A stretch of DNA of 64,000 bases from Cytophaga aurantiaca DSM 3654. GTDB taxonomy: Bacteria > Bacteroidota > Bacteroidia > Cytophagales > Cytophagaceae. Below are positions 1 to 64,000 of the stretch, piece after piece. The stretch covers positions 3,144-67,143 of the forward strand of contig NZ_KB903662.1 in assembly GCF_000379725.1 (NCBI RefSeq). Direction: 5' to 3'. Position numbers and translations under genes: made by a program. The notes below the pieces were generated by a model. It made no database searches. It saw only the letters and a list, made by a program, of their open reading frames with translations, and was not told where the DNA came from. Position 1 is the stretch's first letter; each line of letters begins with the position of its first letter.

Positions 1-114
1 ACCTTCACCGTCTAAAACTAAATTAAGCTTACATAAGCAATCTTTGCAACAGTAGCGTTGTTCGGCTTTTTTGCCCACGAGTTTGTTTACAACCTCTTTA
101 ATGAAATCAATCAT
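1..114 (-). CDS. Putative anti-sigma factor, N-terminal part (runs off window)
   Basis: Only the first 38 codons lie in the window, starting at the ATG read from position 114. The protein begins MIDFIKEVVNKL and then has a cysteine cluster, YCCKDCLCKLNLVLDGEG. A cysteine followed closely by an LxLxLDGE stretch resembles the start of small zinc-binding anti-sigma domains of the RsrA/ZAS type. The gene starts 5 bases after the stop of the ECF sigma gene, the usual order for a sigma/anti-sigma pair, so cotranscription is likely. The function is inferred from context and a short motif; the rest of the zinc motif is outside the window. Confidence 0.55.
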   Translation of the reverse strand, partial: MIDFIKEVVNKLVGKKAEQRYCCKDCLCKLNLVLDGEG

Positions 115-119
115 GTAGC

Positions 120-725
120 TTAATCGTTTTTCTTTCGTTGATCCTTGTAACCCATTGACTGGGCGTATTCATTTAACTTTTCTTTTAAAACGTTTCTGGC
201 TCTATGTAAGCGAGAACGAACCGTTCCGATCGGAATGTCTAATATTTTAGCCATTTCTTCGTAAGTGAATCCTTCCAGATCACACAGAATAATAATGGTT
301 CTGAAGTCTACATCCAATGCATTAAGTGCATTAGCAACTTCATCTCCAATCATATTGTTTAATGAATCAACACGTAAATCGCTCGTGATTGTTTCATTTA
401 TATCATCTGAATTATAATAGGATTCAACTTCTTGATAATCGACTTTATTAGGCTCTTTCGTCTTACGTCGATATTCATTAATAAAAGTGTTTTTCAGGAT
501 TCTAAACAACCAGGCTTTGGCATTAGTTCCCTTTTCGTAAGAGTCGAAAAAGCGATACGCTTTTAAATAGGTTTCCTGAACCAAATCATTCGCATCGTCT
601 TCATCAAAGGTTAACCGGTAACCAAAGTTGTATAACGGCCCAATAAGGTGCATGAATTCCTTCTCAAAAAGGCTGTCCTTTTCTTCCTTACTTTTGTAGG
701 TTGTTTTGGAATTTTGCTCCTCCAT
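120..725 (-). CDS. RNA polymerase ECF-type sigma-70 factor (sigma-70 family, RpoE/SigH-like)
   Basis: A 201-residue protein with the two-domain ECF layout. Sigma region 2 lies at about residues 25-95 (YNFGYRLTFDEDDANDLVQE, then KAWLFRILKNTFINEYRR). Region 4 lies at about 130-190, with the helix-turn-helix GFTYEEMAKILDIPIGTVRS. Length and motifs are normal for the family. It directs RNA polymerase to a small regulon and is presumably held by the adjacent anti-sigma gene, which starts 5 bases downstream. An acidic N-terminal extension of about 24 residues precedes region 2. The start at 725 is an ATG. A perfect 10-bp palindrome lies 30-53 bases upstream and may be a control site. Confidence 0.93.
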   Translation of the reverse strand: MEEQNSKTTYKSKEEKDSLFEKEFMHLIGPLYNFGYRLTFDEDDANDLVQETYLKAYRFFDSYEKGTNAKAWLFRILKNTFINEYRRKTKEPNKVDYQEVESYYNSDDINETITSDLRVDSLNNMIGDEVANALNALDVDFRTIIILCDLEGFTYEEMAKILDIPIGTVRSRLHRARNVLKEKLNEYAQSMGYKDQRKKND

Positions 726-754
726 TAATCAATATTGTCTATATTTACAGACCT

Positions 755-778
755 TTTGGTATTGTTATCAATACCAAA
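755..778. promoter_or_regulatory. Perfect inverted repeat between sigma factor and O-antigen ligase genes
   Basis: TTTGGTATTG and CAATACCAAA are perfect 10-base arms around a 4-base spacer (TTAT). The site sits in the 100-bp divergent gap, 30 bases before the sigma ATG and 48 bases before the ligase ATG. A symmetric site in a divergent promoter region fits a dimeric-repressor operator, but it could also form an RNA hairpin in either leader. The regulator is unknown. Confidence 0.4.
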
Positions 779-825
779 TATACACTTTTTTGTTAAAGTT
801 GTAGGGTGTCAACCAGACCGTTTTC

Positions 826-2073
826 ATGAATTTATCTTTTAAAAACATCCATTCCAATACTTCTTTTCTAAATAGCTGGTTCTTAATAGCAGGCATCATT
901 GCATTGGTCGGTATCTTTTTTTCCAGAGCAATGATCAGCATAGGCATGATTGGAATTGTTCTGATTTTTATCCTTACAAAAAGTTGGGAGAAATCGTTCT
1001 CTTTCAGATCAACAGATCCGATCTTATTCTTTTTAGCTCCGATATTATTTATATATGTACTTGGTGGTATCTGGACAGAAAATCATTCGTATTGGCTGGA
1101 TCGGATTGTAGTAAAGTTGCCTTTGTTGTTTTTACCCCTAGGGGCATGGGCAATCAAAGATATCCTCAGACAGTGTACAATAGATTTGCTGATCTTGATC
1201 TTTATATCCTTATGTGCCGCAACAGCATTGGGGAGCTTTGTATACTACATCCTTCATTTTAAAGAAGTAACAGAATCTTATAAGCACGCGAAAACAATCC
1301 CGACGATCATCGAACACATTCGATTCAGTCTCTTATTGGCAGTTGCTGTTTTTGCATCCATTCAGGCGTATTTTCATTCAAATCTGTTAACTACAAAAAA
1401 GCAAAAAAACAGTGTAGCTGCATTGGGACTTTTCATTTTTATCTTTCTTCATGTATTGTCTATCCGCAGCGGTTTGTTAGCGCTCTATGCTACAGGTTTT
1501 GTATGGTTAATCGTATATGTAGTACAAAGCGGAAAAAAGAAATTTTTACTGGTATTGCCTGCGGGCTTAGGCTTTCTGGTGCTGATGTATTTCTTTGTTC
1601 CTTCTTTACACAACAAAGCAAATTACATGGTGCGCGACATCAGTCAGTTTGCAACAGGTAAAAGTGTAAATAATTATTCGGATGGAAATCGATTGCTTTC
1701 GATGAAAATAGGTACGGAGGTAGGCCTCGAACATCCTATTATAGGTGTTGGCAGTGGAGATGTGCAGGATGCAATGAGTGCAGTATACAAAAATGAATAT
1801 CCGGATATTGATAAACGTAATTGGTTAATTCCGCACAATCAATTTGTTTATATGTTTACCGCATTAGGTAGCATAGGTTTGTTGATCTTTATTGCGTGTT
1901 TGATTTATCCATTATTCAATCGGGATATCTTAAGCGATATTTTTTGTCTTGCTGTATTGGTAAGCAGTTATACATCTTTTTTATCCGAGTCTACCTTAGA
2001 GATTCAGCAAGGGATTGTATTGGTAAGTTTAATGTTCTGTTTGGCTTACTTGAGAAAAGTAGCAGTGCATTAA
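826..2073 (+). CDS. O-antigen ligase / Wzy-type polymerase family membrane protein
   Basis: A 415-residue polytopic inner-membrane protein with roughly 10-12 hydrophobic segments spread over the whole length. Around residue 335 it has PHNQFVYMFTALGSIGLL. This is the typical HN..y...l...G signature in the last periplasmic loop and following helix of the Wzy_C/O-antigen ligase family. Such proteins either join O-polysaccharide to lipid A-core or polymerise repeat units; the sequence alone does not separate the two. The convergent glycosyltransferase genes downstream support a role in surface glycan synthesis. The start is the ATG at 826; no other start fits the first hydrophobic segment better. 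Confidence 0.85.
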   Translation: MNLSFKNIHSNTSFLNSWFLIAGIIALVGIFFSRAMISIGMIGIVLIFILTKSWEKSFSFRSTDPILFFLAPILFIYVLGGIWTENHSYWLDRIVVKLPLLFLPLGAWAIKDILRQCTIDLLILIFISLCAATALGSFVYYILHFKEVTESYKHAKTIPTIIEHIRFSLLLAVAVFASIQAYFHSNLLTTKKQKNSVAALGLFIFIFLHVLSIRSGLLALYATGFVWLIVYVVQSGKKKFLLVLPAGLGFLVLMYFFVPSLHNKANYMVRDISQFATGKSVNNYSDGNRLLSMKIGTEVGLEHPIIGVGSGDVQDAMSAVYKNEYPDIDKRNWLIPHNQFVYMFTALGSIGLLIFIACLIYPLFNRDILSDIFCLAVLVSSYTSFLSESTLEIQQGIVLVSLMFCLAYLRKVAVH

Positions 2074-2135
2074 TTTCAATAGCGTTCAAATCGATTCCAT
2101 TTATATTAGTGCTTTTAGCACGTCTCACCGGCCTC

Positions 2136-2255
2136 ATTTCAAATTGCGTTAAGAAATTTTGGTTCATGGAGCTTTTTGAACGCTACAACTAGTCCTTTTT
2201 CAGGACGATTTTGTAGCGTTCGCGGAATGAACCAAAATTTTAGCTTATTTGAAAT
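2136..2255. repeat. 120-bp imperfect palindrome
   Basis: The left arm contains ATTTCAAAT, AAATTTTGGTTCAT and GAACGCTACAA. The right arm contains the reverse complements of all three in reverse order. A smaller hairpin (GTCCT/AGGAC) sits at the tip. The internal junctions differ in length, so the structure is a long hairpin with bulges. It lies between the 3' ends of two convergent genes, where it may terminate transcription or be a dispersed palindromic element. Confidence 0.75.
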
Positions 2256-2271
2256 CAGCCTTGATTTTTTG

Positions 2272-2297
2272 GTTCTTTTGTATCAAGACAAAAGAAC
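2272..2297. repeat. Short inverted repeat next to the large palindrome
   Basis: GTTCTTTTGT and ACAAAAGAAC form perfect 10-base arms around ATCAAG. CTTGAT just upstream can also pair with ATCAAG, giving an alternative fold. From memory, sequences of this kind (CTTGAT, TTTGGTTCTTTTGTAT, ATCAAG) recur between genes in several Bacteroidota genomes. I cannot confirm that here. Confidence 0.55.
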
Positions 2298-2362
2298 AGA
2301 AGAATAAAAAAGAGAGATGGTAATAGATAAGAAAGGAGAACTGTTAAATTAACTAAACAAAT

Positions 2363-3124
2363 TTATTTTTCCCGAAGATACCTATACTCATACAACTTAT
2401 TATATTTCACAAATACATAAAATGAACTGATAATGGCCCAAAGCAGACCTGCATACCCATTCATAAAATTACGTTCAATAATATAAAATTTGAAAAAGTA
2501 AAAAGGTGCAAATAGAAAAATAAAAAAACGGCTTCTGGATTTATTTTTCTTTACCTGTTCAAGCGCACCTTTGGAAGTATATACATTGAATTTGTCAAAA
2601 TATTCCGAAAGCGAAGCATAACTGTAATGCAATAGCTCACCTTGCAAAGATGCTACAGAACCGTTTACAATAAGTTTTTCATGAACTTCAGCCAGATCGT
2701 AATTACACTTATTTTTATTGAACAAGCGCACAATCGATTGCTTATTTTCTCTTCCGTAATTGAATTTTTGTCCGAAGAAAAATAACGTACGTGGTAATTC
2801 AAACGCTACAGCAGTTGTATGATGTTTCGGTAATTCTGTTTGAATGGATTGTTTTAATTCCTCTGTAAGCACTTCGTCTGCATCAATGTGCAACACCCAA
2901 TCATTTTTTGCCTGTAAAACAGAAAAGTTTTTTTGTGCACCGAATCCTAAAAAATCCTGATGTATCACACGGCAATTATGTTCTTTACAAATAGCCAACG
3001 TAGCATCGGTACTGCCAGAGTCTACAACAACAATCTCGTCACACCAACTTAGTGAGCTTAAACATTCGTTCAATATAGCTTCGGCATTTTTTGTGATCAG
3101 TACGGCGCTTACAGGTATATTCAC
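2363..3124 (-). CDS. Family 2 glycosyltransferase, WaaE/KdtX-like (LPS core)
   Basis: A 253-residue GT-A fold enzyme. The nucleotide-binding start (VSAVLITKNAE) is followed by DSGSTD at residues 35-40 and the metal-binding DADE at 81-84. The stretch GFGAQKNFSVLQAKNDWVLH is characteristic of the WaaE/KdtX beta-1,4-glucosyltransferase branch that modifies the LPS inner core. The C-terminal third contains a hydrophobic region (FFIFLFAPFYFFKFYI) that probably contacts the membrane. The donor and acceptor cannot be read from sequence. It lies 5 bases downstream of the heptosyltransferase-like gene, so the two are probably cotranscribed. Confidence 0.85.
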   Translation of the reverse strand: MNIPVSAVLITKNAEAILNECLSSLSWCDEIVVVDSGSTDATLAICKEHNCRVIHQDFLGFGAQKNFSVLQAKNDWVLHIDADEVLTEELKQSIQTELPKHHTTAVAFELPRTLFFFGQKFNYGRENKQSIVRLFNKNKCNYDLAEVHEKLIVNGSVASLQGELLHYSYASLSEYFDKFNVYTSKGALEQVKKNKSRSRFFIFLFAPFYFFKFYIIERNFMNGYAGLLWAIISSFYVFVKYNKLYEYRYLREK

Positions 3125-3129
3125 AATAC

Positions 3130-4140
3130 TTATGAGTTAGGTGTGTTGTCTATTAATGCTTCGTATACATATTTCGGAGTGATACTTTGTATGCATGTAC
3201 ACGTTCCGGTTGTGCGGCAAAGGTCGCAGCTTTTGGTGCTTACCAATGCTGTTGATCTGGATCCCAGCGGGCCCCATCTGCCTGCATGCATCGGTCGTAT
3301 CGGTGGATAGATTCCGATGGTTTGTTTATTCAATGCTGCTGAAATATGTAATGGTCCGGTGCTGCATGCAACCGTAGCATCACAGATATTAATAAATTCA
3401 ATAAATTCCTGCAAAGAAAATTTCCCCGTAATATCGGTTACGTTTTGTTCTGAGAATATTTCCGGACATTGTTCGTGAATCAATTTGCCTTCAGCTGATG
3501 TGCCGCTGATGTACACCTGATACTGAAGCGGAGAAAGCAATTGAGCCAGTTTCCAGTAGTTGCTCAATGGCCATTCCCGTGCGCTGCCTTTAGACTTTGT
3601 ATGGAATATAATATGTTTTTTAGCCAATGGATTCAACACCGATTGCAAGCTTGAATTGCTTTGAACTTTTAATAAGGTATAGGTTTTTATTTTTTCAAGA
3701 TCGGGAATCGGATTTTTAAACCACGGCGACAGCAAATAAAAATTCAACTGCGATTCATGCAAGGGAGAATTTTTTCTTGAAAAAGAAATGCGTTTGTTCA
3801 GATACAGCCAATGATACCAACGATTCGCAGTCCCAACCCGAAGAGGTACCTGCTTACGGATCTTTTTTTCTAATGCTTTATCCGGAAATGCAAACAAAAT
3901 AGCTTCAGCCTGAACATTACTTGGAAGGCCATTTTCAAGAAGAGCTGCACGGTCTAGGAAAACATCCACATGCGGACAAGCTTCAATAATTGATCGGGTA
4001 TAAGAAGAGCCGATAAAATAAATGAGGATGTCTTTGTTCTGTTCTTTTAAAAATGCGGCAAGCGGAAGCGTTACGATCACATCACCGATACTGTCCGTGC
4101 GGGATATGATAATGCTTTTAGGTAGGTTGCCTGCTTTCAT
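3130..4140 (-). CDS. Family 9 glycosyltransferase (heptosyltransferase-like)
   Basis: A 336-residue GT-B enzyme of family GT9, which includes ADP-heptose:LPS heptosyltransferases. The N-terminal SRTDSIGDVIVTLPLAAFLK is the family's first strand-helix motif. The C-terminal domain has CSTGPLHISAALNKQTIGIY near residue 265, the donor-binding motif of the family. A cysteine-rich segment (KSCDLCRTTGTCTC) near residue 310 is a variant seen in some members. It probably adds a sugar to the LPS core; heptose specificity is assumed from family only. It sits second from last in the leftward glycosyltransferase row. Confidence 0.87.
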   Translation of the reverse strand: MKAGNLPKSIIISRTDSIGDVIVTLPLAAFLKEQNKDILIYFIGSSYTRSIIEACPHVDVFLDRAALLENGLPSNVQAEAILFAFPDKALEKKIRKQVPLRVGTANRWYHWLYLNKRISFSRKNSPLHESQLNFYLLSPWFKNPIPDLEKIKTYTLLKVQSNSSLQSVLNPLAKKHIIFHTKSKGSAREWPLSNYWKLAQLLSPLQYQVYISGTSAEGKLIHEQCPEIFSEQNVTDITGKFSLQEFIEFINICDATVACSTGPLHISAALNKQTIGIYPPIRPMHAGRWGPLGSRSTALVSTKSCDLCRTTGTCTCIQSITPKYVYEALIDNTPNS

Positions 4141-4174
4141 TTTTAATGAATCGAATTGGAAAGTTTACGTTAGA

Positions 4175-4960
4175 TTAATGATTATTTAAACCATTCGTAC
4201 AAAACGCTTTATTTAATTCTATTTTTTGATACATCAATTGAAGATTATGTTGAATGTCGTCTTCAGCATAATTTGAATCGTGATGTATGTGGTATTGTAT
4301 TGCTTTGAATTTTAATGAATCAAGTGTGTACCCGATTTTCAATAATCTCCACTCAAGATCTGCATCTTCTCCGACACTTGCTTTTACATAGTCTTCATCA
4401 AAACCGTTGATTGCAAGTAGTCCTTCTTTTTTAAGAGAAAAGTTGCAGCCCATCAATCCTTTTTTCTTTCTTGGTACCCATGCGTAGGGAAGGTAAATAC
4501 CTTCTTCTACATAGGTAGATCCTGCTAAGACGATGTTCAATAAAGATAAACGTTTTAATGAATCATCTGCAAGCAATTTTTCTGAAAGACTTTTGGCGAC
4601 CATTACTCTTCGTCCGGCAAGTATGGTTTTTTCTTTGGTATTTAAATAATGCTGCGCCAAACATTCGCTATGGGGAATACAATCTCCATCGAAAAAAACA
4701 ATGACTTCTCCACGGGATTGTTTAATGGCTTCATTTAATATTCTATTTTTTCTGAAGCCAATATCTTCCTGCTGTACAACGTTAATCGGAAAAAATGCTT
4801 TGCGTTGAAACTCTTCCACGAAGCGCAATGTCTTTGGATCGTTATTGTCTTCTGCAATTACTACTTCAAAATCTTTGAAGGATTGTGTTAACAATCCCTG
4901 CAGCAACAACGACAGACAATCCAGTCGCTTGTAAAATCCAATGATAACGGAGATCTTCAT
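4175..4960 (-). CDS. Family 2 glycosyltransferase with galactosyltransferase-type C-terminal region
   Basis: A 261-residue GT2 enzyme. It starts MKISVIIGFYKRLDCLSLLL, has the nucleotide-binding VVIAEDNND near residue 33 and DGD at 91-93 for the metal ion. The later segment GFDEDYVKASVGEDADLEWR near residue 190-210 matches the C-terminal part of N-acetylgalactosaminyl/galactosyl transferases (Glyco_transf_7C type) with its ED base. It is cytoplasmic and presumably adds a hexose to a surface glycan. It starts 8 bases after the upstream glycosyltransferase gene ends, so the two form one transcription unit. Confidence 0.82.
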   Translation of the reverse strand: MKISVIIGFYKRLDCLSLLLQGLLTQSFKDFEVVIAEDNNDPKTLRFVEEFQRKAFFPINVVQQEDIGFRKNRILNEAIKQSRGEVIVFFDGDCIPHSECLAQHYLNTKEKTILAGRRVMVAKSLSEKLLADDSLKRLSLLNIVLAGSTYVEEGIYLPYAWVPRKKKGLMGCNFSLKKEGLLAINGFDEDYVKASVGEDADLEWRLLKIGYTLDSLKFKAIQYHIHHDSNYAEDDIQHNLQLMYQKIELNKAFCTNGLNNH

Positions 4961-4968
4961 AGATTAAT

Positions 4969-5841
4969 TTATGAACGGATTTTATAATTTTTATATTCAC
5001 CGATTCTCCAGCCTGTAAGTTTTTCAACAGAAATTTTTAAACGGTGTTTGAAAGAAAGTTTCTTTTTACGAAGATCGAATTTGAAAACCCAGTTTTGCTT
5101 ATTAATGCGCGGAAGCATCACTGCCGGATGTGTACCGGTAAATGCTTTTAATGAATTGATTTCCGAATAGTCGAACAGTTCTATCTCTTCAATTTTAGAC
5201 TCGATCCATTCATCGTTGTGCCAGTATTTTGAAAATGATTTTGCTTTCTCAACCTGAAAAGCAGGATTTTTTACCCAGCCGTAATGGTAGATGTATGCAT
5301 CAATTAATTTAACATGCAGTTTTTGATTGTTCTTTCTGAAACCCTGTGCATCTCTGTAAGATCGAATGTTCCGGTCGTTTCGGATGATGCGGATTTCTCT
5401 TCTATACCAGTTCGGAGCATCTCCTACATATTCATACGAACCGTAAAAATGTTCATACTTGAAGAGTAATCCTTCAATGGAAGTATCTGTTAAATTTGCT
5501 TCCATAGCAGATTTGATTGCCGGAAGATATTTTTCATGAACGGCTTCATCTCCCTGAATATAAAAACACCAATCCACATCCGGTGAAATAGCATCCATTG
5601 CTTTGTCTGTTTCTACAGCGAGTACTCGGCCGCCTTCACGAAGGGTATCGTCCCAGATTGTATGAATGATTTTTATTTTAGGAGAACCGATTGATTGTAT
5701 CAATTCTTCAGTAGCATCTTCAGAGTTGCCGATTGCTACTACAAATTCATCGCAGATGGGCAGGATAGAGGTGATGGCCTCAACGATCGGATAATCGTAC
5801 TTTACTGCATTCCTGATAAATGTAAAACCTGCAACTTTCAT
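4969..5841 (-). CDS. Glycosyltransferase family 2-like protein
   Basis: A 290-residue protein beginning MKVAGFTFIRNAVKYDYPIV, a pattern common in a Bacteroidota GT2 branch. CDEFVVAIGNSEDATEELI is the first Rossmann motif, and DVDWCFYIQGDEAVHEKYLP near residue 90 is the acidic donor/metal site, with QGDE in place of a plain DxD. The central section is rich in aromatic and basic residues and has no membrane helices. It is the first gene of the leftward row of four transferases. The acceptor is unknown; a role in the same surface glycan is inferred from position. Confidence 0.75.
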   Translation of the reverse strand: MKVAGFTFIRNAVKYDYPIVEAITSILPICDEFVVAIGNSEDATEELIQSIGSPKIKIIHTIWDDTLREGGRVLAVETDKAMDAISPDVDWCFYIQGDEAVHEKYLPAIKSAMEANLTDTSIEGLLFKYEHFYGSYEYVGDAPNWYRREIRIIRNDRNIRSYRDAQGFRKNNQKLHVKLIDAYIYHYGWVKNPAFQVEKAKSFSKYWHNDEWIESKIEEIELFDYSEINSLKAFTGTHPAVMLPRINKQNWVFKFDLRKKKLSFKHRLKISVEKLTGWRIGEYKNYKIRS

Positions 5842-5916
5842 AATCGGGCATTTTCATGCAAGATAATTAAAAGTATGCAGACTGCTAACCTTTTGTTCTA
5901 TCGTTGATAACGATGA

Positions 5917-6450
5917 TTATTTGTGTGCAGGCACAATTGCCGGAGTTTTATTTTCTGGAATGCTGTGCAATAACAGTTGATTGTGAATAGCCACAAAGTC
6001 TTTATGTTGGAAAGAACTGATGTGCACTTTGTTTGTTTTAAAACAGATCGTCAATTCTTTCCAGGCGTAATGCCTGTCGTATTTATTGAGAATGGTATAA
6101 TATAATGCTTTGCAGAATGTATGTGTTTTTTTATGACCAATTAATGGACGAACGATCACATCTGTTGGCGTGATTTCGATTTTCTTTGTTAAGGTTAAAT
6201 TAACTGCAGCTGCAATAAATACTCCTGCCCATAAGATCATTGCTGAAATATCAAGGTAGTTACAATTACCCTCTGCAGCTTTGTAAAAGGCGATCAAAAT
6301 AAACGTCGAAAAAGTCATTAATAAGATAGAAAGCAGAATGGAAATGTGATACGCCCATGATACACCCTGGCGAATTCTTCTTTGACAGTTAATAATGGAA
6401 GTAGTTATTAAACCTAATATGATTAACTCTATAAATATATTCGTTTCCAT
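5917..6450 (-). CDS. Hypothetical membrane protein
   Basis: A 177-residue protein that I do not recognise. The first 85 residues hold three hydrophobic segments (about 5-20, 35-56 and 70-87). Then comes a soluble, strand-rich tail, VEITPTDVIVRPLIGHKKTH onward, which resembles the PH-like tails of small Bacteroidota membrane proteins. The start is the ATG at 6450. It lies 75 bases upstream of the glycosyltransferase row on the same strand and could be cotranscribed with it. No catalytic motif is visible. Confidence 0.65.
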   Translation of the reverse strand: METNIFIELIILGLITTSIINCQRRIRQGVSWAYHISILLSILLMTFSTFILIAFYKAAEGNCNYLDISAMILWAGVFIAAAVNLTLTKKIEITPTDVIVRPLIGHKKTHTFCKALYYTILNKYDRHYAWKELTICFKTNKVHISSFQHKDFVAIHNQLLLHSIPENKTPAIVPAHK

Positions 6451-6833
6451 AGCTGTAGGTGTTTAGAGTTTAACTTTTTACATAATCTGTTTTTACATAT
6501 CCCTACTGTATTTTGTATTATATACATTCTCCCTTCATTTCAATGAAAGACAAATGCCGTGTCGTTTTAAAAATAATCGACTCAAGACTTTCTAAAATGC
6601 TTGTAATTTTTTGCTGGTATTATAATAAACGTTTAGCTATTTCTTTGGTTCTAAAAAAATCAAATAATTTTGAACATGTGGTAATTATGATAAAAAAGAC
6701 AGTTTTTATATAAAATAAATTCAACTTTTCATTTCAACAAAGTGAATTTTATGATGTAATAAAAAAAGTGATAATTCATAAAAAAGCCCCGCTTTAAGCG
6801 AGGCCTTTTTTGAATTATTGGAGGAATCCAGAA
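6451..6833. other. 383-bp AT-rich intergenic region
   Basis: This gap lies between the hypothetical membrane protein start and the ahcY stop. It holds a terminator next to ahcY. The rest is very AT-rich, with poly-A/T runs. A 66-codon open frame in it lacks any recognisable protein character. I see no RNA gene. Confidence 0.6.
6780..6812 (-). terminator. Intrinsic terminator of ahcY
   Basis: A GC-rich hairpin (CCCCGCTT / AAGCGAGG) is flanked by A6 on one side and T6 on the other. It lies 21 bases past the ahcY stop, and either strand would give a hairpin plus U-run. It clearly serves ahcY; nothing on the other strand ends nearby. Confidence 0.85.
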
Positions 6834-8141
6834 TTAGTATCTGTATTCGTTGTTTTTATATGGTCCATCAACTGTTACGCCGATATAGGCAGCCTGATCA
6901 GCAGATAAAACTTCTAATTCAACATCAATTTTTGCTAAATGCAAACGAGCTACTTTTTCATCCAATGATTTAGGTAAGGTATAAACCTTATTCTCATATT
7001 TAGATGCGTTTTCCCATAATTCCAGCTGAGCAATTACCTGGTTAGAGAATGAGCTTGACATTACAAATGAAGGGTGACCTGTTGCACAACCAAGATTAAC
7101 CAAACGGCCTTCCGCTAATATAATCACATCATGACCATCAACATTGTAAATATCAACTTGTGGTTTAACAGTAACTTTTGTTGAACCGTAGTTTTTGTTC
7201 AACCAAGCCATATCAATTTCGTTATCAAAGTGACCGATGTTACAAACGATCGCTTTATCTCTCATAGATTTGAAATGCTCGCCTGTGATGATGTTTTTGT
7301 TACCTGTTGCAGTAACAACGATATCTGCACGTTTAACAGCGTCAGCCATTTTCTTCACTTCAAAACCATCCATTGCAGCTTGCAATGCGCAGATCGGATC
7401 GATTTCAGTAACAAGTACACGTGCACCTGCACCTCTTAACGAAGCAGCAGAACCTTTTCCTACATCACCGTAACCCGCTACAACAGCAACTTTACCAGCC
7501 ATCATTACATCTGTAGCACGACGGATACTGTCTACTAAAGATTCTTTACAACCGTATTTGTTGTCGAATTTTGATTTAGTTACAGAGTCATTGATGTTGA
7601 TTGCAGGTAATACTAAAGAACCATTGCGCTCTCTGTCTTTCAAACGAAGTACGCCTGTAGTGGTCTCTTCTGAGATACCACGGATATCTTTTACCAATTC
7701 AGGGAAACGGTCTAAAACCATGTTTGTTAAATCACCACCATCATCCAGGATCATGTTCAATGGCTTACGATCTTCACCGAAGAATAATGTTTGTTCAATA
7801 CACCAGTCAAATTCTTCTTCGTTCATACCTTTCCAGGCATAAACAGAGATACCAGCAGCAGCGATTGCAGCAGCAGCATGATCTTGTGTAGAGAATATGT
7901 TGCAAGATGACCAAGTTACCTCAGCACCCAATTCAATTAATGTTTCAATCAACACAGCTGTTTGGATCGTCATGTGAAGACAACCTGCAACACGTGCACC
8001 TTTTAAAGGTTTTGAAGGGCCAAATTCTTTACGAATTGACATTAAGCCCGGCATTTCTGCTTCTGCTAATTCAATTTCTTTTCTTCCCCATGCAGCTAGG
8101 GAGATGTCTTTAACTTTGTATTTTACAAATGTGTCTACCAT
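6834..8141 (-). CDS. ahcY: S-adenosyl-L-homocysteine hydrolase (adenosylhomocysteinase)
   Basis: This enzyme reversibly cleaves S-adenosylhomocysteine to adenosine and homocysteine in the activated methyl cycle, using bound NAD+ in the cytoplasm. The 435-residue length and motifs are those of the family. The substrate region includes [16 protein letters not shown] (53-68), [15 protein letters not shown] (78-92) and DDGGD (133-137). The NAD-binding loop GYGDVGKG is at 223-230, and the C-terminal end has [11 protein letters not shown] with the conserved KxxxYRY cap. The start at 8141 fits the family length. A good TTG/TAnnTTTG promoter lies upstream and an intrinsic terminator downstream, so it is probably transcribed alone. 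Confidence 0.98.
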
Positions 8142-8173
8142 TTTTTTAGAATTTTACCTTTTGATAATTAGTA

Positions 8174-8204
8174 CAAATATAATTTATAAACCATTGAAGT
8201 TCAA
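8174..8204 (-). promoter_or_regulatory. Bacteroidota-type promoter of ahcY
   Basis: On the minus strand, TTG (8204-8202) is followed after exactly 20 bases by TATATTTG (8181-8174). This matches the Bacteroidota consensus TTG-N17-23-TAnnTTTG. Transcription would start near 8167, leaving a leader of about 25 bases before the ATG. Confidence 0.75.
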
Positions 8205-8340
8205 ATGTTGTTTAAAATTCCAAAACTTTAGTTTTTTATTCTATTAAGTGTGTTGAATTGAGAATATTTTACTGTAAATCTTGATAAAATGCCTTTCTAA
8301 TAGATTTTATTTTGGATGGATGGTAAAACAAAAAATACCT

Positions 8341-9447
8341 TCATTCGCTTTTTTTATTTTTCTTCGGAATATGGTCTTCCATCTGTTTTTGCATGAAATC
8401 TACTTCCTCTTTCATGATTTTCAATGGATTGAAACGATACCCAACAAAAAATTGATATGTTAGCTGCACACCATCTGTATATACAGCAGTGTTTTCCTGA
8501 CGATAACTTTCTCCGCCTAGATTCAAGTTGCATCCGGTAAAAAAAGATCGTCCATTATAACCAACGGCAAATCGACTATCCCAACCTAAAATTCGGTTGT
8601 TTTGATTGGTATATGTACTGCTGGTGTAAAAATCTGTTTTAAAGTGAGAACGTAAATAGCCAATGTATGGAACAACTGCAATAGAGGCATAAAAGTATTT
8701 TTTAATAACAAATACGTAATTATAACCTATACCTAAATTTATTTCTAAGTTATCCGAACGTTGTTTCGTATGCGTTGGTGAGGCATCTTCTTTATCGTTT
8801 ATAATGTAATACCGGTATTTTGATTGTATAATGAAGCCTCCCGTACTTTTTAATTGACGGTCGGTTTGTGTTGACAAAGCTTTCAACGAGAGACGTGGAT
8901 TAAATGAGTATCCGCTAGAACCTATAAAACCTGTGTACTTCAGATCAGGGAATTGTATATATGGATCACCTTGCTTCCAGGTTGAGTTATAGTCTTTGGT
9001 ATTGTATAAATAATATCCTCGTACGCCTGAGTATCCAATGGATTGAAAAAAATGTCTAAAGATGAACTCCATCCCAAGCGCAAATTCTTTTGTTTTTCCT
9101 TGAGTTTCTTCATCACCATTGCCAGGCAAAAATTTAGGTGCGATTCTAAAACCTCCGGATATAAAACGGTAGTTAAAACTCATTCCTGCATACGTAGCAG
9201 TATTTGGATATAGATTGATGTTTTGTCCGCCGTTATTGCGGATGTTAAATGTTTCTGTGGCGTTGCTCATAGAAGCTTTTATTCCTACATAATTATCCAT
9301 GCGTTCTATGTAGCCATTTTCAACAACTTCTTTTAGCGTATCTGCTAATTGTGCTTTACAAAAAGCCGGAAGAATTATTAATGAAAATAAAAGAATTATC
9401 TGCGATACAAAAGTTCGGAATGAAATGATGTAGATTAAAAATTGCAT
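8341..9447 (-). CDS. DUF4421-like outer-membrane protein
   Basis: A 368-residue protein. A hydrophobic N-terminus ending LIILPAFCKAQ serves as the signal sequence, with cleavage probably after CKA. The rest alternates hydrophobic and polar residues with many aromatic residues and glycines (GFRIAPKF, FIFRHFFQSIGYSGVRGYYL, FVGYRFNPLK), as in a beta-barrel. The opening of the mature protein (NYVGIKASMSN, then GMSFNYRFISGGF) fits the DUF4421 family of Bacteroidota, as far as I recall it. Its function is unknown. The last 20 residues are charged and lysine-rich, which is odd for a barrel end. Confidence 0.65.
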   Translation of the reverse strand: MQFLIYIISFRTFVSQIILLFSLIILPAFCKAQLADTLKEVVENGYIERMDNYVGIKASMSNATETFNIRNNGGQNINLYPNTATYAGMSFNYRFISGGFRIAPKFLPGNGDEETQGKTKEFALGMEFIFRHFFQSIGYSGVRGYYLYNTKDYNSTWKQGDPYIQFPDLKYTGFIGSSGYSFNPRLSLKALSTQTDRQLKSTGGFIIQSKYRYYIINDKEDASPTHTKQRSDNLEINLGIGYNYVFVIKKYFYASIAVVPYIGYLRSHFKTDFYTSSTYTNQNNRILGWDSRFAVGYNGRSFFTGCNLNLGGESYRQENTAVYTDGVQLTYQFFVGYRFNPLKIMKEEVDFMQKQMEDHIPKKNKKSE

Positions 9448-9494
9448 CGTACTTATTGTTTGGACGAAACCTCAATTAAAATAAACTATATAAA

Positions 9495-10265
9495 TTAACG
9501 GAATATAAATCGAACTTCCTTGAACTGATATTTTCTTTTTGCTCCGGATTCTTTTTCCATAAGTAGAGTTCCATTTTCTTCAATGCTCCTTATGTATCCC
9601 ATAAAATCTCCTTCTTCATCCTGATAGGCATGCAATGTGTTTAATGCATATAGCTTGGATTGGTAAAGATTCAATAATTCATGTTTCAGTCCTGCGTTCA
9701 GTTGTAAATAAAACATTTCAATATGTTCGCAGAGTTTATCAAATAACTCCTGCAGATTTATTTCCACACCTGTTTCCTGCATCACAGAGGTAGCTTGCGG
9801 CAGATCAAAAAGTACTTGATTTACATTGATGCCGATGCCCATCACAACCGAATTTATTTTGTCGCCGCGTAAGGTATTTTCAATTAAAATACCACTCACT
9901 TTTTTATTCTCAATGTAAATATCGTTGGGCCATTTCACATAAACCTGTTTGTTGGCAGGAAGCAATTTTTCAAGTGTTTCCACGACTGCTAAAGAGGAAA
10001 TGATGTTCAAGTAAAAAGAATCTGCAATGGGGTACGAATCGGGGAAAAAAATTGCCGAAAATGTCAGATTCAAATTGGGTGTACTTAGCCAGGTATTTCC
10101 TTGCTGGCCACGACCTGCAGTCTGCTCGTTTGTTATGACTATCAAGCCATTAACAGCACTTTTACTACGTACGAGTTCACTGGCAACAGTATTGGTCGAG
10201 TGACAGCTTGGCAGAAAGTGTATACTTTTCCCCGTGAATTTTGTATTGGCTGAGTTATTGTACAA
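9495..10265 (-). CDS. birA: Biotin--[acetyl-CoA-carboxylase] ligase
   Basis: This enzyme activates biotin with ATP and transfers it to a lysine of biotin carrier protein. At 256 residues it is a class I ligase with no N-terminal DNA-binding domain, so it is not expected to repress biotin genes. Motifs: CHSTNTVA near residue 21, TAGRGQQGNTW (biotin/ATP loop) near 50, and KWPNDIYIENKKVSGILIE near 110. A GINVNQ segment follows. The start chosen is a TTG at 10265, since there is no ATG before the conserved region. The carboxyltransferase gene at 26.1 kb belongs to a biotin-dependent enzyme class that would use it. Confidence 0.93.
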   Translation of the reverse strand: MYNNSANTKFTGKSIHFLPSCHSTNTVASELVRSKSAVNGLIVITNEQTAGRGQQGNTWLSTPNLNLTFSAIFFPDSYPIADSFYLNIISSLAVVETLEKLLPANKQVYVKWPNDIYIENKKVSGILIENTLRGDKINSVVMGIGINVNQVLFDLPQATSVMQETGVEINLQELFDKLCEHIEMFYLQLNAGLKHELLNLYQSKLYALNTLHAYQDEEGDFMGYIRSIEENGTLLMEKESGAKRKYQFKEVRFIFR

Positions 10266-10314
10266 TGGAAATTATTAATTTTAAGTTAAATTTCGATAAA
10301 TAGAATCAAATTAG

Positions 10315-10692
10315 GTGGTCGAAGCAAAAAATAAAACGAAAAAAGCGTCTTTAGCTGATTTAATTGTGATGGGTATGCAGGAAAAGAAAGCCCAAAACAT
10401 CACGGTTATTGATCTGAGGAAACTGAAAGAGGCTGTTGCCGATTATTTCATCATCTGTTCTGGGAACTCAGATACTCAGGTAGATTCTATTCATGACTCT
10501 GTAGATGAAGTTGTTTTTAAAACAGACAACATTCACCCGTGGAGAACGGAAGGATCGATGCAGAAGGAATGGATCGTGGTTGATTATGGTGACGTTGTAG
10601 CGCACATATTCAGAAAAGATAAAAGGCCATTCTATAACCTCGAAGAATTATGGGGTGATGGTGTGATCACAAAAATTGAAAATTTAGACTAA
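10315..10692 (+). CDS. rsfS: Ribosome silencing factor RsfS (YbeB/Iojap family)
   Basis: RsfS binds protein uL14 of the large ribosomal subunit and blocks subunit joining when nutrients are low. The 125-residue protein shows the family core: ADYFIICSGNSDTQVDSI near residue 43, PWRTEGSMQKEWIVVDYGDV near 77, and HIFRKDKRPFYNLEELWGD at the end. The start is a GTG at 10315; the next in-frame ATG would remove part of the first helix. It starts 49 bases from the divergent birA start. ftsH follows 27 bases downstream, so the two are likely cotranscribed. Confidence 0.94.
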   Translation: MVEAKNKTKKASLADLIVMGMQEKKAQNITVIDLRKLKEAVADYFIICSGNSDTQVDSIHDSVDEVVFKTDNIHPWRTEGSMQKEWIVVDYGDVVAHIFRKDKRPFYNLEELWGDGVITKIENLD

Positions 10693-10719
10693 GTATTCGT
10701 TCTTAAAGGATAGAAATAT

Positions 10720-12801
10720 ATGAGTATGCCAGAAGATAATAAGAAGAAAAAAAATCCAATACCTAATCCCGCACAAAGAACAAATTATCAGATTTTTTTA
10801 ATTAGCGCACTTTTACTTGTTGTATTAGGTATTGCGCTGTTTAGCAGCTCTGGTGATATTCAGAAGATCCCTAAAAAGAAATTCTTCGAGATGGTGCTTC
10901 AGCACGATGTAGATAAGATTGTTTTGGTGAATGACCGTATGGTTGAAGTTACATTGAATAAAGAGGCTCTTGAAAGCCCTCGTTACGATGCATATTTCAA
11001 AAAGAACAAAGGTTTCTTATCCGGTACGGGCAAATCTGGTCCGCATTTTGAATTTGAGATTTCGCCTTCGTATGATATTGAAACGATTTACAATGAGTTC
11101 CTTGTTAAAAACAATGTACCTGAGGCAAACAGAATTCCGATTGAAATAGACAGCAATCGCGCAGAGGTAACAAACCAATTGGTATCCTTAGGTATTTGGG
11201 TATTGATCTTTGTTGGGATCTGGCTGTTGTTTAGACGTATGTCTGGCGGCGGTTCAGGCGGACAGATCTTTAACATTGGAAAATCTAAAGCTGCTTTATT
11301 CGATCAGGATAATAAAGTAAAAATTACATTCTCGGATGTTGCAGGTTTAGATGAAGCAAAAGAAGAGGTTAAAGAAATTGTAGACTTCCTAAGATATCCA
11401 ACCAAGTTCACGAAGTTGGGTGGTAAGATTCCTAAAGGCGCGTTGCTTGTAGGCCCTCCGGGTACAGGTAAAACGTTATTGGCAAAAGCCGTAGCAGGTG
11501 AAGCGGGTGTTCCGTTTTTCTCGTTGTCCGGTTCAGATTTCGTTGAAATGTTTGTTGGCGTTGGTGCTGCACGTGTGCGTGATTTATTCAAGCAAGCGAA
11601 AGAAAAAGCTCCATGTATTATCTTCATAGATGAGATCGATGCGATCGGTCGTATGCGTGGTAAAGGCGGTTCTATGCCGGGTTCCAACGACGAACGCGAA
11701 AATACATTGAACTCGTTATTAGTTGAGATGGATGGTTTCGGAACAGATTCAGGTGTAATCATTCTTGCGGCAACAAACCGTCCGGATGTATTGGATTCAG
11801 CATTACTTCGTCCGGGCCGTTTCGATCGTATGATCAGTATTGACAAACCGGATATCGTTGGCAGAGAGCAAATATTCAAAGTGCATTTGAAACCATTGAA
11901 ATTGGGTAAAGATGTAGATGCGAAGAAAATTGCTGCTCAAACTCCAGGCTTTGCCGGTGCAGAAATCATGAACGTATGTAACGAAGCAGCATTGATCGCT
12001 GCCCGTAAAGATAAATCTGAAATTGAAATGCAGGATTTTCAGGATGCAATTGATCGTGTGATCGGCGGTCTTGAAAAGAAAACAAAAATAATTTCTCCGG
12101 AAGAAAAGAAAATTGTTGCGTATCACGAAGCAGGTCACGCAGTAGCAGGCTGGTATTTAGAGCACGCAGATCCATTGGTAAAAGTAAGTATTGTACCTCG
12201 CGGTGTTGCTGCATTGGGTTATGCGCAGTACTTGCCGAAAGAACAGTTCTTGTATACGGTTGAACAGTTGACAGACGAAATGTGTATGGCACTTGGTGGT
12301 CGTGCTGCTGAAGATATTGTTTTCAATAAGATCTCAACAGGTGCATTAAGCGATCTGGAACGCATTACAAAAATGGCGTACGGGATGGTGTCGATCTATG
12401 GTATGAATGATAAGATCGGTCAGATCTCGTTCTATGATTCGAAAGCAGGCGACTATACGTTTAACAAGCCATACTCTGAAGCAACGGCACAGACCATTGA
12501 TGAAGAGGTTCGTAATATTGTGCATGAAGCATACAACAGAACAAAGAAGTTGCTGATCGATAAACGTGATAAGCTTGAAATTATAGCAAAACAATTGTTA
12601 GAGAAAGAAATTTTATTCCAATCTGACTTAGAAAAATTGATCGGTAAAAGACCGTTTGATACGGAAACAACCTATGAAGCATTTACAAACAAAGTAGACG
12701 CTCCATTGCCGCCATCAAGCATCATTCCTGATCCGGTAAAACAAGAAGGAAACGAAGGCTCTTCAACGTACAATACAAACGAAGGCTCATATAATAAATA
12801 G
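10720..12801 (+). CDS. ftsH: ATP-dependent zinc metalloprotease FtsH
   Basis: A membrane-bound hexameric protease that degrades misassembled membrane proteins and regulators. The 693-residue chain has two membrane segments (about 25-43 and 152-171) enclosing a periplasmic domain. The glycine-rich linker MSGGGSGGQI follows, then the AAA module with Walker A GPPGTGKT near 246, Walker B IIFIDEIDAIG and the arginine-finger region RPGRFDR. The zinc site HEAGH is near 469-473. An approximately 50-residue acidic, Asn/Pro-rich tail follows the protease domain. The start ATG at 10720 gives a short polar cytoplasmic N-terminus. rsfS lies just upstream and the LUD gene 9 bases downstream, so this is probably one operon. 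Confidence 0.98.
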   Translation: MSMPEDNKKKKNPIPNPAQRTNYQIFLISALLLVVLGIALFSSSGDIQKIPKKKFFEMVLQHDVDKIVLVNDRMVEVTLNKEALESPRYDAYFKKNKGFLSGTGKSGPHFEFEISPSYDIETIYNEFLVKNNVPEANRIPIEIDSNRAEVTNQLVSLGIWVLIFVGIWLLFRRMSGGGSGGQIFNIGKSKAALFDQDNKVKITFSDVAGLDEAKEEVKEIVDFLRYPTKFTKLGGKIPKGALLVGPPGTGKTLLAKAVAGEAGVPFFSLSGSDFVEMFVGVGAARVRDLFKQAKEKAPCIIFIDEIDAIGRMRGKGGSMPGSNDERENTLNSLLVEMDGFGTDSGVIILAATNRPDVLDSALLRPGRFDRMISIDKPDIVGREQIFKVHLKPLKLGKDVDAKKIAAQTPGFAGAEIMNVCNEAALIAARKDKSEIEMQDFQDAIDRVIGGLEKKTKIISPEEKKIVAYHEAGHAVAGWYLEHADPLVKVSIVPRGVAALGYAQYLPKEQFLYTVEQLTDEMCMALGGRAAEDIVFNKISTGALSDLERITKMAYGMVSIYGMNDKIGQISFYDSKAGDYTFNKPYSEATAQTIDEEVRNIVHEAYNRTKKLLIDKRDKLEIIAKQLLEKEILFQSDLEKLIGKRPFDTETTYEAFTNKVDAPLPPSSIIPDPVKQEGNEGSSTYNTNEGSYNK

Positions 12802-12810
12802 TTTGTTGAG

Positions 12811-13458
12811 ATGGCTCTGAATCCCTCTAAAGAAGCAATATTAAAAAAAATAAGACAAGGTTTGACTCGGAGGAATGCACTTCCTCCTGAGCCAAACTTT
12901 ACGTCTGATATTTATACTAAGTCAGAAGAAGAAGATTTATCTGTTGTGTTTGCACAACAGTTTTTACAACACAAAGGAGAATTTTATTTTGTTGAAAATG
13001 AAAAAGAACTTTGTGAAGTGGTAGCAAAGGTTGTTTCTGTAAAACAACTCGAAAATATTTTTGTATGGGAAAAGGCACTAATCGATATGCTTGCTCCTTC
13101 TTCTTTAGTATTTGACACAAGTGAAAAAGATTTTGCTTTAGCAGGCGTTGGCATTACAGGCTGTGAAGCGTTGATCGCACGCACAGGAAGTGTTTTAATA
13201 AGTTCTGCAAACTTATCGGGCAGACGTTTGTCGATCTATCCACATGTGCACATTGTGATCGCTAAAACATCACAGCTGCAGTATGATATTAAAGATGGCT
13301 TAGAATTTATTCGTACAACGTATGGTGCAAATATCCCTTCTATGATCTGTCTGGAAACGGGTCCAAGCAGAACGGCGGATATTGAAAAAACTCTTGTACT
13401 TGGTGCGCATGGTCCTAAAGAATTACTTGTCTTTTTAATTGATGATTCAGCAAATTAA
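12811..13458 (+). CDS. LUD-domain protein (LutC/YkgG family)
   Basis: A 215-residue protein matching the LutC/YkgG branch of the LUD fold. It has an N-terminal helical part, KEAILKKIRQGLTRRNALP, and a C-terminal core with GITGCEALIARTGSVLISS and SGRRLSIYPHVHIVIAKTSQ. The end, LETGPSRTADIEKTLVLGAHGPKEL, is diagnostic: GPS.TADIE...V.G.HGP. In other bacteria the protein works with LutA and LutB in lactate oxidation. Neither is present here, so its role in this position, between ftsH and an LpxH-like gene, is uncertain. It overlaps the next gene by 17 bases, which suggests translational coupling. Confidence 0.88.
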   Translation: MALNPSKEAILKKIRQGLTRRNALPPEPNFTSDIYTKSEEEDLSVVFAQQFLQHKGEFYFVENEKELCEVVAKVVSVKQLENIFVWEKALIDMLAPSSLVFDTSEKDFALAGVGITGCEALIARTGSVLISSANLSGRRLSIYPHVHIVIAKTSQLQYDIKDGLEFIRTTYGANIPSMICLETGPSRTADIEKTLVLGAHGPKELLVFLIDDSAN

Positions 13459-14215
13459 GACCGTAGATAAAGGTAAAAAAATATATTTCTTATCCGATCT
13501 TCATTTAGGTGTTCCTACGCATGAAGAAAGCCGAAAAAGAGAAGATAAAATTATTCGGTTTTTAGATTCAATAACTCCTCAGGCGCAGGCCATTTTTTTA
13601 GTAGGCGATATATTTGATTTCTGGTTTGAATACAAACATGTAATCCCAAAAGGTTTTATAAGGCTGCAAGGTAAGATTGCTGCTTTAACCGATGCTGGTA
13701 TTCCTGTATATATATATACCGGCAATCATGATCTATGGATGTTCGGATATTTAGAAAAAGAATTGGGCGTTACTGTATTTCATAAACCCATTGATTGGGA
13801 AATCGCAGGGAAGAAATTTTTGATCGGACATGGTGACGGATTAGGGCCCGGTGACTTTGTATATAAATGCACAAAAAAAGTATTTGTTAATCCATTTTTT
13901 CAATGGGTTTTCAAGATGACACCGCCCGCAATTGGCATGGGTATTGCAAAGTTCTGGTCAGGAAAAAGCCGTCAGCACAATGCCGACGACCGTTTTTTTG
14001 AAGAAAAAGAATTCTTGTGGCAATATTGTAAAGAACAGAACGTCTTAGTAGAAAGAGATTATTATATTTTCGGTCATAGACATATGCCCTTGGATTTACC
14101 GGTAGGCGATCACGGCAGATATGTAAATATCGGAGATTGGATCGTGTTTGATACCTATGCTGAATTTGACGGAAGCGCACTAAAACTTATATCATGGAAA
14201 GAAACCACAGATTAG
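13442..14215 (+). CDS. UDP-2,3-diacylglucosamine hydrolase, LpxH-like metallophosphoesterase
   Basis: It probably cleaves UDP-2,3-diacylglucosamine to lipid X in lipid A synthesis at the inner face of the inner membrane. The 257 residues carry the calcineurin-like metal sites in order: DLHLG at 19-23, GDIFDFW near 54, GNHD near 98, HGDG near 132, and GHRHMPL near 207. A membrane-binding hydrophobic stretch (FFQWVFKMTPPAIGMGIAKF) sits before the last site, as in LpxH. A TTG immediately precedes the ATG at 13442; I prefer the ATG. It overlaps the LUD gene upstream and the next gene downstream, so all are likely cotranscribed. Confidence 0.9.
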   Translation: MIQQIKTVDKGKKIYFLSDLHLGVPTHEESRKREDKIIRFLDSITPQAQAIFLVGDIFDFWFEYKHVIPKGFIRLQGKIAALTDAGIPVYIYTGNHDLWMFGYLEKELGVTVFHKPIDWEIAGKKFLIGHGDGLGPGDFVYKCTKKVFVNPFFQWVFKMTPPAIGMGIAKFWSGKSRQHNADDRFFEEKEFLWQYCKEQNVLVERDYYIFGHRHMPLDLPVGDHGRYVNIGDWIVFDTYAEFDGSALKLISWKETTD

Positions 14216-15012
14216 TACTTGGGTTTTTATTTTTTCTTATCACAGTAACTGGTTATTCTCAGGTAATAAAACCGCTTAGTACTTCTAAAATTCCAGGGCA
14301 GATCGGATGCGTATCGTCGGATGCATACGGTTTCATGTATTTAACAGATCAATCCGGCAATATTTATAAACTGGATTCCGTAGGCAAACAATTTGTATTG
14401 GCATCGCCGCCACGCAGAGGGCAGATCACTTCTATAGAAGCATCACGAAACGTAAATATTTTTGTTTTTTACAGCGAATATCAAGTCTATTATTATTACG
14501 ATCGTTTTTTAATGCAATCTCAGTCATTAACATTTTCGAATTCAACGGTTGGCTTTGCACGGATTGCAACACCTTCTTTAGATCAAAATGTATGGCTTGT
14601 CGATGATCAGGATTTTAGTTTGAAAAAATATAACTCTACTTATTTATCTGTAGATATTACTACACCTTTGGATCTAATAATAGATCCCGAAGTGTACGAT
14701 ATGAATTTTATGAGAGAGTATCAGAATTTATTATTTATTAATGATGCGAATTCCGGGGTGTTAATTTTTGATAACATGGGGAATTATAAAACCCGCATTC
14801 CGGTAAAGGGATTGAAGTACATAAGTTTTTCAGGCGAAGATCTGGTATATATAAAAGACGGAAGTCTGTATCTTATTAATATATATACTTATAAAGAACG
14901 GAAGTATACAAACGATTTGTTTGCAGGAGCCACAGCTGCAGTTTTAACCAATAAAAGGTTACATGTAATAAATAAGGATACCTTGTTTATTTATTTATTC
15001 GAAGAAAAATAA
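14194..15012 (+). CDS. Secreted hypothetical protein, probably beta-propeller-like
   Basis: A 272-residue protein with an N-terminal signal sequence (VLGFLFFLITVTGYSQ, cleaved around residue 22). The mature part is made of repeated strand-turn units with YLTDQSGNIYKLDSVGKQF, ...VWLVDDQDFSLKKYN, ...LLFINDANSGVLIFDNMGNY and ...LVYIKDGSLYLINIYTY. This pattern suggests a beta-propeller of about five or six blades. It is presumably periplasmic or surface-exposed. Its ATG lies 22 bases before the end of the LpxH-like gene, so it is translationally coupled to it. I do not recognise a specific family. Confidence 0.72.
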   Translation: MERNHRLVLGFLFFLITVTGYSQVIKPLSTSKIPGQIGCVSSDAYGFMYLTDQSGNIYKLDSVGKQFVLASPPRRGQITSIEASRNVNIFVFYSEYQVYYYYDRFLMQSQSLTFSNSTVGFARIATPSLDQNVWLVDDQDFSLKKYNSTYLSVDITTPLDLIIDPEVYDMNFMREYQNLLFINDANSGVLIFDNMGNYKTRIPVKGLKYISFSGEDLVYIKDGSLYLINIYTYKERKYTNDLFAGATAAVLTNKRLHVINKDTLFIYLFEEK

Positions 15013-15109
15013 TTTCTGCGTAGGGGGGCAATACAGAAATTATGTCTTATAACTGAAAGAGGAAAAGCCATCCTTATCATTTCAATAAAATAGCATCAAT
15101 TGTAATAGA

Positions 15110-17461
15110 ATGAAATATCTAATTTGTTTTTGTATCAGTTTTTTTCTTGCTATAGGTTATGTGAATGCACAAACAACCTATACAGTATCAGGTAAAGTGG
15201 TAGATTCAACAGGTAGTCCGTTGGCTGGCGTAATTGTTCGTACAAGCGATGGAGCAATCGGTTCAGCTACAGACGGCGACGGATTATTCAAATTGCAGGT
15301 GCCTAAAGGGGAGTACACAATCATCATATCTTTTTTTGGATACAAAGAACAACAGAAAGTTATTCAGGTTAATAATAACATAATGTTGGCGATTACAATG
15401 GAAGAAGATCTGGAGATGGCAGATGAAATTGTAATTACAGGAAAGGCACCCGATGAAAATGTTACAAATACCAAGATGGGTGCTACTGAATTAACAGTCG
15501 AAGAAATAAAAACATTACCTGCATTATTTGGTGAAGTAGATATTGTTAAGAACATTCAAACCTTGCCGGGTGTTCAGGTTGCCGGCGATGGAAATACAGG
15601 TTTGTATGTGCGTGGCGGCGGTGCAGATCAGAATTTAATATTGGTAGACGAGGCCCCTGTATATAATGCATCACATTTGTTTGGTATCTTTTCGATTTTT
15701 AATGCGGATGCTGTGCAGAGCGCGGAGTTGTACAAAGCCGGTATACCTTCTCAATACGGCGGAAGATTGTCGTCTTTGTTAGATATACGTTTGCGAACTG
15801 GCGGTGCAAACAAAAAGAAATTTTCTGCAAGAGGGGGGATTGGTGTAATAGCAAGCCGCTTAACAGTAGAGGGTACATTTGACAAAGGAAAAGGATCGTA
15901 TATTTTTTCAGGAAGAAGATCGTATGCGGATTTGTTTTTATTACTGTCTTCAAATCCTGAGACAAGAAAAAACAAATTATACTTCTATGATCTGAATGGG
16001 AAAATGACGTATCAATTCAATAAAAATAACAGCTTATCTGTATCATCGTATTATGGTAAAGATGTTTTTAAATTTGGAGGTTTGTTTGGAATGGGCTGGG
16101 GTAATTTTACATTCACTGCAAATTGGAATCACATCTTTACAGATAAAATTTTCTTAAATACGATCTATACACATTCTGAATATAGATTCAATTTAGGTAT
16201 TGGCGGTACAGACGATCCTCAGGCATTTGATTTCAAAACAGGTATTACTGAAAACAGCATCAAACAGGATTATCAATATGTGCCAAACATTCGACATGCC
16301 TTTCACTTTGGATGGTCTGTAAGTCAGCGGGAGTATAACTCAGGGAATTTTGTTCCTGCAAGTTCAAACTCAATTTTTGAAGCAACTCAGATTCCGAAAT
16401 ACCATTCCTTAGAAGGGGCGTTGTTTGCTTCAAACAAGCAAAAACTTTCAGAGAAATTGACGTTGGATTACGGCTTAAGATTGAACATGTTTAATAATGT
16501 TGGCACAGGTACAGTAAATCATTATGATGGACATCCGGTTACAGGAACAAAAATAGATTCTACTGTATATGGTCAAGGAGATATTATAAATACCTTCTGG
16601 GGACTTGAACCCCGCATTGCTGCACGTTATATTCTGGATGACCAAGCATCGGTTAAACTTGGCTTTAATCGCAACTACCAATACATCCATCAGATCTCAA
16701 ATTCATTATCTCCGGTACCATTTGATGTGTGGGTGCCAAGTAATGATTATTTCAAACCAGAAGCTGTGAATCAATATTCTGTCGGATATTTCAGAAACCT
16801 GAAAGACAACACGTATGAAACATCTGTAGAAGGGTATTACAAAACGTATACAAATTCGATTGATTACATTGATAATGCCAATCTGTTGCTAAACCCGCAA
16901 ATCGAAACACAGGTATACACAGGAAAGGCCTGGAGCTACGGTGCTGAGTTCTTTCTTAAGAAAAAGAAAGGACGCTTGACAGGATGGGTAAGTTATACGT
17001 TATCATGGAGCTATAAAAAAATCGATGGCATTAATAATGGCGAAAAATATTTTGCCGGGTATGATCGCAGACATAATTTAAATGTGATTGCATCATATAA
17101 AATCAGTGAGCGTGTAACATTCGGCGGACAATTTGTATTTGGAACAGGCCGACCAATGGGCTTACCAAATGGCGGGTATCAAATTGATTATTTTTGGTTG
17201 GGTACCTATCCGGAAAGAAACTCGTACCGATTGCCAAGCTATCATCGCTTAGATCTTTCAATAACAATTGACTCACGCAAAAAAGAAGGCAGAAAATGGG
17301 AAGGCAGCTGGAGTTTCTCGATCTACAATGTGTATGGTTTCGCTCACATCAATCCATGGACGGTTATAGCACAAACAAATAAAGACACGGGCAACAAAGA
17401 ATATGTAGCCATTTATTTCCCGGCTCCAATACCATCTGTTACCTATAATTTTAAATTCTAA
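15110..17461 (+). CDS. TonB-dependent receptor with carboxypeptidase-regulatory-like domain
   Basis: A 783-residue outer-membrane receptor. Domains in order: signal sequence (1-20, ending GYVNAQ); a carboxypeptidase-D regulatory-like fold (about 25-105, from TYTVSGKVVDSTGSPLAGVI); a plug domain (about 125-230, with NIQTLPGVQVAGDGNTGLYV and GIPSQYGGRLSSLLDI); and a 22-strand-type barrel ending in ...VTYNFKF with a terminal aromatic residue. It imports an unknown ligand using TonB energy. The two DUF4249 lipoproteins directly downstream, the first only 6 bases away, mark the common receptor/DUF4249 pairing of Bacteroidota. No SusD partner is present. Confidence 0.94.
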   Translation: MKYLICFCISFFLAIGYVNAQTTYTVSGKVVDSTGSPLAGVIVRTSDGAIGSATDGDGLFKLQVPKGEYTIIISFFGYKEQQKVIQVNNNIMLAITMEEDLEMADEIVITGKAPDENVTNTKMGATELTVEEIKTLPALFGEVDIVKNIQTLPGVQVAGDGNTGLYVRGGGADQNLILVDEAPVYNASHLFGIFSIFNADAVQSAELYKAGIPSQYGGRLSSLLDIRLRTGGANKKKFSARGGIGVIASRLTVEGTFDKGKGSYIFSGRRSYADLFLLLSSNPETRKNKLYFYDLNGKMTYQFNKNNSLSVSSYYGKDVFKFGGLFGMGWGNFTFTANWNHIFTDKIFLNTIYTHSEYRFNLGIGGTDDPQAFDFKTGITENSIKQDYQYVPNIRHAFHFGWSVSQREYNSGNFVPASSNSIFEATQIPKYHSLEGALFASNKQKLSEKLTLDYGLRLNMFNNVGTGTVNHYDGHPVTGTKIDSTVYGQGDIINTFWGLEPRIAARYILDDQASVKLGFNRNYQYIHQISNSLSPVPFDVWVPSNDYFKPEAVNQYSVGYFRNLKDNTYETSVEGYYKTYTNSIDYIDNANLLLNPQIETQVYTGKAWSYGAEFFLKKKKGRLTGWVSYTLSWSYKKIDGINNGEKYFAGYDRRHNLNVIASYKISERVTFGGQFVFGTGRPMGLPNGGYQIDYFWLGTYPERNSYRLPSYHRLDLSITIDSRKKEGRKWEGSWSFSIYNVYGFAHINPWTVIAQTNKDTGNKEYVAIYFPAPIPSVTYNFKF

Positions 17462-17467
17462 TTTGTT

Positions 17468-18265
17468 ATGAAAAATATATTCATACTATTATCTACCCTT
17501 GTATTGTTTTCGTGTCAGAAAGTAATAGATATTCATCCGGCAACAGGAGACGTAAAAGTTATTATACAGGCATATTTATATACGGATTCTGTTGCCCATG
17601 TGGTAGTGACAAAGTCAACAGATTACTTAAGCACAACACCACCACCAAGTTTATCTTCTGCTACTGTTACATTAACAGATGATCATGGTAACTCAGAAGT
17701 ATTAACATGGAATGCTTCAAGACAACGTTTTGAAAGCAGTGTTATGAAAGGTATCGTTGACGAGACCTATACATTAAAAGTAGATTTGGAAGGGAAGTCG
17801 TACAGCGCTACCTCAACACTGCTATACCTGGATCAGGTTGACAGCATCACAGTTGTAAAGGAAGCAAAAACAACTTTTAATGATGAAGGATATTATATGA
17901 AGTTGTATGGTACAATTCCTACAAACGTAGATAAGTATTATTTATTCAAAGGGTATTCAGCTGGAAAGTTTTTGAATGGTCCGAATGATATTGTATATGC
18001 AGATAACACAATGATCTCCGGCAAGCTGGATGGTATTGATATGGGATATAAATGCGACTCACTTGCAATTGCGAAGCTTGAAATATATTCACTTACCTTA
18101 GGGGCTAATAAATTTTATTCCTCAGCAGAATTGCAACTGAATAACGATGGAGGCTTTTTCTCTACACCGCCGGCCAACGTTCCAAGTATGTTTAATAATG
18201 GCGCCGTTGGTTTATTCCAATGTTCAGACGTGCAGGTGCTGACAACGTATGTTGATCTTCAATAA
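17468..18265 (+). CDS. DUF4249 lipoprotein, first copy
   Basis: A 265-residue lipoprotein. The signal peptide MKNIFILLSTLVLFSC places the acylated cysteine at residue 16. Then comes KVIDIHPATGDVKVIIQAYL and the Ig-like DUF4249 strand pattern VTLTDDHGNSEVLTW. The family accompanies TonB-dependent receptors and is thought to sit on the outer membrane beside them; substrates are unknown. It lies 6 bases after the receptor gene, so it is cotranscribed. It is closely similar to the next gene along its whole length, showing a recent tandem duplication. A strong terminator follows. Confidence 0.88.
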   Translation: MKNIFILLSTLVLFSCQKVIDIHPATGDVKVIIQAYLYTDSVAHVVVTKSTDYLSTTPPPSLSSATVTLTDDHGNSEVLTWNASRQRFESSVMKGIVDETYTLKVDLEGKSYSATSTLLYLDQVDSITVVKEAKTTFNDEGYYMKLYGTIPTNVDKYYLFKGYSAGKFLNGPNDIVYADNTMISGKLDGIDMGYKCDSLAIAKLEIYSLTLGANKFYSSAELQLNNDGGFFSTPPANVPSMFNNGAVGLFQCSDVQVLTTYVDLQ

Positions 18266-18300
18266 AATCGGTAAAAGATAGTTTTTGGAAGTATAGTAAA

Positions 18301-18340
18301 GAGTGGTTAGATTGCTTAGCAGTCTAACCACTCTTTGTTT
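18301..18340 (+). terminator. Intrinsic terminator after the receptor/DUF4249 unit
   Basis: GAGTGGTTAGA pairs perfectly with TCTAACCACTC across an 11-base loop, followed by TTTGTTT. It lies 36 bases after the first DUF4249 stop and separates it from the second copy. Confidence 0.85.
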
Positions 18341-18347
18341 ACCCGCT

Positions 18348-18379
18348 TTCGTCAGATCACTTTTTTGTGGTCCTACGAA
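18348..18379. repeat. Hairpin repeat, copy 1
   Basis: TTCGTCAGATCAC and GTGGTCCTACGAA flank a T6 loop and pair with a few mismatches. A near-identical, better-paired copy lies after the second DUF4249 gene. It was probably copied with the gene in the tandem duplication. Confidence 0.65.
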
Positions 18380-18436
18380 TTGTTTTAAAAAATCAGAGAG
18401 CTTGGTATCGTACCTATATTTCGATTATAATTTATA

Positions 18437-19234
18437 ATGAGATCCATATTTTTAATAGTATCAGCTCTTGTATTATTTTCTTGTCAAAAAGTAATTGACA
18501 TTCATCCACCTACAGGGGAAGAAAAAGTTATTATACAAGCGTATTTATATACGGATACCACTGCGTATGCAATTATTACAAAATCGACAGATTACTTGTC
18601 GAAAAAGATACCGCCTCATATATCCAATGCTGTGGTAACATTGTTTGATGATCATGGTCATGCAGAAGTATTGAGATGGGATTTTGGAGCGCAACGCTTC
18701 GAAGGTAGATTCATGAAAGGCAAAGTAGCCGAGACCTATACATTAAAAGTAGATTTGGAAGGCAAGTCATATAGTGCAACTTCTACACTCTTATACTTAG
18801 ATCCGATGGATAGTATAACAGTTGTAAAAGAACCAAAAACAATTTTTCTTTATGAAGGATATTATATGAAGTTGTATGGAACAGTCCCTACAAACATAGA
18901 TAAATATTATTTATTCAATGGTTCTTCGAATGATGTGTCAGTGACTGGGTATAATTATATTAATTGTGCAGACAACAAACTGATTTCAGGAAAGTTGGAT
19001 GGTATGAATATGGGATATAAATGCGACTCCCTTGCAACTGCTGAACTTGAAATAAATTCGCTTACATTAGCGGCTTATAAATTTTATGAAGCAGCCAATT
19101 TACAGTTGAACAACGATGGTGGATTTTTTTCTACTCCACCAGCCAATGTGCCAAGTATGTTTAGTAATGGTGCAGTTGGTATATTCCAATGCTCGGACGT
19201 GCAGAGATTGTCGACGTATGTTAATGTCCAATAA
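18437..19234 (+). CDS. DUF4249 lipoprotein, second copy
   Basis: A 265-residue paralogue of the preceding gene with the same length and no visible gaps at the termini. The lipobox is LVLFSC with cysteine 16. Shared blocks include LKVDLEGKSYSATSTLLYL, LNNDGGFFSTPPANVPSMF and KVIIQAYLYTDT. The middle section around residue 170 (YLFNGSSNDVSVTGYNYINC) differs most, which is where ligand or partner contacts might have diverged. A terminator separates it from copy 1, so it may be transcribed from its own promoter in the 170-bp gap. Substrate unknown. Confidence 0.87.
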   Translation: MRSIFLIVSALVLFSCQKVIDIHPPTGEEKVIIQAYLYTDTTAYAIITKSTDYLSKKIPPHISNAVVTLFDDHGHAEVLRWDFGAQRFEGRFMKGKVAETYTLKVDLEGKSYSATSTLLYLDPMDSITVVKEPKTIFLYEGYYMKLYGTVPTNIDKYYLFNGSSNDVSVTGYNYINCADNKLISGKLDGMNMGYKCDSLATAELEINSLTLAAYKFYEAANLQLNNDGGFFSTPPANVPSMFSNGAVGIFQCSDVQRLSTYVNVQ

Positions 19235-19258
19235 AAATCAGCGAAATAGATTTTCGCT

Positions 19259-19325
19259 GTTGTTGGTATTCCCGCCAGCTCTGCAATTTGTATATGAACC
19301 GAAAATAACGCGGGCTACCAACAAC
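19259..19325. repeat. 67-bp GTTGTTGG palindromic element, copy 1
   Basis: GTTGTTGGTATTCCCGC and GCGGGCTACCAACAAC are inverted arms around a 34-base centre. A second copy with the same arm ends and the same centre length lies at 62303-62370. A small hairpin (CAGCGAAA/TTTCGCTG, 19239-19259) precedes it, and another half-arm (AGAAACACCAACAAC) follows near 19410. Confidence 0.75.
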
Positions 19326-19440
19326 ACACAGTTCTCAATGATTAATCTTCACATGGTTGTCGGTGATCTGCGCAAACGCGCTTCCTCTATATTTACTCGT
19401 GCTCAGGCAGAAACACCAACAACTGCAAAAAAAACTACAC

Positions 19441-19474
19441 ATTCGTCAGACCACTTTTTTGTGGTCCGACGAAT
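19441..19474. repeat. Hairpin repeat, copy 2
   Basis: ATTCGTC-A-GACCAC pairs with GTGGTC-C-GACGAAT around a T6 loop, a long hairpin with one central mismatch. It is nearly identical to the hairpin after DUF4249 copy 1 and lies between convergent genes, where it could limit read-through. Confidence 0.7.
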
Positions 19475-19496
19475 TACCTAACTAATAAAATCGATT

Positions 19497-20402
19497 TTAG
19501 TTCTTTTTCTTCGGCACCAGTATCTTTAGCGACTGCGGCACGCATCGTACATGGATCGATGTTCCCAGCATGATCGGTTCTCCGTCAATATGTGCAGGTC
19601 CTTCAGTATTTCGTTCAATCGTAATTGTTTCAAAAAAATCGTGGTGGATGTCTCGATCCCTATCCAGCTTTCCGGAAAAAAGTTTGTATACCTTTTCAAT
19701 AGCTTCAAGCACATTCACCGGTTTCATTAATACCATGTTCAATTGCTTATCGGATAGCGATGCATTGGGCGCAATAAATGCATTGTTGCCATATTGATTT
19801 GCATTGGCAAACGTACACAATAAAAACGTTCCGTTGATCTCTTTATCCTCGTTGATGCGAATGTGAAGCTGATCTCCTCTGTAACTGCGTACTTTTTTTA
19901 TAAATGCTTTGACATAGGTTTTTAAACCTCGGGTAGGCAATTCGTCGAATACTTTTGCAACGTGTGCATCCAGGCCGATTCCGGCTGTACAGAAAAAGGG
20001 TATACCATTAATGTTTCCGTTATCAATTGTTTGAACGGTGAAATTATTCATCAGCTCAATAGCTTTCAGCGGTTCGAGTGGTATACCCAAATGACGCGCT
20101 AAGCCATTGCCTGAACCCATTGGGATAATGCCCAAACTTGTTTTTGTATGCAGTAGGGAAGAAGCGATTTCATTCATTGTTCCATCACCGCCAACCGAAA
20201 TAACATAGGGGATACCTTCTTGGGCAGCTTCTGCAGCAATCTCTCTGCCATGGCCGGCATAACGTGTCAATACAATTTTGATTCTGTTGCGATCCGTTTT
20301 TAATGTATTGTAGATCATCTCAGAAATATTGTGTTTCCGAGTTGTGCCCGATACAGGGTTAATGATAAACAAAAATAAAATTTCCGGATTCGAATCTGTC
20401 AT
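19497..20402 (-). CDS. Diacylglycerol/lipid kinase family protein (YegS/DgkB-like)
   Basis: A 301-residue cytoplasmic lipid kinase. Motifs: FIINPVSGTTRKHNISEMI near residue 12, the ATP site SVGGDGTMNEIASSLLHTK near residue 70, and IPMGSGNGLARHLGIPLEP near 98. The C-terminal domain ends with an IDGEPIMLG segment, all typical of the DAGK catalytic family. It phosphorylates diacylglycerol or a similar lipid; the exact substrate is not readable from sequence. It ends convergently with the DUF4249 gene and has no obvious cotranscribed partner. Confidence 0.9.
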   Translation of the reverse strand: MTDSNPEILFLFIINPVSGTTRKHNISEMIYNTLKTDRNRIKIVLTRYAGHGREIAAEAAQEGIPYVISVGGDGTMNEIASSLLHTKTSLGIIPMGSGNGLARHLGIPLEPLKAIELMNNFTVQTIDNGNINGIPFFCTAGIGLDAHVAKVFDELPTRGLKTYVKAFIKKVRSYRGDQLHIRINEDKEINGTFLLCTFANANQYGNNAFIAPNASLSDKQLNMVLMKPVNVLEAIEKVYKLFSGKLDRDRDIHHDFFETITIERNTEGPAHIDGEPIMLGTSIHVRCVPQSLKILVPKKKN

Positions 20403-20479
20403 AGTGTATGTAAATATATAGAATGCAGACCGATGTGCAAATTTCGGGATTAGAAAAAATGAATGCTGATTGTGAATGT

Positions 20480-21133
20480 TTATTTCTTTTTCTCTCGGAA
20501 TAAATAATAACCAACCGTATACATTGCTTGAAACGTATTTACTTTTTCGTTCGTCTTATTAATATCAACAAATCCTCGATTTGCACGCATTTCAAAAAAC
20601 ATGCGTTTCTGCATGATAGAAAAACCCACACCTAATGTAATTCCTGAATTCCATGAAGTATAATCGCTGCTTATGTTTTGGAAAGAATCATCTCCGTTTT
20701 TTTGCTTGGCTGATATATTATAACCTGCAAAAGCTCCTGCAAGTAGATTTAAATTCACTTTGCTGTTTTTGAAAAATGTAAATTTTGCTAATACAGGAAT
20801 TTCAAAATATTGTAAACGAATTTTTACGTTTGTGTAATTGGTATAAACATCTCCAACTATGTTTGTTTGGTATGTATGTTGAGTATAATCTTTCCCTAGA
20901 GTTGTATAAATGAATTCTGTTTGAAGAGAAAAGAGTGTGTTGATCTTATAATTTGCTACGGCAGCAGCATTAAAATAAGTAAATCCCGTTGTACTGCTTT
21001 TCATGTCAGGGTCTTGGGTATGAATGAACATCAGGTCATTAAATGTTACTCCAGCTCTAACTCCCAGACGAATTTGTGCAGAAGCGGCTGCTGAAATTGT
21101 AATAAAAGTGAATAAAAGAATAAAGTGTTTCAT
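20480..21133 (-). CDS. Outer-membrane beta-barrel protein (PorT-like family)
   Basis: I start this protein at the ATG at 21133 because MKHFILLFTFITISAAASAQ is a clean signal peptide; an upstream in-frame ATG would add eight residues before it. The mature 198 residues begin IRLGVRAGVTFNDLM, the usual opening of Bacteroidota eight-strand barrels. Alternating strands follow (FSLQTEFIYTTLGKDY, YFEIPVLAKFTFF, NLNLLAGAFAGYNI, GITLGVGFSI) and it ends GYYLFREKKK. No specific role can be assigned. It lies between the lipid kinase and lptD genes on the same strand. Confidence 0.78.
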   Translation of the reverse strand: MKHFILLFTFITISAAASAQIRLGVRAGVTFNDLMFIHTQDPDMKSSTTGFTYFNAAAVANYKINTLFSLQTEFIYTTLGKDYTQHTYQTNIVGDVYTNYTNVKIRLQYFEIPVLAKFTFFKNSKVNLNLLAGAFAGYNISAKQKNGDDSFQNISSDYTSWNSGITLGVGFSIMQKRMFFEMRANRGFVDINKTNEKVNTFQAMYTVGYYLFREKKK

Positions 21134-21227
21134 AGCCCGGTAAAATTTAATGTACATAAACCGCTACCATAATAACTAGTTTGTACATCTTAAGTTAAAA
21201 ATCTTGAAAAACTGTTTGCAATCTCTA

Positions 21228-23987
21228 TCAATACCCACCCATATACGTCGCGTTTTGTTTGTTGATCTTTAGATCACGCAACAAAGAAGACTTCGCACTC
21301 AGTGTAAAGAAGAAAGATTGTCTGTCACCGAACGGTATTACGTTCAGACTCATTTGCCAGCAATGCAGATCTCTGAAAATCTGTATGGTTGTATAACCGA
21401 GTTTTTGATGTAACACATCGTAACCTGAAGTTACTTTTACTTTCCAGTTATCGGACACTTTAATATCTCCATTAAATGTAAGTGAATTGGTGTAGGTAGA
21501 TGGCGCCTCACCGATTTTACTGTAGCTGATATTATAACTGACAAATAAATTCCATGGTACATTAAAATCTACATATTGATCTGCACCTGCGATTACATAA
21601 TTGGCTGCATTCGGATTTAAGGTGCTTACAGGACGTTGGCTTTTTTGCCCGTTTGGATTTAAATTTGAACTTAATGAAATGCTGTAATTGGTTAGGGCTG
21701 CTGCTTTTTTGTTTTCTTTATTGTCTATCCAAAGATCGTTGGTACGTCTTTGATAATAGGTTTTTCCAATGACTGTATCCAGAACAGTGATATATGGATC
21801 AAATACACTGGAGAAGTTAAAGTCTACACGATCAAAGAAACGGCTGCGGGCTGTAAGATTGAATAGCGACCATTGCAGGGAGTCCGCACCAAAATTGTAG
21901 GAGCCGGATAGGTTTAAACTTTCCAGAAGTTTGATTTTTTTAGTCGGACTTAAACCGGTAGTATCTTTACGATCCCGCACTTTACCTTCAATGGTATTTT
22001 GAAGATTGATGCTTAAACTGTTGATGGTTCCGCTGCCGGGGCCGCCATAGATATAGCCGGCATACCTTGAAAAGGGCGTAGGTTCTTTACCCTGACTGGC
22101 GTTGTAAACAGCTTTGTTTGTATAGAAATAATTATCACCCGCCATTGCAACCATATCGGGTCTGTAGGTATAGGTAAACGTAGGAATAAGCGTATGGCGA
22201 ATCCCTTGCAAGATCTTGCTGTTCACTCTGTACATACCATATACACGGGTAGTTAAGCTGGCAGTAAAATTTGCAGAAAATGCAGTGTTTAATCCTTTGA
22301 TCGTATCTGTTGGCTCAACTACCAGAGGACCCATTCTTGGTGGTGTGCCGGTATAATGGTGAAGTGTATCGTAATCCAATTTTTCAGCATAGATCCAGTT
22401 TTCAAGATTAAGGCTGGGGTTTAAACTTAAATATTTAAGAAGCTTAAAGGTTGTACCGATTGGTACGGTGTTTTTAATACCCCATTGTCCTTGCTTCAGT
22501 ATTTCTTTGTAGTATGTTTGCATTGGTACAATAGTATCTGCGTATGTACCACCATCATTGAGCGTCACATTTTTTAAATGATTCGTAGCTACATATTTAG
22601 TACTTCCGTTGTATGCGATGTTTATTTTTTCATACCATTTATCTCCGTTGCCGACTTTGGATTTAAACGGATAGATCCGGTTCATAGAAAAGTTTACATC
22701 CGGCAGGGTAACGTTCATTACCTTGGTCTGTGTATTCTGATCTTGCCTGAAAGCAACCGATAAACTAAAAGGGGAGTTGCGGAATGCCTTTGACCAGGAG
22801 ACGTTGGAAGCAAAGTTGGTGCTTTGGTAATTGATCGGATTGTAAGTATTCGTCGTATAAAATTTACTTGAACTGATGTTCACGCTTGCAGATAAGCGGC
22901 TGGACTTATTACCAATGGTTGTGTGGTTCCAGATAATGTTGTACAACTCAGGTACTTTTGTTGTATCTGCAAAACCTTCTTTTACCTTGCTGTAACTGAA
23001 GGATGCATTGCCCGAGTAACTATACTTTTTGATGTAATTTGCTGAAGCGGAAACTCGGTAGCTTTTATTTGCATACAGGTCACCAACAATCTTTGCTCCG
23101 ACGTAATCGTTGACCGCCCAGTAATACCCGCCATTGCTGATAAAGAAACCTCTGCTTCTGGATTCACCGATGGTTGGAAAAATAATACCGGATTTACCTC
23201 TGCGTGTAACCGGGAAAAAACCCAGTGGCAAACCTAAAGGTGTTGGGATGCCCATGATCTCCATATGGAACGGGCCTGTAACAACTTTATCTCCGGGAAT
23301 AACTTTTAATTTACTTGCATTGATAGAATAGTGGGGATGCGGCAGATCACAGGTAGAGTACAACGCATGTTTCACATAGATCGCTTCCGGAGTTCTTTTT
23401 ACCGGTCCACCATGAATGTAACCATCTCCCTGTCGTGTTACAATTCCTTTAATGATCCCTTTTCCGCTTTTCATATTGTAACGAATTGAATCTGCCACAT
23501 ACATATCAGCACCTTCTTTAAATACAGGCTTTCCGATCACTCTACCGGTTAAGGTGTCAAGCTTGCCGTAAGCACTGACTTCGTTATCTACCCAGTTTAT
23601 AATTAAATATTCTGCCGTAATATTTTTACTTCCATAAGTTACTTTTGCCTCACCATACAGATAAACCCGTTGCTCAGCCATGCTCATGCGGATGGAATCA
23701 CGACAGGTATACTGTATCCGTGTTTCAATATCACTTTTAGGAATTTCAAGAGAGTCGACTGCGCTGATTTGCATCGAATCAAGCGTCTGGGTATGTTTTG
23801 TTTTTTTGTGTGTAGTATCTGCAATGGGCTTAAGCAGATCTTCTGTAAAATTCTGTTTTAAAGAATCAGATATAGGTGTTTGGGCATTGATTCGTTCCGC
23901 ATTTAAAATGCAGAAAATCAATGAAATTATACGGATTATACCGACTTTATATTTCAGAATTAAATTAAAATTCACAACTTTGGGCAA
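21228..23987 (-). CDS. lptD: LPS-assembly outer-membrane protein LptD-like
   Basis: This protein is expected to insert lipopolysaccharide into the outer leaflet at the end of the Lpt bridge. The 919 residues comprise a signal sequence ending ERINAQ near residue 36 and an OstA/LptA-like jelly-roll domain (about 95-260; EAKVTYGSKNITAEYLIINW, GIVTRQGDGYIHGGPVKRTP). A long barrel follows, with the family's GFFPVTRRGKSGIIFPTIGE and RGFFISNGGYYWAVNDYVGA at its start. The first codon is a TTG at 23987; a GTG four codons later is also possible. The amidase gene diverges 33 bases away. Confidence 0.88.
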   Translation of the reverse strand: MPKVVNFNLILKYKVGIIRIISLIFCILNAERINAQTPISDSLKQNFTEDLLKPIADTTHKKTKHTQTLDSMQISAVDSLEIPKSDIETRIQYTCRDSIRMSMAEQRVYLYGEAKVTYGSKNITAEYLIINWVDNEVSAYGKLDTLTGRVIGKPVFKEGADMYVADSIRYNMKSGKGIIKGIVTRQGDGYIHGGPVKRTPEAIYVKHALYSTCDLPHPHYSINASKLKVIPGDKVVTGPFHMEIMGIPTPLGLPLGFFPVTRRGKSGIIFPTIGESRSRGFFISNGGYYWAVNDYVGAKIVGDLYANKSYRVSASANYIKKYSYSGNASFSYSKVKEGFADTTKVPELYNIIWNHTTIGNKSSRLSASVNISSSKFYTTNTYNPINYQSTNFASNVSWSKAFRNSPFSLSVAFRQDQNTQTKVMNVTLPDVNFSMNRIYPFKSKVGNGDKWYEKINIAYNGSTKYVATNHLKNVTLNDGGTYADTIVPMQTYYKEILKQGQWGIKNTVPIGTTFKLLKYLSLNPSLNLENWIYAEKLDYDTLHHYTGTPPRMGPLVVEPTDTIKGLNTAFSANFTASLTTRVYGMYRVNSKILQGIRHTLIPTFTYTYRPDMVAMAGDNYFYTNKAVYNASQGKEPTPFSRYAGYIYGGPGSGTINSLSINLQNTIEGKVRDRKDTTGLSPTKKIKLLESLNLSGSYNFGADSLQWSLFNLTARSRFFDRVDFNFSSVFDPYITVLDTVIGKTYYQRRTNDLWIDNKENKKAAALTNYSISLSSNLNPNGQKSQRPVSTLNPNAANYVIAGADQYVDFNVPWNLFVSYNISYSKIGEAPSTYTNSLTFNGDIKVSDNWKVKVTSGYDVLHQKLGYTTIQIFRDLHCWQMSLNVIPFGDRQSFFFTLSAKSSLLRDLKINKQNATYMGGY

Positions 23988-24020
23988 AGTTATTGGATTA
24001 ACTTCATAAATGGCTACAAG

Positions 24021-24794
24021 GTGAAAAAAAATCTTTCGATACTTTTTACTGTAATAATACTAACATTATCATCATTTTCACCACTTGGGGTGCACTCATA
24101 CAAAGTTCGTACCATAGTTCTGGATGCGGGTCATGGTGGAAAAGATCCTGGTTGTCATGGTACTACCGGTGTAGAGGCGAAAGTGACCCTTGCAGTAGCG
24201 CTGGAATTGGGCAGGATCATCAAAGAGAATATGCCTACGACCAAGGTGTATTATACCCGAATGTCTGATAATTTTATTGAATTGCACGACCGTGCAAATA
24301 TTGCCAACCGCAACGATGCAGACCTTTTTATATCCATTCATTGCAATTCAGGACCTACAGCTGCTTATGGCACAGAAACCTATGTAATGGGACTGCATGC
24401 TTCAGAAGATAATCTGGCAGTTGCAAAACGCGAAAATGAGGTTGTTTTAAACGAAACGGATTATAAAAAGAACTACGATGGTTTTGATCCGAAATCTCCA
24501 CAGGCACATATACTTTTTTCACTTTACCAAAATGCGTATATTGAAAACAGTATTCTGATGGCATCGAAGATCGAACATCAATTTTCGGCACGTGTCGGCA
24601 GAAGCAGCAGAGGGGTTAAACAAGCTGGTTTTTTAGTGCTTTGGAAAACTACCATGCCAAGTGTACTGATAGAACTGGGTTATCTGACAAATGCCGCTGA
24701 AGAAAAATACCTGACGAATAAAAGCAATCAGGTATTGCTGGCTTCAGGCATTTACCGAGCAATTAAAGAATACAAAACAGAAATAGAAAATTAG
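24021..24794 (+). CDS. N-acetylmuramoyl-L-alanine amidase (Amidase_3)
   Basis: A periplasmic zinc amidase that cuts the bond between N-acetylmuramic acid and the stem peptide. The 257 residues start with a signal sequence (up to about residue 26). Zinc ligands are H38 in LDAGHGGKDPG, E52 in GVEAKVT, and the histidine of LFISIHCNSG near 107. The catalytic glutamate is in SVLIELGYLTNA near 218. There is no extra AMIN or SH3 domain. The start is a GTG at 24021. An MCE-domain gene follows 22 bases later, so the two probably form one operon. Confidence 0.93.
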   Translation: MKKNLSILFTVIILTLSSFSPLGVHSYKVRTIVLDAGHGGKDPGCHGTTGVEAKVTLAVALELGRIIKENMPTTKVYYTRMSDNFIELHDRANIANRNDADLFISIHCNSGPTAAYGTETYVMGLHASEDNLAVAKRENEVVLNETDYKKNYDGFDPKSPQAHILFSLYQNAYIENSILMASKIEHQFSARVGRSSRGVKQAGFLVLWKTTMPSVLIELGYLTNAAEEKYLTNKSNQVLLASGIYRAIKEYKTEIEN

Positions 24795-24816
24795 TCTTTA
24801 CCATACACTACTACGA

Positions 24817-25740
24817 GTGAAAATATCAAAAGAATTTAAAGTTGGCTTAATGACCCTGGTTGCAGGAGTTACATTGTATCTTGGGTTTAACTTTTTGAAA
24901 GGGGCGGATGTATTTTCTAATTCCAATACCTACTACATAAAATATTCTAAAGTAGACGGACTGGCACCTTCAAATCCGGTTTTAATTAACGGATTTCAGG
25001 TAGGTAAAGTAAAAACGCTGACTTTAAATCAACAGGATAATAACAGCATTCTGGTTTCGATCGAAGTAAACAAAGAAATTCTGGTTGGCGATGGTACCTA
25101 TGCAGAAATTGCAAAGGACTTGTTGGGAAGTATGAGTATTGTATTGAAAATGGGCAAAAATACCAGACAGTTTGCAAACAAAGATACCATTACAGGCGGC
25201 TTTCAGATGAGTCTTACCGATATGCTGGGTAATAAGGCTTATCCGGTAATCGATCATTTGGATACTACACTGGTACATATCAGCCATATGCTCGATAACG
25301 ATATGCGTTCAAAGTTGTACGGTACGCTGGCAAATCTTGAAGCCATATCCGGCATGTTGAAAACAACCATGCAATCGGGACAAAACAATATGGATGGCAC
25401 GTTCCGGAATTTAAATATCCTGACTGCAAATCTGGTTGAAACAGAAAAAAGATTAACTCCGATCTTAAATAAATTCGGATCGCTTGCAGATACATTGAAC
25501 GATCTGGAATTGAAGCAGGCGGTTACAAATGCAAATGTCTTATTGGTTGAATTGAACAAGTCTGCTCAGAAATTAAACAGCGGCGAAGGTTCATTGGGCG
25601 CGATGTTAAATGATAAAGCTGCGTACGACAATCTGAATAAAACACTTACTGATCTGGATGCTTTACTGCTTCACATCAACAAAGACCCGAATCATTTCTT
25701 TGCACCGTTCGGTAAGAAAGAGAAAGCGAAGAAAAAGTAG
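24817..25740 (+). CDS. MlaD family protein (MCE domain)
   Basis: A 307-residue inner-membrane-anchored lipid-transport protein. One N-terminal helix (VGLMTLVAGVTLYLGFNFLK) is followed by the MCE domain at about 38-115 (YYIKYSKVDGLAPSNPVLIN, GFQVGKVKTL). The C-terminal half is helical with heptad-like spacing, as expected for the coiled tube of MCE proteins. The usual ATPase (MlaF) and permease (MlaE) genes are not next to it, so they must be elsewhere if this is a full ABC system. The start is a GTG. The stop codon TAG is the first part of a dispersed repeat. Confidence 0.9.
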   Translation: MKISKEFKVGLMTLVAGVTLYLGFNFLKGADVFSNSNTYYIKYSKVDGLAPSNPVLINGFQVGKVKTLTLNQQDNNSILVSIEVNKEILVGDGTYAEIAKDLLGSMSIVLKMGKNTRQFANKDTITGGFQMSLTDMLGNKAYPVIDHLDTTLVHISHMLDNDMRSKLYGTLANLEAISGMLKTTMQSGQNNMDGTFRNLNILTANLVETEKRLTPILNKFGSLADTLNDLELKQAVTNANVLLVELNKSAQKLNSGEGSLGAMLNDKAAYDNLNKTLTDLDALLLHINKDPNHFFAPFGKKEKAKKK

Positions 25741-25757
25741 TCAGTGGTCAGTAAAGA
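25738..25757 (+). repeat. TAGTCAGTGGTCAGTAAA repeat at a stop codon, copy 1
   Basis: The stop codon of the MCE gene is the TAG of TAGTCAGTGGTCAGTAAAGA. Related copies end the MsrB and unknown genes near 29.2 kb and the antiporter at 42.88 kb. Confidence 0.75.
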
Positions 25758-25806
25758 GTTTTAAGTAGTAGGTTTTAAGTTTTAAGATTACACTATTTGG
25801 ACTTCC

Positions 25807-25857
25807 TCGCGCCAGTCTTCAGACTGGTGTGTACCATTCGGCAGTCTGAAGACTGCA
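25807..25857. repeat. Twin-palindrome element (CAGTCTTCAGACTG), copy 1
   Basis: CAGTCTTCAGACTG (25813-25826) and CAGTCTGAAGACTG (25842-25855) are each near-palindromes joined by GTGTGTACCATTCGG. A similar unit at 60217-60267 shares CTCGCGCCAGTCTTCAGACT and the following GTGTGT..CATTC.GCAGTCT. Confidence 0.75.
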
Positions 25858-25940
25858 CAGTGCCAGAAACGATAGAGACAAGAAATAAGGGGATGCATAG
25901 CTCATGGTCTGTAGCCATAGGTTCTAAAAATAAAATTTAC

Positions 25941-25980
25941 AAACAAAAGCCCCGGAGTATATCCGGGGCTTTTGTTTTTT
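25941..25980. terminator. Intrinsic terminator, probably bidirectional
   Basis: AAACAAAAGCCCCGGA pairs with TCCGGGGCTTTTGTTT around a 5-base loop and is followed by more T residues. It lies 200 bases past the MCE stop and is the only clear terminator of the amidase-MCE unit. Confidence 0.85.
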
Positions 25981-26123
25981 CGTAAGACTAAAAAAGGATT
26001 ATATTGTATTTGTAAGGTTTTGTGAATCAAGAAACGAATCCACTTTACACTCTAAACTTTACACTTAAAACGTTTAACCAACGTTCTTAAAACATAAAAC
26101 TTACTACATAAAACTTTTTTACA

Positions 26124-27752
26124 ATGGATATCGAATTCAATAAAAACGAAGATGCTTTAAAGACGCTTTGTTATGCCTTGAAAAAGCGTTTGCAGAAAGT
26201 GGCGTTAGGGGGAGGAGAAAAGCGTTTAAAGGCCGAACAGGAAAAGGGTAAGCTGACAGTGCGTGATCGAATTGCTACCTTGTTTGATAAAAATACAACA
26301 GCCATTGAAATAGGCGCGTTGGCTGCAGAAGATATGTATACCGAAGTAGGCGGTTGTCCGTCGGCCGGTGTAGTAGTGAAATTGGGCTATGTAGAAGGTC
26401 GTTTGTGCATTGTTGTTGCAAATGATGCAACTGTAAAAGCAGGAGCATGGTTTCCGATGACAGCCAAAAAGAATTTGCGTGCGCAGGAAATTGCAATGGA
26501 GAATAGAATTCCGATTGTGTATCTGGTGGATAGTGCAGGCGTTTTTCTTCCGATGCAGAATGAAGTATTTGCAGATAAAGAACATTTTGGCAGGATCTTT
26601 CGGAACAATGCATGGATGTCTTCGGAAGGCATCTTGCAGATTGCAGCTGTGATGGGCAGCTGTGTTGCCGGTGGTGCGTATTTGCCGATCATGTCTGACG
26701 AAGCATTTATTGTAGAAGAAACAGGTTCGATTTTTTTAGCAGGTTCGTATTTAGTGAAAGCTGCTATTGGTGAAACCATCGACAACGAAGCCTTAGGTGG
26801 CGCCACAACACAAACAGAGATCTCCGGCATTATTGATCATAAATGCAAGAATGACGAAGAATGTTTAACACGTATTCGTGCAGTATTTGCGCATACAGGT
26901 CACAATGCAAAAGCAGGCTTTGATCGCATCAAGCCAACAAAGCCGGCATTAAACGAGGAGGAGATCTATGGTCTGTTGCCGCAGGATCGAAGCAAGCCTT
27001 ATGATATGATGGACATTATCAATCGTTTGGTGGATGAGTCGAAGTTTGAACACTATAAAGAATTATATGGTCAGACTATTATCTGCGGCTACGCACGCAT
27101 TGACGGCTGGGCTGTAGGCATTGTAGCCAATCAACGTAAGATTGTAAAGACAAAGAAAAATGAAATGCAGATGGGCGGTGTTATTTATTCCGACTCTGCA
27201 GATAAGGCTGCCCGTTTTATTATGAACTGCAATCAGCGTAAAGTACCGCTGTTGTTTCTTCAGGATGTGACCGGCTTTATGGTTGGTAGTAGGTCTGAAC
27301 AAGGCGGTATTATTAAGGATGGTGCTAAGATGGTAAATGCTATGGCCAATTCGGTAGTGCCTAAGTTTACTGTAATTGTAGGGAATTCCTACGGTGCCGG
27401 TAATTATGCCATGTGCGGAAAGGCGTATGATCCTCGGTTGATCGTTGCCTGGCCAAGTGCACAGATCGGTGTGATGAGCGGCGCATCTGCTGCAAAGACC
27501 TTGTTGCAAATAAAAGTTTCTTCCTTGAAGGCAAAAGGTCAGGAAATGACACCTGAAAGCGAAGCAGCATTATTAAAAGAAATCACAGATAAATACAACG
27601 AAGAATTATCTCCGTACTATGCTGCTGCTCGTTTGTGGATTGATGCAGTGATTGATCCGCTGGAAACAAGAACCTATGTATCAATGGGTATTGAAGCGGC
27701 AAATATTAATCCTGAAATGAAGCGTTTTAATGTTGGTGTATTACAAACGTGA
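26124..27752 (+). CDS. Acyl-CoA carboxylase, carboxyltransferase (beta) subunit
   Basis: A 542-residue carboxyltransferase of the propionyl-/methylcrotonyl-CoA type. It moves CO2 from carboxybiotin to an acyl-CoA. The N-terminal half has GKLTVRDRIATLFDK, GAWFPMTAKKNLRAQEIAME and the oxyanion region MGSCVAGGAYLPIMSDEAFI. The C-terminal half has LLFLQDVTGFMVGSRSEQGG and GAGNYAMCGKAYDPRLIVAW. GGAYLPIMSDE and FLAGSYLVKAAIGE are closer to methylcrotonyl-CoA carboxylase than to the propionyl enzyme, but the substrate remains open. No biotin carboxylase subunit lies nearby. The SirB1-like gene follows 15 bases later. Confidence 0.88.
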   Translation: MDIEFNKNEDALKTLCYALKKRLQKVALGGGEKRLKAEQEKGKLTVRDRIATLFDKNTTAIEIGALAAEDMYTEVGGCPSAGVVVKLGYVEGRLCIVVANDATVKAGAWFPMTAKKNLRAQEIAMENRIPIVYLVDSAGVFLPMQNEVFADKEHFGRIFRNNAWMSSEGILQIAAVMGSCVAGGAYLPIMSDEAFIVEETGSIFLAGSYLVKAAIGETIDNEALGGATTQTEISGIIDHKCKNDEECLTRIRAVFAHTGHNAKAGFDRIKPTKPALNEEEIYGLLPQDRSKPYDMMDIINRLVDESKFEHYKELYGQTIICGYARIDGWAVGIVANQRKIVKTKKNEMQMGGVIYSDSADKAARFIMNCNQRKVPLLFLQDVTGFMVGSRSEQGGIIKDGAKMVNAMANSVVPKFTVIVGNSYGAGNYAMCGKAYDPRLIVAWPSAQIGVMSGASAAKTLLQIKVSSLKAKGQEMTPESEAALLKEITDKYNEELSPYYAAARLWIDAVIDPLETRTYVSMGIEAANINPEMKRFNVGVLQT

Positions 27753-27767
27753 TGAATATATTTGAGT

Positions 27768-28610
27768 ATGGAAGAGAGTAAGATCAAGGCAATGATATCG
27801 TTGTTGGACGACGAGGATATAGAAGTAGTCTCTCAGATAGAGAAAGAATTTCTGGCGCAGGGAGGAAGTATTATTCCGTATTTAGAGAAAGAATGGGAAC
27901 AGAATTTCAATCCGGTTGTTCAAAAGCGAATTGAAGATTTGGTACATAATCTGCAGTTTGTATTGCTGGAAGATCGCTTGGCCAAATGGAAAAAAAATGG
28001 CGGGGAAGATCTGATGGAAGGTCTGTGGTTGATCTGTACCTACCAATATCCGGATCTGGAATTTGCTACCATTAAAAGTGCAATGGAGCAGATCTATTAT
28101 GAGGTATGGCTGGAAATGAAGCCGGACATGCTGCCTATGGAGCAGGTACGCACCCTGAACAATGTCTTGTTTACAAAATTAAAATTCAGTTCGAATACCA
28201 AAAACTTTCATTCGCCGGCAAACTCTATGATCAGTCAGGTGTTGGAAAGTAAAAAAGGTAACCCCATTTCATTGTGTACGATTTATATGATGGTTGCGCA
28301 GAAATTGAAATTGCCGATCTATGGCGTAAATCTTCCGAGTTTATTTATTCTTACCTATAAAAACGATTCTTCGCAATTCTATATCAATGCGTTTAACAAA
28401 GGATTGATCTTTACAAAAGAAGACATTGATAATTACCTGCATCAACTGAATCTGGCGCCAATAGACGTGTTCTATCAGCCCTGCTCGAATATTGACATTG
28501 TTGCCAGAGTGTTGCGCAACCTAATCAATTCGTTTGAAAAATTATCTGAAACTGATCGGGTAGAGGATGTTAAAAAGATGCTCCATTTTTTGACCGGAGA
28601 AAAATACTAG
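27768..28610 (+). CDS. SirB1/transglutaminase-like family protein
   Basis: A 280-residue protein. Its core matches the Transglut_core2/SirB1 family: the RTLNNVLFTKLKFSSNTKNF and SPANSMISQVLESKKGNPIS stretch, then LCTIYMMVAQKLKLPIYGVN and LPSLFILTY. In family members these positions read LN.vLF...GF.GN...Y.dp.NS.l..VL..r.GiPI.L..i. The exact biochemical function of the family is unknown. I start at the ATG at 27768; a TTG two codons upstream is possible. The N-terminal 100 residues are helical. It follows the carboxyltransferase closely, so cotranscription is likely. Confidence 0.8.
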   Translation: MEESKIKAMISLLDDEDIEVVSQIEKEFLAQGGSIIPYLEKEWEQNFNPVVQKRIEDLVHNLQFVLLEDRLAKWKKNGGEDLMEGLWLICTYQYPDLEFATIKSAMEQIYYEVWLEMKPDMLPMEQVRTLNNVLFTKLKFSSNTKNFHSPANSMISQVLESKKGNPISLCTIYMMVAQKLKLPIYGVNLPSLFILTYKNDSSQFYINAFNKGLIFTKEDIDNYLHQLNLAPIDVFYQPCSNIDIVARVLRNLINSFEKLSETDRVEDVKKMLHFLTGEKY

Positions 28611-28694
28611 AATTGCGGCGCGGTTATTGAACAATGGAATTTAAAACAATCCATTGCTGTTGTAGTATCGTATGTAATGGAAATATAAAAATCT

Positions 28695-29207
28695 ATGTCA
28701 ACTATTTTCAAAAACCTGGCCGTATCAGTCGCATTGCTGATGAGTTTTGCAGCCTGTTCGCAAAAAGCGGAACAAGCTCAGACTCCTGCAGACACGACAA
28801 GCAAATCACCTTTAATCATACCAAATATGACTGCTAAAGATCCAAGCAACTACAATACATTAACATCTGAGGAAACCAGGGTGATTGTGAATAAAGGTAC
28901 CGAGCGACCTTTTACAGGAAAATATTATGCTACTAAAGAGCCCGGTACATACATCTGTAGAAGATGCAATGCTCCTTTGTATCGTTCATCGGATAAATTT
29001 GATTCGCATTGTGGCTGGCCAAGTTTCGACGATGAAATTTCAGGTGCTGTAACCCGTGTGCCGGACGCCGATGGACATCGTGTAGAGATCATATGCAGCA
29101 ATTGTAAAGGTCACTTAGGGCATGTATTTGAAGGCGAACATATGACGGATAAAAATGTGCGTCATTGTGTGAATTCAGTTTCGATTGAGTTTGTACCTCA
29201 ACAGTAA
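28695..29207 (+). CDS. msrB: Peptide-methionine (R)-S-oxide reductase, lipoprotein form
   Basis: It reduces methionine-R-sulfoxide in proteins. The 170-residue protein has a lipoprotein signal (LLMSFAAC, cysteine 21), so this copy acts outside the cytoplasm. MsrB features: zinc cysteines C88/C91 ([11 protein letters not shown]) and C134/C137 ([16 protein letters not shown]), the [11 protein letters not shown] substrate loop, and catalytic C158 in [11 protein letters not shown]. The usual RYCINS is RHCVNS here. The stop codon falls in a dispersed CAGT-rich repeat. It has no partner msrA gene in the window. Confidence 0.95.
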
Positions 29208-29277
29208 TCAGTTGTCAGTGGACAGTAGTCAGTCAAGAGCAAACGCTGACCACTGTTTACTGACCACTGACTACTCG
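29205..29277. repeat. CAGTGGTCAGTAAA-type repeat between convergent genes (inverted pair)
   Basis: A plus-strand copy (TAATCAGTTGTCAGTGGACA...) starts at the MsrB stop codon. A minus-strand copy (GTAGTCAGTGGTCAGTAAAC) encodes the last residues and stop of the convergent gene. The two copies pair as a hairpin across the 49-bp gap. Confidence 0.75.
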
Positions 29278-30210
29278 TTTTATTTCCTCCCTACTAAAAT
29301 TTATTTTTTCAATATTCAAATGCGCCGGATCGAAGATGTCTGCTAGTTGTTCTTCCGATTCTATTTTGCTAATAAGATTTAATCCTTGTTGTTTTATTTT
29401 ATCCGGATATCCGGTAAGTATTTTTTTTAGTCCTTCGTAATCCGTATAACCAACTTGTTGCAGGATATAAAACACATTGTGTATATGGTTTTCATTGCTT
29501 CCGACAGGATATAAGATACGGTCTTTCATCGCTATCATTTTTGAATTGGAAGGAAAGAAATCAAAATATTCAAAGACGTCGGTTTGAATATTAAGACCTT
29601 TTACATAATTAAAAAAACGCAACAGGATCGCTTTATTTTTTTGCAGGAATGAATTTCTACGGATCCGATCTGCGATCGAACGTTTGTCGTAGGTCCATAG
29701 TGCATAGGTTACCGATAATTCTTTGGGGTAGAATACAACATGGGGAGTGTTGGCTTCAATGTATTCAATATTGTATAACGGATTTTTGTATTCTTTATCA
29801 ATTTCAATTGTTGTAAATCCGGTTTGTGGATCTATCGTAAATCCCTGTTTGAAAATAATAGATTCATAACCTGGTCCGTAAGAAGCTGCCGAGGTTAATA
29901 ACAATCTTCCGTGGTGATGGATACTCTGATGCGTAATGTTTGTAACCCTATCCGGTAGTGGCATCCAGAAGTGTGCGATCAACGTTATAAATGGATTATC
30001 TACAGCAGTGATGGCAATCACAGGATTGATACGTTCTTGTAAAAAGAACCCATTTTTTTTGATATTACGATCAATGATTTCTAAAAGAATCGTTTTGTCT
30101 TTCGCCATTTCTAAAAGCAGATCTTTAGAAAGAGTATGAGCAATACGTGGTTGATTCTTTTTAAAAATATGTGTTAAAGTGTTGATATAATAATCAAGCC
30201 CCTTGTTCAT
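29257..30210 (-). CDS. Hypothetical protein of unknown function
   Basis: A 317-residue cytoplasmic protein that I do not recognise. There is no signal sequence or membrane segment. A region near residue 95 (THQSIHHHGRLLLTSAASYG) is histidine-rich and followed by strands, somewhat like a cupin-type metal site, but this is only a resemblance. The C-terminal third is helical. The last six residues (RVVSGQ) and the stop come from a dispersed repeat, so the original C-terminus may have differed. It is separated by a single base from the FkbM gene upstream, so the two are probably cotranscribed. Confidence 0.7.
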   Translation of the reverse strand: MNKGLDYYINTLTHIFKKNQPRIAHTLSKDLLLEMAKDKTILLEIIDRNIKKNGFFLQERINPVIAITAVDNPFITLIAHFWMPLPDRVTNITHQSIHHHGRLLLTSAASYGPGYESIIFKQGFTIDPQTGFTTIEIDKEYKNPLYNIEYIEANTPHVVFYPKELSVTYALWTYDKRSIADRIRRNSFLQKNKAILLRFFNYVKGLNIQTDVFEYFDFFPSNSKMIAMKDRILYPVGSNENHIHNVFYILQQVGYTDYEGLKKILTGYPDKIKQQGLNLISKIESEEQLADIFDPAHLNIEKINFSREEIKRVVSGQ

Positions 30211-30211
30211 A

Positions 30212-31039
30212 TTAATTAAGAAGGTGTTTGAAGGAATCTATTTTATCGTTATGAATTAAAATGTAATTGCTTTCAAAATAAGCATCTGTAAAAGATTCTA
30301 ATTTTTTTGAAGTCTGATTGTAAATGAATGTTTTGTAACCTGCATCCGCAATAAGATTTCTTAGGTCTTGTTCTTTAATGCCGAAGCCATCTAAGAAGAA
30401 CGGATTGATCTCGATTAGAATAACAGGCTTGTGTTTTTGAATGAGTTGCGGCATTCCTTTTAATGCAAAGTATTCGGCACCTTCAATATCCATTTTAACG
30501 AATGAAATATTGGTAGCATCTGTAATAGCAGTGTCCAGAGCAACTACCTGACATTGATATTCCTCGTTTTTATTGAACTGATAATGTTGTTCCTTGCCTT
30601 CAAGTTCGTTGTTGCGTTCAGACATGTGTGCCTGTCCGGCAGCGATACCGCCAAATTCTACTACAGGTACATTGAATGTTTTGATTTCATTTGCTTCTCC
30701 TACACCTTGTAAAAACAATTGTACATTGGCTAGTTTGTAATGCTTGATAAGCATGGCGCAAACTTTATGAGTAAATGGGATTGGCTCGTAGGCATACACT
30801 TTTTTTGACTGTTGCCCCATTGCAACCGTGTAGTAGGCGTAATTTGCTCCGATGTCGATCGATTCCGCATCTTTGGAAAGAAAGTATGGAAGCAGTTCCA
30901 TCTCTTTTTCTTCAACAAGCTTATTGTCGATATCTTTTACTTTAGCGTAAAATTGAAATTTTGCATAAGCACTTTTGCCAAATAGCTTAAAGAGTAAAGG
31001 TTTCAGAGCTGTTCGAAGGGGAGAATTTAGAGTAGCCAT
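30212..31039 (-). CDS. FkbM family methyltransferase
   Basis: A 275-residue SAM-dependent methyltransferase. Motif I is AESIDIGANYAYYTVAMGQQ near residue 55, followed by YAYEPIPFTHKVCAMLIKHY. The FkbM-type acidic motif VKMDIEGAEYFALKGMPQL lies near residue 180, then HKPVILIEINPFFLDGFGIK. FkbM proteins O-methylate sugars or polyketides; here a glycan or lipid substrate is possible but not shown. It is cotranscribed with the unknown gene downstream (1-base gap). Confidence 0.88.
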   Translation of the reverse strand: MATLNSPLRTALKPLLFKLFGKSAYAKFQFYAKVKDIDNKLVEEKEMELLPYFLSKDAESIDIGANYAYYTVAMGQQSKKVYAYEPIPFTHKVCAMLIKHYKLANVQLFLQGVGEANEIKTFNVPVVEFGGIAAGQAHMSERNNELEGKEQHYQFNKNEEYQCQVVALDTAITDATNISFVKMDIEGAEYFALKGMPQLIQKHKPVILIEINPFFLDGFGIKEQDLRNLIADAGYKTFIYNQTSKKLESFTDAYFESNYILIHNDKIDSFKHLLN

Positions 31040-31123
31040 GAAATGAAATATGGTTTGTAAAACAGTAGTCTTCTGAATCGGGGTAAATTCAAAGATGCTG
31101 CTTGTGAGAAATAGTATTGAAGA

Positions 31124-31729
31124 TTAGAACTGTTTTAACAGGCAACCTACTGGTCTTGTTTCAGAGATCTTGATCGACTTGTTGGTGATCATTGCTGTGA
31201 TCGCATCGCTTAGAAACGACAAGGTAACATCTGTACTGCTTTGAGGATTATCGTCGATGGAACCTTTATACACCAATCTGAAAGAGTTCTCCATTTTCTT
31301 CAGCACGAATGCATCAGGCAAACGGGTAACACCAAAGCTTACGGCAAGGGACTGTGTGGTGTCAGCCAGATATGGATACAGAGATTCGTCGTTCTGAACC
31401 TTTTTACGCATCGCTTCTACAGTCTCCTGTTTGTCCGATTTGCTTACGGATGAATTGACTAAAATAAATGCTACACCGCTTGTATTGTATCGCTTTGCAA
31501 GATTGATGATTCGTTGTTCGTATAGTTTTGCGTAAGGGCAACTATTGTTCACGAAAATAATTACGACAACCTTTTTATCGTTGTAATCACTCAACGATAT
31601 CGGTGTTTCATTTGTAACGTTTATCAGCGTGAAATTTTTTATTTCATCACCAATTAAATAGCCTCCTAAGGGTTGTGCAAAGGATACGATTGACGTTAAA
31701 AAAAATAGGGTTAGTAAGAAGTTTTTCAT
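31124..31729 (-). CDS. Secreted thioredoxin-fold protein (redoxin/AhpC-TSA type)
   Basis: I start at the ATG at 31729, giving a 201-residue protein with signal peptide MKNFLLTLFFLTSIVSFAQ. An upstream in-frame ATG would add 23 residues unlike any signal. The mature part has EIKNFTLINVTNETPISLSD and then VVVIIFVNNSCPYAKLYEQR. This is a thioredoxin fold with one active-site cysteine, in the position where peroxiredoxin-like redoxins have N.CP. LPDAFVL near residue 140 carries the cis-proline motif. It is probably a periplasmic thiol protein. Its reaction is unknown; the missing second cysteine argues against a disulfide oxidoreductase. Confidence 0.8.
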   Translation of the reverse strand: MKNFLLTLFFLTSIVSFAQPLGGYLIGDEIKNFTLINVTNETPISLSDYNDKKVVVIIFVNNSCPYAKLYEQRIINLAKRYNTSGVAFILVNSSVSKSDKQETVEAMRKKVQNDESLYPYLADTTQSLAVSFGVTRLPDAFVLKKMENSFRLVYKGSIDDNPQSSTDVTLSFLSDAITAMITNKSIKISETRPVGCLLKQF

Positions 31730-31819
31730 ATTCAGGGGTGAATTACTCGTATGATGGATGAATGCAGTATTAAATTGTAAAAGAATCATCCGTATCAATT
31801 CTGTTCAATGTACATGTTT

Positions 31820-32440
31820 CTAATTTATGTTAAAAGCAACAATATAAGTATCGTATTCAAAGAATAGTATTCTATACGTATTTGCGCCCAAATGGATTTG
31901 CGTTTCACCATGATTTAAGCCGGCAGGGATGGGATCAACAATAATATCGTCTTTTAATGAAATTCCTGTTGAGCCCGCAAGCTTATATCCAGCTTCTTTT
32001 ATGCACCAATATTGCGTCATATGGCGTATGTCATCAGAAAATTCTTCTTCAAACAGGAATTTTTTTCTAATGGCAAGTATTTTTGTATCAATTCGTTCAA
32101 TGTCGATCCCGACAGGCTTGCTTTTATCGATAATTGCCGCTGCATAGGCATGTGAATGACTGATCGAAACATGTCCATTTTGTTCACACAAATAGGGTTT
32201 TCTATCCGGCATTTTAAGTGTTCCTGCATACGATAGTTGCAAATGTTCACAAACCATGCCAACAGTGAGCCGGCTCGCTAACCATTCCTGTTTCTTATTC
32301 GGATGCGAAATGCCTGCTAAATAATCTTTTTCTTCCCTTCCAAAGGTGTAGGACTCTTCAAGAACCTGTAACTGTTCCTGAATATTCCACAGCCCCCAGG
32401 CTCTGTCCTTATCTAGATTATGAATGGTAATTATTGGCAT
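31820..32440 (-). CDS. 4'-phosphopantetheinyl transferase superfamily protein
   Basis: A 206-residue enzyme that transfers phosphopantetheine from CoA to a serine of a carrier protein. Motifs: GHVSISHSHAYAAAIIDKSK near residue 92, PVGIDIERID near 110 (Mg2+-binding Asp and Glu), and WCIKEAGYKLAGSTGISLKD near 150 (catalytic WxxKEA). Its length is closer to the Sfp class than to AcpS. The carrier protein is unknown; no polyketide or nonribosomal synthetase gene lies in the window, so it may serve fatty acid synthesis. It is transcribed leftward alone or with the redoxin gene. Confidence 0.9.
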   Translation of the reverse strand: MPIITIHNLDKDRAWGLWNIQEQLQVLEESYTFGREEKDYLAGISHPNKKQEWLASRLTVGMVCEHLQLSYAGTLKMPDRKPYLCEQNGHVSISHSHAYAAAIIDKSKPVGIDIERIDTKILAIRKKFLFEEEFSDDIRHMTQYWCIKEAGYKLAGSTGISLKDDIIVDPIPAGLNHGETQIHLGANTYRILFFEYDTYIVAFNIN

Positions 32441-32732
32441 TTTATCAGATTATTAATGGAACAAAATACGGATTTTTTTAGACTTTATCTGTGCCAAACC
32501 GCATTGTACACCTCGATTTTATAATGCATTGCATTGGATCAGCGCATTACAGATTGTATGTACGATTTTATGAAAATACGTATTTATTGAATTCCGGTTA
32601 TATCGCATGAACACTTATGCACATTCAAACGAATACTGTGGATAATAGATGAATAATTGGTAAATTTATCATGAGATAAGAGAGGCCGATCAGAGTTATT
32701 TATCAGTAGTCGAACCACTAGTTACAAAACGA

Positions 32733-33659
32733 ATGAAACAAGCGATTCACGTTCAAAAACTCGGTGTGTACAAAGGACACAACGATTCGATTTATGCCTT
32801 GGAAGCGGGTGTAAGTGAAGCTGCGTTTTATACTTCCGGCGCCGACGGAATGGTTGTTGCCTGGGATCTCAACAAACCCGATGAAGGCAAATTGGTTGCC
32901 AAACTTCCGAACTCAGTGTATGCGCTGTGTTATGTTCCCGAAACACATGAACTGTTTGTAGGTCACAATTTTGAAGGCGTTCATGTGATCGATACCAATA
33001 CTAATAAAGAAAAAAAATCTGCACAGATCACGAAGAGTGCAATATTCGATATAAAAAAATACCGGGATTGGTTGTTGGTTGCTACCGGAGATGGTTATTT
33101 GATCGTACTGGAATCAAGCGATCTAAGCACAATAGCGAAATTGAAAATTACAGATGCAAGTATTCGCGTACTTGCTATTGATCCAAATCAAAAGCAGCTG
33201 GCGATTGGTTGCAGCGATCATTTAGTTCGCATTATTGATCTGCCGAGTCTGCGTATTACGCATACATTAAAAGGGCATACCAATTCTGTGTTTACGTTAA
33301 CGTATTCGCCTGATGGCGAAGTGCTGCTGAGTGCTGGAAGAGACGCACACATCATCGTTTGGGATATGCGTACATATACGCCCATCCATTCTATTGCTGC
33401 ACACATGTATGCCATTAATCACATTGCATTTAGTGCTTCAGGAAAATATTTTGTAACCGTAAGTATGGATAAATCCATTAAAGTATGGGATGCTGCACAA
33501 TTCAAACTGTTAAAAGTAATTGACAAATCAAGACATGCAGGACATGCTACTTCGGTAAATAAAGTATTGTGGACCGCATTTAACCATTCAATTATTTCTG
33601 TTAGCGACGATCGTACCATTTCAATCTGGAATGTAGATGTACCGCACGGACTTATATAA
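32733..33659 (+). CDS. WD40 repeat protein
   Basis: A 308-residue beta-propeller made of about seven WD40 units. Examples are GVYKGHNDSIYALEAG, THTLKGHTNSVFTLTYSPDG, SAGRDAHIIVWDMR, VSMDKSIKVWDAA and SVSDDRTISIWNV; the WD or WN dipeptide ends several repeats. There is no signal sequence, so it is cytoplasmic and probably a protein-protein interaction platform. It lies 28 bases upstream of the DivIVA-domain gene, which may be a partner or just a cotranscribed neighbour. The divergent phosphopantetheinyl transferase lies 290 bp away. Confidence 0.9.
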   Translation: MKQAIHVQKLGVYKGHNDSIYALEAGVSEAAFYTSGADGMVVAWDLNKPDEGKLVAKLPNSVYALCYVPETHELFVGHNFEGVHVIDTNTNKEKKSAQITKSAIFDIKKYRDWLLVATGDGYLIVLESSDLSTIAKLKITDASIRVLAIDPNQKQLAIGCSDHLVRIIDLPSLRITHTLKGHTNSVFTLTYSPDGEVLLSAGRDAHIIVWDMRTYTPIHSIAAHMYAINHIAFSASGKYFVTVSMDKSIKVWDAAQFKLLKVIDKSRHAGHATSVNKVLWTAFNHSIISVSDDRTISIWNVDVPHGLI

Positions 33660-33687
33660 TTTTAGGCAGATAATTAAATAACGAATC

Positions 33688-34521
33688 ATGAAAATCACTC
33701 CGATTGAAATAAGACAAAAAGATTTCAATAAAGTATTCAGAGGGTATGACAAAGAGGAAGTAGATGCTTTCTTAAAATCGCTTTCTCAGGAATGGGAAAA
33801 ATTAATGGATGAAAACCGCGATGTTAAAAGCCGTCTGGAGCAGGCTGATCGTGAGATCACTCGTTTACGTGAAGTCGAAAGTTCATTATTCAAAACGATA
33901 AAAAATGCAGAAGATACGGGGGCAAGTTTAATTGATCATGCCCAGCGTCAATCTGATTTGCATATGCGTGAAGCGCAGATGAATGCGGAAGCAATCATGA
34001 GTGAAGCACGTAACCGTGCCCGCAAAACAGTAGAAGAAGGTGAAGTGGAAGCGCGCACACTTGTTGCGAAATTGGTTGATGAAGTAACAACGTTACAGAA
34101 AGAATACGCTGATATTGAATTTAAGAAACAACACGCCATTCAGGAGATACAAGCCTTGGGTGAAGGTTTGTTGGAGCGTGTTCAAAGAGAAAAATCAAAA
34201 CCGAACCGCGCCGAAACTGAACAGCGTATTGAAAAGGTTATCGATGCGGCAAAGGCTATTAATACAACTGTTGCCGATGATTTTTCAGGCCATGAGCTTA
34301 AAACAATCATTAAACCAGTCTCACAAGTAGTAGACAAAGAAATTGTCAGAGATGCGGATGCTCCGTTGTTTAATCTTGAAACCATACCGCCTGCACATGT
34401 AAGTAAGCCTGCTGCAGAGAAGGTTAAAGAAGAAGCACCGAAAGTACTTATTCAGGAAGAAAAGATAAAATCGAAAGACGATTCCAAAGAAGGTTCAGGA
34501 TCATTCTTCGACTCAATCTAA
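33688..34521 (+). CDS. DivIVA-domain protein
   Basis: A 277-residue cytoplasmic protein. The N-terminal 35 residues match DivIVA/GpsB: ITPIEIRQKDFNKVFRGYDK followed by EEVDAFLKSLS, with the membrane-binding loop and FxxxxxGYDxxEVDxFL pattern. A long coiled coil (about 30-190) follows, with many charged heptads, then an acidic, proline-containing tail ending GSGSFFDSI. DivIVA proteins mark curved membranes at poles or septa. In Bacteroidota the partner is not established. folB follows 18 bases after the stop, so the two are likely cotranscribed with the WD40 gene. Confidence 0.9.
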   Translation: MKITPIEIRQKDFNKVFRGYDKEEVDAFLKSLSQEWEKLMDENRDVKSRLEQADREITRLREVESSLFKTIKNAEDTGASLIDHAQRQSDLHMREAQMNAEAIMSEARNRARKTVEEGEVEARTLVAKLVDEVTTLQKEYADIEFKKQHAIQEIQALGEGLLERVQREKSKPNRAETEQRIEKVIDAAKAINTTVADDFSGHELKTIIKPVSQVVDKEIVRDADAPLFNLETIPPAHVSKPAAEKVKEEAPKVLIQEEKIKSKDDSKEGSGSFFDSI

Positions 34522-34539
34522 TTGTAAGTTGTATAAACT

Positions 34540-34905
34540 ATGGATGCAATTATTTCATTAGAAGGCTTAAAGTTTCATGCGTTTCACGGAGTGCATCCGC
34601 AAGAACGTTTGGTAGGCTGCATTTTTATGGTGGATGTGCATTTGTCTATGCTTCCATTGGCCGATGGCTTTAAAGACGACCTCTCGCGGACGATTGACTA
34701 TGAGCAGGTGTATAAATTAGTGGCCGAAGAAATGAAACATCCCAAACATTTGATCGAGACACTGGCTGAAAATATACTGACAAACATATTTGCTCATCAA
34801 CCTTTGGTGGAGCACGCACACGTGATTATCTCGAAGATGAATCCTCCGGTTGGGGGAGAGTGTCTGAGATCTAAAATTGAACTTAAGAAGCAGCGTTTGT
34901 ATTAA
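34540..34905 (+). CDS. folB: Dihydroneopterin aldolase
   Basis: It splits dihydroneopterin to 6-hydroxymethyl-dihydropterin and glycolaldehyde in folate synthesis. The 121-residue protein has LKFHAFHGVHPQERLVGC near residue 10, the DYEQVYKLV segment near 63, HLIETLAENILTNIF near 76 and ISKMNPPVGGECLRSK near 104. All match the family. The final 23 bases overlap the end of the convergent HesB/IscA-like gene. Other folate genes are not in the window. Confidence 0.94.
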   Translation: MDAIISLEGLKFHAFHGVHPQERLVGCIFMVDVHLSMLPLADGFKDDLSRTIDYEQVYKLVAEEMKHPKHLIETLAENILTNIFAHQPLVEHAHVIISKMNPPVGGECLRSKIELKKQRLY

Positions 34906-35200
34906 AAATAAAGCCTGTTACTTCCTCTGAATCTTCGTAATCCAGTTCTACACCAGCAACATACAGAACGTGTTTTTTTTCAATATATACAGGTATTCCT
35001 TCAACCAAATATTCATTATCTCCATCTTTTTTCTGATCAAAACCCAGTACAAAACTGGTCCCTGAACAACCGCTGCCGCGCACACCAACGCGCAATCCGT
35101 AACCTTCCGGAATGTTTTTGGTAGCCTTAATTAACGCAATCTGATTTAGAGCCAGTTGCGTAATGCTAAGCGGTAATATAGATTGATGGAAAGAAGCCAC
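34883..35200 (-). CDS. HesB/IscA-like protein lacking the C-terminal CxC motif
   Basis: A 105-residue A-type iron-sulfur carrier-like protein. The core is clear: LRVGVRGSGCSGTSFVLGFD, VEGIPVYIEKKHVLYVAGVE, LDYEDSEEVTGFIFNTN. The first conserved cysteine (GCSG) is present. The protein ends FNTNAAS where family members have FxNPNA...CGCG, so two of the three cluster-binding cysteines are absent. The start is a GTG at 35200, but a slightly shorter start near LSITQLAL is possible. It overlaps folB convergently by 23 bases. Its role in cluster delivery is doubtful with one cysteine. Confidence 0.75.
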   Translation of the reverse strand: MASFHQSILPLSITQLALNQIALIKATKNIPEGYGLRVGVRGSGCSGTSFVLGFDQKKDGDNEYLVEGIPVYIEKKHVLYVAGVELDYEDSEEVTGFIFNTNAAS

Positions 35201-35293
35201 AAGCGGTGTTTATTCAATTCGGTGCAAACGATGCGCACAAAGGTTGTAATAATCACCCAAAATTGTATATTTTTGAAGACTAAAAATACTGAT

Positions 35294-35848
35294 ATGTCAC
35301 AATTCTTATCATTCTTATCTGAGTTTATTAAAATCGTTTTACCAGCAGCGCTTGTTATATACGGTATGTACTTAATAGTTAATACTTTTCTTCAAAAGGA
35401 ATTTGAAAAAAGAGCGCTTGACATACAACTTAAAAATGCGGACATCCAGATTAAAAATAATGAATTGATACTGCCGATCCGATTTCAGGCATACGAACGA
35501 GTTTGTTTGTTTTTAGAACGTATTGCTCCGCATAATTTAATTCTTAGCAGCAACGAACCGGGTATGAGTGCAGGACAATTACAACAGCAAATGCTGTTTA
35601 ATATCCGTGAAGAATTTGCACATAATATGTCGCAGCAGGTTTATATGAGTGATGACGCATGGAAACATGTGAAAGATGCAATGGAAAATATTGTTTCCGT
35701 GATCAATAACTCTGCACAGATTGTTCCTTCTGATGCAAGATCAATAGACCTTGCAAAGATTATCGTTGAGGTATTGATGCAGTTGCCAACCGAGCCTACT
35801 GCCGAGGCGCTGCAATTCGTGAAAAATGAAATCAGACAAGTAATGTAA
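35294..35848 (+). CDS. Hypothetical membrane-anchored protein
   Basis: A 184-residue protein that I do not recognise, taken from the ATG at 35294. Earlier in-frame starts would read through sequence with no protein character and into the divergent gene. The N-terminus has a membrane helix (FIKIVLPAALVIYGMYLIVN, about residues 11-30). A helical body with repeated Q/N-rich segments follows (KNADIQIKNNELILPIRFQA, YERVCLFLERIAPHNLILS). The C-terminal part faces the cytoplasm if the N-terminus is outside. Similar short helical membrane proteins occur across Bacteroidota without assigned function. pheA follows 50 bases later. Confidence 0.7.
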   Translation: MSQFLSFLSEFIKIVLPAALVIYGMYLIVNTFLQKEFEKRALDIQLKNADIQIKNNELILPIRFQAYERVCLFLERIAPHNLILSSNEPGMSAGQLQQQMLFNIREEFAHNMSQQVYMSDDAWKHVKDAMENIVSVINNSAQIVPSDARSIDLAKIIVEVLMQLPTEPTAEALQFVKNEIRQVM

Positions 35849-35898
35849 TCATTCTGCCAACAGATTATTGTTGGTTTTTAATAACACGATCACGTTCC

Positions 35899-36741
35899 AT
35901 GAAAATAGCCATCCAGGGAGGCCGCGCATCTTTTCACGATATTACTGCCCGATATTATTTTGGCGAAGACATTGAGATCTCTGAATGCTCAACATTCAGA
36001 GAATTATGTAACCAATTGAATGAGGGTACTGTTGATTACGCTGTTATGGCCGTTGACAATTCTATTGCTGCTGCCATACTTCCCAACTATGCATTGATAG
36101 AAGAATACGGATTCAAAATTATCGGTGAAGTATATTTACAGATCAAGCAATACATCATGTGTGTGCCGGAAACAAACGAAGATAATATCCGTTGGGTAAT
36201 GTCGCATTACATGGCACTGAATCAATGCGAAGATTATCTGTTGAATCGTCCGATGATGGAACGCAGAGAATATCACGATACGGCAGATAGTGCAAAGTAT
36301 ATCAAGGAACACAAGAGTCAGGATATAGCAGCGATTGCAAGTAAGTATGCAAGCGAGTTGTATGGTTTGAAATTGCTGGAACCCGAAAGCGTTGAGACCT
36401 ATAAAAATAATTTTACCCGCTTTTTTATTCTTTCGAAGGATAAGAAGTTTAAAAACGAAGCGGCAAATAAAGCAACAATTAGTTTTCGTTTAACCGATCA
36501 GGTTGGTGCTTTATCTAAAGTGTTGAAAATTATTGTTGACAATGAAGTCAATCTTACAAAGATCCAGTCGTTGCCTGTATTTGGTACCGCGGCAGAGTAT
36601 CGTTTCCATGTAGATTGCGAATGGAGTGATTATGCAAAATTTAAAAAGAGCATTGCGATCAATTCCATTGTTGAAGATTTAAAAATATTGGGTGAATATA
36701 AAAAAGGAGAATTCGTAAATGATTATTCCCGCAGCAAGTAG
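35899..36741 (+). CDS. pheA: Prephenate dehydratase
   Basis: It converts prephenate to phenylpyruvate in phenylalanine synthesis. The 280-residue monofunctional enzyme has the catalytic N-terminal domain: KIAIQGGRASFHDITARYYF, GTVDYAVMAVDNSIAAAI, the TRF motif in NNFTRFFIL near residue 173. A C-terminal ACT domain follows (ISFRLTDQVGALSKVLKIIV), which binds phenylalanine for feedback control. The usual ESRP of the ACT domain is not conserved (KIQSLPVFG). There is no fused chorismate mutase. The aminotransferase gene starts 23 bases before its end, so the two are translationally coupled. Confidence 0.92.
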   Translation: MKIAIQGGRASFHDITARYYFGEDIEISECSTFRELCNQLNEGTVDYAVMAVDNSIAAAILPNYALIEEYGFKIIGEVYLQIKQYIMCVPETNEDNIRWVMSHYMALNQCEDYLLNRPMMERREYHDTADSAKYIKEHKSQDIAAIASKYASELYGLKLLEPESVETYKNNFTRFFILSKDKKFKNEAANKATISFRLTDQVGALSKVLKIIVDNEVNLTKIQSLPVFGTAAEYRFHVDCEWSDYAKFKKSIAINSIVEDLKILGEYKKGEFVNDYSRSK

Positions 36742-37894
36742 GCTGAACGTTGTTAAAGAATATTACTTTGTGCGCAAGCTTGAAGAGATTGCGAAGTTGA
36801 ACAAAGAAGGTAAAAATGTGATCAGCTTTGGGATCGGTAGTCCCGATCTTGCACCATCTGCAGCAACCGTAGATGCATTGGTAGCTACATCGCGTTTGTC
36901 GAATACGCATGGGTATCAGCCGTATCGCGGTATACCTGAATTGAGAGACAGCATTGCTTCGTTCTATAAAAATACCTATGGAGTAGAATTAGATTCCAAT
37001 ACAGAAGTACTTCCGTTGATGGGTTCTAAAGAAGGGATACTCCATGTATCTATGGCTTTCTTAAATCCGGGCGATGAAGTATTGGTTCCGGATCCGGGCT
37101 ATCCAACATATACCTCTCTTACAACATTGATCGGTGGAGTGGTACGTAAGTATGCATTGAGTGAAAAAAACAACTGGCATCCGGATGTTGAAGAACTGAA
37201 AAAGCAGGATCTGTCGAAAGTGAAGATGATGTGGTTGAATTACCCACACATGCCAACAGGTGCAGAAGCGGATCGTGTACAGATTGAAAAAATTGTTGCG
37301 TTCGCAAAAGAACAAAAAATATTATTGTGCTTTGACAACCCGTATAGCTTGGTATTGAATCAAAATAAACCATTCAGTATTTTAAGTATTCCGGGTGCAA
37401 AGGATGTTGCTGTTGAATTCAATTCCTTGAGCAAGTCGCACAACATGGCAGGATGGAGAATCGGGATGATGGTTGGTTCACCGATTTACTTAAATCCTAC
37501 ACTTACGGTAAAAAGTAATATCGATTCAGGTATGTATCTCGGTTTGCAGAAAGCTGCGATCGAAGCATTTAAGAATACAGACCTTTGGCATGCAGAACGC
37601 AACGCTGTGTATGCAGAGCGCAGAGAAAAGATATTTGGCATACTTGATAAATTAGGCTTTGAATACAGCCGCAAGCAGGTTGGTTTGTTTGTTTGGTGCA
37701 AGCCTAAGAATGCTGCTGCAATTGGTGACATACCTGCATATGTAGATCGTTTGTTGAATGAAGCATATGTATTCTTTACTCCAGGCGCTATTTTTGGCGA
37801 ACAGGGAGAAGGATATCTGAGAGCATCGCTTTGTGTGCCGTTGGAAAAGATTGTTGAGGCCGAAGCGCGTATAGATGCCTGGCTGAAAAAATAA
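36719..37894 (+). CDS. Class I/II PLP-dependent aminotransferase
   Basis: A 391-residue fold-type I aminotransferase. Substrate/PLP features: SFGIGSPDLAPSAATVDALV near residue 34, HGYQPYRGIPELRDSIASFY, DPGYPTYTSLTTLIGG, the aspartate in CFDNPYSLV, and the Schiff-base lysine in EFNSLSKSHNMAGWRIGMMV near residue 235. A good Shine-Dalgarno run (AAAGGAGA) precedes the ATG, inside the pheA end. Coupling to pheA suggests it acts in aromatic amino acid synthesis (phenylpyruvate or prephenate transamination), but substrate specificity is inferred only. An intrinsic terminator follows. Confidence 0.88.
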   Translation: MIIPAASRLNVVKEYYFVRKLEEIAKLNKEGKNVISFGIGSPDLAPSAATVDALVATSRLSNTHGYQPYRGIPELRDSIASFYKNTYGVELDSNTEVLPLMGSKEGILHVSMAFLNPGDEVLVPDPGYPTYTSLTTLIGGVVRKYALSEKNNWHPDVEELKKQDLSKVKMMWLNYPHMPTGAEADRVQIEKIVAFAKEQKILLCFDNPYSLVLNQNKPFSILSIPGAKDVAVEFNSLSKSHNMAGWRIGMMVGSPIYLNPTLTVKSNIDSGMYLGLQKAAIEAFKNTDLWHAERNAVYAERREKIFGILDKLGFEYSRKQVGLFVWCKPKNAAAIGDIPAYVDRLLNEAYVFFTPGAIFGEQGEGYLRASLCVPLEKIVEAEARIDAWLKK

Positions 37895-37905
37895 ATAAAA
37901 ATAGC

Positions 37906-37938
37906 AGGGACATTCAAATGTTGAATGTCCCTTTTTTA
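37906..37938 (+). terminator. Intrinsic terminator of the pheA-aminotransferase unit
   Basis: AGGGACATTCAA pairs perfectly with TTGAATGTCCCT around a 3-base loop (ATG), followed by T6. The loop ATG begins a possible open frame but is unlikely to be a start. Confidence 0.93.
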
Positions 37939-37950
37939 AATTGCTATGAT

Positions 37951-38469
37951 ATGGATGAGATTTTTAAAATCGGAGAAGAGGGAGCGCATGCATTGCTTCA
38001 ACGTCAAATGAAAAGTACGTTTAGGTGGATTTTTTTTGCAATAGGTATATTGTTCATATTTCTTATATATGTGGGAAGTTTCAAAAAGGCATTTATTTTT
38101 TCCGGGGGAATATTATGTCTGTTTTTATTTTCTTTTTCACGAAGAAAAAAACATTTTGAAATTTTACGTTATCAAATAACATCCGATCGTTTTATACAAT
38201 TTGTGGATCTCGAAAATGTTGATACGTTTGTACAAATGGCAAGGGCGCGAAATGCCGCCAGGCATGGTGTAAAAGATGAGAAAGAAGTGTTGTTCGATCA
38301 AATTGATAAAATTCTTTTTAAGAACTCAGGCGAAATTCAAATTTTTTCTACAAAATTTGATTGGTTGACCAATAATGGAAGGATTACTTTTTATCCGGAA
38401 ATGGAAAATTTTGATCGTGTGAAACAATTTATTAAGGAACGTTTCACGAACATTGTTATCGAATCGTAG
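37951..38469 (+). CDS. Hypothetical membrane protein
   Basis: A 172-residue protein that I do not recognise. I start at ATG 37951; an earlier in-frame ATG at 37918 lies in the loop of the upstream terminator. There are two adjacent membrane helices (about 25-42 and 49-63: FAIGILFIFLIYVGSF and FIFSGGILCLFLFSF) with a short loop. A basic stretch (SRRKKHFE) follows, then a soluble C-terminal domain with strands (RYQITSDRFIQFVDLEN, RITFYPEMENFDRVKQFIKE), which looks like a small PH-like domain. It is followed by the SPFH gene, possibly a functional pair in the membrane. Confidence 0.65.
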   Translation: MDEIFKIGEEGAHALLQRQMKSTFRWIFFAIGILFIFLIYVGSFKKAFIFSGGILCLFLFSFSRRKKHFEILRYQITSDRFIQFVDLENVDTFVQMARARNAARHGVKDEKEVLFDQIDKILFKNSGEIQIFSTKFDWLTNNGRITFYPEMENFDRVKQFIKERFTNIVIES

Positions 38470-38522
38470 TACAATTTTATAATTTTAATACATTTTAGTT
38501 AACCTCTTAAACACGTATCATT

Positions 38523-39446
38523 ATGTTAATTACTTATTCAATTATTGCAGGGCTAATACTACTCGTTTTTATGTCGGGTGTAATCACCGTCAATCAGGGA
38601 AGTGTAGCTGTTATGACGATCTTCGGGAAGTACAACCGCTTCTTAACCCCGGGATTCAATTTTAGAATTCCGTTTATAGAAAAAGTGTATAGCAAAATCT
38701 CTATTCAGAACCGTTCTGTGGAACTACATTTCCAGGCGATCACACAGGATCAGGCAAACGTACACTTCAAAGCCATGTTGTTATACGCTGTGGTAAACCA
38801 ATCGGAAGAAACCATTAAAAACGTCGCATTCAAATTTGTTGACGAAAACAATTTCATGCAGGCCTTGATCCGAACCATTGAAGGAACAATCCGCAGTTTT
38901 GTTGCAACAAAAAAACAATCTGAAATTTTAGGTTTGCGTACAGAGATTGTTGAAGAAGTGAAGAAGCACCTTGACGATACCTTAGAAGAATGGGGCTACC
39001 ACATGATCGATATTCAATTGAATGATATCACGTTTGATGAAGAGATCATTAAATCAATGGCAAAAGTTGTTGCATCAAATAACCTTAAAGCAGCAGCTGA
39101 AAATGAAGGACAAGCGTTATTGATCACAAAAACAAAAGCTGCAGAAGCAGAAGGTAATGCAATCAAAATTTCAGCTATTGCGGAGAAAGAAGCTGCAATG
39201 CAGCGCGGGCAAGGTATTGCATTGTTCCGTGAAGAGGTAGCTAAGGGGATGGCACAGGCAGCAAAAGAGATCAATGAAGCAAATCTGGATTCTTCATATT
39301 TATTATTTACCATGTGGACAGAAGCAGTGAAGCACTTTGCTGAAACAGGTACAGGCAATGTTATTTTCTTAGATGGTTCTCCGGAAGGTATGAATAGAGC
39401 AATGCGTGAGATGATGGCATCCATGCAATTGAATCAGAAGAAGTAA
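38523..39446 (+). CDS. SPFH/Band 7 domain protein (stomatin/prohibitin family)
   Basis: A 307-residue membrane scaffold protein. The N-terminal helix (ITYSIIAGLILLVFMSGVIT) anchors it. The Band 7 domain spans about 25-190 (VNQGSVAVMTIFGKYNRFLT, VHFKAMLLYAVVNQSEE, IIKSMAKVVASNNLKAAAEN). An Ala/Glu-rich coiled coil follows (about 190-240; KTKAAEAEGNAIKISAIAEK), then a C-terminal region ending REMMASMQLNQKK. Such proteins form large rings at membranes and often regulate proteases or organise lipid domains. No NfeD partner gene is next to it, unlike many slipins. It may be cotranscribed with the small secreted protein downstream. Confidence 0.92.
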   Translation: MLITYSIIAGLILLVFMSGVITVNQGSVAVMTIFGKYNRFLTPGFNFRIPFIEKVYSKISIQNRSVELHFQAITQDQANVHFKAMLLYAVVNQSEETIKNVAFKFVDENNFMQALIRTIEGTIRSFVATKKQSEILGLRTEIVEEVKKHLDDTLEEWGYHMIDIQLNDITFDEEIIKSMAKVVASNNLKAAAENEGQALLITKTKAAEAEGNAIKISAIAEKEAAMQRGQGIALFREEVAKGMAQAAKEINEANLDSSYLLFTMWTEAVKHFAETGTGNVIFLDGSPEGMNRAMREMMASMQLNQKK

Positions 39447-39470
39447 GAATCTAAATTAAGAGATAACTAT

Positions 39471-39854
39471 ATGAAATTTATAAAAATCATATTCTTAGCA
39501 TCGCTATTAGCATTCATGTCTTTTTCAAATAGAACAGCTGTTGACGGCTGTTCTATTTTGCATAACGGCACATTTGAATACATGATTGACAAGGATAAGG
39601 TAAGAGTTGTAATTGATGATGAAAATCATACGGAATACCATAAAGGTAGTAAGTATGTTATTCAATCTAAACTGGCTTGGGTGAATGAATGTGAATACAA
39701 TGCGACGCTTGTAAAAGCAACAGTTCCTAATTTCCCATTCCTCGCTGGAACCGTCATGAATGTGAAGGTAAATAAAATAGAAGGTAAGACCATTTTCTAT
39801 ACAGCTACCATAAAAGGACAAAGCTTTCCGGGAGAATTGAAGAAGATTAAATAA
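39471..39854 (+). CDS. Small secreted hypothetical protein
   Basis: A 127-residue protein with an N-terminal signal (MKFIKIIFLASLLAFMSFSN). The mature part has two cysteines (VDGCSILHNG and WVNECEYNATLV) that could form a disulfide, and short strands throughout: YHKGSKYVIQSKLAW, FPFLAGTVMNVKVNKIEG, TIFYTATIKGQSFPGELK. It is probably a small periplasmic or surface beta protein. I do not recognise a family. It lies 24 bases after the SPFH gene and 10 bases before the flavin reductase, so all three likely form one operon. Confidence 0.75.
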   Translation: MKFIKIIFLASLLAFMSFSNRTAVDGCSILHNGTFEYMIDKDKVRVVIDDENHTEYHKGSKYVIQSKLAWVNECEYNATLVKATVPNFPFLAGTVMNVKVNKIEGKTIFYTATIKGQSFPGELKKIK

Positions 39855-39864
39855 GGATCAATAC

Positions 39865-40407
39865 ATGAAAAAAAATATTTTGGCAATTGTTGGAAGTGCA
39901 AGCAAAGGATCTTCTAATTTGAAGTTGGTGCAGTATCTTTCAGTAGAAATGCAGAATGATTTTTCTCTGGAAATTTTTGATGCCTTAGTAACGCTTCCGC
40001 ATTTTGATCCGGCGCTTACAGATAATAATACTCCAAAAGAAATTACAGCTATTCGTAATGCCATCTCACATGCAGATGGCATTATCATTTGTACCCCGGA
40101 GTATATTTTCAGCATGCCAAGCGGATTAAAGAATTTAATCGAATGGTGTGTATCTACAACTGTTTTTTCAAAGAAGCCTGTCGGGTTGATTACTGCTTCT
40201 GCACAAGGAGAGAAAGGACACGAAGAATTGAAACTGGTAATGAAGACCGTTGAAACGATTTTTACAGAAGAAACAACGTTATTGATTCAGGGAATAAAAG
40301 GAAAAATCGATTCAGAAGGAAATATCCGTACTGAAGAATTGAAAGCTGAGCTGTCTGTTTTTATAAAACATTTTTCAGTACTTATTCGGAGCTCTAAACA
40401 AGAGTAA
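39865..40407 (+). CDS. NAD(P)H-dependent FMN reductase family protein
   Basis: A 180-residue flavodoxin-fold reductase. The phosphate-binding loop is IVGSASKGSSNLKLVQYLSV near residue 7. The FMN-contact loop IICTPEYIFSMPSGLKNLIE near residue 73 is the family's P.Y......LKN..D motif (here LKNLIEW). The fold ends with PVGLITASAQGEKGHEELKL. These enzymes reduce FMN, quinones or azo compounds with NAD(P)H; the physiological partner is unknown. It starts 10 bases after the upstream secreted-protein gene. Confidence 0.9.
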   Translation: MKKNILAIVGSASKGSSNLKLVQYLSVEMQNDFSLEIFDALVTLPHFDPALTDNNTPKEITAIRNAISHADGIIICTPEYIFSMPSGLKNLIEWCVSTTVFSKKPVGLITASAQGEKGHEELKLVMKTVETIFTEETTLLIQGIKGKIDSEGNIRTEELKAELSVFIKHFSVLIRSSKQE

Positions 40408-40525
40408 GCTAACTTTTGCTAATATTTTTATATTTTTAATGCGTTGATTTTTAATGATATAATTAATTTTTTACTGTCTATAAATAAATATTACTAATAA
40501 TATTAGTATTAATTAAAATTGTATT

Positions 40526-40533
40526 TATATTTG
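40526..40533 (+). promoter_or_regulatory. Candidate -7 box (TATATTTG)
   Basis: TATATTTG matches TAnnTTTG exactly. No TTG lies at the right distance upstream (TTA is at about 40503), so it is only a candidate. It would give a leader of about 200 bases for the two-gene module. Confidence 0.35.
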
Positions 40534-40730
40534 CTAATGTAATTAGTAAATGATCTATACCCTTGCCCATTTTAATAAAACATTATATATGCCAATACGC
40601 TGGACACGTGGTATATAAAGTGTAAGCTGGTTTTGCTTTCATCACAGCTGAATGAACAAAGCTATTTTGTTAAAAAGGGTAGGGTGTAAGATCGCCAACA
40701 GCAAAAGTTAATTCAATTTCATTTTAACAT

Positions 40731-40736
40731 AGGAGG
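40731..40736 (+). promoter_or_regulatory. Strong ribosome binding site (AGGAGG)
   Basis: A perfect AGGAGG sits 7 bases before the ATG at 40744. Strong Shine-Dalgarno sites are uncommon in Bacteroidota, and most genes in this window lack one, so this start is well defined and probably highly translated. Confidence 0.7.
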
Positions 40737-40743
40737 AAAATAT

Positions 40744-41079
40744 ATGTTTGTTATCAGTGACATTATCAAAAGCATCGGAATGGATATTCAGTATTTATTT
40801 TCCATTCTGAAAAGATCAAATTGGTTGACAGGAAACGGTACCGGAGTATCGTATTCGTTCTTAAACCTTGAAATGATAAATAATACGATCCTGTCGGGGA
40901 TGGTGTATATAGGCGATAAACTTGTCGACTTTGAATTGAGCTTTCAGGATATCATGTATAATACCTTCAGAATTGGTAAGTATACTTTTTTAGTAAAGTC
41001 ATCCGATGAGATTACTGTCTTTGTTGACGGAGATGAATCCAATACGATTCCTCTGATCAAAATGAGTAATCTGAAATAA
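40744..41079 (+). CDS. Small hypothetical protein
   Basis: A 111-residue protein that I do not recognise. It has no signal sequence or clear membrane helix. The sequence alternates short helices and strands (YLFSILKRSNWLTGNGTG, MVYIGDKLVDFELSFQD, YTFLVKSSDEITVFVDGDES). The start is fixed by a perfect AGGAGG 7 bases upstream. It precedes a small membrane protein by 30 bases, and the two are probably cotranscribed from a promoter about 200 bases upstream. No functional clue is visible. Confidence 0.65.
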   Translation: MFVISDIIKSIGMDIQYLFSILKRSNWLTGNGTGVSYSFLNLEMINNTILSGMVYIGDKLVDFELSFQDIMYNTFRIGKYTFLVKSSDEITVFVDGDESNTIPLIKMSNLK

Positions 41080-41109
41080 TCCTATAATTAATTCGACTAA
41101 AAGTTATTT

Positions 41110-41412
41110 ATGGAAACAGATTTGAATTTTTTTGAAGAAGTACATTTAAAGGGTGACTCTACTAAAAAGAAAACAGTTAGTAGCAATGCATCAAATTTCA
41201 AAAAAGGAATATTGATCGGCGGCGCGTCTATTGTAGTAATACTGGCTATTGTGAGTTTTCAGAATAGCGAAAATTTCTATAGTTATGAAGATGCAGCGCT
41301 GCATCTGGATTCTATTCAGATTCAGCAAAACAATCGCATCATTGAATTGCTGGAAACGAGAACACAACGTGATACAACCATTGTGCATGTAATTGCACCG
41401 ACGTCATTATAA
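41110..41412 (+). CDS. Small single-pass membrane protein
   Basis: A 100-residue protein that I do not recognise. A polar N-terminal tail of about 35 residues (FFEEVHLKGDSTKKKTVSSN) is probably cytoplasmic. One membrane helix (about 36-52, ILIGGASIVVILAIVSF) follows. The C-terminal tail (SYEDAALHLDSIQIQQNNRI) has heptad-like spacing and may form a periplasmic coiled coil. It is the second gene of a two-gene module and is followed by a hairpin repeat and an intrinsic terminator. Confidence 0.65.
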   Translation: METDLNFFEEVHLKGDSTKKKTVSSNASNFKKGILIGGASIVVILAIVSFQNSENFYSYEDAALHLDSIQIQQNNRIIELLETRTQRDTTIVHVIAPTSL

Positions 41413-41479
41413 TAGAAGTAGTGCTAACGTCTTCGGGGCTTAAATCCCGTTGACGTTTCGCTACAATCGAAACCTATAA

Positions 41480-41516
41480 CAGATGAAACCTTCGAGGTTT
41501 AACCTCCAAGGTTTCG
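41480..41516. repeat. Compact hairpin related to the 79-bp element family
   Basis: GAAACCTTCGAGGTTTAACC folds with CTCCAAGGTTTC as a hairpin with a tiny loop. The right flank GGTTTCGTTTGT is also found at the right end of the element at 61318-61395, so it may be a reduced relative. Confidence 0.5.
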
Positions 41517-41551
41517 TTTGTCCTTTTCCTGATTTATAGTTTATTTTCCCG

Positions 41552-41583
41552 AAGAGCCTTGTAGCAATACAAGGCTCTTTTTA
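41552..41583 (+). terminator. Intrinsic terminator of the two-gene module
   Basis: AGAGCCTTGTA pairs perfectly with TACAAGGCTCT around GCAA, followed by TTTTTAT. It ends transcription before the antiporter promoter. Confidence 0.9.
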
Positions 41584-41631
41584 TTTAATTATAACAGCCT
41601 TTTCTTTATTAATTTACTAATCTGAATTTGC

Positions 41632-41639
41632 TATCTTTG
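41632..41639 (+). promoter_or_regulatory. Candidate antiporter promoter -7 box (TATCTTTG)
   Basis: TATCTTTG fits the Bacteroidota -7 consensus TAnnTTTG, followed by another G. A clear TTG at -33 is not seen. Transcription would start near 41646, leaving a leader of about 50 bases that contains the pseudoknot-like structure. Confidence 0.5.
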
Positions 41640-41660
41640 GTCTGAGCGTTACATCTTTTA

Positions 41661-41684
41661 AGGGACGCCGTAAACCCCTAACGG
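41661..41684 (+). promoter_or_regulatory. Pseudoknot-like leader, candidate ion-responsive riboswitch
   Basis: The string AGGGACGCCGTAAACCCCTA continues ACGG. GGG (41662-41664) can pair with CCC (41675-41677 or one base later), and CCGT (41668-41671) with ACGG (41681-41684). The pairs interleave, so they form an H-type pseudoknot or two mutually exclusive hairpins. The structure ends 10 bases before the antiporter ATG, where it could block ribosomes. Known Li+ and Na+ riboswitches (nhaA-I, nhaA-II, DUF1646 motifs) precede such genes. Whether this matches one of them I cannot verify. Confidence 0.45.
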
Positions 41685-41694
41685 ATTCTATTCA

Positions 41695-42879
41695 ATGAAT
41701 ATTTTAATAACTGTTTGCGTTCTGTTACTGTTGGCTTATCTGTTTGATCTGACCTCTTCTTTTACAAAAATTCCTTCGGTAATATTATTGCTTGTATCGG
41801 GTTGGCTTGTAAAGCAGGCTTGTTATGTGTTTAATATTACAGTGCCCGACTTAAATCCGTTGCTGCCTGTAATAGGTACCGTGGGTTTGATTCTGATCGT
41901 GCTGGAAGGTTCATTGGAATTGGATGTAGATAAAACCAAGTTTCCGATGATCAAAAAATCCATTGTGGTTGCATTTCTTCCAATGATTATTTTGGCAGCA
42001 CTGCTGGGTTTTTTCTTTCAGTATATAGGCGGATATACATTAAAAGATAGCATAGCATACGCAATTCCATTTTGCGTGATCAGTAGCGCAATCGCAATAC
42101 CAACTGTTAAAACACTTCATTCCCGTGTGCGCGAATTTGTTGTTTTTGAAACAAGTTTGTCGGATATACTAGGTGTGTTGTTATTTAATTTTGTTGCATT
42201 GAATGCGGTTATTAATACAGATTCAATGATTGAATTTTTTGTTGAAATCAGTATTATCACCGTTCTGTCTTTTATTACTACCATTTGTCTGTCCTTATTA
42301 TTGACAAAGGTGGATCATCACATTAAATATAGTCCGATTATAATCATCATCATTTTATTTTACGGTGTTTCCAAAATATATCATTTACCAGGGTTGATTT
42401 TTATAATGATTTTTGGTTTACTATTGGGAAACATAAAACGAATAAGCAAACTTAAATTCTTCCGAAAAATTAATTATAAAGCAATCGAAGTAGAAGTGAA
42501 TAAACTACACGAGCTTAGCGTAGAAGCGGCGTTTCTTGTTCGCGCGTTGTTTTTCTTATTGTTTGGTTTTTTAATGCATACCAGAGATGTGTTAAATACA
42601 GATACCATTTGGTATGCTGTAGGGATTATCACAGCAATCCTCCTTATTCGACTGGTACAATTACTGATCTATAAAATTCCGCTTATACCAATCTTATTTA
42701 TAGCTCCCAGAGGGTTGATTACTATTTTACTTTTTGTCGCTCTTGTTCCTGCACCTGCCGGTTCTATTGTAGGTACGTCGCTTGTGATCCAGGTGATCGT
42801 TCTTTCAGCTTTGGTAATGATGGTTGGACTTATGTTTACACCGAAAGAGCTGGAGGCAAAGAATGAGGAAATGAAGTAG
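41695..42879 (+). CDS. Cation:proton antiporter (CPA family)
   Basis: A 394-residue polytopic membrane protein with about 12 hydrophobic segments. FDLTSSFTKIPSVILLLVSG near residue 17 and GTVGLILIVLEGSLELDVDK near 62 match the NhaP/KefB-type exchanger core. AIPFCVISSAIAIPTVKTL and FVVFETSLSDILGVLLFNFV carry the family's ion-binding helices, with the aspartate in SLSDILG. There is no TrkA-N or other cytoplasmic regulatory domain; the protein ends soon after the last helix. It presumably exchanges Na+, K+ or Li+ for protons. The stop codon lies in a dispersed repeat. A candidate promoter and pseudoknot precede it. Confidence 0.9.
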   Translation: MNILITVCVLLLLAYLFDLTSSFTKIPSVILLLVSGWLVKQACYVFNITVPDLNPLLPVIGTVGLILIVLEGSLELDVDKTKFPMIKKSIVVAFLPMIILAALLGFFFQYIGGYTLKDSIAYAIPFCVISSAIAIPTVKTLHSRVREFVVFETSLSDILGVLLFNFVALNAVINTDSMIEFFVEISIITVLSFITTICLSLLLTKVDHHIKYSPIIIIIILFYGVSKIYHLPGLIFIMIFGLLLGNIKRISKLKFFRKINYKAIEVEVNKLHELSVEAAFLVRALFFLLFGFLMHTRDVLNTDTIWYAVGIITAILLIRLVQLLIYKIPLIPILFIAPRGLITILLFVALVPAPAGSIVGTSLVIQVIVLSALVMMVGLMFTPKELEAKNEEMK

Positions 42880-42906
42880 TCAGTGGTCAGTAAACAGTAG
42901 TCAGTT
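42877..42906 (+). repeat. TAGTCAGTGGTCAGTAAA repeat at a stop codon, copy 2
   Basis: The antiporter stop TAG begins TAGTCAGTGGTCAGTAAACA, then GTAGTCAGT. This is the same string found at the MCE gene stop and in the MsrB/unknown gene pair. Confidence 0.75.
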
Positions 42907-42934
42907 TTCCGCCCAATGTGGATTTATTCTTCTT

Positions 42935-42972
42935 GCGTTCTTTGCGTTTTAAACTTTGCGACCTTTGCGGTT
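42935..42972. repeat. GCGTTCTTTGCG repeat, copy 1
   Basis: GCGTTCTTTGCGTTTTAAAC is followed by TTTGCGACCTTTGCGGTT. A longer inverted arrangement of the same words lies at 58548-58645. No gene uses it. Confidence 0.65.
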
Positions 42973-43048
42973 AATTTTAATATCTTTATCAATCACCGTC
43001 ATCAATACGAACGGAATATTCTTTACATTCTACTAAATAAAATTTTAT

Positions 43049-43330
43049 ATGAATATTAATCACATAAAAGACGAGAAATGCGGATGTTTTATCGCTACTG
43101 AAAACGCTGATGAAGTAGGACGAATAACATATGTGATGTCAGGAGAAACGAAGTTGGTAATTGAGCATACTGTCGTGAATCCATCCTATGAAGGACATGG
43201 GTTAGGTAAAAAGCTTGTTTTTACCGTTGTGGATTATGCCAGAGCAAACAACATTAAGATCCTCCCTGTGTGTACCTTTGCTAAAGCGGTATTTGATAAA
43301 ACACCTGAAATTAAGGATGTGCTGTTTTAA
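43049..43330 (+). CDS. GNAT family N-acetyltransferase (YjdJ-like)
   Basis: A 93-residue short GNAT-fold protein. The acetyl-CoA-binding stretch is EHTVVNPSYEGHGLGKKLVF (motif A, here EGHGLGKKL), followed by DYARANNIKILPVCTFAKAV. The N-terminal half has ENADEVGRITYVMSGETKLV. This matches the small YjdJ-type domain. The substrate is unknown. It is followed 77 bases later by the MiaE-like gene, and a repeat and possible promoter separate it from the antiporter. Confidence 0.85.
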   Translation: MNINHIKDEKCGCFIATENADEVGRITYVMSGETKLVIEHTVVNPSYEGHGLGKKLVFTVVDYARANNIKILPVCTFAKAVFDKTPEIKDVLF

Positions 43331-43377
43331 TTTCCGTTATACACGGAACTTCTGATTTCAGGCTTCCGCATTTTTTG

Positions 43378-43385
43378 TATCTTTG
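43378..43385 (+). promoter_or_regulatory. Candidate -7 box (TATCTTTG)
   Basis: TATCTTTG lies 22 bases before the ATG at 43408. It fits TAnnTTTG, but no matching TTG is seen at -33. Transcription would begin near 43392, leaving a leader of about 16 bases. Confidence 0.4.
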
Positions 43386-43407
43386 CAGCGTATTTAATAA
43401 CATCTCT

Positions 43408-43989
43408 ATGTTAGGACTGAAATTACCAACGGACCCGCGTTGGGTTGAAATTGTAGAATCAAATATCCCCGAAATATTAACGGATCACGCGTACTGTGAG
43501 CAGAAGGCTACGACCAATGCCATGTACATTGTGATTAACTTTCCGGAATATACTGAGTTGGTAAGTGACATGATTGACCTGGCACAGGAAGAGTTGCAGC
43601 ATTTTAAAATGGTGCATGACATCATAAAAAAACGCGGATTGGTTTTAGGTCGTGAGCGTAAAGATCCGTACGCAGGTGATATCTATGCATTCATGCGTAA
43701 AGGTCATATCCGAAAATTTGTATTGATTGATCGTTTGTTATTTTCTGCATTGATTGAAGCACGCAGCTGCGAACGTTTCAGATTGCTGAGCGAACAGATC
43801 AACGATGAAGAATTAAAAACATTCTACCGTGAACTGATGATCAGCGAAGCAACGCATTATACAACATTTATCAACTATGCCCGCAAATACAGTGAAGGCG
43901 AAGACATTGATAAACGCTGGCAGGAATTTTTGGACTACGAAGCAACAGTGATTGCGAAGTATGGCGATAGCGCGACGATGCACGGGTAA
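43408..43989 (+). CDS. tRNA-(ms2io6A)-hydroxylase, MiaE-like
   Basis: A 193-residue diiron ferritin-like protein. It probably hydroxylates the isopentenyl side chain of 2-methylthio-N6-isopentenyladenosine at tRNA position 37. Metal-ligand helices: DHAYCEQKATTNAMYIVIN near residue 27, AQEELQHFKMVHDIIKKRG near 61 (E..H), EARSCERFRLLSEQI near 115, and SEATHYTTFINYARKY near 143 (E..H). I start at the ATG at 43408; an upstream in-frame ATG at 43375 would overlap the promoter. Enzyme assignment is by family; other tRNA modification genes here are mnmD only. Confidence 0.85.
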   Translation: MLGLKLPTDPRWVEIVESNIPEILTDHAYCEQKATTNAMYIVINFPEYTELVSDMIDLAQEELQHFKMVHDIIKKRGLVLGRERKDPYAGDIYAFMRKGHIRKFVLIDRLLFSALIEARSCERFRLLSEQINDEELKTFYRELMISEATHYTTFINYARKYSEGEDIDKRWQEFLDYEATVIAKYGDSATMHG

Positions 43990-44133
43990 CGTACTAGGTT
44001 TGAAGTTTTAAGTTCTAAGAGCTCGATAAGTTATCTTTGATTTAAATTGAATCTTACCTAAAGAAATGGTTCTTAAAACGTAATACCTATAACATATTGC
44101 CTTCTTAAAACTTATTACTTAAAACATATTACA

Positions 44134-45333
44134 TTGAAAAAAGTTGCAATCATCGGTGGCGGCCCATCAGCACTCATGCTTGCAGCAATGTTGGATGAGA
44201 AGAAATACGCAGTTCATATCTACGAAAAGAATGCAGCTGTCGGACGGAAATTTTTAGTGGCAGGTGACGGCGGTTTTAATCTTACACATTCGGAATCGAT
44301 TGATTTATTTGTTGCACGCTATACGCCGAATAATTTTTTAGAAGAAGCACTGCGAGCATTTACAAATCAGAATCTATGTGATTGGTTAAAGAATATCGGC
44401 ATTGAAACATATACGGGTTCCAGCAAACGTATTTTTCCTGTGAAAGGTATAAAGCCTATTGAAGTGTTGAATGCTTTTCTTAAAAAACTAACAGAAAAAA
44501 ATGTTCAGATTCATACACTTCATGAATGGAAGGGATGGAATGAAAAGAATCAAATCGTTTTTCAAAATAAGAAAGAAAATATTCATGTAGATGCGGATAT
44601 GATTGTATTTGCATTGGGTGGTGCAAGCTGGAGTGTAACAGGTTCAGATGGAACATGGCTGAATTTATTTCAGAAGAAAGGAATAGATGTTGTTCCTTTT
44701 CAAGCTTCGAATTGCGGATACACTATACAATGGCCGGATGTATTTATAGAAAAGCAGGAGGGGAAATGGTTGAAAAATATTTCAGTTGTTTGCGGAGATA
44801 AACAGAAGCAAGGTGAGCTGGTTATTACAAAATCAGGGATCGAAGGAGGAGCAATTTATGCATTGAGTCCTGAAATACGTAAGCAATTGTCTCAAAAGAA
44901 TGTAGCTGAAATTGCAATTGATTTTAAACCAACTTTTTCAAAAGAAGATCTTGTTCAAAAACTCTCTGCTAAATCAAAAAAATCTGTTACAGAAATTTTA
45001 GGTAAAGAAATTAATTTATCGGATGTGCAGATTACTATGTTAAAAGTATTTCTTTCAAAAGAAGATTTTATAGCTGTCGATAAACTTGCAGAATATATTA
45101 AACATTTTCCTTTATCTATAACAGGTAGAGTACCGATAGATGAAGCAATTTCAACCGTTGGTGGAATTCCCTTAACGGAAGTAGATGAAAATTTTCAACT
45201 GAAAAAAATACCGAATCAGTATGTGCTTGGTGAAATGCTGGATTGGGACGCACCTACCGGCGGATACTTATTGCAGGGATGTTTTAGCATGGGAGCGTGG
45301 GTTGCAGGAAAAGTGAATGGGGCACACGATTAA
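44134..45333 (+). CDS. HI0933-family NAD(P)/FAD-dependent oxidoreductase
   Basis: A 399-residue flavoprotein of the HI0933/BaiN family. The FAD-binding loop is KKVAIIGGGPSALMLAAMLD at the N-terminus. KFLVAGDGGFNLTHSE near residue 46 is the family's G.GrcN.T.. motif, here GGFNLTH. The late segment EMLDWDAPTGGYLLQGCFSM near residue 370 matches G..ld.dg.tGGYnlq.a.s.G. The start is a TTG at 44134; there is no ATG that keeps the FAD loop whole. Its substrate is unknown. The methyltransferase gene follows 53 bases later. Confidence 0.9.
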   Translation: MKKVAIIGGGPSALMLAAMLDEKKYAVHIYEKNAAVGRKFLVAGDGGFNLTHSESIDLFVARYTPNNFLEEALRAFTNQNLCDWLKNIGIETYTGSSKRIFPVKGIKPIEVLNAFLKKLTEKNVQIHTLHEWKGWNEKNQIVFQNKKENIHVDADMIVFALGGASWSVTGSDGTWLNLFQKKGIDVVPFQASNCGYTIQWPDVFIEKQEGKWLKNISVVCGDKQKQGELVITKSGIEGGAIYALSPEIRKQLSQKNVAEIAIDFKPTFSKEDLVQKLSAKSKKSVTEILGKEINLSDVQITMLKVFLSKEDFIAVDKLAEYIKHFPLSITGRVPIDEAISTVGGIPLTEVDENFQLKKIPNQYVLGEMLDWDAPTGGYLLQGCFSMGAWVAGKVNGAHD

Positions 45334-45386
45334 CTCACGAATATAATTAAGTGAAATAAGTTTTAGAGAGTATTGTATTATAACGC

Positions 45387-46037
45387 ATGGAAGAAGAACA
45401 ATTAAAAGCATTGGCATCACAGCTTAGACAGCCTCATGGAAGCAAAGGTGCTGAGATGGGCGATCTGATGAACGAGTCAAACGGTAACATGACACGTCAA
45501 ACGATCAACAGTCTGGATATACAGGATGGCGAAGAATTGTTGGAGTTGGGGCATGGAAACTGCGCGCATTTGTCGTATATATTGGATCGTTCTAAAGCAA
45601 TGTATTATGGATTGGAAATTTCGGAATTGATGCATACGGAAGCGAAGCAGATCAATAAAGGTTTTATAGAAAAGAACCGCGCATTCTTTTTCATGTACGA
45701 TGGAATAGAGATTCCTTTTGGTGAAAATTACTTTGATAAGGTATTTACCGTAAATACGCTTTATTTTTGGGACGAACCTGAAAAAATGCTGAATAGCATT
45801 TATAAAGTACTGAAGCCTGGAGGCGTCTTTAGTATTGGCTTCGCGCAGAAATCATTTATGGGGCAATTGCCTTTTACGAAGTTTGGCTTTACGTTGTATG
45901 ATACGGATGAAGCAGAAGCGCTGGTTGCTAAAACAGAATTTAAAATATTAAAAACAGAAACGCAGGTAGAACGCATTAAAGGTAAGATAGGCGGATTGAT
46001 TGATCGGGAGTTTACGATACTTACTCTGATAAAGTAA
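45387..46037 (+). CDS. Class I SAM-dependent methyltransferase
   Basis: A 216-residue methyltransferase with a Methyltransf_11-like core. Motif I is EELLELGHGNCAHLSYILD near residue 50 (E.G.GnG in relaxed form), motif II GIEIPFGENYFDKVFTVNTL near 112, followed by YFWDEPEKMLNSIYKVLKPG and VFSIGFAQKS. The N-terminal 40 residues (QLRQPHGSKGAEMGDLMNES) resemble the start of several Bacteroidota methyltransferases of unknown substrate. It is followed by an intrinsic terminator, so it ends the transcription unit with the flavoprotein gene. Confidence 0.85.
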   Translation: MEEEQLKALASQLRQPHGSKGAEMGDLMNESNGNMTRQTINSLDIQDGEELLELGHGNCAHLSYILDRSKAMYYGLEISELMHTEAKQINKGFIEKNRAFFFMYDGIEIPFGENYFDKVFTVNTLYFWDEPEKMLNSIYKVLKPGGVFSIGFAQKSFMGQLPFTKFGFTLYDTDEAEALVAKTEFKILKTETQVERIKGKIGGLIDREFTILTLIK

Positions 46038-46039
46038 TT

Positions 46040-46085
46040 CAATAAAAAAGCTCTGAGATAATTTACCTTAGAGCTTTTTTATTGA
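46040..46085 (+). terminator. Intrinsic terminator of the methyltransferase gene
   Basis: CAATAAAAAAGCTCTGAG pairs with CTTAGAGCTTTTTTATTG with about one mismatch around ATAATTTAC. It lies directly after the stop and would work in both directions. Confidence 0.88.
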
Positions 46086-46120
46086 ATGTCTATTATTTTT
46101 TATAGATCAACCCTTATATT

Positions 46121-46171
46121 ATTAAAACTGCTCAAAATAAATTGATACAAATTATTTTGAGCAATTTTAAT
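46121..46171. repeat. Long hairpin, 20-bp arms
   Basis: ATTAAAACTGCTCAAAATAA and TTATTTTGAGCAATTTTAAT pair at 19 of 20 positions around an 11-base loop. It lies in the 395-bp gap that holds the composite element, with no gene of its own. Confidence 0.7.
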
Positions 46172-46195
46172 ACACATTGCAGTAGATACTATGTT

Positions 46196-46348
46196 ATGAC
46201 CCCAGTCGGGGTCATATGTTTATAGCCTGTCGGATTTAAACAAACTACGCACAATACCGAAGGTATTCCTTAGAAAAGAACACCTTCGGTATTGTGCGTA
46301 GTAAAACTAATTTGTTTATGCTATAAACATGCGACCCCGCTGGGGTCG
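46196..46348. repeat. 153-bp composite inverted element
   Basis: Both ends carry self-pairing GACCCC hairpins (ATGACCCC/GGGGTCAT and CGACCCC/GGGGTCG). Inside them are ATGTTTATAGC and GCTATAAACAT. The centre has a perfect 20-base inverted repeat (CTACGCACAATACCGAAGGT and its complement) around a 17-base loop. The whole folds into a long stem with hairpin caps, between convergent genes. Confidence 0.75.
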
Positions 46349-46432
46349 TTCTGAGAAATAATTTTCAATTGATCTAATTCTTAATTAAGAGGATTAGAAA
46401 AACAATAATATTTATCAAGATAGATATGCTGC

Positions 46433-47470
46433 TTATTTTTTAGGAATCTGTTTGTCTAAAAACGCATTCGTTGCTTCGTTCCACTCATTAATTAATTTTG
46501 CACGTTTTGTATTCAGCTCTGTGTTTTTTGTATTGTAAGTAGCAACAGATGCATTGTACTTGGCTGCAGCTGCATTGTATTGATCCGCTTCTTCTTTCGT
46601 TACAGTTCCTTTGCCTTTTGCATCGATTACTTTTTTGATTTTTTCGAAATTCTCTTTTGCAAGAAAGAAATCCAACTGACCTTGAATTTGATTGTTTGCT
46701 TCGTCCTGATAGAAGTTCAATAAATTTCTTAATGCAACTTCCAGGGTTCCATCTCCTTTATAAGAAGGAATTGTATCCAATGATTTTAAACCTTCTTTTG
46801 ATGTCTGTATTAGAGCAGTTCTGCTTTGTTGAACCTGACTGATATTGCCTGCAGAAAGTGCTTGTATCATCTGCTGTTCCTGGAAAGAGCTTCTGAAAAG
46901 AAGTAAGTTCATATCACTTTGGAACTTCATTACTTTGCTTGCGATTCTAAGCATTTTATCTTTGCTATCTTCTGTGCTTGGAGCCATGGTGATGTTGTTT
47001 TCAGCAGCAAATGCATTTACTTGGTCATTTACCATGTCAGAACCTTTGCTTATTTTTTGATTCGCAATTTCCTGTGCTGTTACATAAGCCTCCATTAGAT
47101 CATACGATTGCTCGGCGATGGCTTCCATATCCATAATCTTTGCATAGTCGTTTGCCATAACGTTGTATGAAAGATTTAAATACGAGATCAACGAGTCGCG
47201 CAGCGTTGTTTTTCCATTGTATCCTTTCATTTTTGCAATCTTAGTTTTAGAAGCCTTTAAAATGTTCAGCACTTCTTGTCTTTTGGATTCAGCTTTCTTA
47301 GCACTTTTTCCATGGGCAACCTGATTGATGTAATCAAAGTATCCGTTTTTAATTGTACCAAATTCAGAAGTCATGCTATTTAAATATTCTACAGCGGTCT
47401 GAGAAAAAGAAGTAGCAGTGGAAATGAAAAATAGTGCCAGTAAGGCAACACATTTGATTGAAGATTTCAT
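46433..47470 (-). CDS. Secreted helical hypothetical protein
   Basis: A 345-residue protein with signal peptide MKSSIKCVALLALFFISTAT. The mature part is almost entirely helical, with Ala/Lys/Glu/Gln-rich segments (QVAHGKSAKKAESKRQEVLN, TSKEGLKSLDTIPSYKGDGT) and a C-terminal coiled-coil stretch around 300-330 (NAAAAKYNASVATYNTKNTE). It resembles a family annotated in other Bacteroidota and Leptospira as LIC11966-type surface protein, from memory. It is separated from the upstream Prc protease gene by only 3 bases, so the two are cotranscribed and may act together in the periplasm. Confidence 0.72.
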   Translation of the reverse strand: MKSSIKCVALLALFFISTATSFSQTAVEYLNSMTSEFGTIKNGYFDYINQVAHGKSAKKAESKRQEVLNILKASKTKIAKMKGYNGKTTLRDSLISYLNLSYNVMANDYAKIMDMEAIAEQSYDLMEAYVTAQEIANQKISKGSDMVNDQVNAFAAENNITMAPSTEDSKDKMLRIASKVMKFQSDMNLLLFRSSFQEQQMIQALSAGNISQVQQSRTALIQTSKEGLKSLDTIPSYKGDGTLEVALRNLLNFYQDEANNQIQGQLDFFLAKENFEKIKKVIDAKGKGTVTKEEADQYNAAAAKYNASVATYNTKNTELNTKRAKLINEWNEATNAFLDKQIPKK

Positions 47471-47473
47471 ATT

Positions 47474-49594
47474 TTATTTTTGTTTAAGGTTAATAAAGTC
47501 ACACATGATATCATAGGTTTGCTGCAAGATCAGATCTGTTTTCAACTCTTCTAAATAGCTTGTGTAAAGTTTTTTATAGTTGGCATCGTATGTTAAGAAG
47601 TCGCTCTCCAATCGATTGTAATACACGTCAAAACCTGTTCGATTATAGGTTGCTGCAGCATATTCTTTTTCAGATTCTTTTTTGAATTTATTCATATCAC
47701 TCCAGAATCCGGCAACTGTTAAATGCATGACAATGTCATCATTTTGTGTTCTGTGTAATGAATCCGAAACCTGGGTCAGATAGTTATATCGTTTGTTTTC
47801 GTTTATGCGTATTGTGTTCTTGTCACTTAAGGCTGCAACAGGCAGTGCTGGAGGGAATGCGAAAATCGCTTTTTTAGCAATCGAATCTCCTATGATGTAA
47901 AATGGTTCTTTATTTTCTTTTTCTGAAAGAACTTCTAAATAAGGTAATGTGATATCGGGTGTTACACCCTTTCCCTGATAGCTGATTCCTGTAGTTCTGT
48001 ATAGTTTTATTTGAGTAAGCTTGGCTATACCCATATTGTCTGTTGAAGAAAATTTGCTATAAGATACCGTTGTATCTAATGGCGCGAAGCCCTGGCCTGT
48101 AGCTTTGCCATAGGTTTGTTGGCCTACAATAATTGCTCTATGGTTATCTTGCATCGCTGCGCTGAATATTTCAGATGCAGAAGCACTGTGCCCGTTTACC
48201 ATAATGCATAACGGTCCATCGTATACAGTTCCTCTGGCCATATCTTTTGTTAGCGTAGCTTTCTTTGTATTATCCAGAATGTAAAATAATGGTCCGATAT
48301 CAATAAACAAACTGGACATTCCGATTGCTTCATCAAGTGATCCGCCGCCGTTATAGCGTAAGTCTATGACCAATCCTTCTATACCTTCATTTTTTAATTT
48401 TAGAATTTCTTTAGATAATTCATTTGCGCAGCCCAAAGCATTTGGATTGTTTGCATCGCTGTAAAAGGAAGGGATGGAGATGTAGCCAATTTTTTTATCC
48501 GATTTTATGATATAACTTTTAACCGTATTGTTTTCAAATTTGATGGCTTCTTTTTTTAACTTAATCGTTTCAATCGAACCGTTTTCTTTTTTTATAGTCA
48601 GTTCTAATATTGTATATTTTTCGTTTTGCAATAAATTATTTGCCTCTCCATAGGTGAGAGAAGTAATATCCTGCGGCTGCTGATTCAGTTTTATTGCGGT
48701 TACCAGATCTCCGGTTTGAATGATATTTGCAAACCATGCCATGCTGCCCGGAGCAATGTATTCTATAGATAAATTTCCATAGTCCGTTTCCCCAAAGAAG
48801 ATGCCGAACGTCAGTACTTGAGATTGCAGGTGTTGAGAGAATTGTTTGAATGTATTGTAATCGTAATATTCTGTATGCGGATCGTATCGTTTACATATAG
48901 CATTCAGTAGCATGTCTTCAACTGTTGCATTAAAATCTATTGCCGGATCCAATAAAGCATTTATTTTTTTTAATTCTTTCGCAAAGATGATGGCGGCTGT
49001 TTTATTTTTATTGATCAGAAAATCTTTTGGTGCACTTATACTTTTTAGTTGCAACGTATCGAGTGTATAATAAGAAGCATTTAATACAAGGTATTTAATA
49101 AGACGCGACCATCGATTTGTTTTTTTCTCTTTGGATTCCAAAAAATCTCTTTTGCCGGAAGTGAAGGTGATAATTTCATTTTCAGTAAAACTCAATTCAG
49201 AATGAGAAAGCGTTTCTACTATAACCTGACTTTCTTTAACTCTCGTTTTATATAGATCGGCTATTGTAGCAACAAGCTTACATAGATCTTTAGAAGAAGT
49301 AGGTTTGATATTTTGAACTTGTGTTAATAACAGTTGTCTGTCGGATTCATAGAAATGGATTTTTCTATAATCCAATTCAGCTAAAAGCAGATCTATCGTT
49401 TGCTGTGCAACTTCTGTATTAAATTGAATCGGTGCAATGTGATTTTTTTGAAGCAATGTCCATAAGGCATCCATTTTTTTAGAGCATGAAGGCGTTTCCG
49501 TTTTCGGTGTGTTTTGTGCGTAAGTAAAAACAGATAAAAGGAGAGCCACAAATAAAGCGGACAGTCGGAATAGAGCCGAAAAGTAATGTCGCAT
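47474..49594 (-). CDS. C-terminal processing (tail-specific) protease, S41 family
   Basis: A 706-residue periplasmic protease of the Prc/Tsp type. A signal sequence ends near VFTYAQ. An N-terminal helical domain (about 35-235) follows, then a PDZ domain (about 250-340; SIEYIAPGSMAWFANIIQTG) and the S41 catalytic domain. The catalytic serine is in MVNGHSASASEIFSAAMQD near residue 466, and the lysine is in GQQTYGKATGQGF near 496. DLRYNGGGSLDEAIGMSSLF is conserved. A long C-terminal domain (about 560-706) is of the Prc DUF3340 type. Its partner may be the helical protein gene 3 bases downstream. Confidence 0.94.
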   Translation of the reverse strand: MRHYFSALFRLSALFVALLLSVFTYAQNTPKTETPSCSKKMDALWTLLQKNHIAPIQFNTEVAQQTIDLLLAELDYRKIHFYESDRQLLLTQVQNIKPTSSKDLCKLVATIADLYKTRVKESQVIVETLSHSELSFTENEIITFTSGKRDFLESKEKKTNRWSRLIKYLVLNASYYTLDTLQLKSISAPKDFLINKNKTAAIIFAKELKKINALLDPAIDFNATVEDMLLNAICKRYDPHTEYYDYNTFKQFSQHLQSQVLTFGIFFGETDYGNLSIEYIAPGSMAWFANIIQTGDLVTAIKLNQQPQDITSLTYGEANNLLQNEKYTILELTIKKENGSIETIKLKKEAIKFENNTVKSYIIKSDKKIGYISIPSFYSDANNPNALGCANELSKEILKLKNEGIEGLVIDLRYNGGGSLDEAIGMSSLFIDIGPLFYILDNTKKATLTKDMARGTVYDGPLCIMVNGHSASASEIFSAAMQDNHRAIIVGQQTYGKATGQGFAPLDTTVSYSKFSSTDNMGIAKLTQIKLYRTTGISYQGKGVTPDITLPYLEVLSEKENKEPFYIIGDSIAKKAIFAFPPALPVAALSDKNTIRINENKRYNYLTQVSDSLHRTQNDDIVMHLTVAGFWSDMNKFKKESEKEYAAATYNRTGFDVYYNRLESDFLTYDANYKKLYTSYLEELKTDLILQQTYDIMCDFINLKQK

Positions 49595-49822
49595 GCAGGG
49601 AAAGAAATCAATTAAAAGATTAGGGGTTGTATTGCTGAAAGGCTATTGAAATATATTTGAATGTTTAAATAGCCTCTTCAATACGAACATAGCAAAATCC
49701 TTCAGAAGAAAGAAAAAGTAAGCAGATTATTAATGTATTTTCTTGTGAAAACGGATCTTTTAAAAAATCATAAAAGAATCTGCCTTTCAAATTATTGTAA
49801 TTTAATGAAGAAATTGAATTAT

Positions 49823-49954
49823 TTACTTACAGCCTTGTGCACACGGTTTCTTTTCCGTCATTTGTCCATGGTATTGTCCGGGTGTTGAACTGGATCTGCA
49901 GCTGCTGAAAGCAAGCAATACTAAGCTGATGAATATAAGAAGTATTTTTTTCAT
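49823..49954 (-). CDS. Small lipoprotein, 43 residues
   Basis: Below normal gene-calling size, this open frame reads MKKILLIFISLVLLAFSSCR and then a 23-residue tail ending KKPCAQGCK. It has all parts of a lipoprotein signal: two lysines, a hydrophobic core and the lipobox AFSSC with acylated cysteine 19. Two more cysteines close the tail and could bind metal or pair. The ATG at 49954 fixes the start. Similar tiny lipoproteins are common in Bacteroidota; the function is unknown. It lies in the 397-bp gap between the Prc gene and the small membrane protein gene, both on the same strand. Confidence 0.7.
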   Translation of the reverse strand: MKKILLIFISLVLLAFSSCRSSSTPGQYHGQMTEKKPCAQGCK

Positions 49955-49991
49955 GAAACTATAACGTTACTTGCTTTTGTAATGATATGTG

Positions 49992-50312
49992 TTAACGAAT
50001 GAAATTTTTAAACCATTCCTGGAAGTATGGCCCAACATAGAAAACCGGTTTTTCCTCTTCTTTTAATGCACTTAACAGACCGATGATCCAGAGCACAAAA
50101 CAGCTGACTTCAAATGCCAAAAAAAGAATATTGATTCGGAAAAATCCCAGAATGATTGAACCGCCAATAAATAGCACCTGCAAGCCCAGGGTCTGACGTA
50201 AGTGGAAGCGTGCAATCGAGTCTTTGGTGTTATTGTCCAGGTATAATACGAAAGCAATGATCCATCCCAACAGTGGAATGTAAGAAAGAAGAGCTATATT
50301 TTTTCCGTTCAT
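49992..50312 (-). CDS. Small membrane protein, DUF4870/Tic20-like
   Basis: A 106-residue protein with three or four hydrophobic segments (about 5-22, 43-60, 62-82). The opening NGKNIALLSYIPLLGWIIAF and the following SIARFHLRQTLGLQVLFIGG match the pattern of the small DUF4870-like membrane family, in which a conserved FH..Q motif follows the first helix. Function is unknown. The start is the ATG at 50312. It is followed by the tiny lipoprotein on the same strand, which may be cotranscribed. Confidence 0.7.
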   Translation of the reverse strand: MNGKNIALLSYIPLLGWIIAFVLYLDNNTKDSIARFHLRQTLGLQVLFIGGSIILGFFRINILFLAFEVSCFVLWIIGLLSALKEEEKPVFYVGPYFQEWFKNFIR

Positions 50313-50389
50313 AAGATTTTGCAGCTAAGCACGATTAATTGATAGTGATGCAAATTTACAAAATCAGATGGATATTTTGTACAATCAAA

Positions 50390-50430
50390 ATCATCTAATA
50401 GAGAGTGTAGGGGGCACTCTCTAAGATGAT
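50390..50430. repeat. Hairpin in the gap before the small membrane protein
   Basis: ATCATCT..AGAGAGTG pairs with CACTCTCT.AGATGAT around TAGGGGG. It lacks a T-run, so it is a weak terminator at best. It lies between the anti-sigma-like gene and the small membrane protein gene. Confidence 0.55.
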
Positions 50431-50535
50431 GCTGTTGTTCCCATCTGCTAAAAAATCATTGTAAATGTGCAGATGGCTATGTAAAACCCCAACAACGACT
50501 ACACGAACATTCGAGTCGATCAGTAGTATCTGGTA

Positions 50536-52758
50536 TTAGAAGCTGAATCGGATTCCGGTCTGAAGCCCTAACATAAATTGAGTTTGTTTGAACGGCACTT
50601 GTTTGTCGAATACATTTGAGAAATAGTAGTAGACGATAGGTTCAGCAAATACAGAACAGGATCTGGAGAATTTATAATAACCGCCAACGGAAAAAGAACC
50701 ACCCAGAGATATATGCTTATCAGAATGGTGCCCAACGATGGAGCTATCCAATGCATTCAGATAGGTTACAGAACTGGTTTGATAGTTGATGAGCAAACTG
50801 GTTCGGGCAAGTAAGGAGAATTTGTCGGAAATGCTGTAGCCATAAGCAACATGAATAGGAATTGAAATGTTCTGGAATTTATCGGTGTGTTTTACTACCT
50901 GAGTTGAAATATTATTAATTACTGTGCTATCTGTTTTCACGTAATGAGTTGTGAAGATGTATTTGTGACTTGTTGAATCGTACGTGCTGTCACGTACATA
51001 ATTTCCTTGATAGCTCATGTAGCTTGAATCGATATGATTTTGCGTAATGGTCGACGGCTGACTTAAGCTGGAATATTGCAAGCCAATACCAACTTCTATT
51101 TTTTGCGTTAAGGCATAATTCATACGGAGACCGGTTGTAATGCCAAAACCTGTTCCTGCATTTTTATTGCGTTCTTTTATAGCGTTGTTTAATGAGGTTT
51201 CCGAAGTGTTTGGAGATAGATGCATATAACCTAGTACAGGTGTTGCGTATCCATCAAAGCTGCATCTGGAAAGGAAAAGAGATTTCTTTTTGCTTTCTTC
51301 AGTTGTTGTTGCATTTGTTGTTTTTGCTAAGTTTTCTGCTGTAAGAGAATCAATTTCTTTTGCCAGAATGGTTGAATCCATTTTTGCTATGGTCGTATTG
51401 GTTACAGTGTTTTTTGATTGTGCAAAGGCATTCGCATCATTAAGATCTGAATTCGTATTGGATGCATTTGTTAAGCCGGTTGTATTATTTGCAGAATCAA
51501 CAGATTCCTTTGCAGAAGCTGAGTTCTTTACTTTGCTGGATACTAAGGACTGTTCTATTGTAGAAGCAGTATTCGCTTGCGTTGCAAGGTTCGTATTTGA
51601 GAGTAGAGAACTTGCATCAGAAGCAGTGCTTATTGAATTTATTGCATTTAATGACACGATTGCATTCCGGATTTGAGAAGCATTCAAATTCGGAGCTTTA
51701 TCTGAAGTATTGTTATTGCCCGACTCTGTAGACTTCGCTGAAGCTGCATTTGTTATAGACGTATTCGATAACGAATTTTTAGTGTTTAATAAATTGTCAT
51801 CTTGAATAAGGGTAGACGTAAATTGTTTTATAGAGTCTGCATAAACAGAAGTACGTAAATTGCTCTGAGAAATAGTTGTATTGAGAGATTGTGTTTTTAA
51901 TAATTCACTGGTACTTTTTGTATTGTCGTAACTGCTAGTCGCTGCGCTGTTCGCTGTGTTAGAAGATGAATTATTTAATTGATCCGAAGATGAAACGACA
52001 GCAGAATTATCTGAAATTGAGTTGGCGTGTTTATCCGTTAAAGATAGGTCAGAATCTGCTGTTTGAGTAGATTGGACGTTAGATGATTTAGGTGAAGACG
52101 CGTTTCTTTCAGTTGATTTAGCATTTGTATTTGTTGAACCTGAAACAATCGTTTGTTTTTTTGTTAAATAAGTTGCTCCGGATGTATGACTTACTGCACC
52201 TGCTCTAGAAGCATTGCTATGAACATTCGATTCGGTCGGATCGTTTGCATGGAAATTCTTATCTGTTGCTTGCGTATTTTTGTTTTTTGAATATATAGCA
52301 GCAGTAGTTGAATTGTTTTGATCAATGTGCGAATCGGTGCTGCTATTTGTTTGTAAAAGAACAGGAGCAGAAGTGTTTTCTGTAGTGTTGAGCGAAGAAG
52401 TGTTTGTGCTGTGATCGGTTTCTTTGTTAGAAGAAGTCTCTGTCCCGTTTGTAGTATTGTCGGTTGAATGTGCAATGGGATTATTAATTACAGAAGAAGA
52501 AGAAGTTTCTGAGGCAACCGTTGTTTGATTGTTGTGCGTGTCTTTTGTAGTATATAAATATGTCGCAATAGCAATGGTGCTGATAACAAGTATTGAGAAC
52601 AGGAATGGATTTTTTAAGAAGGAACTTCCTCCTGCATTTCCGCCTTCTGAAGGGATATTCGATTCAATGGAAGCCCATAAATCAGAAGGGACCTGAACTT
52701 CGTGTCCTTCAAATTTATCTTTTATGACTTGATCCATACGATCTGTATTTTCTTTCAT
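50536..52758 (-). CDS. Putative anti-sigma factor with long linker and C-terminal outer-membrane barrel
   Basis: A 740-residue protein with an unusual layout. Residues 1-50 are polar and probably cytoplasmic (DQVIKDKFEGHEVQVPSDLW). One membrane helix spans about 51-69 (PFLFSILVISTIAIATYLY). About 415 residues (70-485) are extremely rich in Ser, Thr, Asn and Ala with no predicted fold. The last 250 residues look like an eight-strand outer-membrane barrel (GTGFGITTGLRMNYALTQKI, HVAYGYSISDKFSLLARTSL) and end GIRFSF with a terminal aromatic. Its start overlaps the end of the sigma gene by 4 bases, so it is coupled to it. The anti-sigma role is inferred. Confidence 0.75.
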   Translation of the reverse strand: MKENTDRMDQVIKDKFEGHEVQVPSDLWASIESNIPSEGGNAGGSSFLKNPFLFSILVISTIAIATYLYTTKDTHNNQTTVASETSSSSVINNPIAHSTDNTTNGTETSSNKETDHSTNTSSLNTTENTSAPVLLQTNSSTDSHIDQNNSTTAAIYSKNKNTQATDKNFHANDPTESNVHSNASRAGAVSHTSGATYLTKKQTIVSGSTNTNAKSTERNASSPKSSNVQSTQTADSDLSLTDKHANSISDNSAVVSSSDQLNNSSSNTANSAATSSYDNTKSTSELLKTQSLNTTISQSNLRTSVYADSIKQFTSTLIQDDNLLNTKNSLSNTSITNAASAKSTESGNNNTSDKAPNLNASQIRNAIVSLNAINSISTASDASSLLSNTNLATQANTASTIEQSLVSSKVKNSASAKESVDSANNTTGLTNASNTNSDLNDANAFAQSKNTVTNTTIAKMDSTILAKEIDSLTAENLAKTTNATTTEESKKKSLFLSRCSFDGYATPVLGYMHLSPNTSETSLNNAIKERNKNAGTGFGITTGLRMNYALTQKIEVGIGLQYSSLSQPSTITQNHIDSSYMSYQGNYVRDSTYDSTSHKYIFTTHYVKTDSTVINNISTQVVKHTDKFQNISIPIHVAYGYSISDKFSLLARTSLLINYQTSSVTYLNALDSSIVGHHSDKHISLGGSFSVGGYYKFSRSCSVFAEPIVYYYFSNVFDKQVPFKQTQFMLGLQTGIRFSF

Positions 52759-53297
52759 AATGTTATGATTCCTTTCTGGAGAAGTTTACTTTTTAATAAT
52801 CCTCTTCCTTTAGCCAGTTGTGATTTTGAAGTTCCCTCTGAAATCGACAACAGTTCACTTATCTCTTTGTGTGTATATCCTTCAATAACATACATGTTGA
52901 ATATCATACGGTAGCCATCGGGTAATGTTTGAATGACATCCAGCAATTCATCAGCAGACATTTTTGAAATGATATCAACAACATCATCGCTTTCTTCTTC
53001 GGTATAATAGAGGTCTGTCTGCGATTGCTTTACTTTATCTTTGTGGTAATGATTAATTGCTGTTGTTACTACAATTCGTTTTAACCAGCCTTCAAACGAA
53101 CCTTTGTATTCATAGGATTTAATGGAATTGAATATTTTTATGAATGCCTCCTGAAGAATGTCTTCAGCTTCAAACGTTGTAAATGAATACCGCATGGCAA
53201 TAGCTAGCAACCTCCCTGCATACTGTTTGTACAGGGATTCAAAGGATTGTCGGTTTCCTTTTTTACAGCCTTCTATTAACTCTTTTTCTATATTCAT
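52755..53297 (-). CDS. RNA polymerase ECF-type sigma-70 factor
   Basis: A 180-residue ECF sigma factor. Region 2 covers about 20-90 (YKQYAGRLLAIAMRYSFTTF, EDILQEAFIKIFNSIKSYEY, GWLKRIVVTTAINHYHKDK). Region 4 is near 120-170 (GYRMIFNMYVIEGYTHKEIS, then ELLSISEGTSKSQLAKGRGL). Its length is normal. The last 4 bases overlap the start of the barrel/linker protein, its presumed regulator. A terminator lies just upstream of its start, so it is not simply a continuation of the lipoprotein gene's transcript and probably has its own promoter or reads through. Confidence 0.94.
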   Translation of the reverse strand: MNIEKELIEGCKKGNRQSFESLYKQYAGRLLAIAMRYSFTTFEAEDILQEAFIKIFNSIKSYEYKGSFEGWLKRIVVTTAINHYHKDKVKQSQTDLYYTEEESDDVVDIISKMSADELLDVIQTLPDGYRMIFNMYVIEGYTHKEISELLSISEGTSKSQLAKGRGLLKSKLLQKGIITL

Positions 53298-53303
53298 TTA
53301 AAA

Positions 53304-53337
53304 AGTAACGGGAAAGTAAATTCATCACTTTCCCGTA
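53304..53337 (-). terminator. Intrinsic terminator of the lipoprotein gene
   Basis: ACGGGAAAGT and ACTTTCCCGT are perfect 10-base arms around a 9-base loop. On the minus strand a T-rich run (TACTTTTTAAA) follows. The sigma ATG comes just after it. Confidence 0.82.
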
Positions 53338-53347
53338 AAATATACCA

Positions 53348-54349
53348 CTAAATATCTATTTGTGAAAGATAGCTTTCAATTTGTGATTCCTCTATTTCAA
53401 CAAAATCGAGATCTTCAATATTTAGATTCGAACCGCAATGCATAACATGATGCTTCAAGGCTATATAATATTTTCCATCATGATAATTAAGGGCTGCAAT
53501 ATTCAGGCTCATATTGTTTGGAATGGAGTTGCAAAAGAAATCCAGATTTGTAGAGTTGATGTAAAAGTTCCCGACAGAATTTGTTGCCGGGATAGTATAA
53601 TACACTTTTGTATAGGTTGTCTTGTATATGGTGTCGCATCGTATCGTTAACCTGCATACATCCGGATAGGATGCAAAATAATCACAATTAATCCATCCGA
53701 ATTTTGTGCATTTGATTACATATTGATTTACGTTATTTATAATTGCCCAATCCAGATTTTGATAATAAGCAGAGGTATCCCATCTGTTTCGTGTAGAGTC
53801 AGCCGGTATAGTAACATTGCTGTTTACCGTATCAGCTTGTACAGGCTTCCACACAACAGTGCCTAACGAATCTCTTCCTGTAAATACATTCATAGAATCG
53901 GTAGTGCCTCTGGGAGCTGCAACGGATATGAAAAAACTGGCATTATTTGCTAATGATAATGGAGCGCCGTTTTGTGAAGCTGCTACATAAAACTCTCCTC
54001 CGGAAGTTAAGATCTTTCCGTTAGAAATTGTAGGCGCATTGTTTACGATCATCTCAGATAGTTTCGTTACTTCTTTTAATTCCACTGTCACATTTCCTGT
54101 TACACGTGCGCCTGATGCTGTACGCAGCGTGCCTGCTCCAATCATTACTTTAGTACCTTTCTTTCCGGTAATAACAGTACTTTGACTGGCATCGAATGTG
54201 AATTTTTGAGTCTTGATTCGTTGATTTGAAAAGTAATTAGTAAAAGAATTGTCTGATGGCTCAACACTTTCCGGTTTTTTTGTGCAGGCATTTATAGAGA
54301 GTAAAATTCCCAAGGGAAAAATCAGGGAGTACAAGAATCTTTTTTTCAT
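53348..54349 (-). CDS. Lipoprotein with ZU5-like domain
   Basis: A 333-residue lipoprotein (signal ending LSINAC, cysteine 22). The mature region has the ZU5-like pattern of Bacteroidota surface proteins: TVITGKKGTKVMIGAGTLRT, ASGARVTGNVTVELKEVTKL, then SEMIVNNAPTISNGKILTSG. The second half has six or more cysteines (VIKCTKFGWINCDYF, DVCRLTIRCDTIY, CNSIPNN, HVMHCGSN) that may pair as disulfides. Function is unknown; it may be a surface adhesion or stress protein. It lies 50 bases upstream of the sigma gene with a terminator between. Confidence 0.78.
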   Translation of the reverse strand: MKKRFLYSLIFPLGILLSINACTKKPESVEPSDNSFTNYFSNQRIKTQKFTFDASQSTVITGKKGTKVMIGAGTLRTASGARVTGNVTVELKEVTKLSEMIVNNAPTISNGKILTSGGEFYVAASQNGAPLSLANNASFFISVAAPRGTTDSMNVFTGRDSLGTVVWKPVQADTVNSNVTIPADSTRNRWDTSAYYQNLDWAIINNVNQYVIKCTKFGWINCDYFASYPDVCRLTIRCDTIYKTTYTKVYYTIPATNSVGNFYINSTNLDFFCNSIPNNMSLNIAALNYHDGKYYIALKHHVMHCGSNLNIEDLDFVEIEESQIESYLSQIDI

Positions 54350-54432
54350 ATCAATAAATTGTTTTGTTATGATTAGAAGACAGGTATATATGAAATAGGG
54401 TTGCCTCAGATAAATAAGTTTCTGGTAGCAAC

Positions 54433-54663
54433 TTATTTATCGTCAAAGTTTGAGATTTTATTTGGGTATTTTGATTTGTATACTGAAAAGGCATAATATA
54501 AGGTGGTGGTTAATAGTATTATAACTCCAATTGGCATAAAGATTCGATTTTCAGATTTAGGGTAGTATGGAGTAGACCGGTATTTGGTCAAAAGGGTTGC
54601 CTGGGAGTTGAAAAAAATAAAAAATAATTTAAGATCGCTTGAAAAAGAAAAATCCCTGTTCAT
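54433..54663 (-). CDS. Doubtful small membrane protein
   Basis: A 76-codon open frame with one hydrophobic segment (FMPIGVIILLTTTLYYAFSV) and a charged tail (KSKYPNKISNFDDK), which does look protein-like. Against it, its ATG lies in the loop of the cysN terminator, and no ribosome site is seen. A shorter product from the internal ATG before PIGVIILL is possible. It may be a remnant. Nothing is known of its function. Confidence 0.3.
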   Translation of the reverse strand: MNRDFSFSSDLKLFFIFFNSQATLLTKYRSTPYYPKSENRIFMPIGVIILLTTTLYYAFSVYKSKYPNKISNFDDK

Positions 54664-54686
54664 ATGAATTGAACAGGGATTTTATA
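54648..54686 (-). terminator. Intrinsic terminator of cysN
   Basis: AAATCCCTGTTC and GAACAGGGATTT are perfect 12-base arms around a 9-base loop. On the minus strand a T-rich tail (TTTCTTTTTC) follows. It lies 20-55 bases after the cysN stop and ends the cysC-cysD-cysN transcript. Confidence 0.9.
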
Positions 54687-54703
54687 TTAAGTATCGTAAC
54701 GAC

Positions 54704-55990
54704 TTATAAGATCATACCTGCACCTACTGTTTCGTTGGTAAACTCATCTACCAAAATAACACTGCCTGTAATACGGTTCTTATTGTAGCTATCGTAGAAC
54801 AACGGACTTGTTGTACGGATCAATACGCGTCCGATATCATTCAAGCCAATTGTTTTATCATCTTCAATTTTATGAAGCGTGTTGATGTTCATTTTATAGC
54901 GAACTTCTTTAATTACACAACGCGCGTCTTTTGTAGTATGCTTAATACCGTACTTTCCGCCTGGTGTCATTTTCTTGTCGTTCAGCCAGCAAAGCATCAA
55001 TTCAATATCCTGACCAACTTCCGGCTGATTGTTTGGTTTAACAATCATATCGCCGCGGCTGATATCGATGTTGTCTTCTAAGGTCATTGTAACAGACATA
55101 GGAGGGAAGGCTTCTTCAAGCTGCTCATCCATTGTCTCAACCGTTTTGATTTTTGTTGTTAACCCGGAAGGTAAGTGCATTACTTCATCGCCTGGTTTAA
55201 ATACACCACCTTCAATTCTTCCTGAAAAACCTCTGAAGTCATGAAACTCGTCAGACTGCGGACGAATTACATACTGCACCGGGAAACGGGAATCGATCAT
55301 GTTCAGATCAGAAGCAATGTTCACTGTTTCCAATGTGTACATCAACGTTCCGCCTTGGTACCAAGGGGTATTTGTAGAAGGTTCAACCACGTTATCGCCC
55401 ATCAATGCAGAGATTGGAATAAAACGAATATCCGGGATCGATAATTTAGAAGCGAAGTTTGTATAGTCTTCACGAATCTTATTGAATTTCTCTTCGCTGA
55501 AATCAACTAAGTCCATTTTATTTACACAAACAACAACGTGTTTGATCTGTAATAAAGAAGCAATGAATGAGTGACGGCAAGTCTGCTCGATCACACCGTG
55601 ACGTGCATCGATCAAAATGATTGCTAAGTTGGCAGTAGATGCACCCGTAACCATGTTACGCGTGTATTGTACGTGACCAGGAGTATCGGCAACAATGAAT
55701 TTACGTTTTGGTGTAGCGAAGTAACGGTATGCAACATCAATCGTGATGCCTTGTTCACGTTCTGCTCTTAAACCATCTGTCAATAACGAAAGGTCAACAT
55801 AGCCTTTACCTTTACGTGTACTGATTTCTTCGATCTGTTCCATCTGATCTTCAAAGATTGCCTTTGAGTCATATAACAAACGGCCGATCAATGTACTCTT
55901 ACCATCATCCACACTACCGGCAGTAGTGAAGCGAAGTAAGTCCATGTTTAAATAACTTTCGTTTGTGATGGGTTCTGTAGTCTGATGCAT
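54704..55990 (-). CDS. cysN: Sulfate adenylyltransferase subunit 1 (GTPase)
   Basis: CysN hydrolyses GTP to drive adenylylsulfate (APS) formation by CysD. The 428-residue protein is an EF-Tu-type GTPase: G1 AGSVDDGKSTLIGRLLYD near residue 15, the DTPGHVQYTRNMVTGAST segment near 97, and NKMDLVD near 152. Beta-barrel domains 2 and 3 follow. There is no fused APS kinase; that is the separate cysC. The gene order cysC-cysD-cysN on the minus strand forms one operon ending in an intrinsic terminator. Confidence 0.97.
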   Translation of the reverse strand: MHQTTEPITNESYLNMDLLRFTTAGSVDDGKSTLIGRLLYDSKAIFEDQMEQIEEISTRKGKGYVDLSLLTDGLRAEREQGITIDVAYRYFATPKRKFIVADTPGHVQYTRNMVTGASTANLAIILIDARHGVIEQTCRHSFIASLLQIKHVVVCVNKMDLVDFSEEKFNKIREDYTNFASKLSIPDIRFIPISALMGDNVVEPSTNTPWYQGGTLMYTLETVNIASDLNMIDSRFPVQYVIRPQSDEFHDFRGFSGRIEGGVFKPGDEVMHLPSGLTTKIKTVETMDEQLEEAFPPMSVTMTLEDNIDISRGDMIVKPNNQPEVGQDIELMLCWLNDKKMTPGGKYGIKHTTKDARCVIKEVRYKMNINTLHKIEDDKTIGLNDIGRVLIRTTSPLFYDSYNKNRITGSVILVDEFTNETVGAGMIL

Positions 55991-56020
55991 AATATATCTT
56001 AAATGCGCTAAGCGCTTAAA

Positions 56021-56926
56021 TTAAAAGTATCCTTGTTTTTTACGGTCTTCCATAGCAGCTTCTGAACGTTTGTCGTCAGCTCTTGTGCCACGTTCGGTCT
56101 GACGTGCTGAAGCAACTTCCTGAATTACTTCTTCCAACGTTGCAGCGTCTGATTCTACAGCACCTGTACACGTCATGTCACCTACAGTACGGAAACGTAC
56201 CTGCATGTTTTCAACGCTTTCCCCTTTCAATAAAGTAACAAACGGAGAGTTGAATAACAAGGTACCACCGCGGTTGATGATATCTCTTTTGTGTGTGAAG
56301 TAAATGCTTGGTATGTCTAATTTCTCAGAATAAATATATTGCCATACATCCATCTCAGTCCAGTTGCTCAATGGGAAAATTCTAAAGTTTTCACCTGGAT
56401 GTTTTTTTCCATTGTATAAGTTCCACAATTCCGGACGTTGGTTTTTAGGATCCCACTGACCGAATTCATCTCTGTGAGAGAAGAAACGTTCTTTCGCACG
56501 TGCTTTCTCTTCATCACGACGCGCACCACCGAAGCATGCATCAAACTTAAACTCTTCAATGGTATCAAGAAGTGTAATTGTCTGCAAACCGTTACGGCTC
56601 GGGTTTGGTCCTTTTTCTTCTACTGCACGACCCTGATCAATTGAATCCTGAACGTAACGAACGATCAATGTTGCACCGATCTCACGAACCATTTTATCTC
56701 TGAATTCAATTGTCTCTACAAAGTTGTGACCCGTGTCAACGTGAACTAGAGGAAAAGGAATCTTTGCTGGAAAGAAAGCCTTTTGTGCCAAACGTACCAT
56801 TACAATTGAATCTTTACCGCCTGAGAACAAAAGTGCCGGACGCTCAAACTGAGCAGCAACTTCGCGCATCATAAAGATCGCTTCAGATTCAAGTTGTTTT
56901 AAATGGGATAGTGTATATGAATTCAT
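56021..56926 (-). CDS. cysD: Sulfate adenylyltransferase subunit 2
   Basis: CysD is the ATP pyrophosphatase subunit that forms adenylylsulfate from sulfate and ATP. The 301-residue protein has the PP-motif PALLFSGGKDSIVMVRLAQK near residue 31, then FPLVHVDTGHNFVETIEFRD. RREEKARAKERFFSHRDEFG-like sequence (ARRDEEKARAKERFFSHRDE) and NWTEMDVWQYIYSEKLDIP follow. The C-terminus ends EAAMEDRKKQGYF, conserved in CysD. It is 30 bases upstream of cysN and 21 bases downstream of cysC. Confidence 0.97.
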   Translation of the reverse strand: MNSYTLSHLKQLESEAIFMMREVAAQFERPALLFSGGKDSIVMVRLAQKAFFPAKIPFPLVHVDTGHNFVETIEFRDKMVREIGATLIVRYVQDSIDQGRAVEEKGPNPSRNGLQTITLLDTIEEFKFDACFGGARRDEEKARAKERFFSHRDEFGQWDPKNQRPELWNLYNGKKHPGENFRIFPLSNWTEMDVWQYIYSEKLDIPSIYFTHKRDIINRGGTLLFNSPFVTLLKGESVENMQVRFRTVGDMTCTGAVESDAATLEEVIQEVASARQTERGTRADDKRSEAAMEDRKKQGYF

Positions 56927-56947
56927 AATCTATTGGAATACTAAATA

Positions 56948-57541
56948 TTAGTAGGTTATTTTAGGAAGGATGGCAGTTAAGATCTGTTGCAAACAATCTT
57001 CTAAGCTATGTAAGTCGGTGCGCACTTCTAGAGACGGCGCCTTTGGATGTTCAAACGGAGAATCAATACCTGTGAAGTTTTTAATTTCTCCGGCACGTGC
57101 TTTTTTGTATAAGCCTTTCACGTCGCGTTGTTCGCAAACTTCGATCGGAGTATTTACAAACAGTTCGAAGTAATCGTTGTCGCCAATGATGTTCTTAGAC
57201 ATCGAACGAATCTCTTCTGTTGGACTGATCAACGAGCATATGGTGATGATGCCGCAGGTTGCAAATAATTTAGACGTTTCAGCAGCGCGTCGGATATTTT
57301 CTGTACGGTCTGCTTCTGAAAAACCTAAGTTGTTGTTGATACCTGTACGAAGATTATCGCCATCAAGCAATGTGGTTAAGAAGCCACGGTCATGCAGATC
57401 TCTTTCCAACGCTTTTGCAAGCGTGCTTTTACCTGAACCGGATAAACCAACCATCCAGATTACAATGGAATGTTGTTTTAACTGCGCTTCTTTATCCTCA
57501 CGTTGAAGGATTTTATCGAATATAGGATGTATGTGATTCAC
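56948..57541 (-). CDS. cysC: Adenylylsulfate kinase
   Basis: CysC phosphorylates APS to 3'-phosphoadenylylsulfate (PAPS). The 197-residue protein has the P-loop WMVGLSGSGKSTLAKALERD near residue 30, then LLDGDNLRTGINNNLGFSEA near 58 and DRTENIRRAAETSKLFATCG. FELFVNTPIEVCEQRDVKGL and the GIDSPFEHPKAPSLEVRTD lid follow. It is the first gene of the cysC-cysD-cysN operon. A candidate -7 box lies upstream. The cysQ gene, which removes the PAP by-product, is divergent. Confidence 0.97.
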   Translation of the reverse strand: MNHIHPIFDKILQREDKEAQLKQHSIVIWMVGLSGSGKSTLAKALERDLHDRGFLTTLLDGDNLRTGINNNLGFSEADRTENIRRAAETSKLFATCGIITICSLISPTEEIRSMSKNIIGDNDYFELFVNTPIEVCEQRDVKGLYKKARAGEIKNFTGIDSPFEHPKAPSLEVRTDLHSLEDCLQQILTAILPKITY

Positions 57542-57563
57542 AAGCTATTATTAAAACTGACTT

Positions 57564-57571
57564 CAAAAATA
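57564..57571 (-). promoter_or_regulatory. Candidate -7 box upstream of cysC
   Basis: On the minus strand TATTTTTG matches TAnnTTTG. No TTG is seen at the usual distance upstream (CTG is 24 bases away). The predicted start near 57557 would leave a leader of about 16 bases. Confidence 0.4.
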
Positions 57572-57774
57572 CGCTTTTTTGGCTATATCTCATACAGTTG
57601 AGGCAATTAATGAGTCAATAAAAAGCACGCTTGCGGAAGAATAAAATCAATGACAGAGAGGATAATCCTGTGAGATACAGTACTTGCCAATCATATGTTG
57701 GAGTATGCCGAGTTTTTCAAAAGATTCTAAGGTACTTTTCTTAAATTGCAGAATTAGAATTAAAAACACATTTG

Positions 57775-58539
57775 ATGAATAATTTACTTGAGAATGCAAT
57801 AATTGCAAGTATGGTAGCGGGAAAAGCAATCATGGAAGTGTATGCAATACCGGATTTTTCTGAATTGATTGAAATAAAAGATGATAAGTCGCCTTTAACG
57901 GTTGCCGATAAAAATGCGCATCAAGTAATTTATACCTTGTTGAAAGGAGAATTTCCTGAAATACCGATGATCTCTGAAGAAGGAAAAGGTACTCCATACG
58001 AAGAACGAAAAAACTGGAAAAGATACTGGCTGGTTGATCCATTGGATGGTACAAAAGAATTCATCAAACGAAATGGTGAATTTACGGTAAACATTGCATT
58101 GATCGAAAATAACCGTCCGGTTATGGGCGTAGTATACATACCGGTTACAGATACCTTATATGCAGGTGTTGTAGGACAAGGAGCATTTAAAATTGAAGCA
58201 GGAATTGAGACACCGATCACGGTTCGTAAGGCGCCAACAGAAGGACGTACGGCTGTGGGCAGTCGTTCTCATAGCACAGATGATGAAGCGAAGTTATTAG
58301 CAGATTATAAAGTAACAGATTTTATTACAACCGGAAGTTCTATCAAATTCTGTTTGGTTGCAGAGGGTACTGCGGATCTGTATTACCGTGGCGGACCTAC
58401 GATGGAATGGGATACTGCAGCCGGACAAGCTGTATTGGAAGCCGCTGGCGGAACGTTGACAAAGCCTGATGGTTCAACGTTCTTATACAATAAAGAGAAT
58501 CTATTGAACAGCGGATTTCTTTGTAAGGGGGAAATTTAA
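57775..58539 (+). CDS. cysQ: 3'(2'),5'-bisphosphate nucleotidase
   Basis: It removes 3'-phosphate from PAP (and PAPS), recycling the by-product of sulfation. The 254-residue protein belongs to the inositol monophosphatase fold: the first metal site MISEEGKGTPYEERKNW near residue 65, WLVDPLDGTKEFIKRNGEFT near 85, and GGPTMEWDTAAGQAVLEAAG near 205 with the WD motif. The ATG at 57775 is preferred; a TTG directly precedes it. It diverges from the sulfate activation operon, which makes PAPS, so the two sides form a functional unit. Confidence 0.95.
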   Translation: MNNLLENAIIASMVAGKAIMEVYAIPDFSELIEIKDDKSPLTVADKNAHQVIYTLLKGEFPEIPMISEEGKGTPYEERKNWKRYWLVDPLDGTKEFIKRNGEFTVNIALIENNRPVMGVVYIPVTDTLYAGVVGQGAFKIEAGIETPITVRKAPTEGRTAVGSRSHSTDDEAKLLADYKVTDFITTGSSIKFCLVAEGTADLYYRGGPTMEWDTAAGQAVLEAAGGTLTKPDGSTFLYNKENLLNSGFLCKGEI

Positions 58540-58547
58540 ATAAAAAT

Positions 58548-58645
58548 AACCGCAAAGGTCGCAAAGTATTTTCGCAAAGAACGCAAAGTTTTTAAATGGC
58601 GACGTCTTTGCGGCCTTTGCGTTTATCTTAGCGTTCTTTGCGGTT
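58548..58645. repeat. GCAAAG/CTTTGC inverted repeat, copy 2
   Basis: AACCGCAAAGGTCGCAAAG and later CTTTGCGGCCTTTGCG and CTTTGCGGTT form an inverted structure of about 98 bp between cysQ and the HTH gene. The words match the repeat at 42935-42972. Confidence 0.65.
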
Positions 58646-58666
58646 AAAAATAATTCAACGGTGCCC

Positions 58667-58915
58667 ATGGATACTCTTAAGAAACAACGTCAGCAACTTG
58701 CAAAAGCGATAATCGAACTTCATGAATTGTACATCAGTACAGGTGAAGAAAAAAAGCCTATGACCATATCTCTCCCTGATTTGGCCGGGATGGCAGGTTT
58801 GGATCGGGATGTTACAGAAAATATTCTTATTTTATTCATTGGAGAAAAGTTGATCCATGTTGAGAACAGTGCAATTTTAATTGTAGATAAAAAAGCATTG
58901 AAAAAAATAGCGTAG
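58667..58915 (+). CDS. Stand-alone Crp/Fnr-type winged-helix protein
   Basis: An 82-residue protein. The C-terminal two thirds matches the DNA-binding half of Crp/Fnr regulators: MTISLPDLAGMAGLDRDVTE and NILILFIGEKLIHVENSAIL, ending IVDKKALKKIA. The usual nucleotide-binding domain is absent, and the N-terminal 30 residues form a helix with lysine and glutamate. It could be a shortened regulator or a small DNA-binding protein. I use the ATG at 58667; a GTG two codons upstream is possible. mnmD follows 24 bases later. Confidence 0.7.
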   Translation: MDTLKKQRQQLAKAIIELHELYISTGEEKKPMTISLPDLAGMAGLDRDVTENILILFIGEKLIHVENSAILIVDKKALKKIA

Positions 58916-58939
58916 AAACAGAGTTAATTCTCATTGATT

Positions 58940-59623
58940 ATGTCAACCGATATATCTCTCATTCTTTCTAAAGACGGTTCACACACCTTATACAATCCAA
59001 TATTGAATGAAACCTATCATTCAAAAAATGGTGCTCTACAGGAATCCATTCATGTGTACATTGAATATGGCTTGCTTGCATTCAGTGACCAAACAAATGT
59101 AGCAGTATTGGAAGTAGGCTTTGGTACAGGGCTCAATGCTTTGCTTACCTGGAACAAAGCCGAAGAGTTGCGGTTAAAAGTAGAATACCATACCCTCGAG
59201 CCATTTCCGTTAAGTAAAGAAATAACAGATCAGTTGAATTATCCTGCTCTCATGCACGAACCTATGGCAACAGAGCGGTTTAAGAAAATTCACGAATGTG
59301 CATGGGAAGAAAAAATAGTTTTATCTGAATATTTTACGATATACAAATACAAAGCTACACTTGAAGAAAAGAGCTTGCCTGTAAACAAATTTGATGTTTG
59401 CTATTTTGATGCTTTTGCTCCCAATCATCAGGAAGATGTATGGAGAGAAGAAAACTTTAGAAAGGTTTTCGATAGTTTGGTTGATGGAGGAATTCTTACA
59501 ACATACTGTGCACAATCTAATTTTAAAAGAACATTGAAAGCAGTAGGTTTTACTGTAGAGAAGTTGAAAGGCCCGTTGTATAAGAAAGAGATGACGTGGG
59601 GAAGAAAATTAAATTCCAAATAA
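58940..59623 (+). CDS. mnmD: tRNA 5-methylaminomethyl-2-thiouridine methyltransferase (MnmD)
   Basis: It methylates the aminomethyl group of mnm5s2U at tRNA wobble position 34 using SAM. The 227-residue protein corresponds to the N-terminal methyltransferase part of MnmC alone; the FAD-dependent C-terminal part is missing, so it is the stand-alone MnmD form. Motifs: YHSKNGALQESIHVYIE near residue 27, VAVLEVGFGTGLNALLTWNK near 55, and VCYFDAFAPNHQEDVWREEN near 152. The end, YKKEMTWGRKLN, is typical. The ATG at 58940 is preferred over an upstream TTG. Confidence 0.93.
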   Translation: MSTDISLILSKDGSHTLYNPILNETYHSKNGALQESIHVYIEYGLLAFSDQTNVAVLEVGFGTGLNALLTWNKAEELRLKVEYHTLEPFPLSKEITDQLNYPALMHEPMATERFKKIHECAWEEKIVLSEYFTIYKYKATLEEKSLPVNKFDVCYFDAFAPNHQEDVWREENFRKVFDSLVDGGILTTYCAQSNFKRTLKAVGFTVEKLKGPLYKKEMTWGRKLNSK

Positions 59624-59657
59624 CAAAAGGCAAATTCGCCGCGGCGAACCAAAAAGC

Positions 59658-59736
59658 AAACCTATAAGGTTTTCTAATTAGTAAAGTTGTTATATAAATA
59701 TACATGAGGTGATCGAAAGATAAACCTTATAAGTTT
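59658..59736 (-). repeat. 79-bp element, copy 1 (inverted orientation)
   Basis: Arms AAACCTATAAGGTTTT and TAAACCTTATAAGTTT flank a centre with TGAGGTGATCG. On the minus strand the centre reads CGATCACCTCA, as in the copy at 61318. See the copies at 61318-61395 and 63100-63178. Confidence 0.75.
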
Positions 59737-59872
59737 TTTGCATTAACAATTTGCAGTACATTTTTTTTAACATGCGATTCATGTAACTATTCTACTTAAT
59801 AGTACAACACCTGCTAGTTTTAATAACCTCACCTTACAGCGTAGCAATTCTGCTACTGTAAATTGAAAAAAT

Positions 59873-60097
59873 ATGTTCTACGATGGTTATCACCTAGCTG
59901 GAATGCACCTGTTTTGGTGGTTTGTTTGGCTGTTATTTATTTTCTGGATGTTTGCATCACCCTATTCTATTATGGGTTATAGAATGTTGAAGTATTCTTC
60001 TATGGATATTTTAAAAAGAAGGCTTGCTTCTGGCGAAATCAGTAACGATGAGTATCATGAAAAGAAAAGGATACTTGAATTGCCTTTAACAAAATAA
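59873..60097 (+). CDS. SHOCT-domain membrane protein
   Basis: A 74-residue protein. A long hydrophobic segment (about 10-35, HLFWWFVWLLFIFWMFASPY) is rich in tryptophan and phenylalanine. The C-terminal part matches the SHOCT motif: DILKRRLASGEISNDEYHEK, i.e. iLk.r.a.GEI...Ey.e. Such proteins are small oligomerising membrane or nucleic-acid-associated proteins. Function is unknown here. The start is the ATG at 59873, and a dispersed-element cluster follows the gene. Confidence 0.85.
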   Translation: MFYDGYHLAGMHLFWWFVWLLFIFWMFASPYSIMGYRMLKYSSMDILKRRLASGEISNDEYHEKKRILELPLTK

Positions 60098-60152
60098 GGG
60101 AGAATATAAAGAGTAAACATTCTTTCTTATTTGATCTTAAAAATACTATTCT

Positions 60153-60185
60153 GGCACCAGTCTTAGCGTAGCTGTGACTGGTGCC
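60153..60185. repeat. Perfect GGCACCAGTC hairpin
   Basis: GGCACCAGTC and GACTGGTGCC are perfect 10-base arms around a 13-base loop. It lies in the gap between the convergent SHOCT and ridA genes and may act as a terminator, although no T-run follows directly. Confidence 0.65.
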
Positions 60186-60216
60186 TATTCTTTGAAAGTC
60201 TTTGACTGTATTTTCT

Positions 60217-60267
60217 CTCGCGCCAGTCTTCAGACTGGTGTGTTTCATTCCGCAGTCTTCGACTGCA
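60217..60267. repeat. Twin-palindrome element, copy 2
   Basis: CTCGCGCCAGTCTTCAGACT is followed by GGTGTGTTTCATTCCGCAGT and CTTCGACTGCA. It matches the element at 25807-25857 over most of its length. Confidence 0.72.
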
Positions 60268-60287
60268 TTTATCAAAAAAATCTTAAA

Positions 60288-60692
60288 TCATTTTTTAAAA
60301 GCGACGGCTTCAATCTCAACCAGATAATCCGGGTTTGCTAAACCTGAAACAATGATTCCTGAAATAACCGGAGGGTTTTTCAGCTTTTTCAAAAAGCCTT
60401 GCGCGCCTTCAAATCCTTTGCGTACATCTTGTCCCTGTACAATGTAAATGTTCAGTTTAAACAGATGATCTAATGTAGCATCCGCAGCTTTTAATGCGAT
60501 CTCTACGTTTTTTAATGCATGCTCCGTTTGTAGTTTAATATCACCTTTGCCAATTATTTCAAGATCTTTTGTGATGGCATTTTGTCCGCCGATGTAGATC
60601 GTTTCACCGCTGCCCTTGGTAATGGCAACCTGAGAGAAGGCCGGATTTTTTAATAATGTATCCGGACTGATAAATTCGATGTTGTTTTCCAT
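60288..60692 (-). CDS. RidA family protein (YjgF/YER057c/UK114)
   Basis: A 134-residue trimeric deaminase-type protein. Family features: SGETIYIGGQNAITKDLEII near residue 25 (GGQ motif), LQTEHALKNVEIALKAADAT near 55, LFKLNIYIVQGQDV near 77, and ISGIIVSGLANPDYLVEIEA near 112. The position equivalent to the conserved catalytic arginine (RxxV.V..L) is I..IIVSGL here, so an arginine is lacking at the usual site. It may therefore not be a true 2-aminoacrylate deaminase. A heptanucleotide tandem repeat lies 8 bases upstream of its ATG. Confidence 0.88.
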   Translation of the reverse strand: MENNIEFISPDTLLKNPAFSQVAITKGSGETIYIGGQNAITKDLEIIGKGDIKLQTEHALKNVEIALKAADATLDHLFKLNIYIVQGQDVRKGFEGAQGFLKKLKNPPVISGIIVSGLANPDYLVEIEAVAFKK

Positions 60693-60700
60693 AGCTTATA

Positions 60701-60769
60701 TGAATTATGAATTATGAATTATGAATTATGAATTATGAATTATGAATTATGAATTATGAATTATGAATT
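60701..60769. repeat. Heptanucleotide tandem repeat (TGAATTA)
   Basis: TGAATTA is repeated nine times exactly, with a tenth copy matching at its first six bases (69 bp). It starts 8 bases from the ridA ATG. The number of units is likely variable. Confidence 0.93.
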
Positions 60770-60865
60770 TCGATATGTTGCTGGTTATATATATTACATC
60801 ATTTCGCTTAATATTTTATTAATTCAGACGATATTATATTTCTGAAATAATTCCGATATTCAACT

Positions 60866-61294
60866 ATGAAACTGACAGACGGTACACATACAACTAATTA
60901 TTTCGACGCGTTTATTGAAGTCGCAGAAGATATCAAACTTGATGCGGCAAAAATACCGGAAGAAAAGAATGGGAAGAAAACCATTGCTTCTATGCAGTTT
61001 GATATGCTGTCAAAGAAACCTTATAAATATACTTCAGATGAGGTATTGTTTCAAATTCATGCAGATCGCAATGATCTGACAAAAGCTGAATACGAAGAAG
61101 CACGGGCACAGCTCTTTTCCAAGGGACAGGCTTGTTTCAGAGCATCGCCTTTAACCAAGCAATATGGTTTTGGTGTACACTTTGATCATAAAGGAAGGAT
61201 GGCACTCTATGGAATGGAGACAAAAGAATATCAGCAGTTGCTGAAAGATAAAAGTATCCAAAAAGTAAAAGCAATGCGGAGCGCGAGGAAGTGA
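60866..61294 (+). CDS. DUF6157-like protein
   Basis: A 142-residue cytoplasmic protein. HTTNYFDAFIEVAEDIKLDA near residue 8, QFDMLSKKPYKYTSDEVLFQ near 44 and FSKGQACFRASPLTKQYGFG near 88 match a small conserved family of unknown function (DUF6157, from memory), which is widespread in Bacteroidota, Firmicutes and others. The conserved basic and acidic residues suggest a small-molecule or nucleic acid binding role, but nothing is shown. The start ATG is at 60866, and the 79-bp element copy 2 follows the gene. Confidence 0.82.
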   Translation: MKLTDGTHTTNYFDAFIEVAEDIKLDAAKIPEEKNGKKTIASMQFDMLSKKPYKYTSDEVLFQIHADRNDLTKAEYEEARAQLFSKGQACFRASPLTKQYGFGVHFDHKGRMALYGMETKEYQQLLKDKSIQKVKAMRSARK

Positions 61295-61317
61295 TGTTTT
61301 CAGTCCTTTCAACTTTT

Positions 61318-61395
61318 AAACCTCCAAGGTTTTGTATCGATCACCTCAGGTGTAATAAAATAGATCAACCACTAAAAAGAAAACCTTGGAGGTTT
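61318..61395 (+). repeat. 78-bp element, copy 2
   Basis: AAACCTCCAAGGTTTT and AAAACCTTGGAGGTTT are perfect 16-base arms. The centre carries CGATCACCTCAGGTG and ends ACTAAAAAG before the right arm. Confidence 0.85.
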
Positions 61396-61409
61396 CGTTT
61401 GTTAAATCA

Positions 61410-61856
61410 TCACCCAAACGGATAATAAAAGTGCGTCACCTTCGTAGACAAAGCTCCCGTTGATCTGTAAAAATCCAGTGCATGTTCATCTGCATCTTCG
61501 GCCTGAACAAATATTTCTTCTACATCAAGTTCTTTGCAGTAATCGGTAATGCCAAGAATTAATTTTTTACCTACGCCTTTGCGTTGATATTTTTTAAGCA
61601 CTGCTATATCGTAAATGTATACCAACGGCGCTTCTGAATAATATTGCGTCAGACTGTAGGCTGTAAGTCCGCCGATAATCTCACCTTCATGCACAGCAAC
61701 AAAAACAAAGAAATCGTCTTTTTGTAATAACTCTTCCAGATGTTTATTGCCCGGCAGTTTGAAATCTTTCATTTCAAATACTTCTTCAAATACATCGATC
61801 AGTTCGATGAATTCTTCTATTTGATAGGAGCCGAGTTTTTGGATTTCAATGCGCAC
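61410..61856 (-). CDS. GNAT family N-acetyltransferase
   Basis: A 148-residue acetyltransferase resembling the AAC(3)-I-like branch of GNAT. EFIELIDVFEEVFEMKDFKL near residue 16 begins the family core. The acetyl-CoA site is VYIYDIAVLKKYQRKGVGKK near 84 (R.xGxGK), followed by VEEIFVQAEDADEHALDFYR, with STGA and the C-terminal THFYYPF. The resemblance to aminoglycoside acetyltransferases is at the fold level; I do not claim antibiotic resistance. The start is the ATG at 61856. Confidence 0.88.
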   Translation of the reverse strand: MRIEIQKLGSYQIEEFIELIDVFEEVFEMKDFKLPGNKHLEELLQKDDFFVFVAVHEGEIIGGLTAYSLTQYYSEAPLVYIYDIAVLKKYQRKGVGKKLILGITDYCKELDVEEIFVQAEDADEHALDFYRSTGALSTKVTHFYYPFG

Positions 61857-61910
61857 GTAAGTGTTAAGTTTAGAATGTAAAGTGTAATCGAATTATATTT
61901 ATTAAAGCTT

Positions 61911-62237
61911 TCATTTAGATAATTTAACAAGCATCAATATCAAAATAAATACAAAGCAAATGAAATAGATAAGTGACAATATGATTTTTGATTTTTTCAT
62001 ATTGTAAATTCTCTGAAACAAAGCAATAATCCACGTAAAGGTATAGAGCGTATTGAAAATGATCAATATGACCAGCATAAGCATATTGGAATTCAGCGAA
62101 AAAAATCCATCATCATCTGTATTGGATGACATTGTTGGTAGCGGCTGAGAACTCAATAACAGCATGAAAGAAATAATGATAATATTCATCGGTATTCGAT
62201 GAATTTCCCAAAACAAAATCTTTTTATACCATCTCAT
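61911..62237 (-). CDS. Small membrane protein, paralogue A
   Basis: A 108-residue protein starting MRWYKKILFWEIHRIPMNII, with three hydrophobic segments (about 16-28, 50-72, 82-105). It is a paralogue of the gene at 62718-63062: both share KILFWEIHRIP and the order of helices. No known family is recognised. An orphan HigA-type antitoxin gene lies between the two copies, and a 68-bp palindromic element separates this copy from it. Confidence 0.7.
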   Translation of the reverse strand: MRWYKKILFWEIHRIPMNIIIISFMLLLSSQPLPTMSSNTDDDGFFSLNSNMLMLVILIIFNTLYTFTWIIALFQRIYNMKKSKIILSLIYFICFVFILILMLVKLSK

Positions 62238-62302
62238 AAAAAAGTTTATTTAGAGTTGTTCGGTTATTTCGAACACCAGTTAGGAGTTATAAATCCCACG
62301 CC

Positions 62303-62370
62303 GTTGTTGGTGTTTCGGCCAGAACAAATATAAAAATAATGAACAAATATTCAAGCCGATCACCAACAAC
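62303..62370. repeat. 68-bp GTTGTTGG palindromic element, copy 2
   Basis: GTTGTTGGTGTTTCGGCC and GCCGATCACCAACAAC flank a centre of 34 bases, the same centre length as in copy 1 at 19259. Both centres start near a CAG and contain TGAAC. Confidence 0.78.
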
Positions 62371-62389
62371 TGATGGCTGGTGATTAATT

Positions 62390-62680
62390 CTAAGCCACTA
62401 CTTTTTTAATCGCTTTTAACTCCTCGACTATCAACTGGCTTTCTTCTTCTATATCATAATCATCCTGCAAGCCAAGCCAGAACTTAGGACTGTTGCCAAA
62501 GTATTTGCTTAGACGTAAAGCAGTATCTGCAGTGATACGTCTGCGGCCTTTGGTAATTTCACTCACACGTGTTTGCGGAATGCCGATTTCTTTCGCTAAT
62601 CTATAAGAAGTAATTTCCATGGGAATTAAAAACTCTTCCATCAATACTTCTCCGGGATGAATGTTTGGTAGCTTTTTCAT
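62390..62680 (-). CDS. HigA family antitoxin-type regulator (orphan)
   Basis: A 96-residue XRE-type DNA-binding protein of the HigA family. PNIHPGEVLMEEFLIPMEIT, then SYRLAKEIGIPQTRVSEITK, and RRRITADTALRLSKYFGNSP, ending FWLGLQDDYDIEEE. This pattern is diagnostic for HigA. The RNase toxin HigB is normally encoded just upstream; here that space is only 37 bases and holds no HigB, so this antitoxin lacks its toxin in this window. It may regulate a distant toxin or other genes. Confidence 0.92.
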   Translation of the reverse strand: MKKLPNIHPGEVLMEEFLIPMEITSYRLAKEIGIPQTRVSEITKGRRRITADTALRLSKYFGNSPKFWLGLQDDYDIEEESQLIVEELKAIKKVVA

Positions 62681-62717
62681 ACGTTTTTGTTTCGATCAGA
62701 ATGAATTCAAAAATATT

Positions 62718-63062
62718 TTAATAAAAAATAAAAGCAAGTAAATATCTTAAAATTGGTTCAGTAAAGAAGGACAGCAGGCAAATAAAATAGATAATCAATA
62801 AAATGATCACTGAATATTTGCGAGTATTGATAGTTAAGAACAATGAGATGATCCAAGTAAATGTATATAGAATATTGAAAATAGTCAGAAGGTACAGAAT
62901 GATAATCTGTATTATATTATAATCATTGAAATATACATTATCAGCTGGGATTGATGAAACTGAAGAAAATAAATGAAATCCGAAGAAAATCATTAAACAG
63001 ATAATGATGTTCAGCGGTATCCGATGGATTTCCCAGAATAAAATCTTTTTATACCATTTCAT
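62718..63062 (-). CDS. Small membrane protein, paralogue B
   Basis: A 114-residue protein starting MKWYKKILFWEIHRIPLNII with hydrophobic segments at about 18-30, 45-72 and 82-108. It closely matches paralogue A at its N-terminus and in layout, but diverges downstream. Its family is unknown. It ends 37 bases before the HigA gene on the same strand, so these genes could be cotranscribed. Confidence 0.7.
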   Translation of the reverse strand: MKWYKKILFWEIHRIPLNIIICLMIFFGFHLFSSVSSIPADNVYFNDYNIIQIIILYLLTIFNILYTFTWIISLFLTINTRKYSVIILLIIYFICLLSFFTEPILRYLLAFIFY

Positions 63063-63099
63063 AAAAATGATGTTAATAACCGCTAATCAAGCAACGCAA

Positions 63100-63178
63100 A
63101 ACCCTCCAAGGGTTTGATTCCATCACCTCGTATATAATTATTATGAGGGTATTTCTAATAAGAAACCCTTGGAGGATT
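63100..63178 (+). repeat. 79-bp element, copy 3
   Basis: AACCCTCCAAGGGTTT and AAACCCTTGGAGGATT pair with one mismatch. The centre contains CATCACCTC, with CTAATAAG before the right arm, as in other copies. It lies between hemB and paralogue B. Confidence 0.82.
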
Positions 63179-63198
63179 CATTAGTTGAGTAAGCCTCC

Positions 63199-64000
<802 letters not shown>

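Follow-up and report, generated by a model that had tools for sequence, protein, structure and literature searches.

The Gene Pair and Its Neighborhood

The window, i.e. the entire stretch of 64,000 nucleotides from Cytophaga aurantiaca DSM 3654 that was analyzed, encodes on its reverse strand an ECF sigma factor of 180 amino acids (52755..53297) followed by a 740-residue protein (50536..52758), which is assigned here as a predicted Dma-type anti-sigma factor on the basis of its ORF, an AlphaFold2 model and an N-terminal profile. The two ORFs share four bases (52755–52758), an overlap that had already been pointed out in the initial annotation and was confirmed. The sigma factor scores above cut-off against the Pfam families Sigma70_r2 and Sigma70_r4_2 (E 4.6e-15 and 4.3e-15, respectively), and its best NCBIfam model is TIGR02985 (Sig70_bacteroi1), which scores 106.5 bits and thus lies below the cut-off of 126.4. 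For the 740-residue protein, neither Pfam nor NCBIfam yielded a match at E 1.

Upstream of the pair and in the same orientation lies the gene for a 333-residue predicted lipoprotein (LIPO; 53348..54349, reverse strand), a conserved partner according to synteny and an AlphaFold2 model. This model is modest (mean pLDDT 65.6 on four sequences) and consists mostly of strands. The protein has zero Pfam matches, and the matches from a fold search were all weak, including a GAIN domain (4dlo; E 2.1e-4, TM-score 0.31 by query), and were discarded. In six of seven close relatives, including the window, the lipoprotein gene is found 5' of the sigma gene, with G017 as the exception; in G004 it is apparently cut by a contig end, and in the loci L089 and L139 it is placed downstream of the pair. 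A terminator-like hairpin of 12 pairs (53308..53336, reverse strand) between the lipoprotein and sigma genes comes solely from a consensus scan, which returned seven such sites in the scanned region versus 5.5 by chance.

In both congeners searched (G001 and G002), the flanking genes form one run that encodes a CysN-like protein (presumably CysN), a DUF4870-like protein (a Pfam match below cut-off), an S41 protease and a 345-residue protein, and the three-gene cassette between the CysN-like and DUF4870-like genes is missing. The methyltransferase gene of G002 occupies a position that differs from that in the window. The best sigma factor match in these congeners shows 32% identity, as does a paralogue in the source genome. 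Because the cassette of G009, which belongs to another genus, immediately precedes an S41 gene, gene order favors a loss of the cassette in the congeners over a gain in the window.

The source genome contains 25 Sigma70_r2 matches. When the surroundings of the other 24 were examined, an ECF ORF was recognized in 21 of them, and none of these 21 loci has a downstream ORF of barrel-type appearance; the single downstream ORF of more than 390 amino acids (L176) has a cytochrome c match.

Architecture of the 740-Residue Protein

The protein can be divided into four parts, all encoded on the reverse strand. Residues 1–50 (52609..52758) constitute a putative cytoplasmic two-helix anti-sigma module according to AlphaFold2 and the profile, followed by a predicted inner-membrane helix at residues 51–72 (52543..52608; AlphaFold2 and hydropathy). 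Residues 73–498 (51265..52542; pLDDT and composition) form a Ser/Thr/Asn/Ala-rich tether that closes with juxta-barrel helices at 462–497, and residues 499–740 (50539..51264; AlphaFold2, Foldseek, VIA-align and profile) a predicted OmpA-like eight-stranded outer-membrane β-barrel with the end FSF.

The AlphaFold2 model of the whole chain was built on an alignment of 41 sequences and scores low overall (mean pLDDT 58.8, pTM 0.47) because of the tether. At the N-terminus, helices are predicted at residues 7–16 and 25–34 ahead of the membrane helix, which bears out the earlier reading of a polar N-terminus with one membrane helix. The pLDDT then stays at ~40 across residues 73–445 with short breaks, consistent with disorder until about residue 445, and rises to about 60 in the helices 462–497. 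Of the eleven strands predicted in residues 499–739, eight are compatible with the wall of a barrel, and most barrel blocks reach pLDDT values of 82–98, with lower values in the loops.

Foldseek searches with residues 494–740 matched OmpA-type barrels, and VIA-align superposed the same segment on the N-domain of OprF (Z 18.0, 2.2 Å over 132 residues) and on OmpA (1qjp; Z 17.1, 2.4 Å over 134 residues). In hhalign, the barrel also matched (99.8%, E 5.2e-29) a set of 11 aligned members, most of them labelled Bacteroidales, with an uncultured Parabacteroides (L121) as the lead sequence. Hence, the C-terminal barrel with a terminal aromatic residue, as proposed in the initial annotation, is supported by structure prediction. 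How such a barrel could be inserted from a chain that lacks a cleaved signal peptide had been regarded as puzzling. An uncleaved signal-anchor may start Sec export, and a free C-terminus can pass to BAM; a plain and possible answer is therefore that the helix serves as an uncleaved signal-anchor and that BAM acts on the C-terminus.

The Tether

The linker is indeed rich in Ser, Thr, Asn and Ala, which together account for 60% of residues 71–490 (with five Pro); its length, previously put at about 415 residues, had to be revised to 426 (AlphaFold2 model) or 434 residues (rule based on hydropathy and alignment). It is the longest tether measured among 53 barrel-type proteins, in which the tethers range from 112 to 434 residues with a median of 186. 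This set consists of the window protein, 11 proteins from searched relatives and 41 from the best 80 of 589 sigma loci, and it contains 52 distinct proteins since L048 and L065 represent one locus. The periplasm has a width of some 20–30 nm. Even the shortest of the 53 tethers could thus span it, as this tether would measure about 40 nm when extended at 0.36 nm per residue.

A sister genus offers four proteins (L047, L048, L060 and L061) whose folded parts are 47–81% identical in pairwise comparison. Their tethers, with lengths of 377–400 residues, show 25–34% identity, compared to 23–25% in shuffled-tether controls. In one pair, the N-terminal module plus helix and the barrel are 80% and 81% identical, respectively, versus 34% for the tethers (25% when shuffled), which are 395 and 400 residues long. 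In this small comparison of four proteins, the tether thus seems to be kept for length and flexibility or disorder rather than for sequence. Between genera, the conservation of the tether is uninformative, because all parts of the window protein have diverged to about 20–34% identity (20–29% for the folded parts). The tether allows a clean experimental test of length versus sequence.

Proteins of Bacteroidota can be O-glycosylated at the motif D-S/T-(A,I,L,V,M,T). A glycosylated tether was considered and rejected for the window protein, whose tether shows no enrichment of the motif (4 versus 3.3 expected, p 0.43). Enrichment was seen in five of six close relatives (p ≤ 0.002) and in the 52 tethers pooled (72 versus 42.9 expected), but also in the barrels (48 versus 26.3), so that it is not specific to tethers. 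As a separate observation, the 75 residues preceding the barrel in the sister genus contain repeated Asp-Ser-hydrophobic steps, of which partial echoes can be found in the window protein.

Relatives and Partner Classes

To collect related loci, an alignment of ten sigma factors (A1) was used as the query; out of 589 confirmed loci, the best 80 were considered, a selection biased to the nearest sigma factors. A partner was classified as barrel-type if it was encoded by a closed ORF of at least 390 amino acids with a helix starting at residue 30–110, after removal of six with type IX secretion-like ends. By this rule, 41 of the 80 partners are barrel-type, 22 are short (<390 amino acids) and seven carry type IX secretion-like ends. 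The other ten comprise three ORFs cut by contig ends, four loci without a partner ORF and three loci that were set aside (L099, L128 and L132); their classing is rough, as L132 and the three cut ORFs also bear the N-terminal module. In an alignment of 41 proteins (A3; the window protein plus 40, with L115 omitted), OMP_b-brl_2 was matched by 27 and OMP_b-brl by 15 members at E ≤ 0.01. Given that 14 of the 41 are unmatched by OMP_b-brl_2 at E 0.01 and that the window protein has no Pfam barrel family match, the barrel-type rule is no proof of a barrel in each member.

A profile built from residues 1–75 of 40 barrel-type members, with the window protein and its close relatives excluded, recognizes the window protein with E 5e-14, compared to 0.055 for the best of 52 decoys from window ORFs. 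The same profile matches the six close relatives of the window protein (1.4e-8 or better), the partners with type IX secretion-like ends (all seven at 1.6e-7 or better) and the short partners (all 22 at 1.2e-9 or better). Therefore, one N-terminal module appears to be used with several different ends. By whole-protein search, the 740-residue sequence stands far more alone, with matches in six of 59 genomes at E 0.001, including the source genome; with this number of matched genomes and folded parts that are 20–29% identical, a common function with the relatives is not assured. Homologues with the same layout, for which the initial annotation had proposed a search, were found next to related ECF genes in other Bacteroidota, which argues against a chance arrangement, and the 41 barrel-type partners among the best 80 sigma relatives suggest that the layout is common in this branch of the phylum.

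A Shared Candidate Promoter

Upstream of the cassette lies a candidate ECF promoter, AGGCAAC-N15-CCTGTCT (54378..54406, reverse strand), that emerged from pattern searches and comparison. The same AGGCAAC-N15/16-CCTGTCT element is present in all six testable genomes including that of the window (G004 is outside the count): exact copies precede the cassette in G006, G009 (with N16), G012 and G015, and a copy with one mismatch is found in G017. The pattern GGCAACN{14,17}CNTGTCT occurs once in the window versus 0.01 expected.

In nine genomes, GGCAACN{14,17}CCTGTC yields 15 matches, compared to six for the pattern read backward. Eight of the 15 are located inside ORFs and seven outside ORFs of at least 120 amino acids, five of the latter being the cassette promoters. 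The remaining two intergenic matches precede genes for a protein of 838 residues in the source genome, which we take to be WG-repeat-like, and a PKD-like protein in G009. Among the congeners, G001 has no match and G002 has one inside an ORF. An orthologue of the WG-repeat-like protein was not seen in either congener, the best matches showing 31% and 28% identity over about 200 of its 838 residues. If one mismatch is allowed, a 14-base form of the element gives 19 matches (six backward), four of them in the source genome; the non-cassette sites placed among these 19 are those of the window's region and of contig C21.

Since the backward controls score fewer matches, the tight pattern is a good marker of the cassette as far as pattern counts can tell; a wider regulon is not claimed. 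We infer that the promoter is recognized by the adjoining sigma factor, and its position suggests that the cassette is autoregulated by its own ECF sigma factor. The conserved promoter could serve as a ready reporter.

Comparison with Known Systems

Anti-sigma factors of the Dma family consist of the same four parts, adjoin ECF21 sigma factors and are confined to Bacteroidota, as stated in PMC13088901. There, it is further described that deletion of dma2 in B. thetaiotaomicron leads to more vesicles in a manner dependent on the sigma factor das2, and the founding Dma study on gut Bacteroides (PNAS 2024) is listed as reference 16. All of the Dma features that were tested, i.e. the N-terminal module, the helix, the disordered tether, the barrel and the adjoining ECF gene, are found in the sequence and predicted model of the 740-residue protein. 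By analogy to this published description, rather than to the sequences of Dma1 or Dma2, the window pair is of the Dma/Das kind. The idea that a single chain might connect the sigma factor with the outer membrane is thus backed by the predicted structure, the homologues and the N-terminal profile; the accompanying suggestion of a new design did not hold, as the Dma class has already been described.

According to the same account, both systems have a further operon gene, BT_1557 in B. thetaiotaomicron and the predicted lipoprotein gene in the window. The latter differs in that its product lacks a Pfam match. Moreover, the window pair stems from a different Bacteroidota lineage and has the 426–434-residue tether discussed above; the known phenotype of Dma concerns OMV control. 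A two-membrane signaling design with experimental precedent in gut Bacteroides is thereby extended to another branch of Bacteroidota. New here are the comparison of tether length and sequence, the cassette and the promoter, with the partner classes among the sigma relatives being the most novel lead.

Two better-known routes from the outer membrane to a sigma factor offer further points of reference. In cell-surface signaling, a TonB-dependent receptor passes an outer-membrane input to a FecR-type anti-sigma factor. The window pair would share this path from outer-membrane input via an inner-membrane anti-sigma factor to an ECF sigma factor, yet the transducer systems employ two proteins with a TonB-dependent receptor, in contrast to one chain with an eight-stranded barrel. 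The RseA/DegS system of E. coli senses envelope stress via anti-sigma proteolysis. It resembles the proposed system in its one-helix anti-sigma factor that is released upon outer-membrane trouble and proteolysis, but RseA has no barrel and barrel C-termini act in trans.

Proposed Mechanism and Alternatives

It is quite probable that the locus as a whole encodes a Dma/Das-kind pair in which one molecule joins the cytoplasm with the outer membrane and a change in the envelope frees the sigma factor. Sequestration and the spanning of both membranes are proposed because the layout resembles that of Dma. Residues 1–50 would sequester the sigma factor next to the inner membrane, helix 51–72 would act as uncleaved signal-anchor for export of the chain by Sec, and the barrel would be inserted by BAM via its C-terminal strand, thus generating a single molecule that links the cytoplasm to the outer membrane. 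The barrel may then function as both anchor and sensor. As a guess, the trigger could be failed insertion or displacement of the barrel, a pull on it, or its binding to a ligand or to the neighboring lipoprotein. The tether would thereby become exposed or strained, and the sigma factor could be freed once the N-terminal module is proteolysed or released, the involvement of a protease being likewise a guess. The freed sigma factor may finally activate its own cassette and few other genes from AGGCAAC-N15/16-CCTGTCT promoters.

With respect to the putative protease, the S41 peptidase next to the cassette was considered and rejected as a dedicated component: it is adjacent in two of seven close relatives (window and G009), an S41 match is missing in the 2–4 kb downstream of the Dma genes of the other five, and both congeners retain the S41 peptidase and its 345-residue neighbor gene without the cassette. 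As a tether protease, it is a weak lead.

Alternatively, the helix might be cleaved or the chain be cut constitutively, in which case the barrel and tether would be a common type of outer-membrane protein, with the N-terminal piece acting by itself as a short anti-sigma factor. Cleavage is conceivable because the window protein contains an A-x-A motif within its helix (AIA, as read off the sequence), and the module can evidently work without a barrel, given that all 22 short partners among the best 80 loci match its profile. However, an A-x-A motif close to the helix end occurs in only 16 of the 53 barrel-type members, the stretch preceding the helix has a median of 48 residues and is thus long for a signal peptide, and fusion of the module to a barrel-type end was found in 41 of the best 80 loci. 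We therefore regard this scenario as unlikely.

An even less likely option is that the tether and barrel mainly provide an anchor and that regulation proceeds through the neighboring lipoprotein. This would be in line with the presence of the lipoprotein gene in nearly all cassettes of the close relatives (six of seven) and with a lipoprotein-related domain that recurs in two further proteins encoded close to sigma genes in the source genome, one of which also has a cytochrome c domain. Yet, in G017 both the pair and the promoter are present although the lipoprotein gene is missing at this position, and 38 of the 41 barrel-type loci among the best 80 have no lipoprotein match within the flanking stretch examined. 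Finally, a chance juxtaposition or a misread low-complexity ORF, as might be suspected from the low-complexity tether and the missing family match of the window protein, is hardly credible in view of the confident barrel in the AlphaFold2 model and because gene order and layout recur in the six other close relatives as well as in many other Bacteroidota.

Partners with Type IX Secretion-Like Ends

Seven of the best 80 loci (L068, L078, L096, L129, L134, L140 and L144) encode partners with the same N-terminal module and helix and a C-terminal match to type IX sorting domains. They share with the window protein the module, the helix, the ECF neighbor and, as judged by eye, a low-complexity stretch, and differ in that a sorting domain (type A or B) replaces the barrel. 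NCBIfam models of type A or B match above cut-off in four of them (L068, L078, L096 and L129) and below cut-off in three (L134, L140 and L144), and CHU_C or Por_Secre_tail from Pfam match above cut-off in four (L078, L096, L129 and L134). PKD domains are present in six of the seven, and one of the seven is shorter than 390 amino acids. As L140 and L144 are near-identical, the group represents six independent cases. SprA was detected above cut-off in all seven genomes, which lends weak support to type IX export because SprA is common across the phylum. A dull alternative is that the match reflects no more than the similarity of a periplasmic Ig-like domain to sorting domains. A paper on anti-sigma factors with type IX secretion-like ends was not found in the open-licence library that was searched.

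If real, these proteins would be anti-sigma factors threaded from the cytoplasm to the cell surface. A broader and rather doubtful generalization is that the N-terminal module and helix constitute a plug which Bacteroidota join to differing ends that cross the outer membrane, either an OmpA-type barrel or a type IX domain that carries the chain to the cell surface with its head remaining in the cytoplasm. In both cases, a length-tuned, sequence-free tether would act as a spring, and the system would report whether the envelope is strained or broken, or how wide it is, instead of sensing a particular ligand. In the source genome, five other sigma partners, whose N-termini score 0.0039 to 0.24 with the module profile and hence near the decoys, possess CHU_C-like C-termini, which are above cut-off in two of the five.

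Sigma Partners and Lipoprotein Relatives

The N-terminal module and the membrane helix of the 740-aa Dma-type anti-sigma protein also occur in seven proteins from other genomes, all encoded after ECF genes, in which the barrel is replaced by a C-terminal match to a type IX secretion sorting domain (L068:7530-9164, L078:7523-9205, L096:2349-4040, L129:7552-8649, L134:7421-8683, L140:7518-8804 and L144:7518-8804, from the best 80 of 589 sigma-related loci). This match exceeds the NCBIfam cut-off in four of the seven partners, and PKD domains are present in six. Within the genome of C. aurantiaca itself, five sigma-linked proteins (L183:2602-3732, L184:2643-3749, L186:4544-5650, L188:4526-5659 and L189:4512-5627) harbor CHU_C-like C-termini, two of them above the Pfam cut-off, and all five feature a helix in the vicinity of residues 80-100.

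A comparison of 239 ORFs, among them the cassette lipoprotein itself, furthermore placed a lipoprotein-related domain in two large proteins encoded near other sigma genes of this genome (L176:2028-3902, E 2e-19; L190:1445-3688, E 8.9e-11). The former additionally contains a cytochrome c domain, a combination that makes it look as if it were a haem sensor.

Candidate Cassette Promoter and Genomic Setting

Besides the candidate cassette promoter (54378-54406, minus strand), the genome holds only one exact copy of AGGCAAC-N15-CCTGTCT, located on contig C21, 184 bases upstream of the gene for an 838-aa protein (L206:908-3424) that we take to be WG-repeat-like. A second promoter-like site, AGGCAACCC...CCGGTCT (54574-54602), is located farther upstream, about 170 bases from the cassette promoter; the stretch between the two sites contains a short ORF that, by eye, looks like a membrane peptide of 34 residues. 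Consensus matching alone places a hairpin with a T-rich tail (53308-53336) in the gap that separates the lipoprotein gene from the sigma gene. This predicted structure could attenuate expression of the sigma and Dma genes.

Neither of the two congeners searched carries the lipoprotein-sigma-Dma cassette between the DUF4870-like gene and the CysN-like gene (window 49992-54703); both retain the genes that flank the site. The S41 tail-specific protease and the 345-aa protein (46433-49594) form a recurrent pair in this family, with a relative of the latter inside the 1.5-kb flanks at 11 of 18 protease loci.
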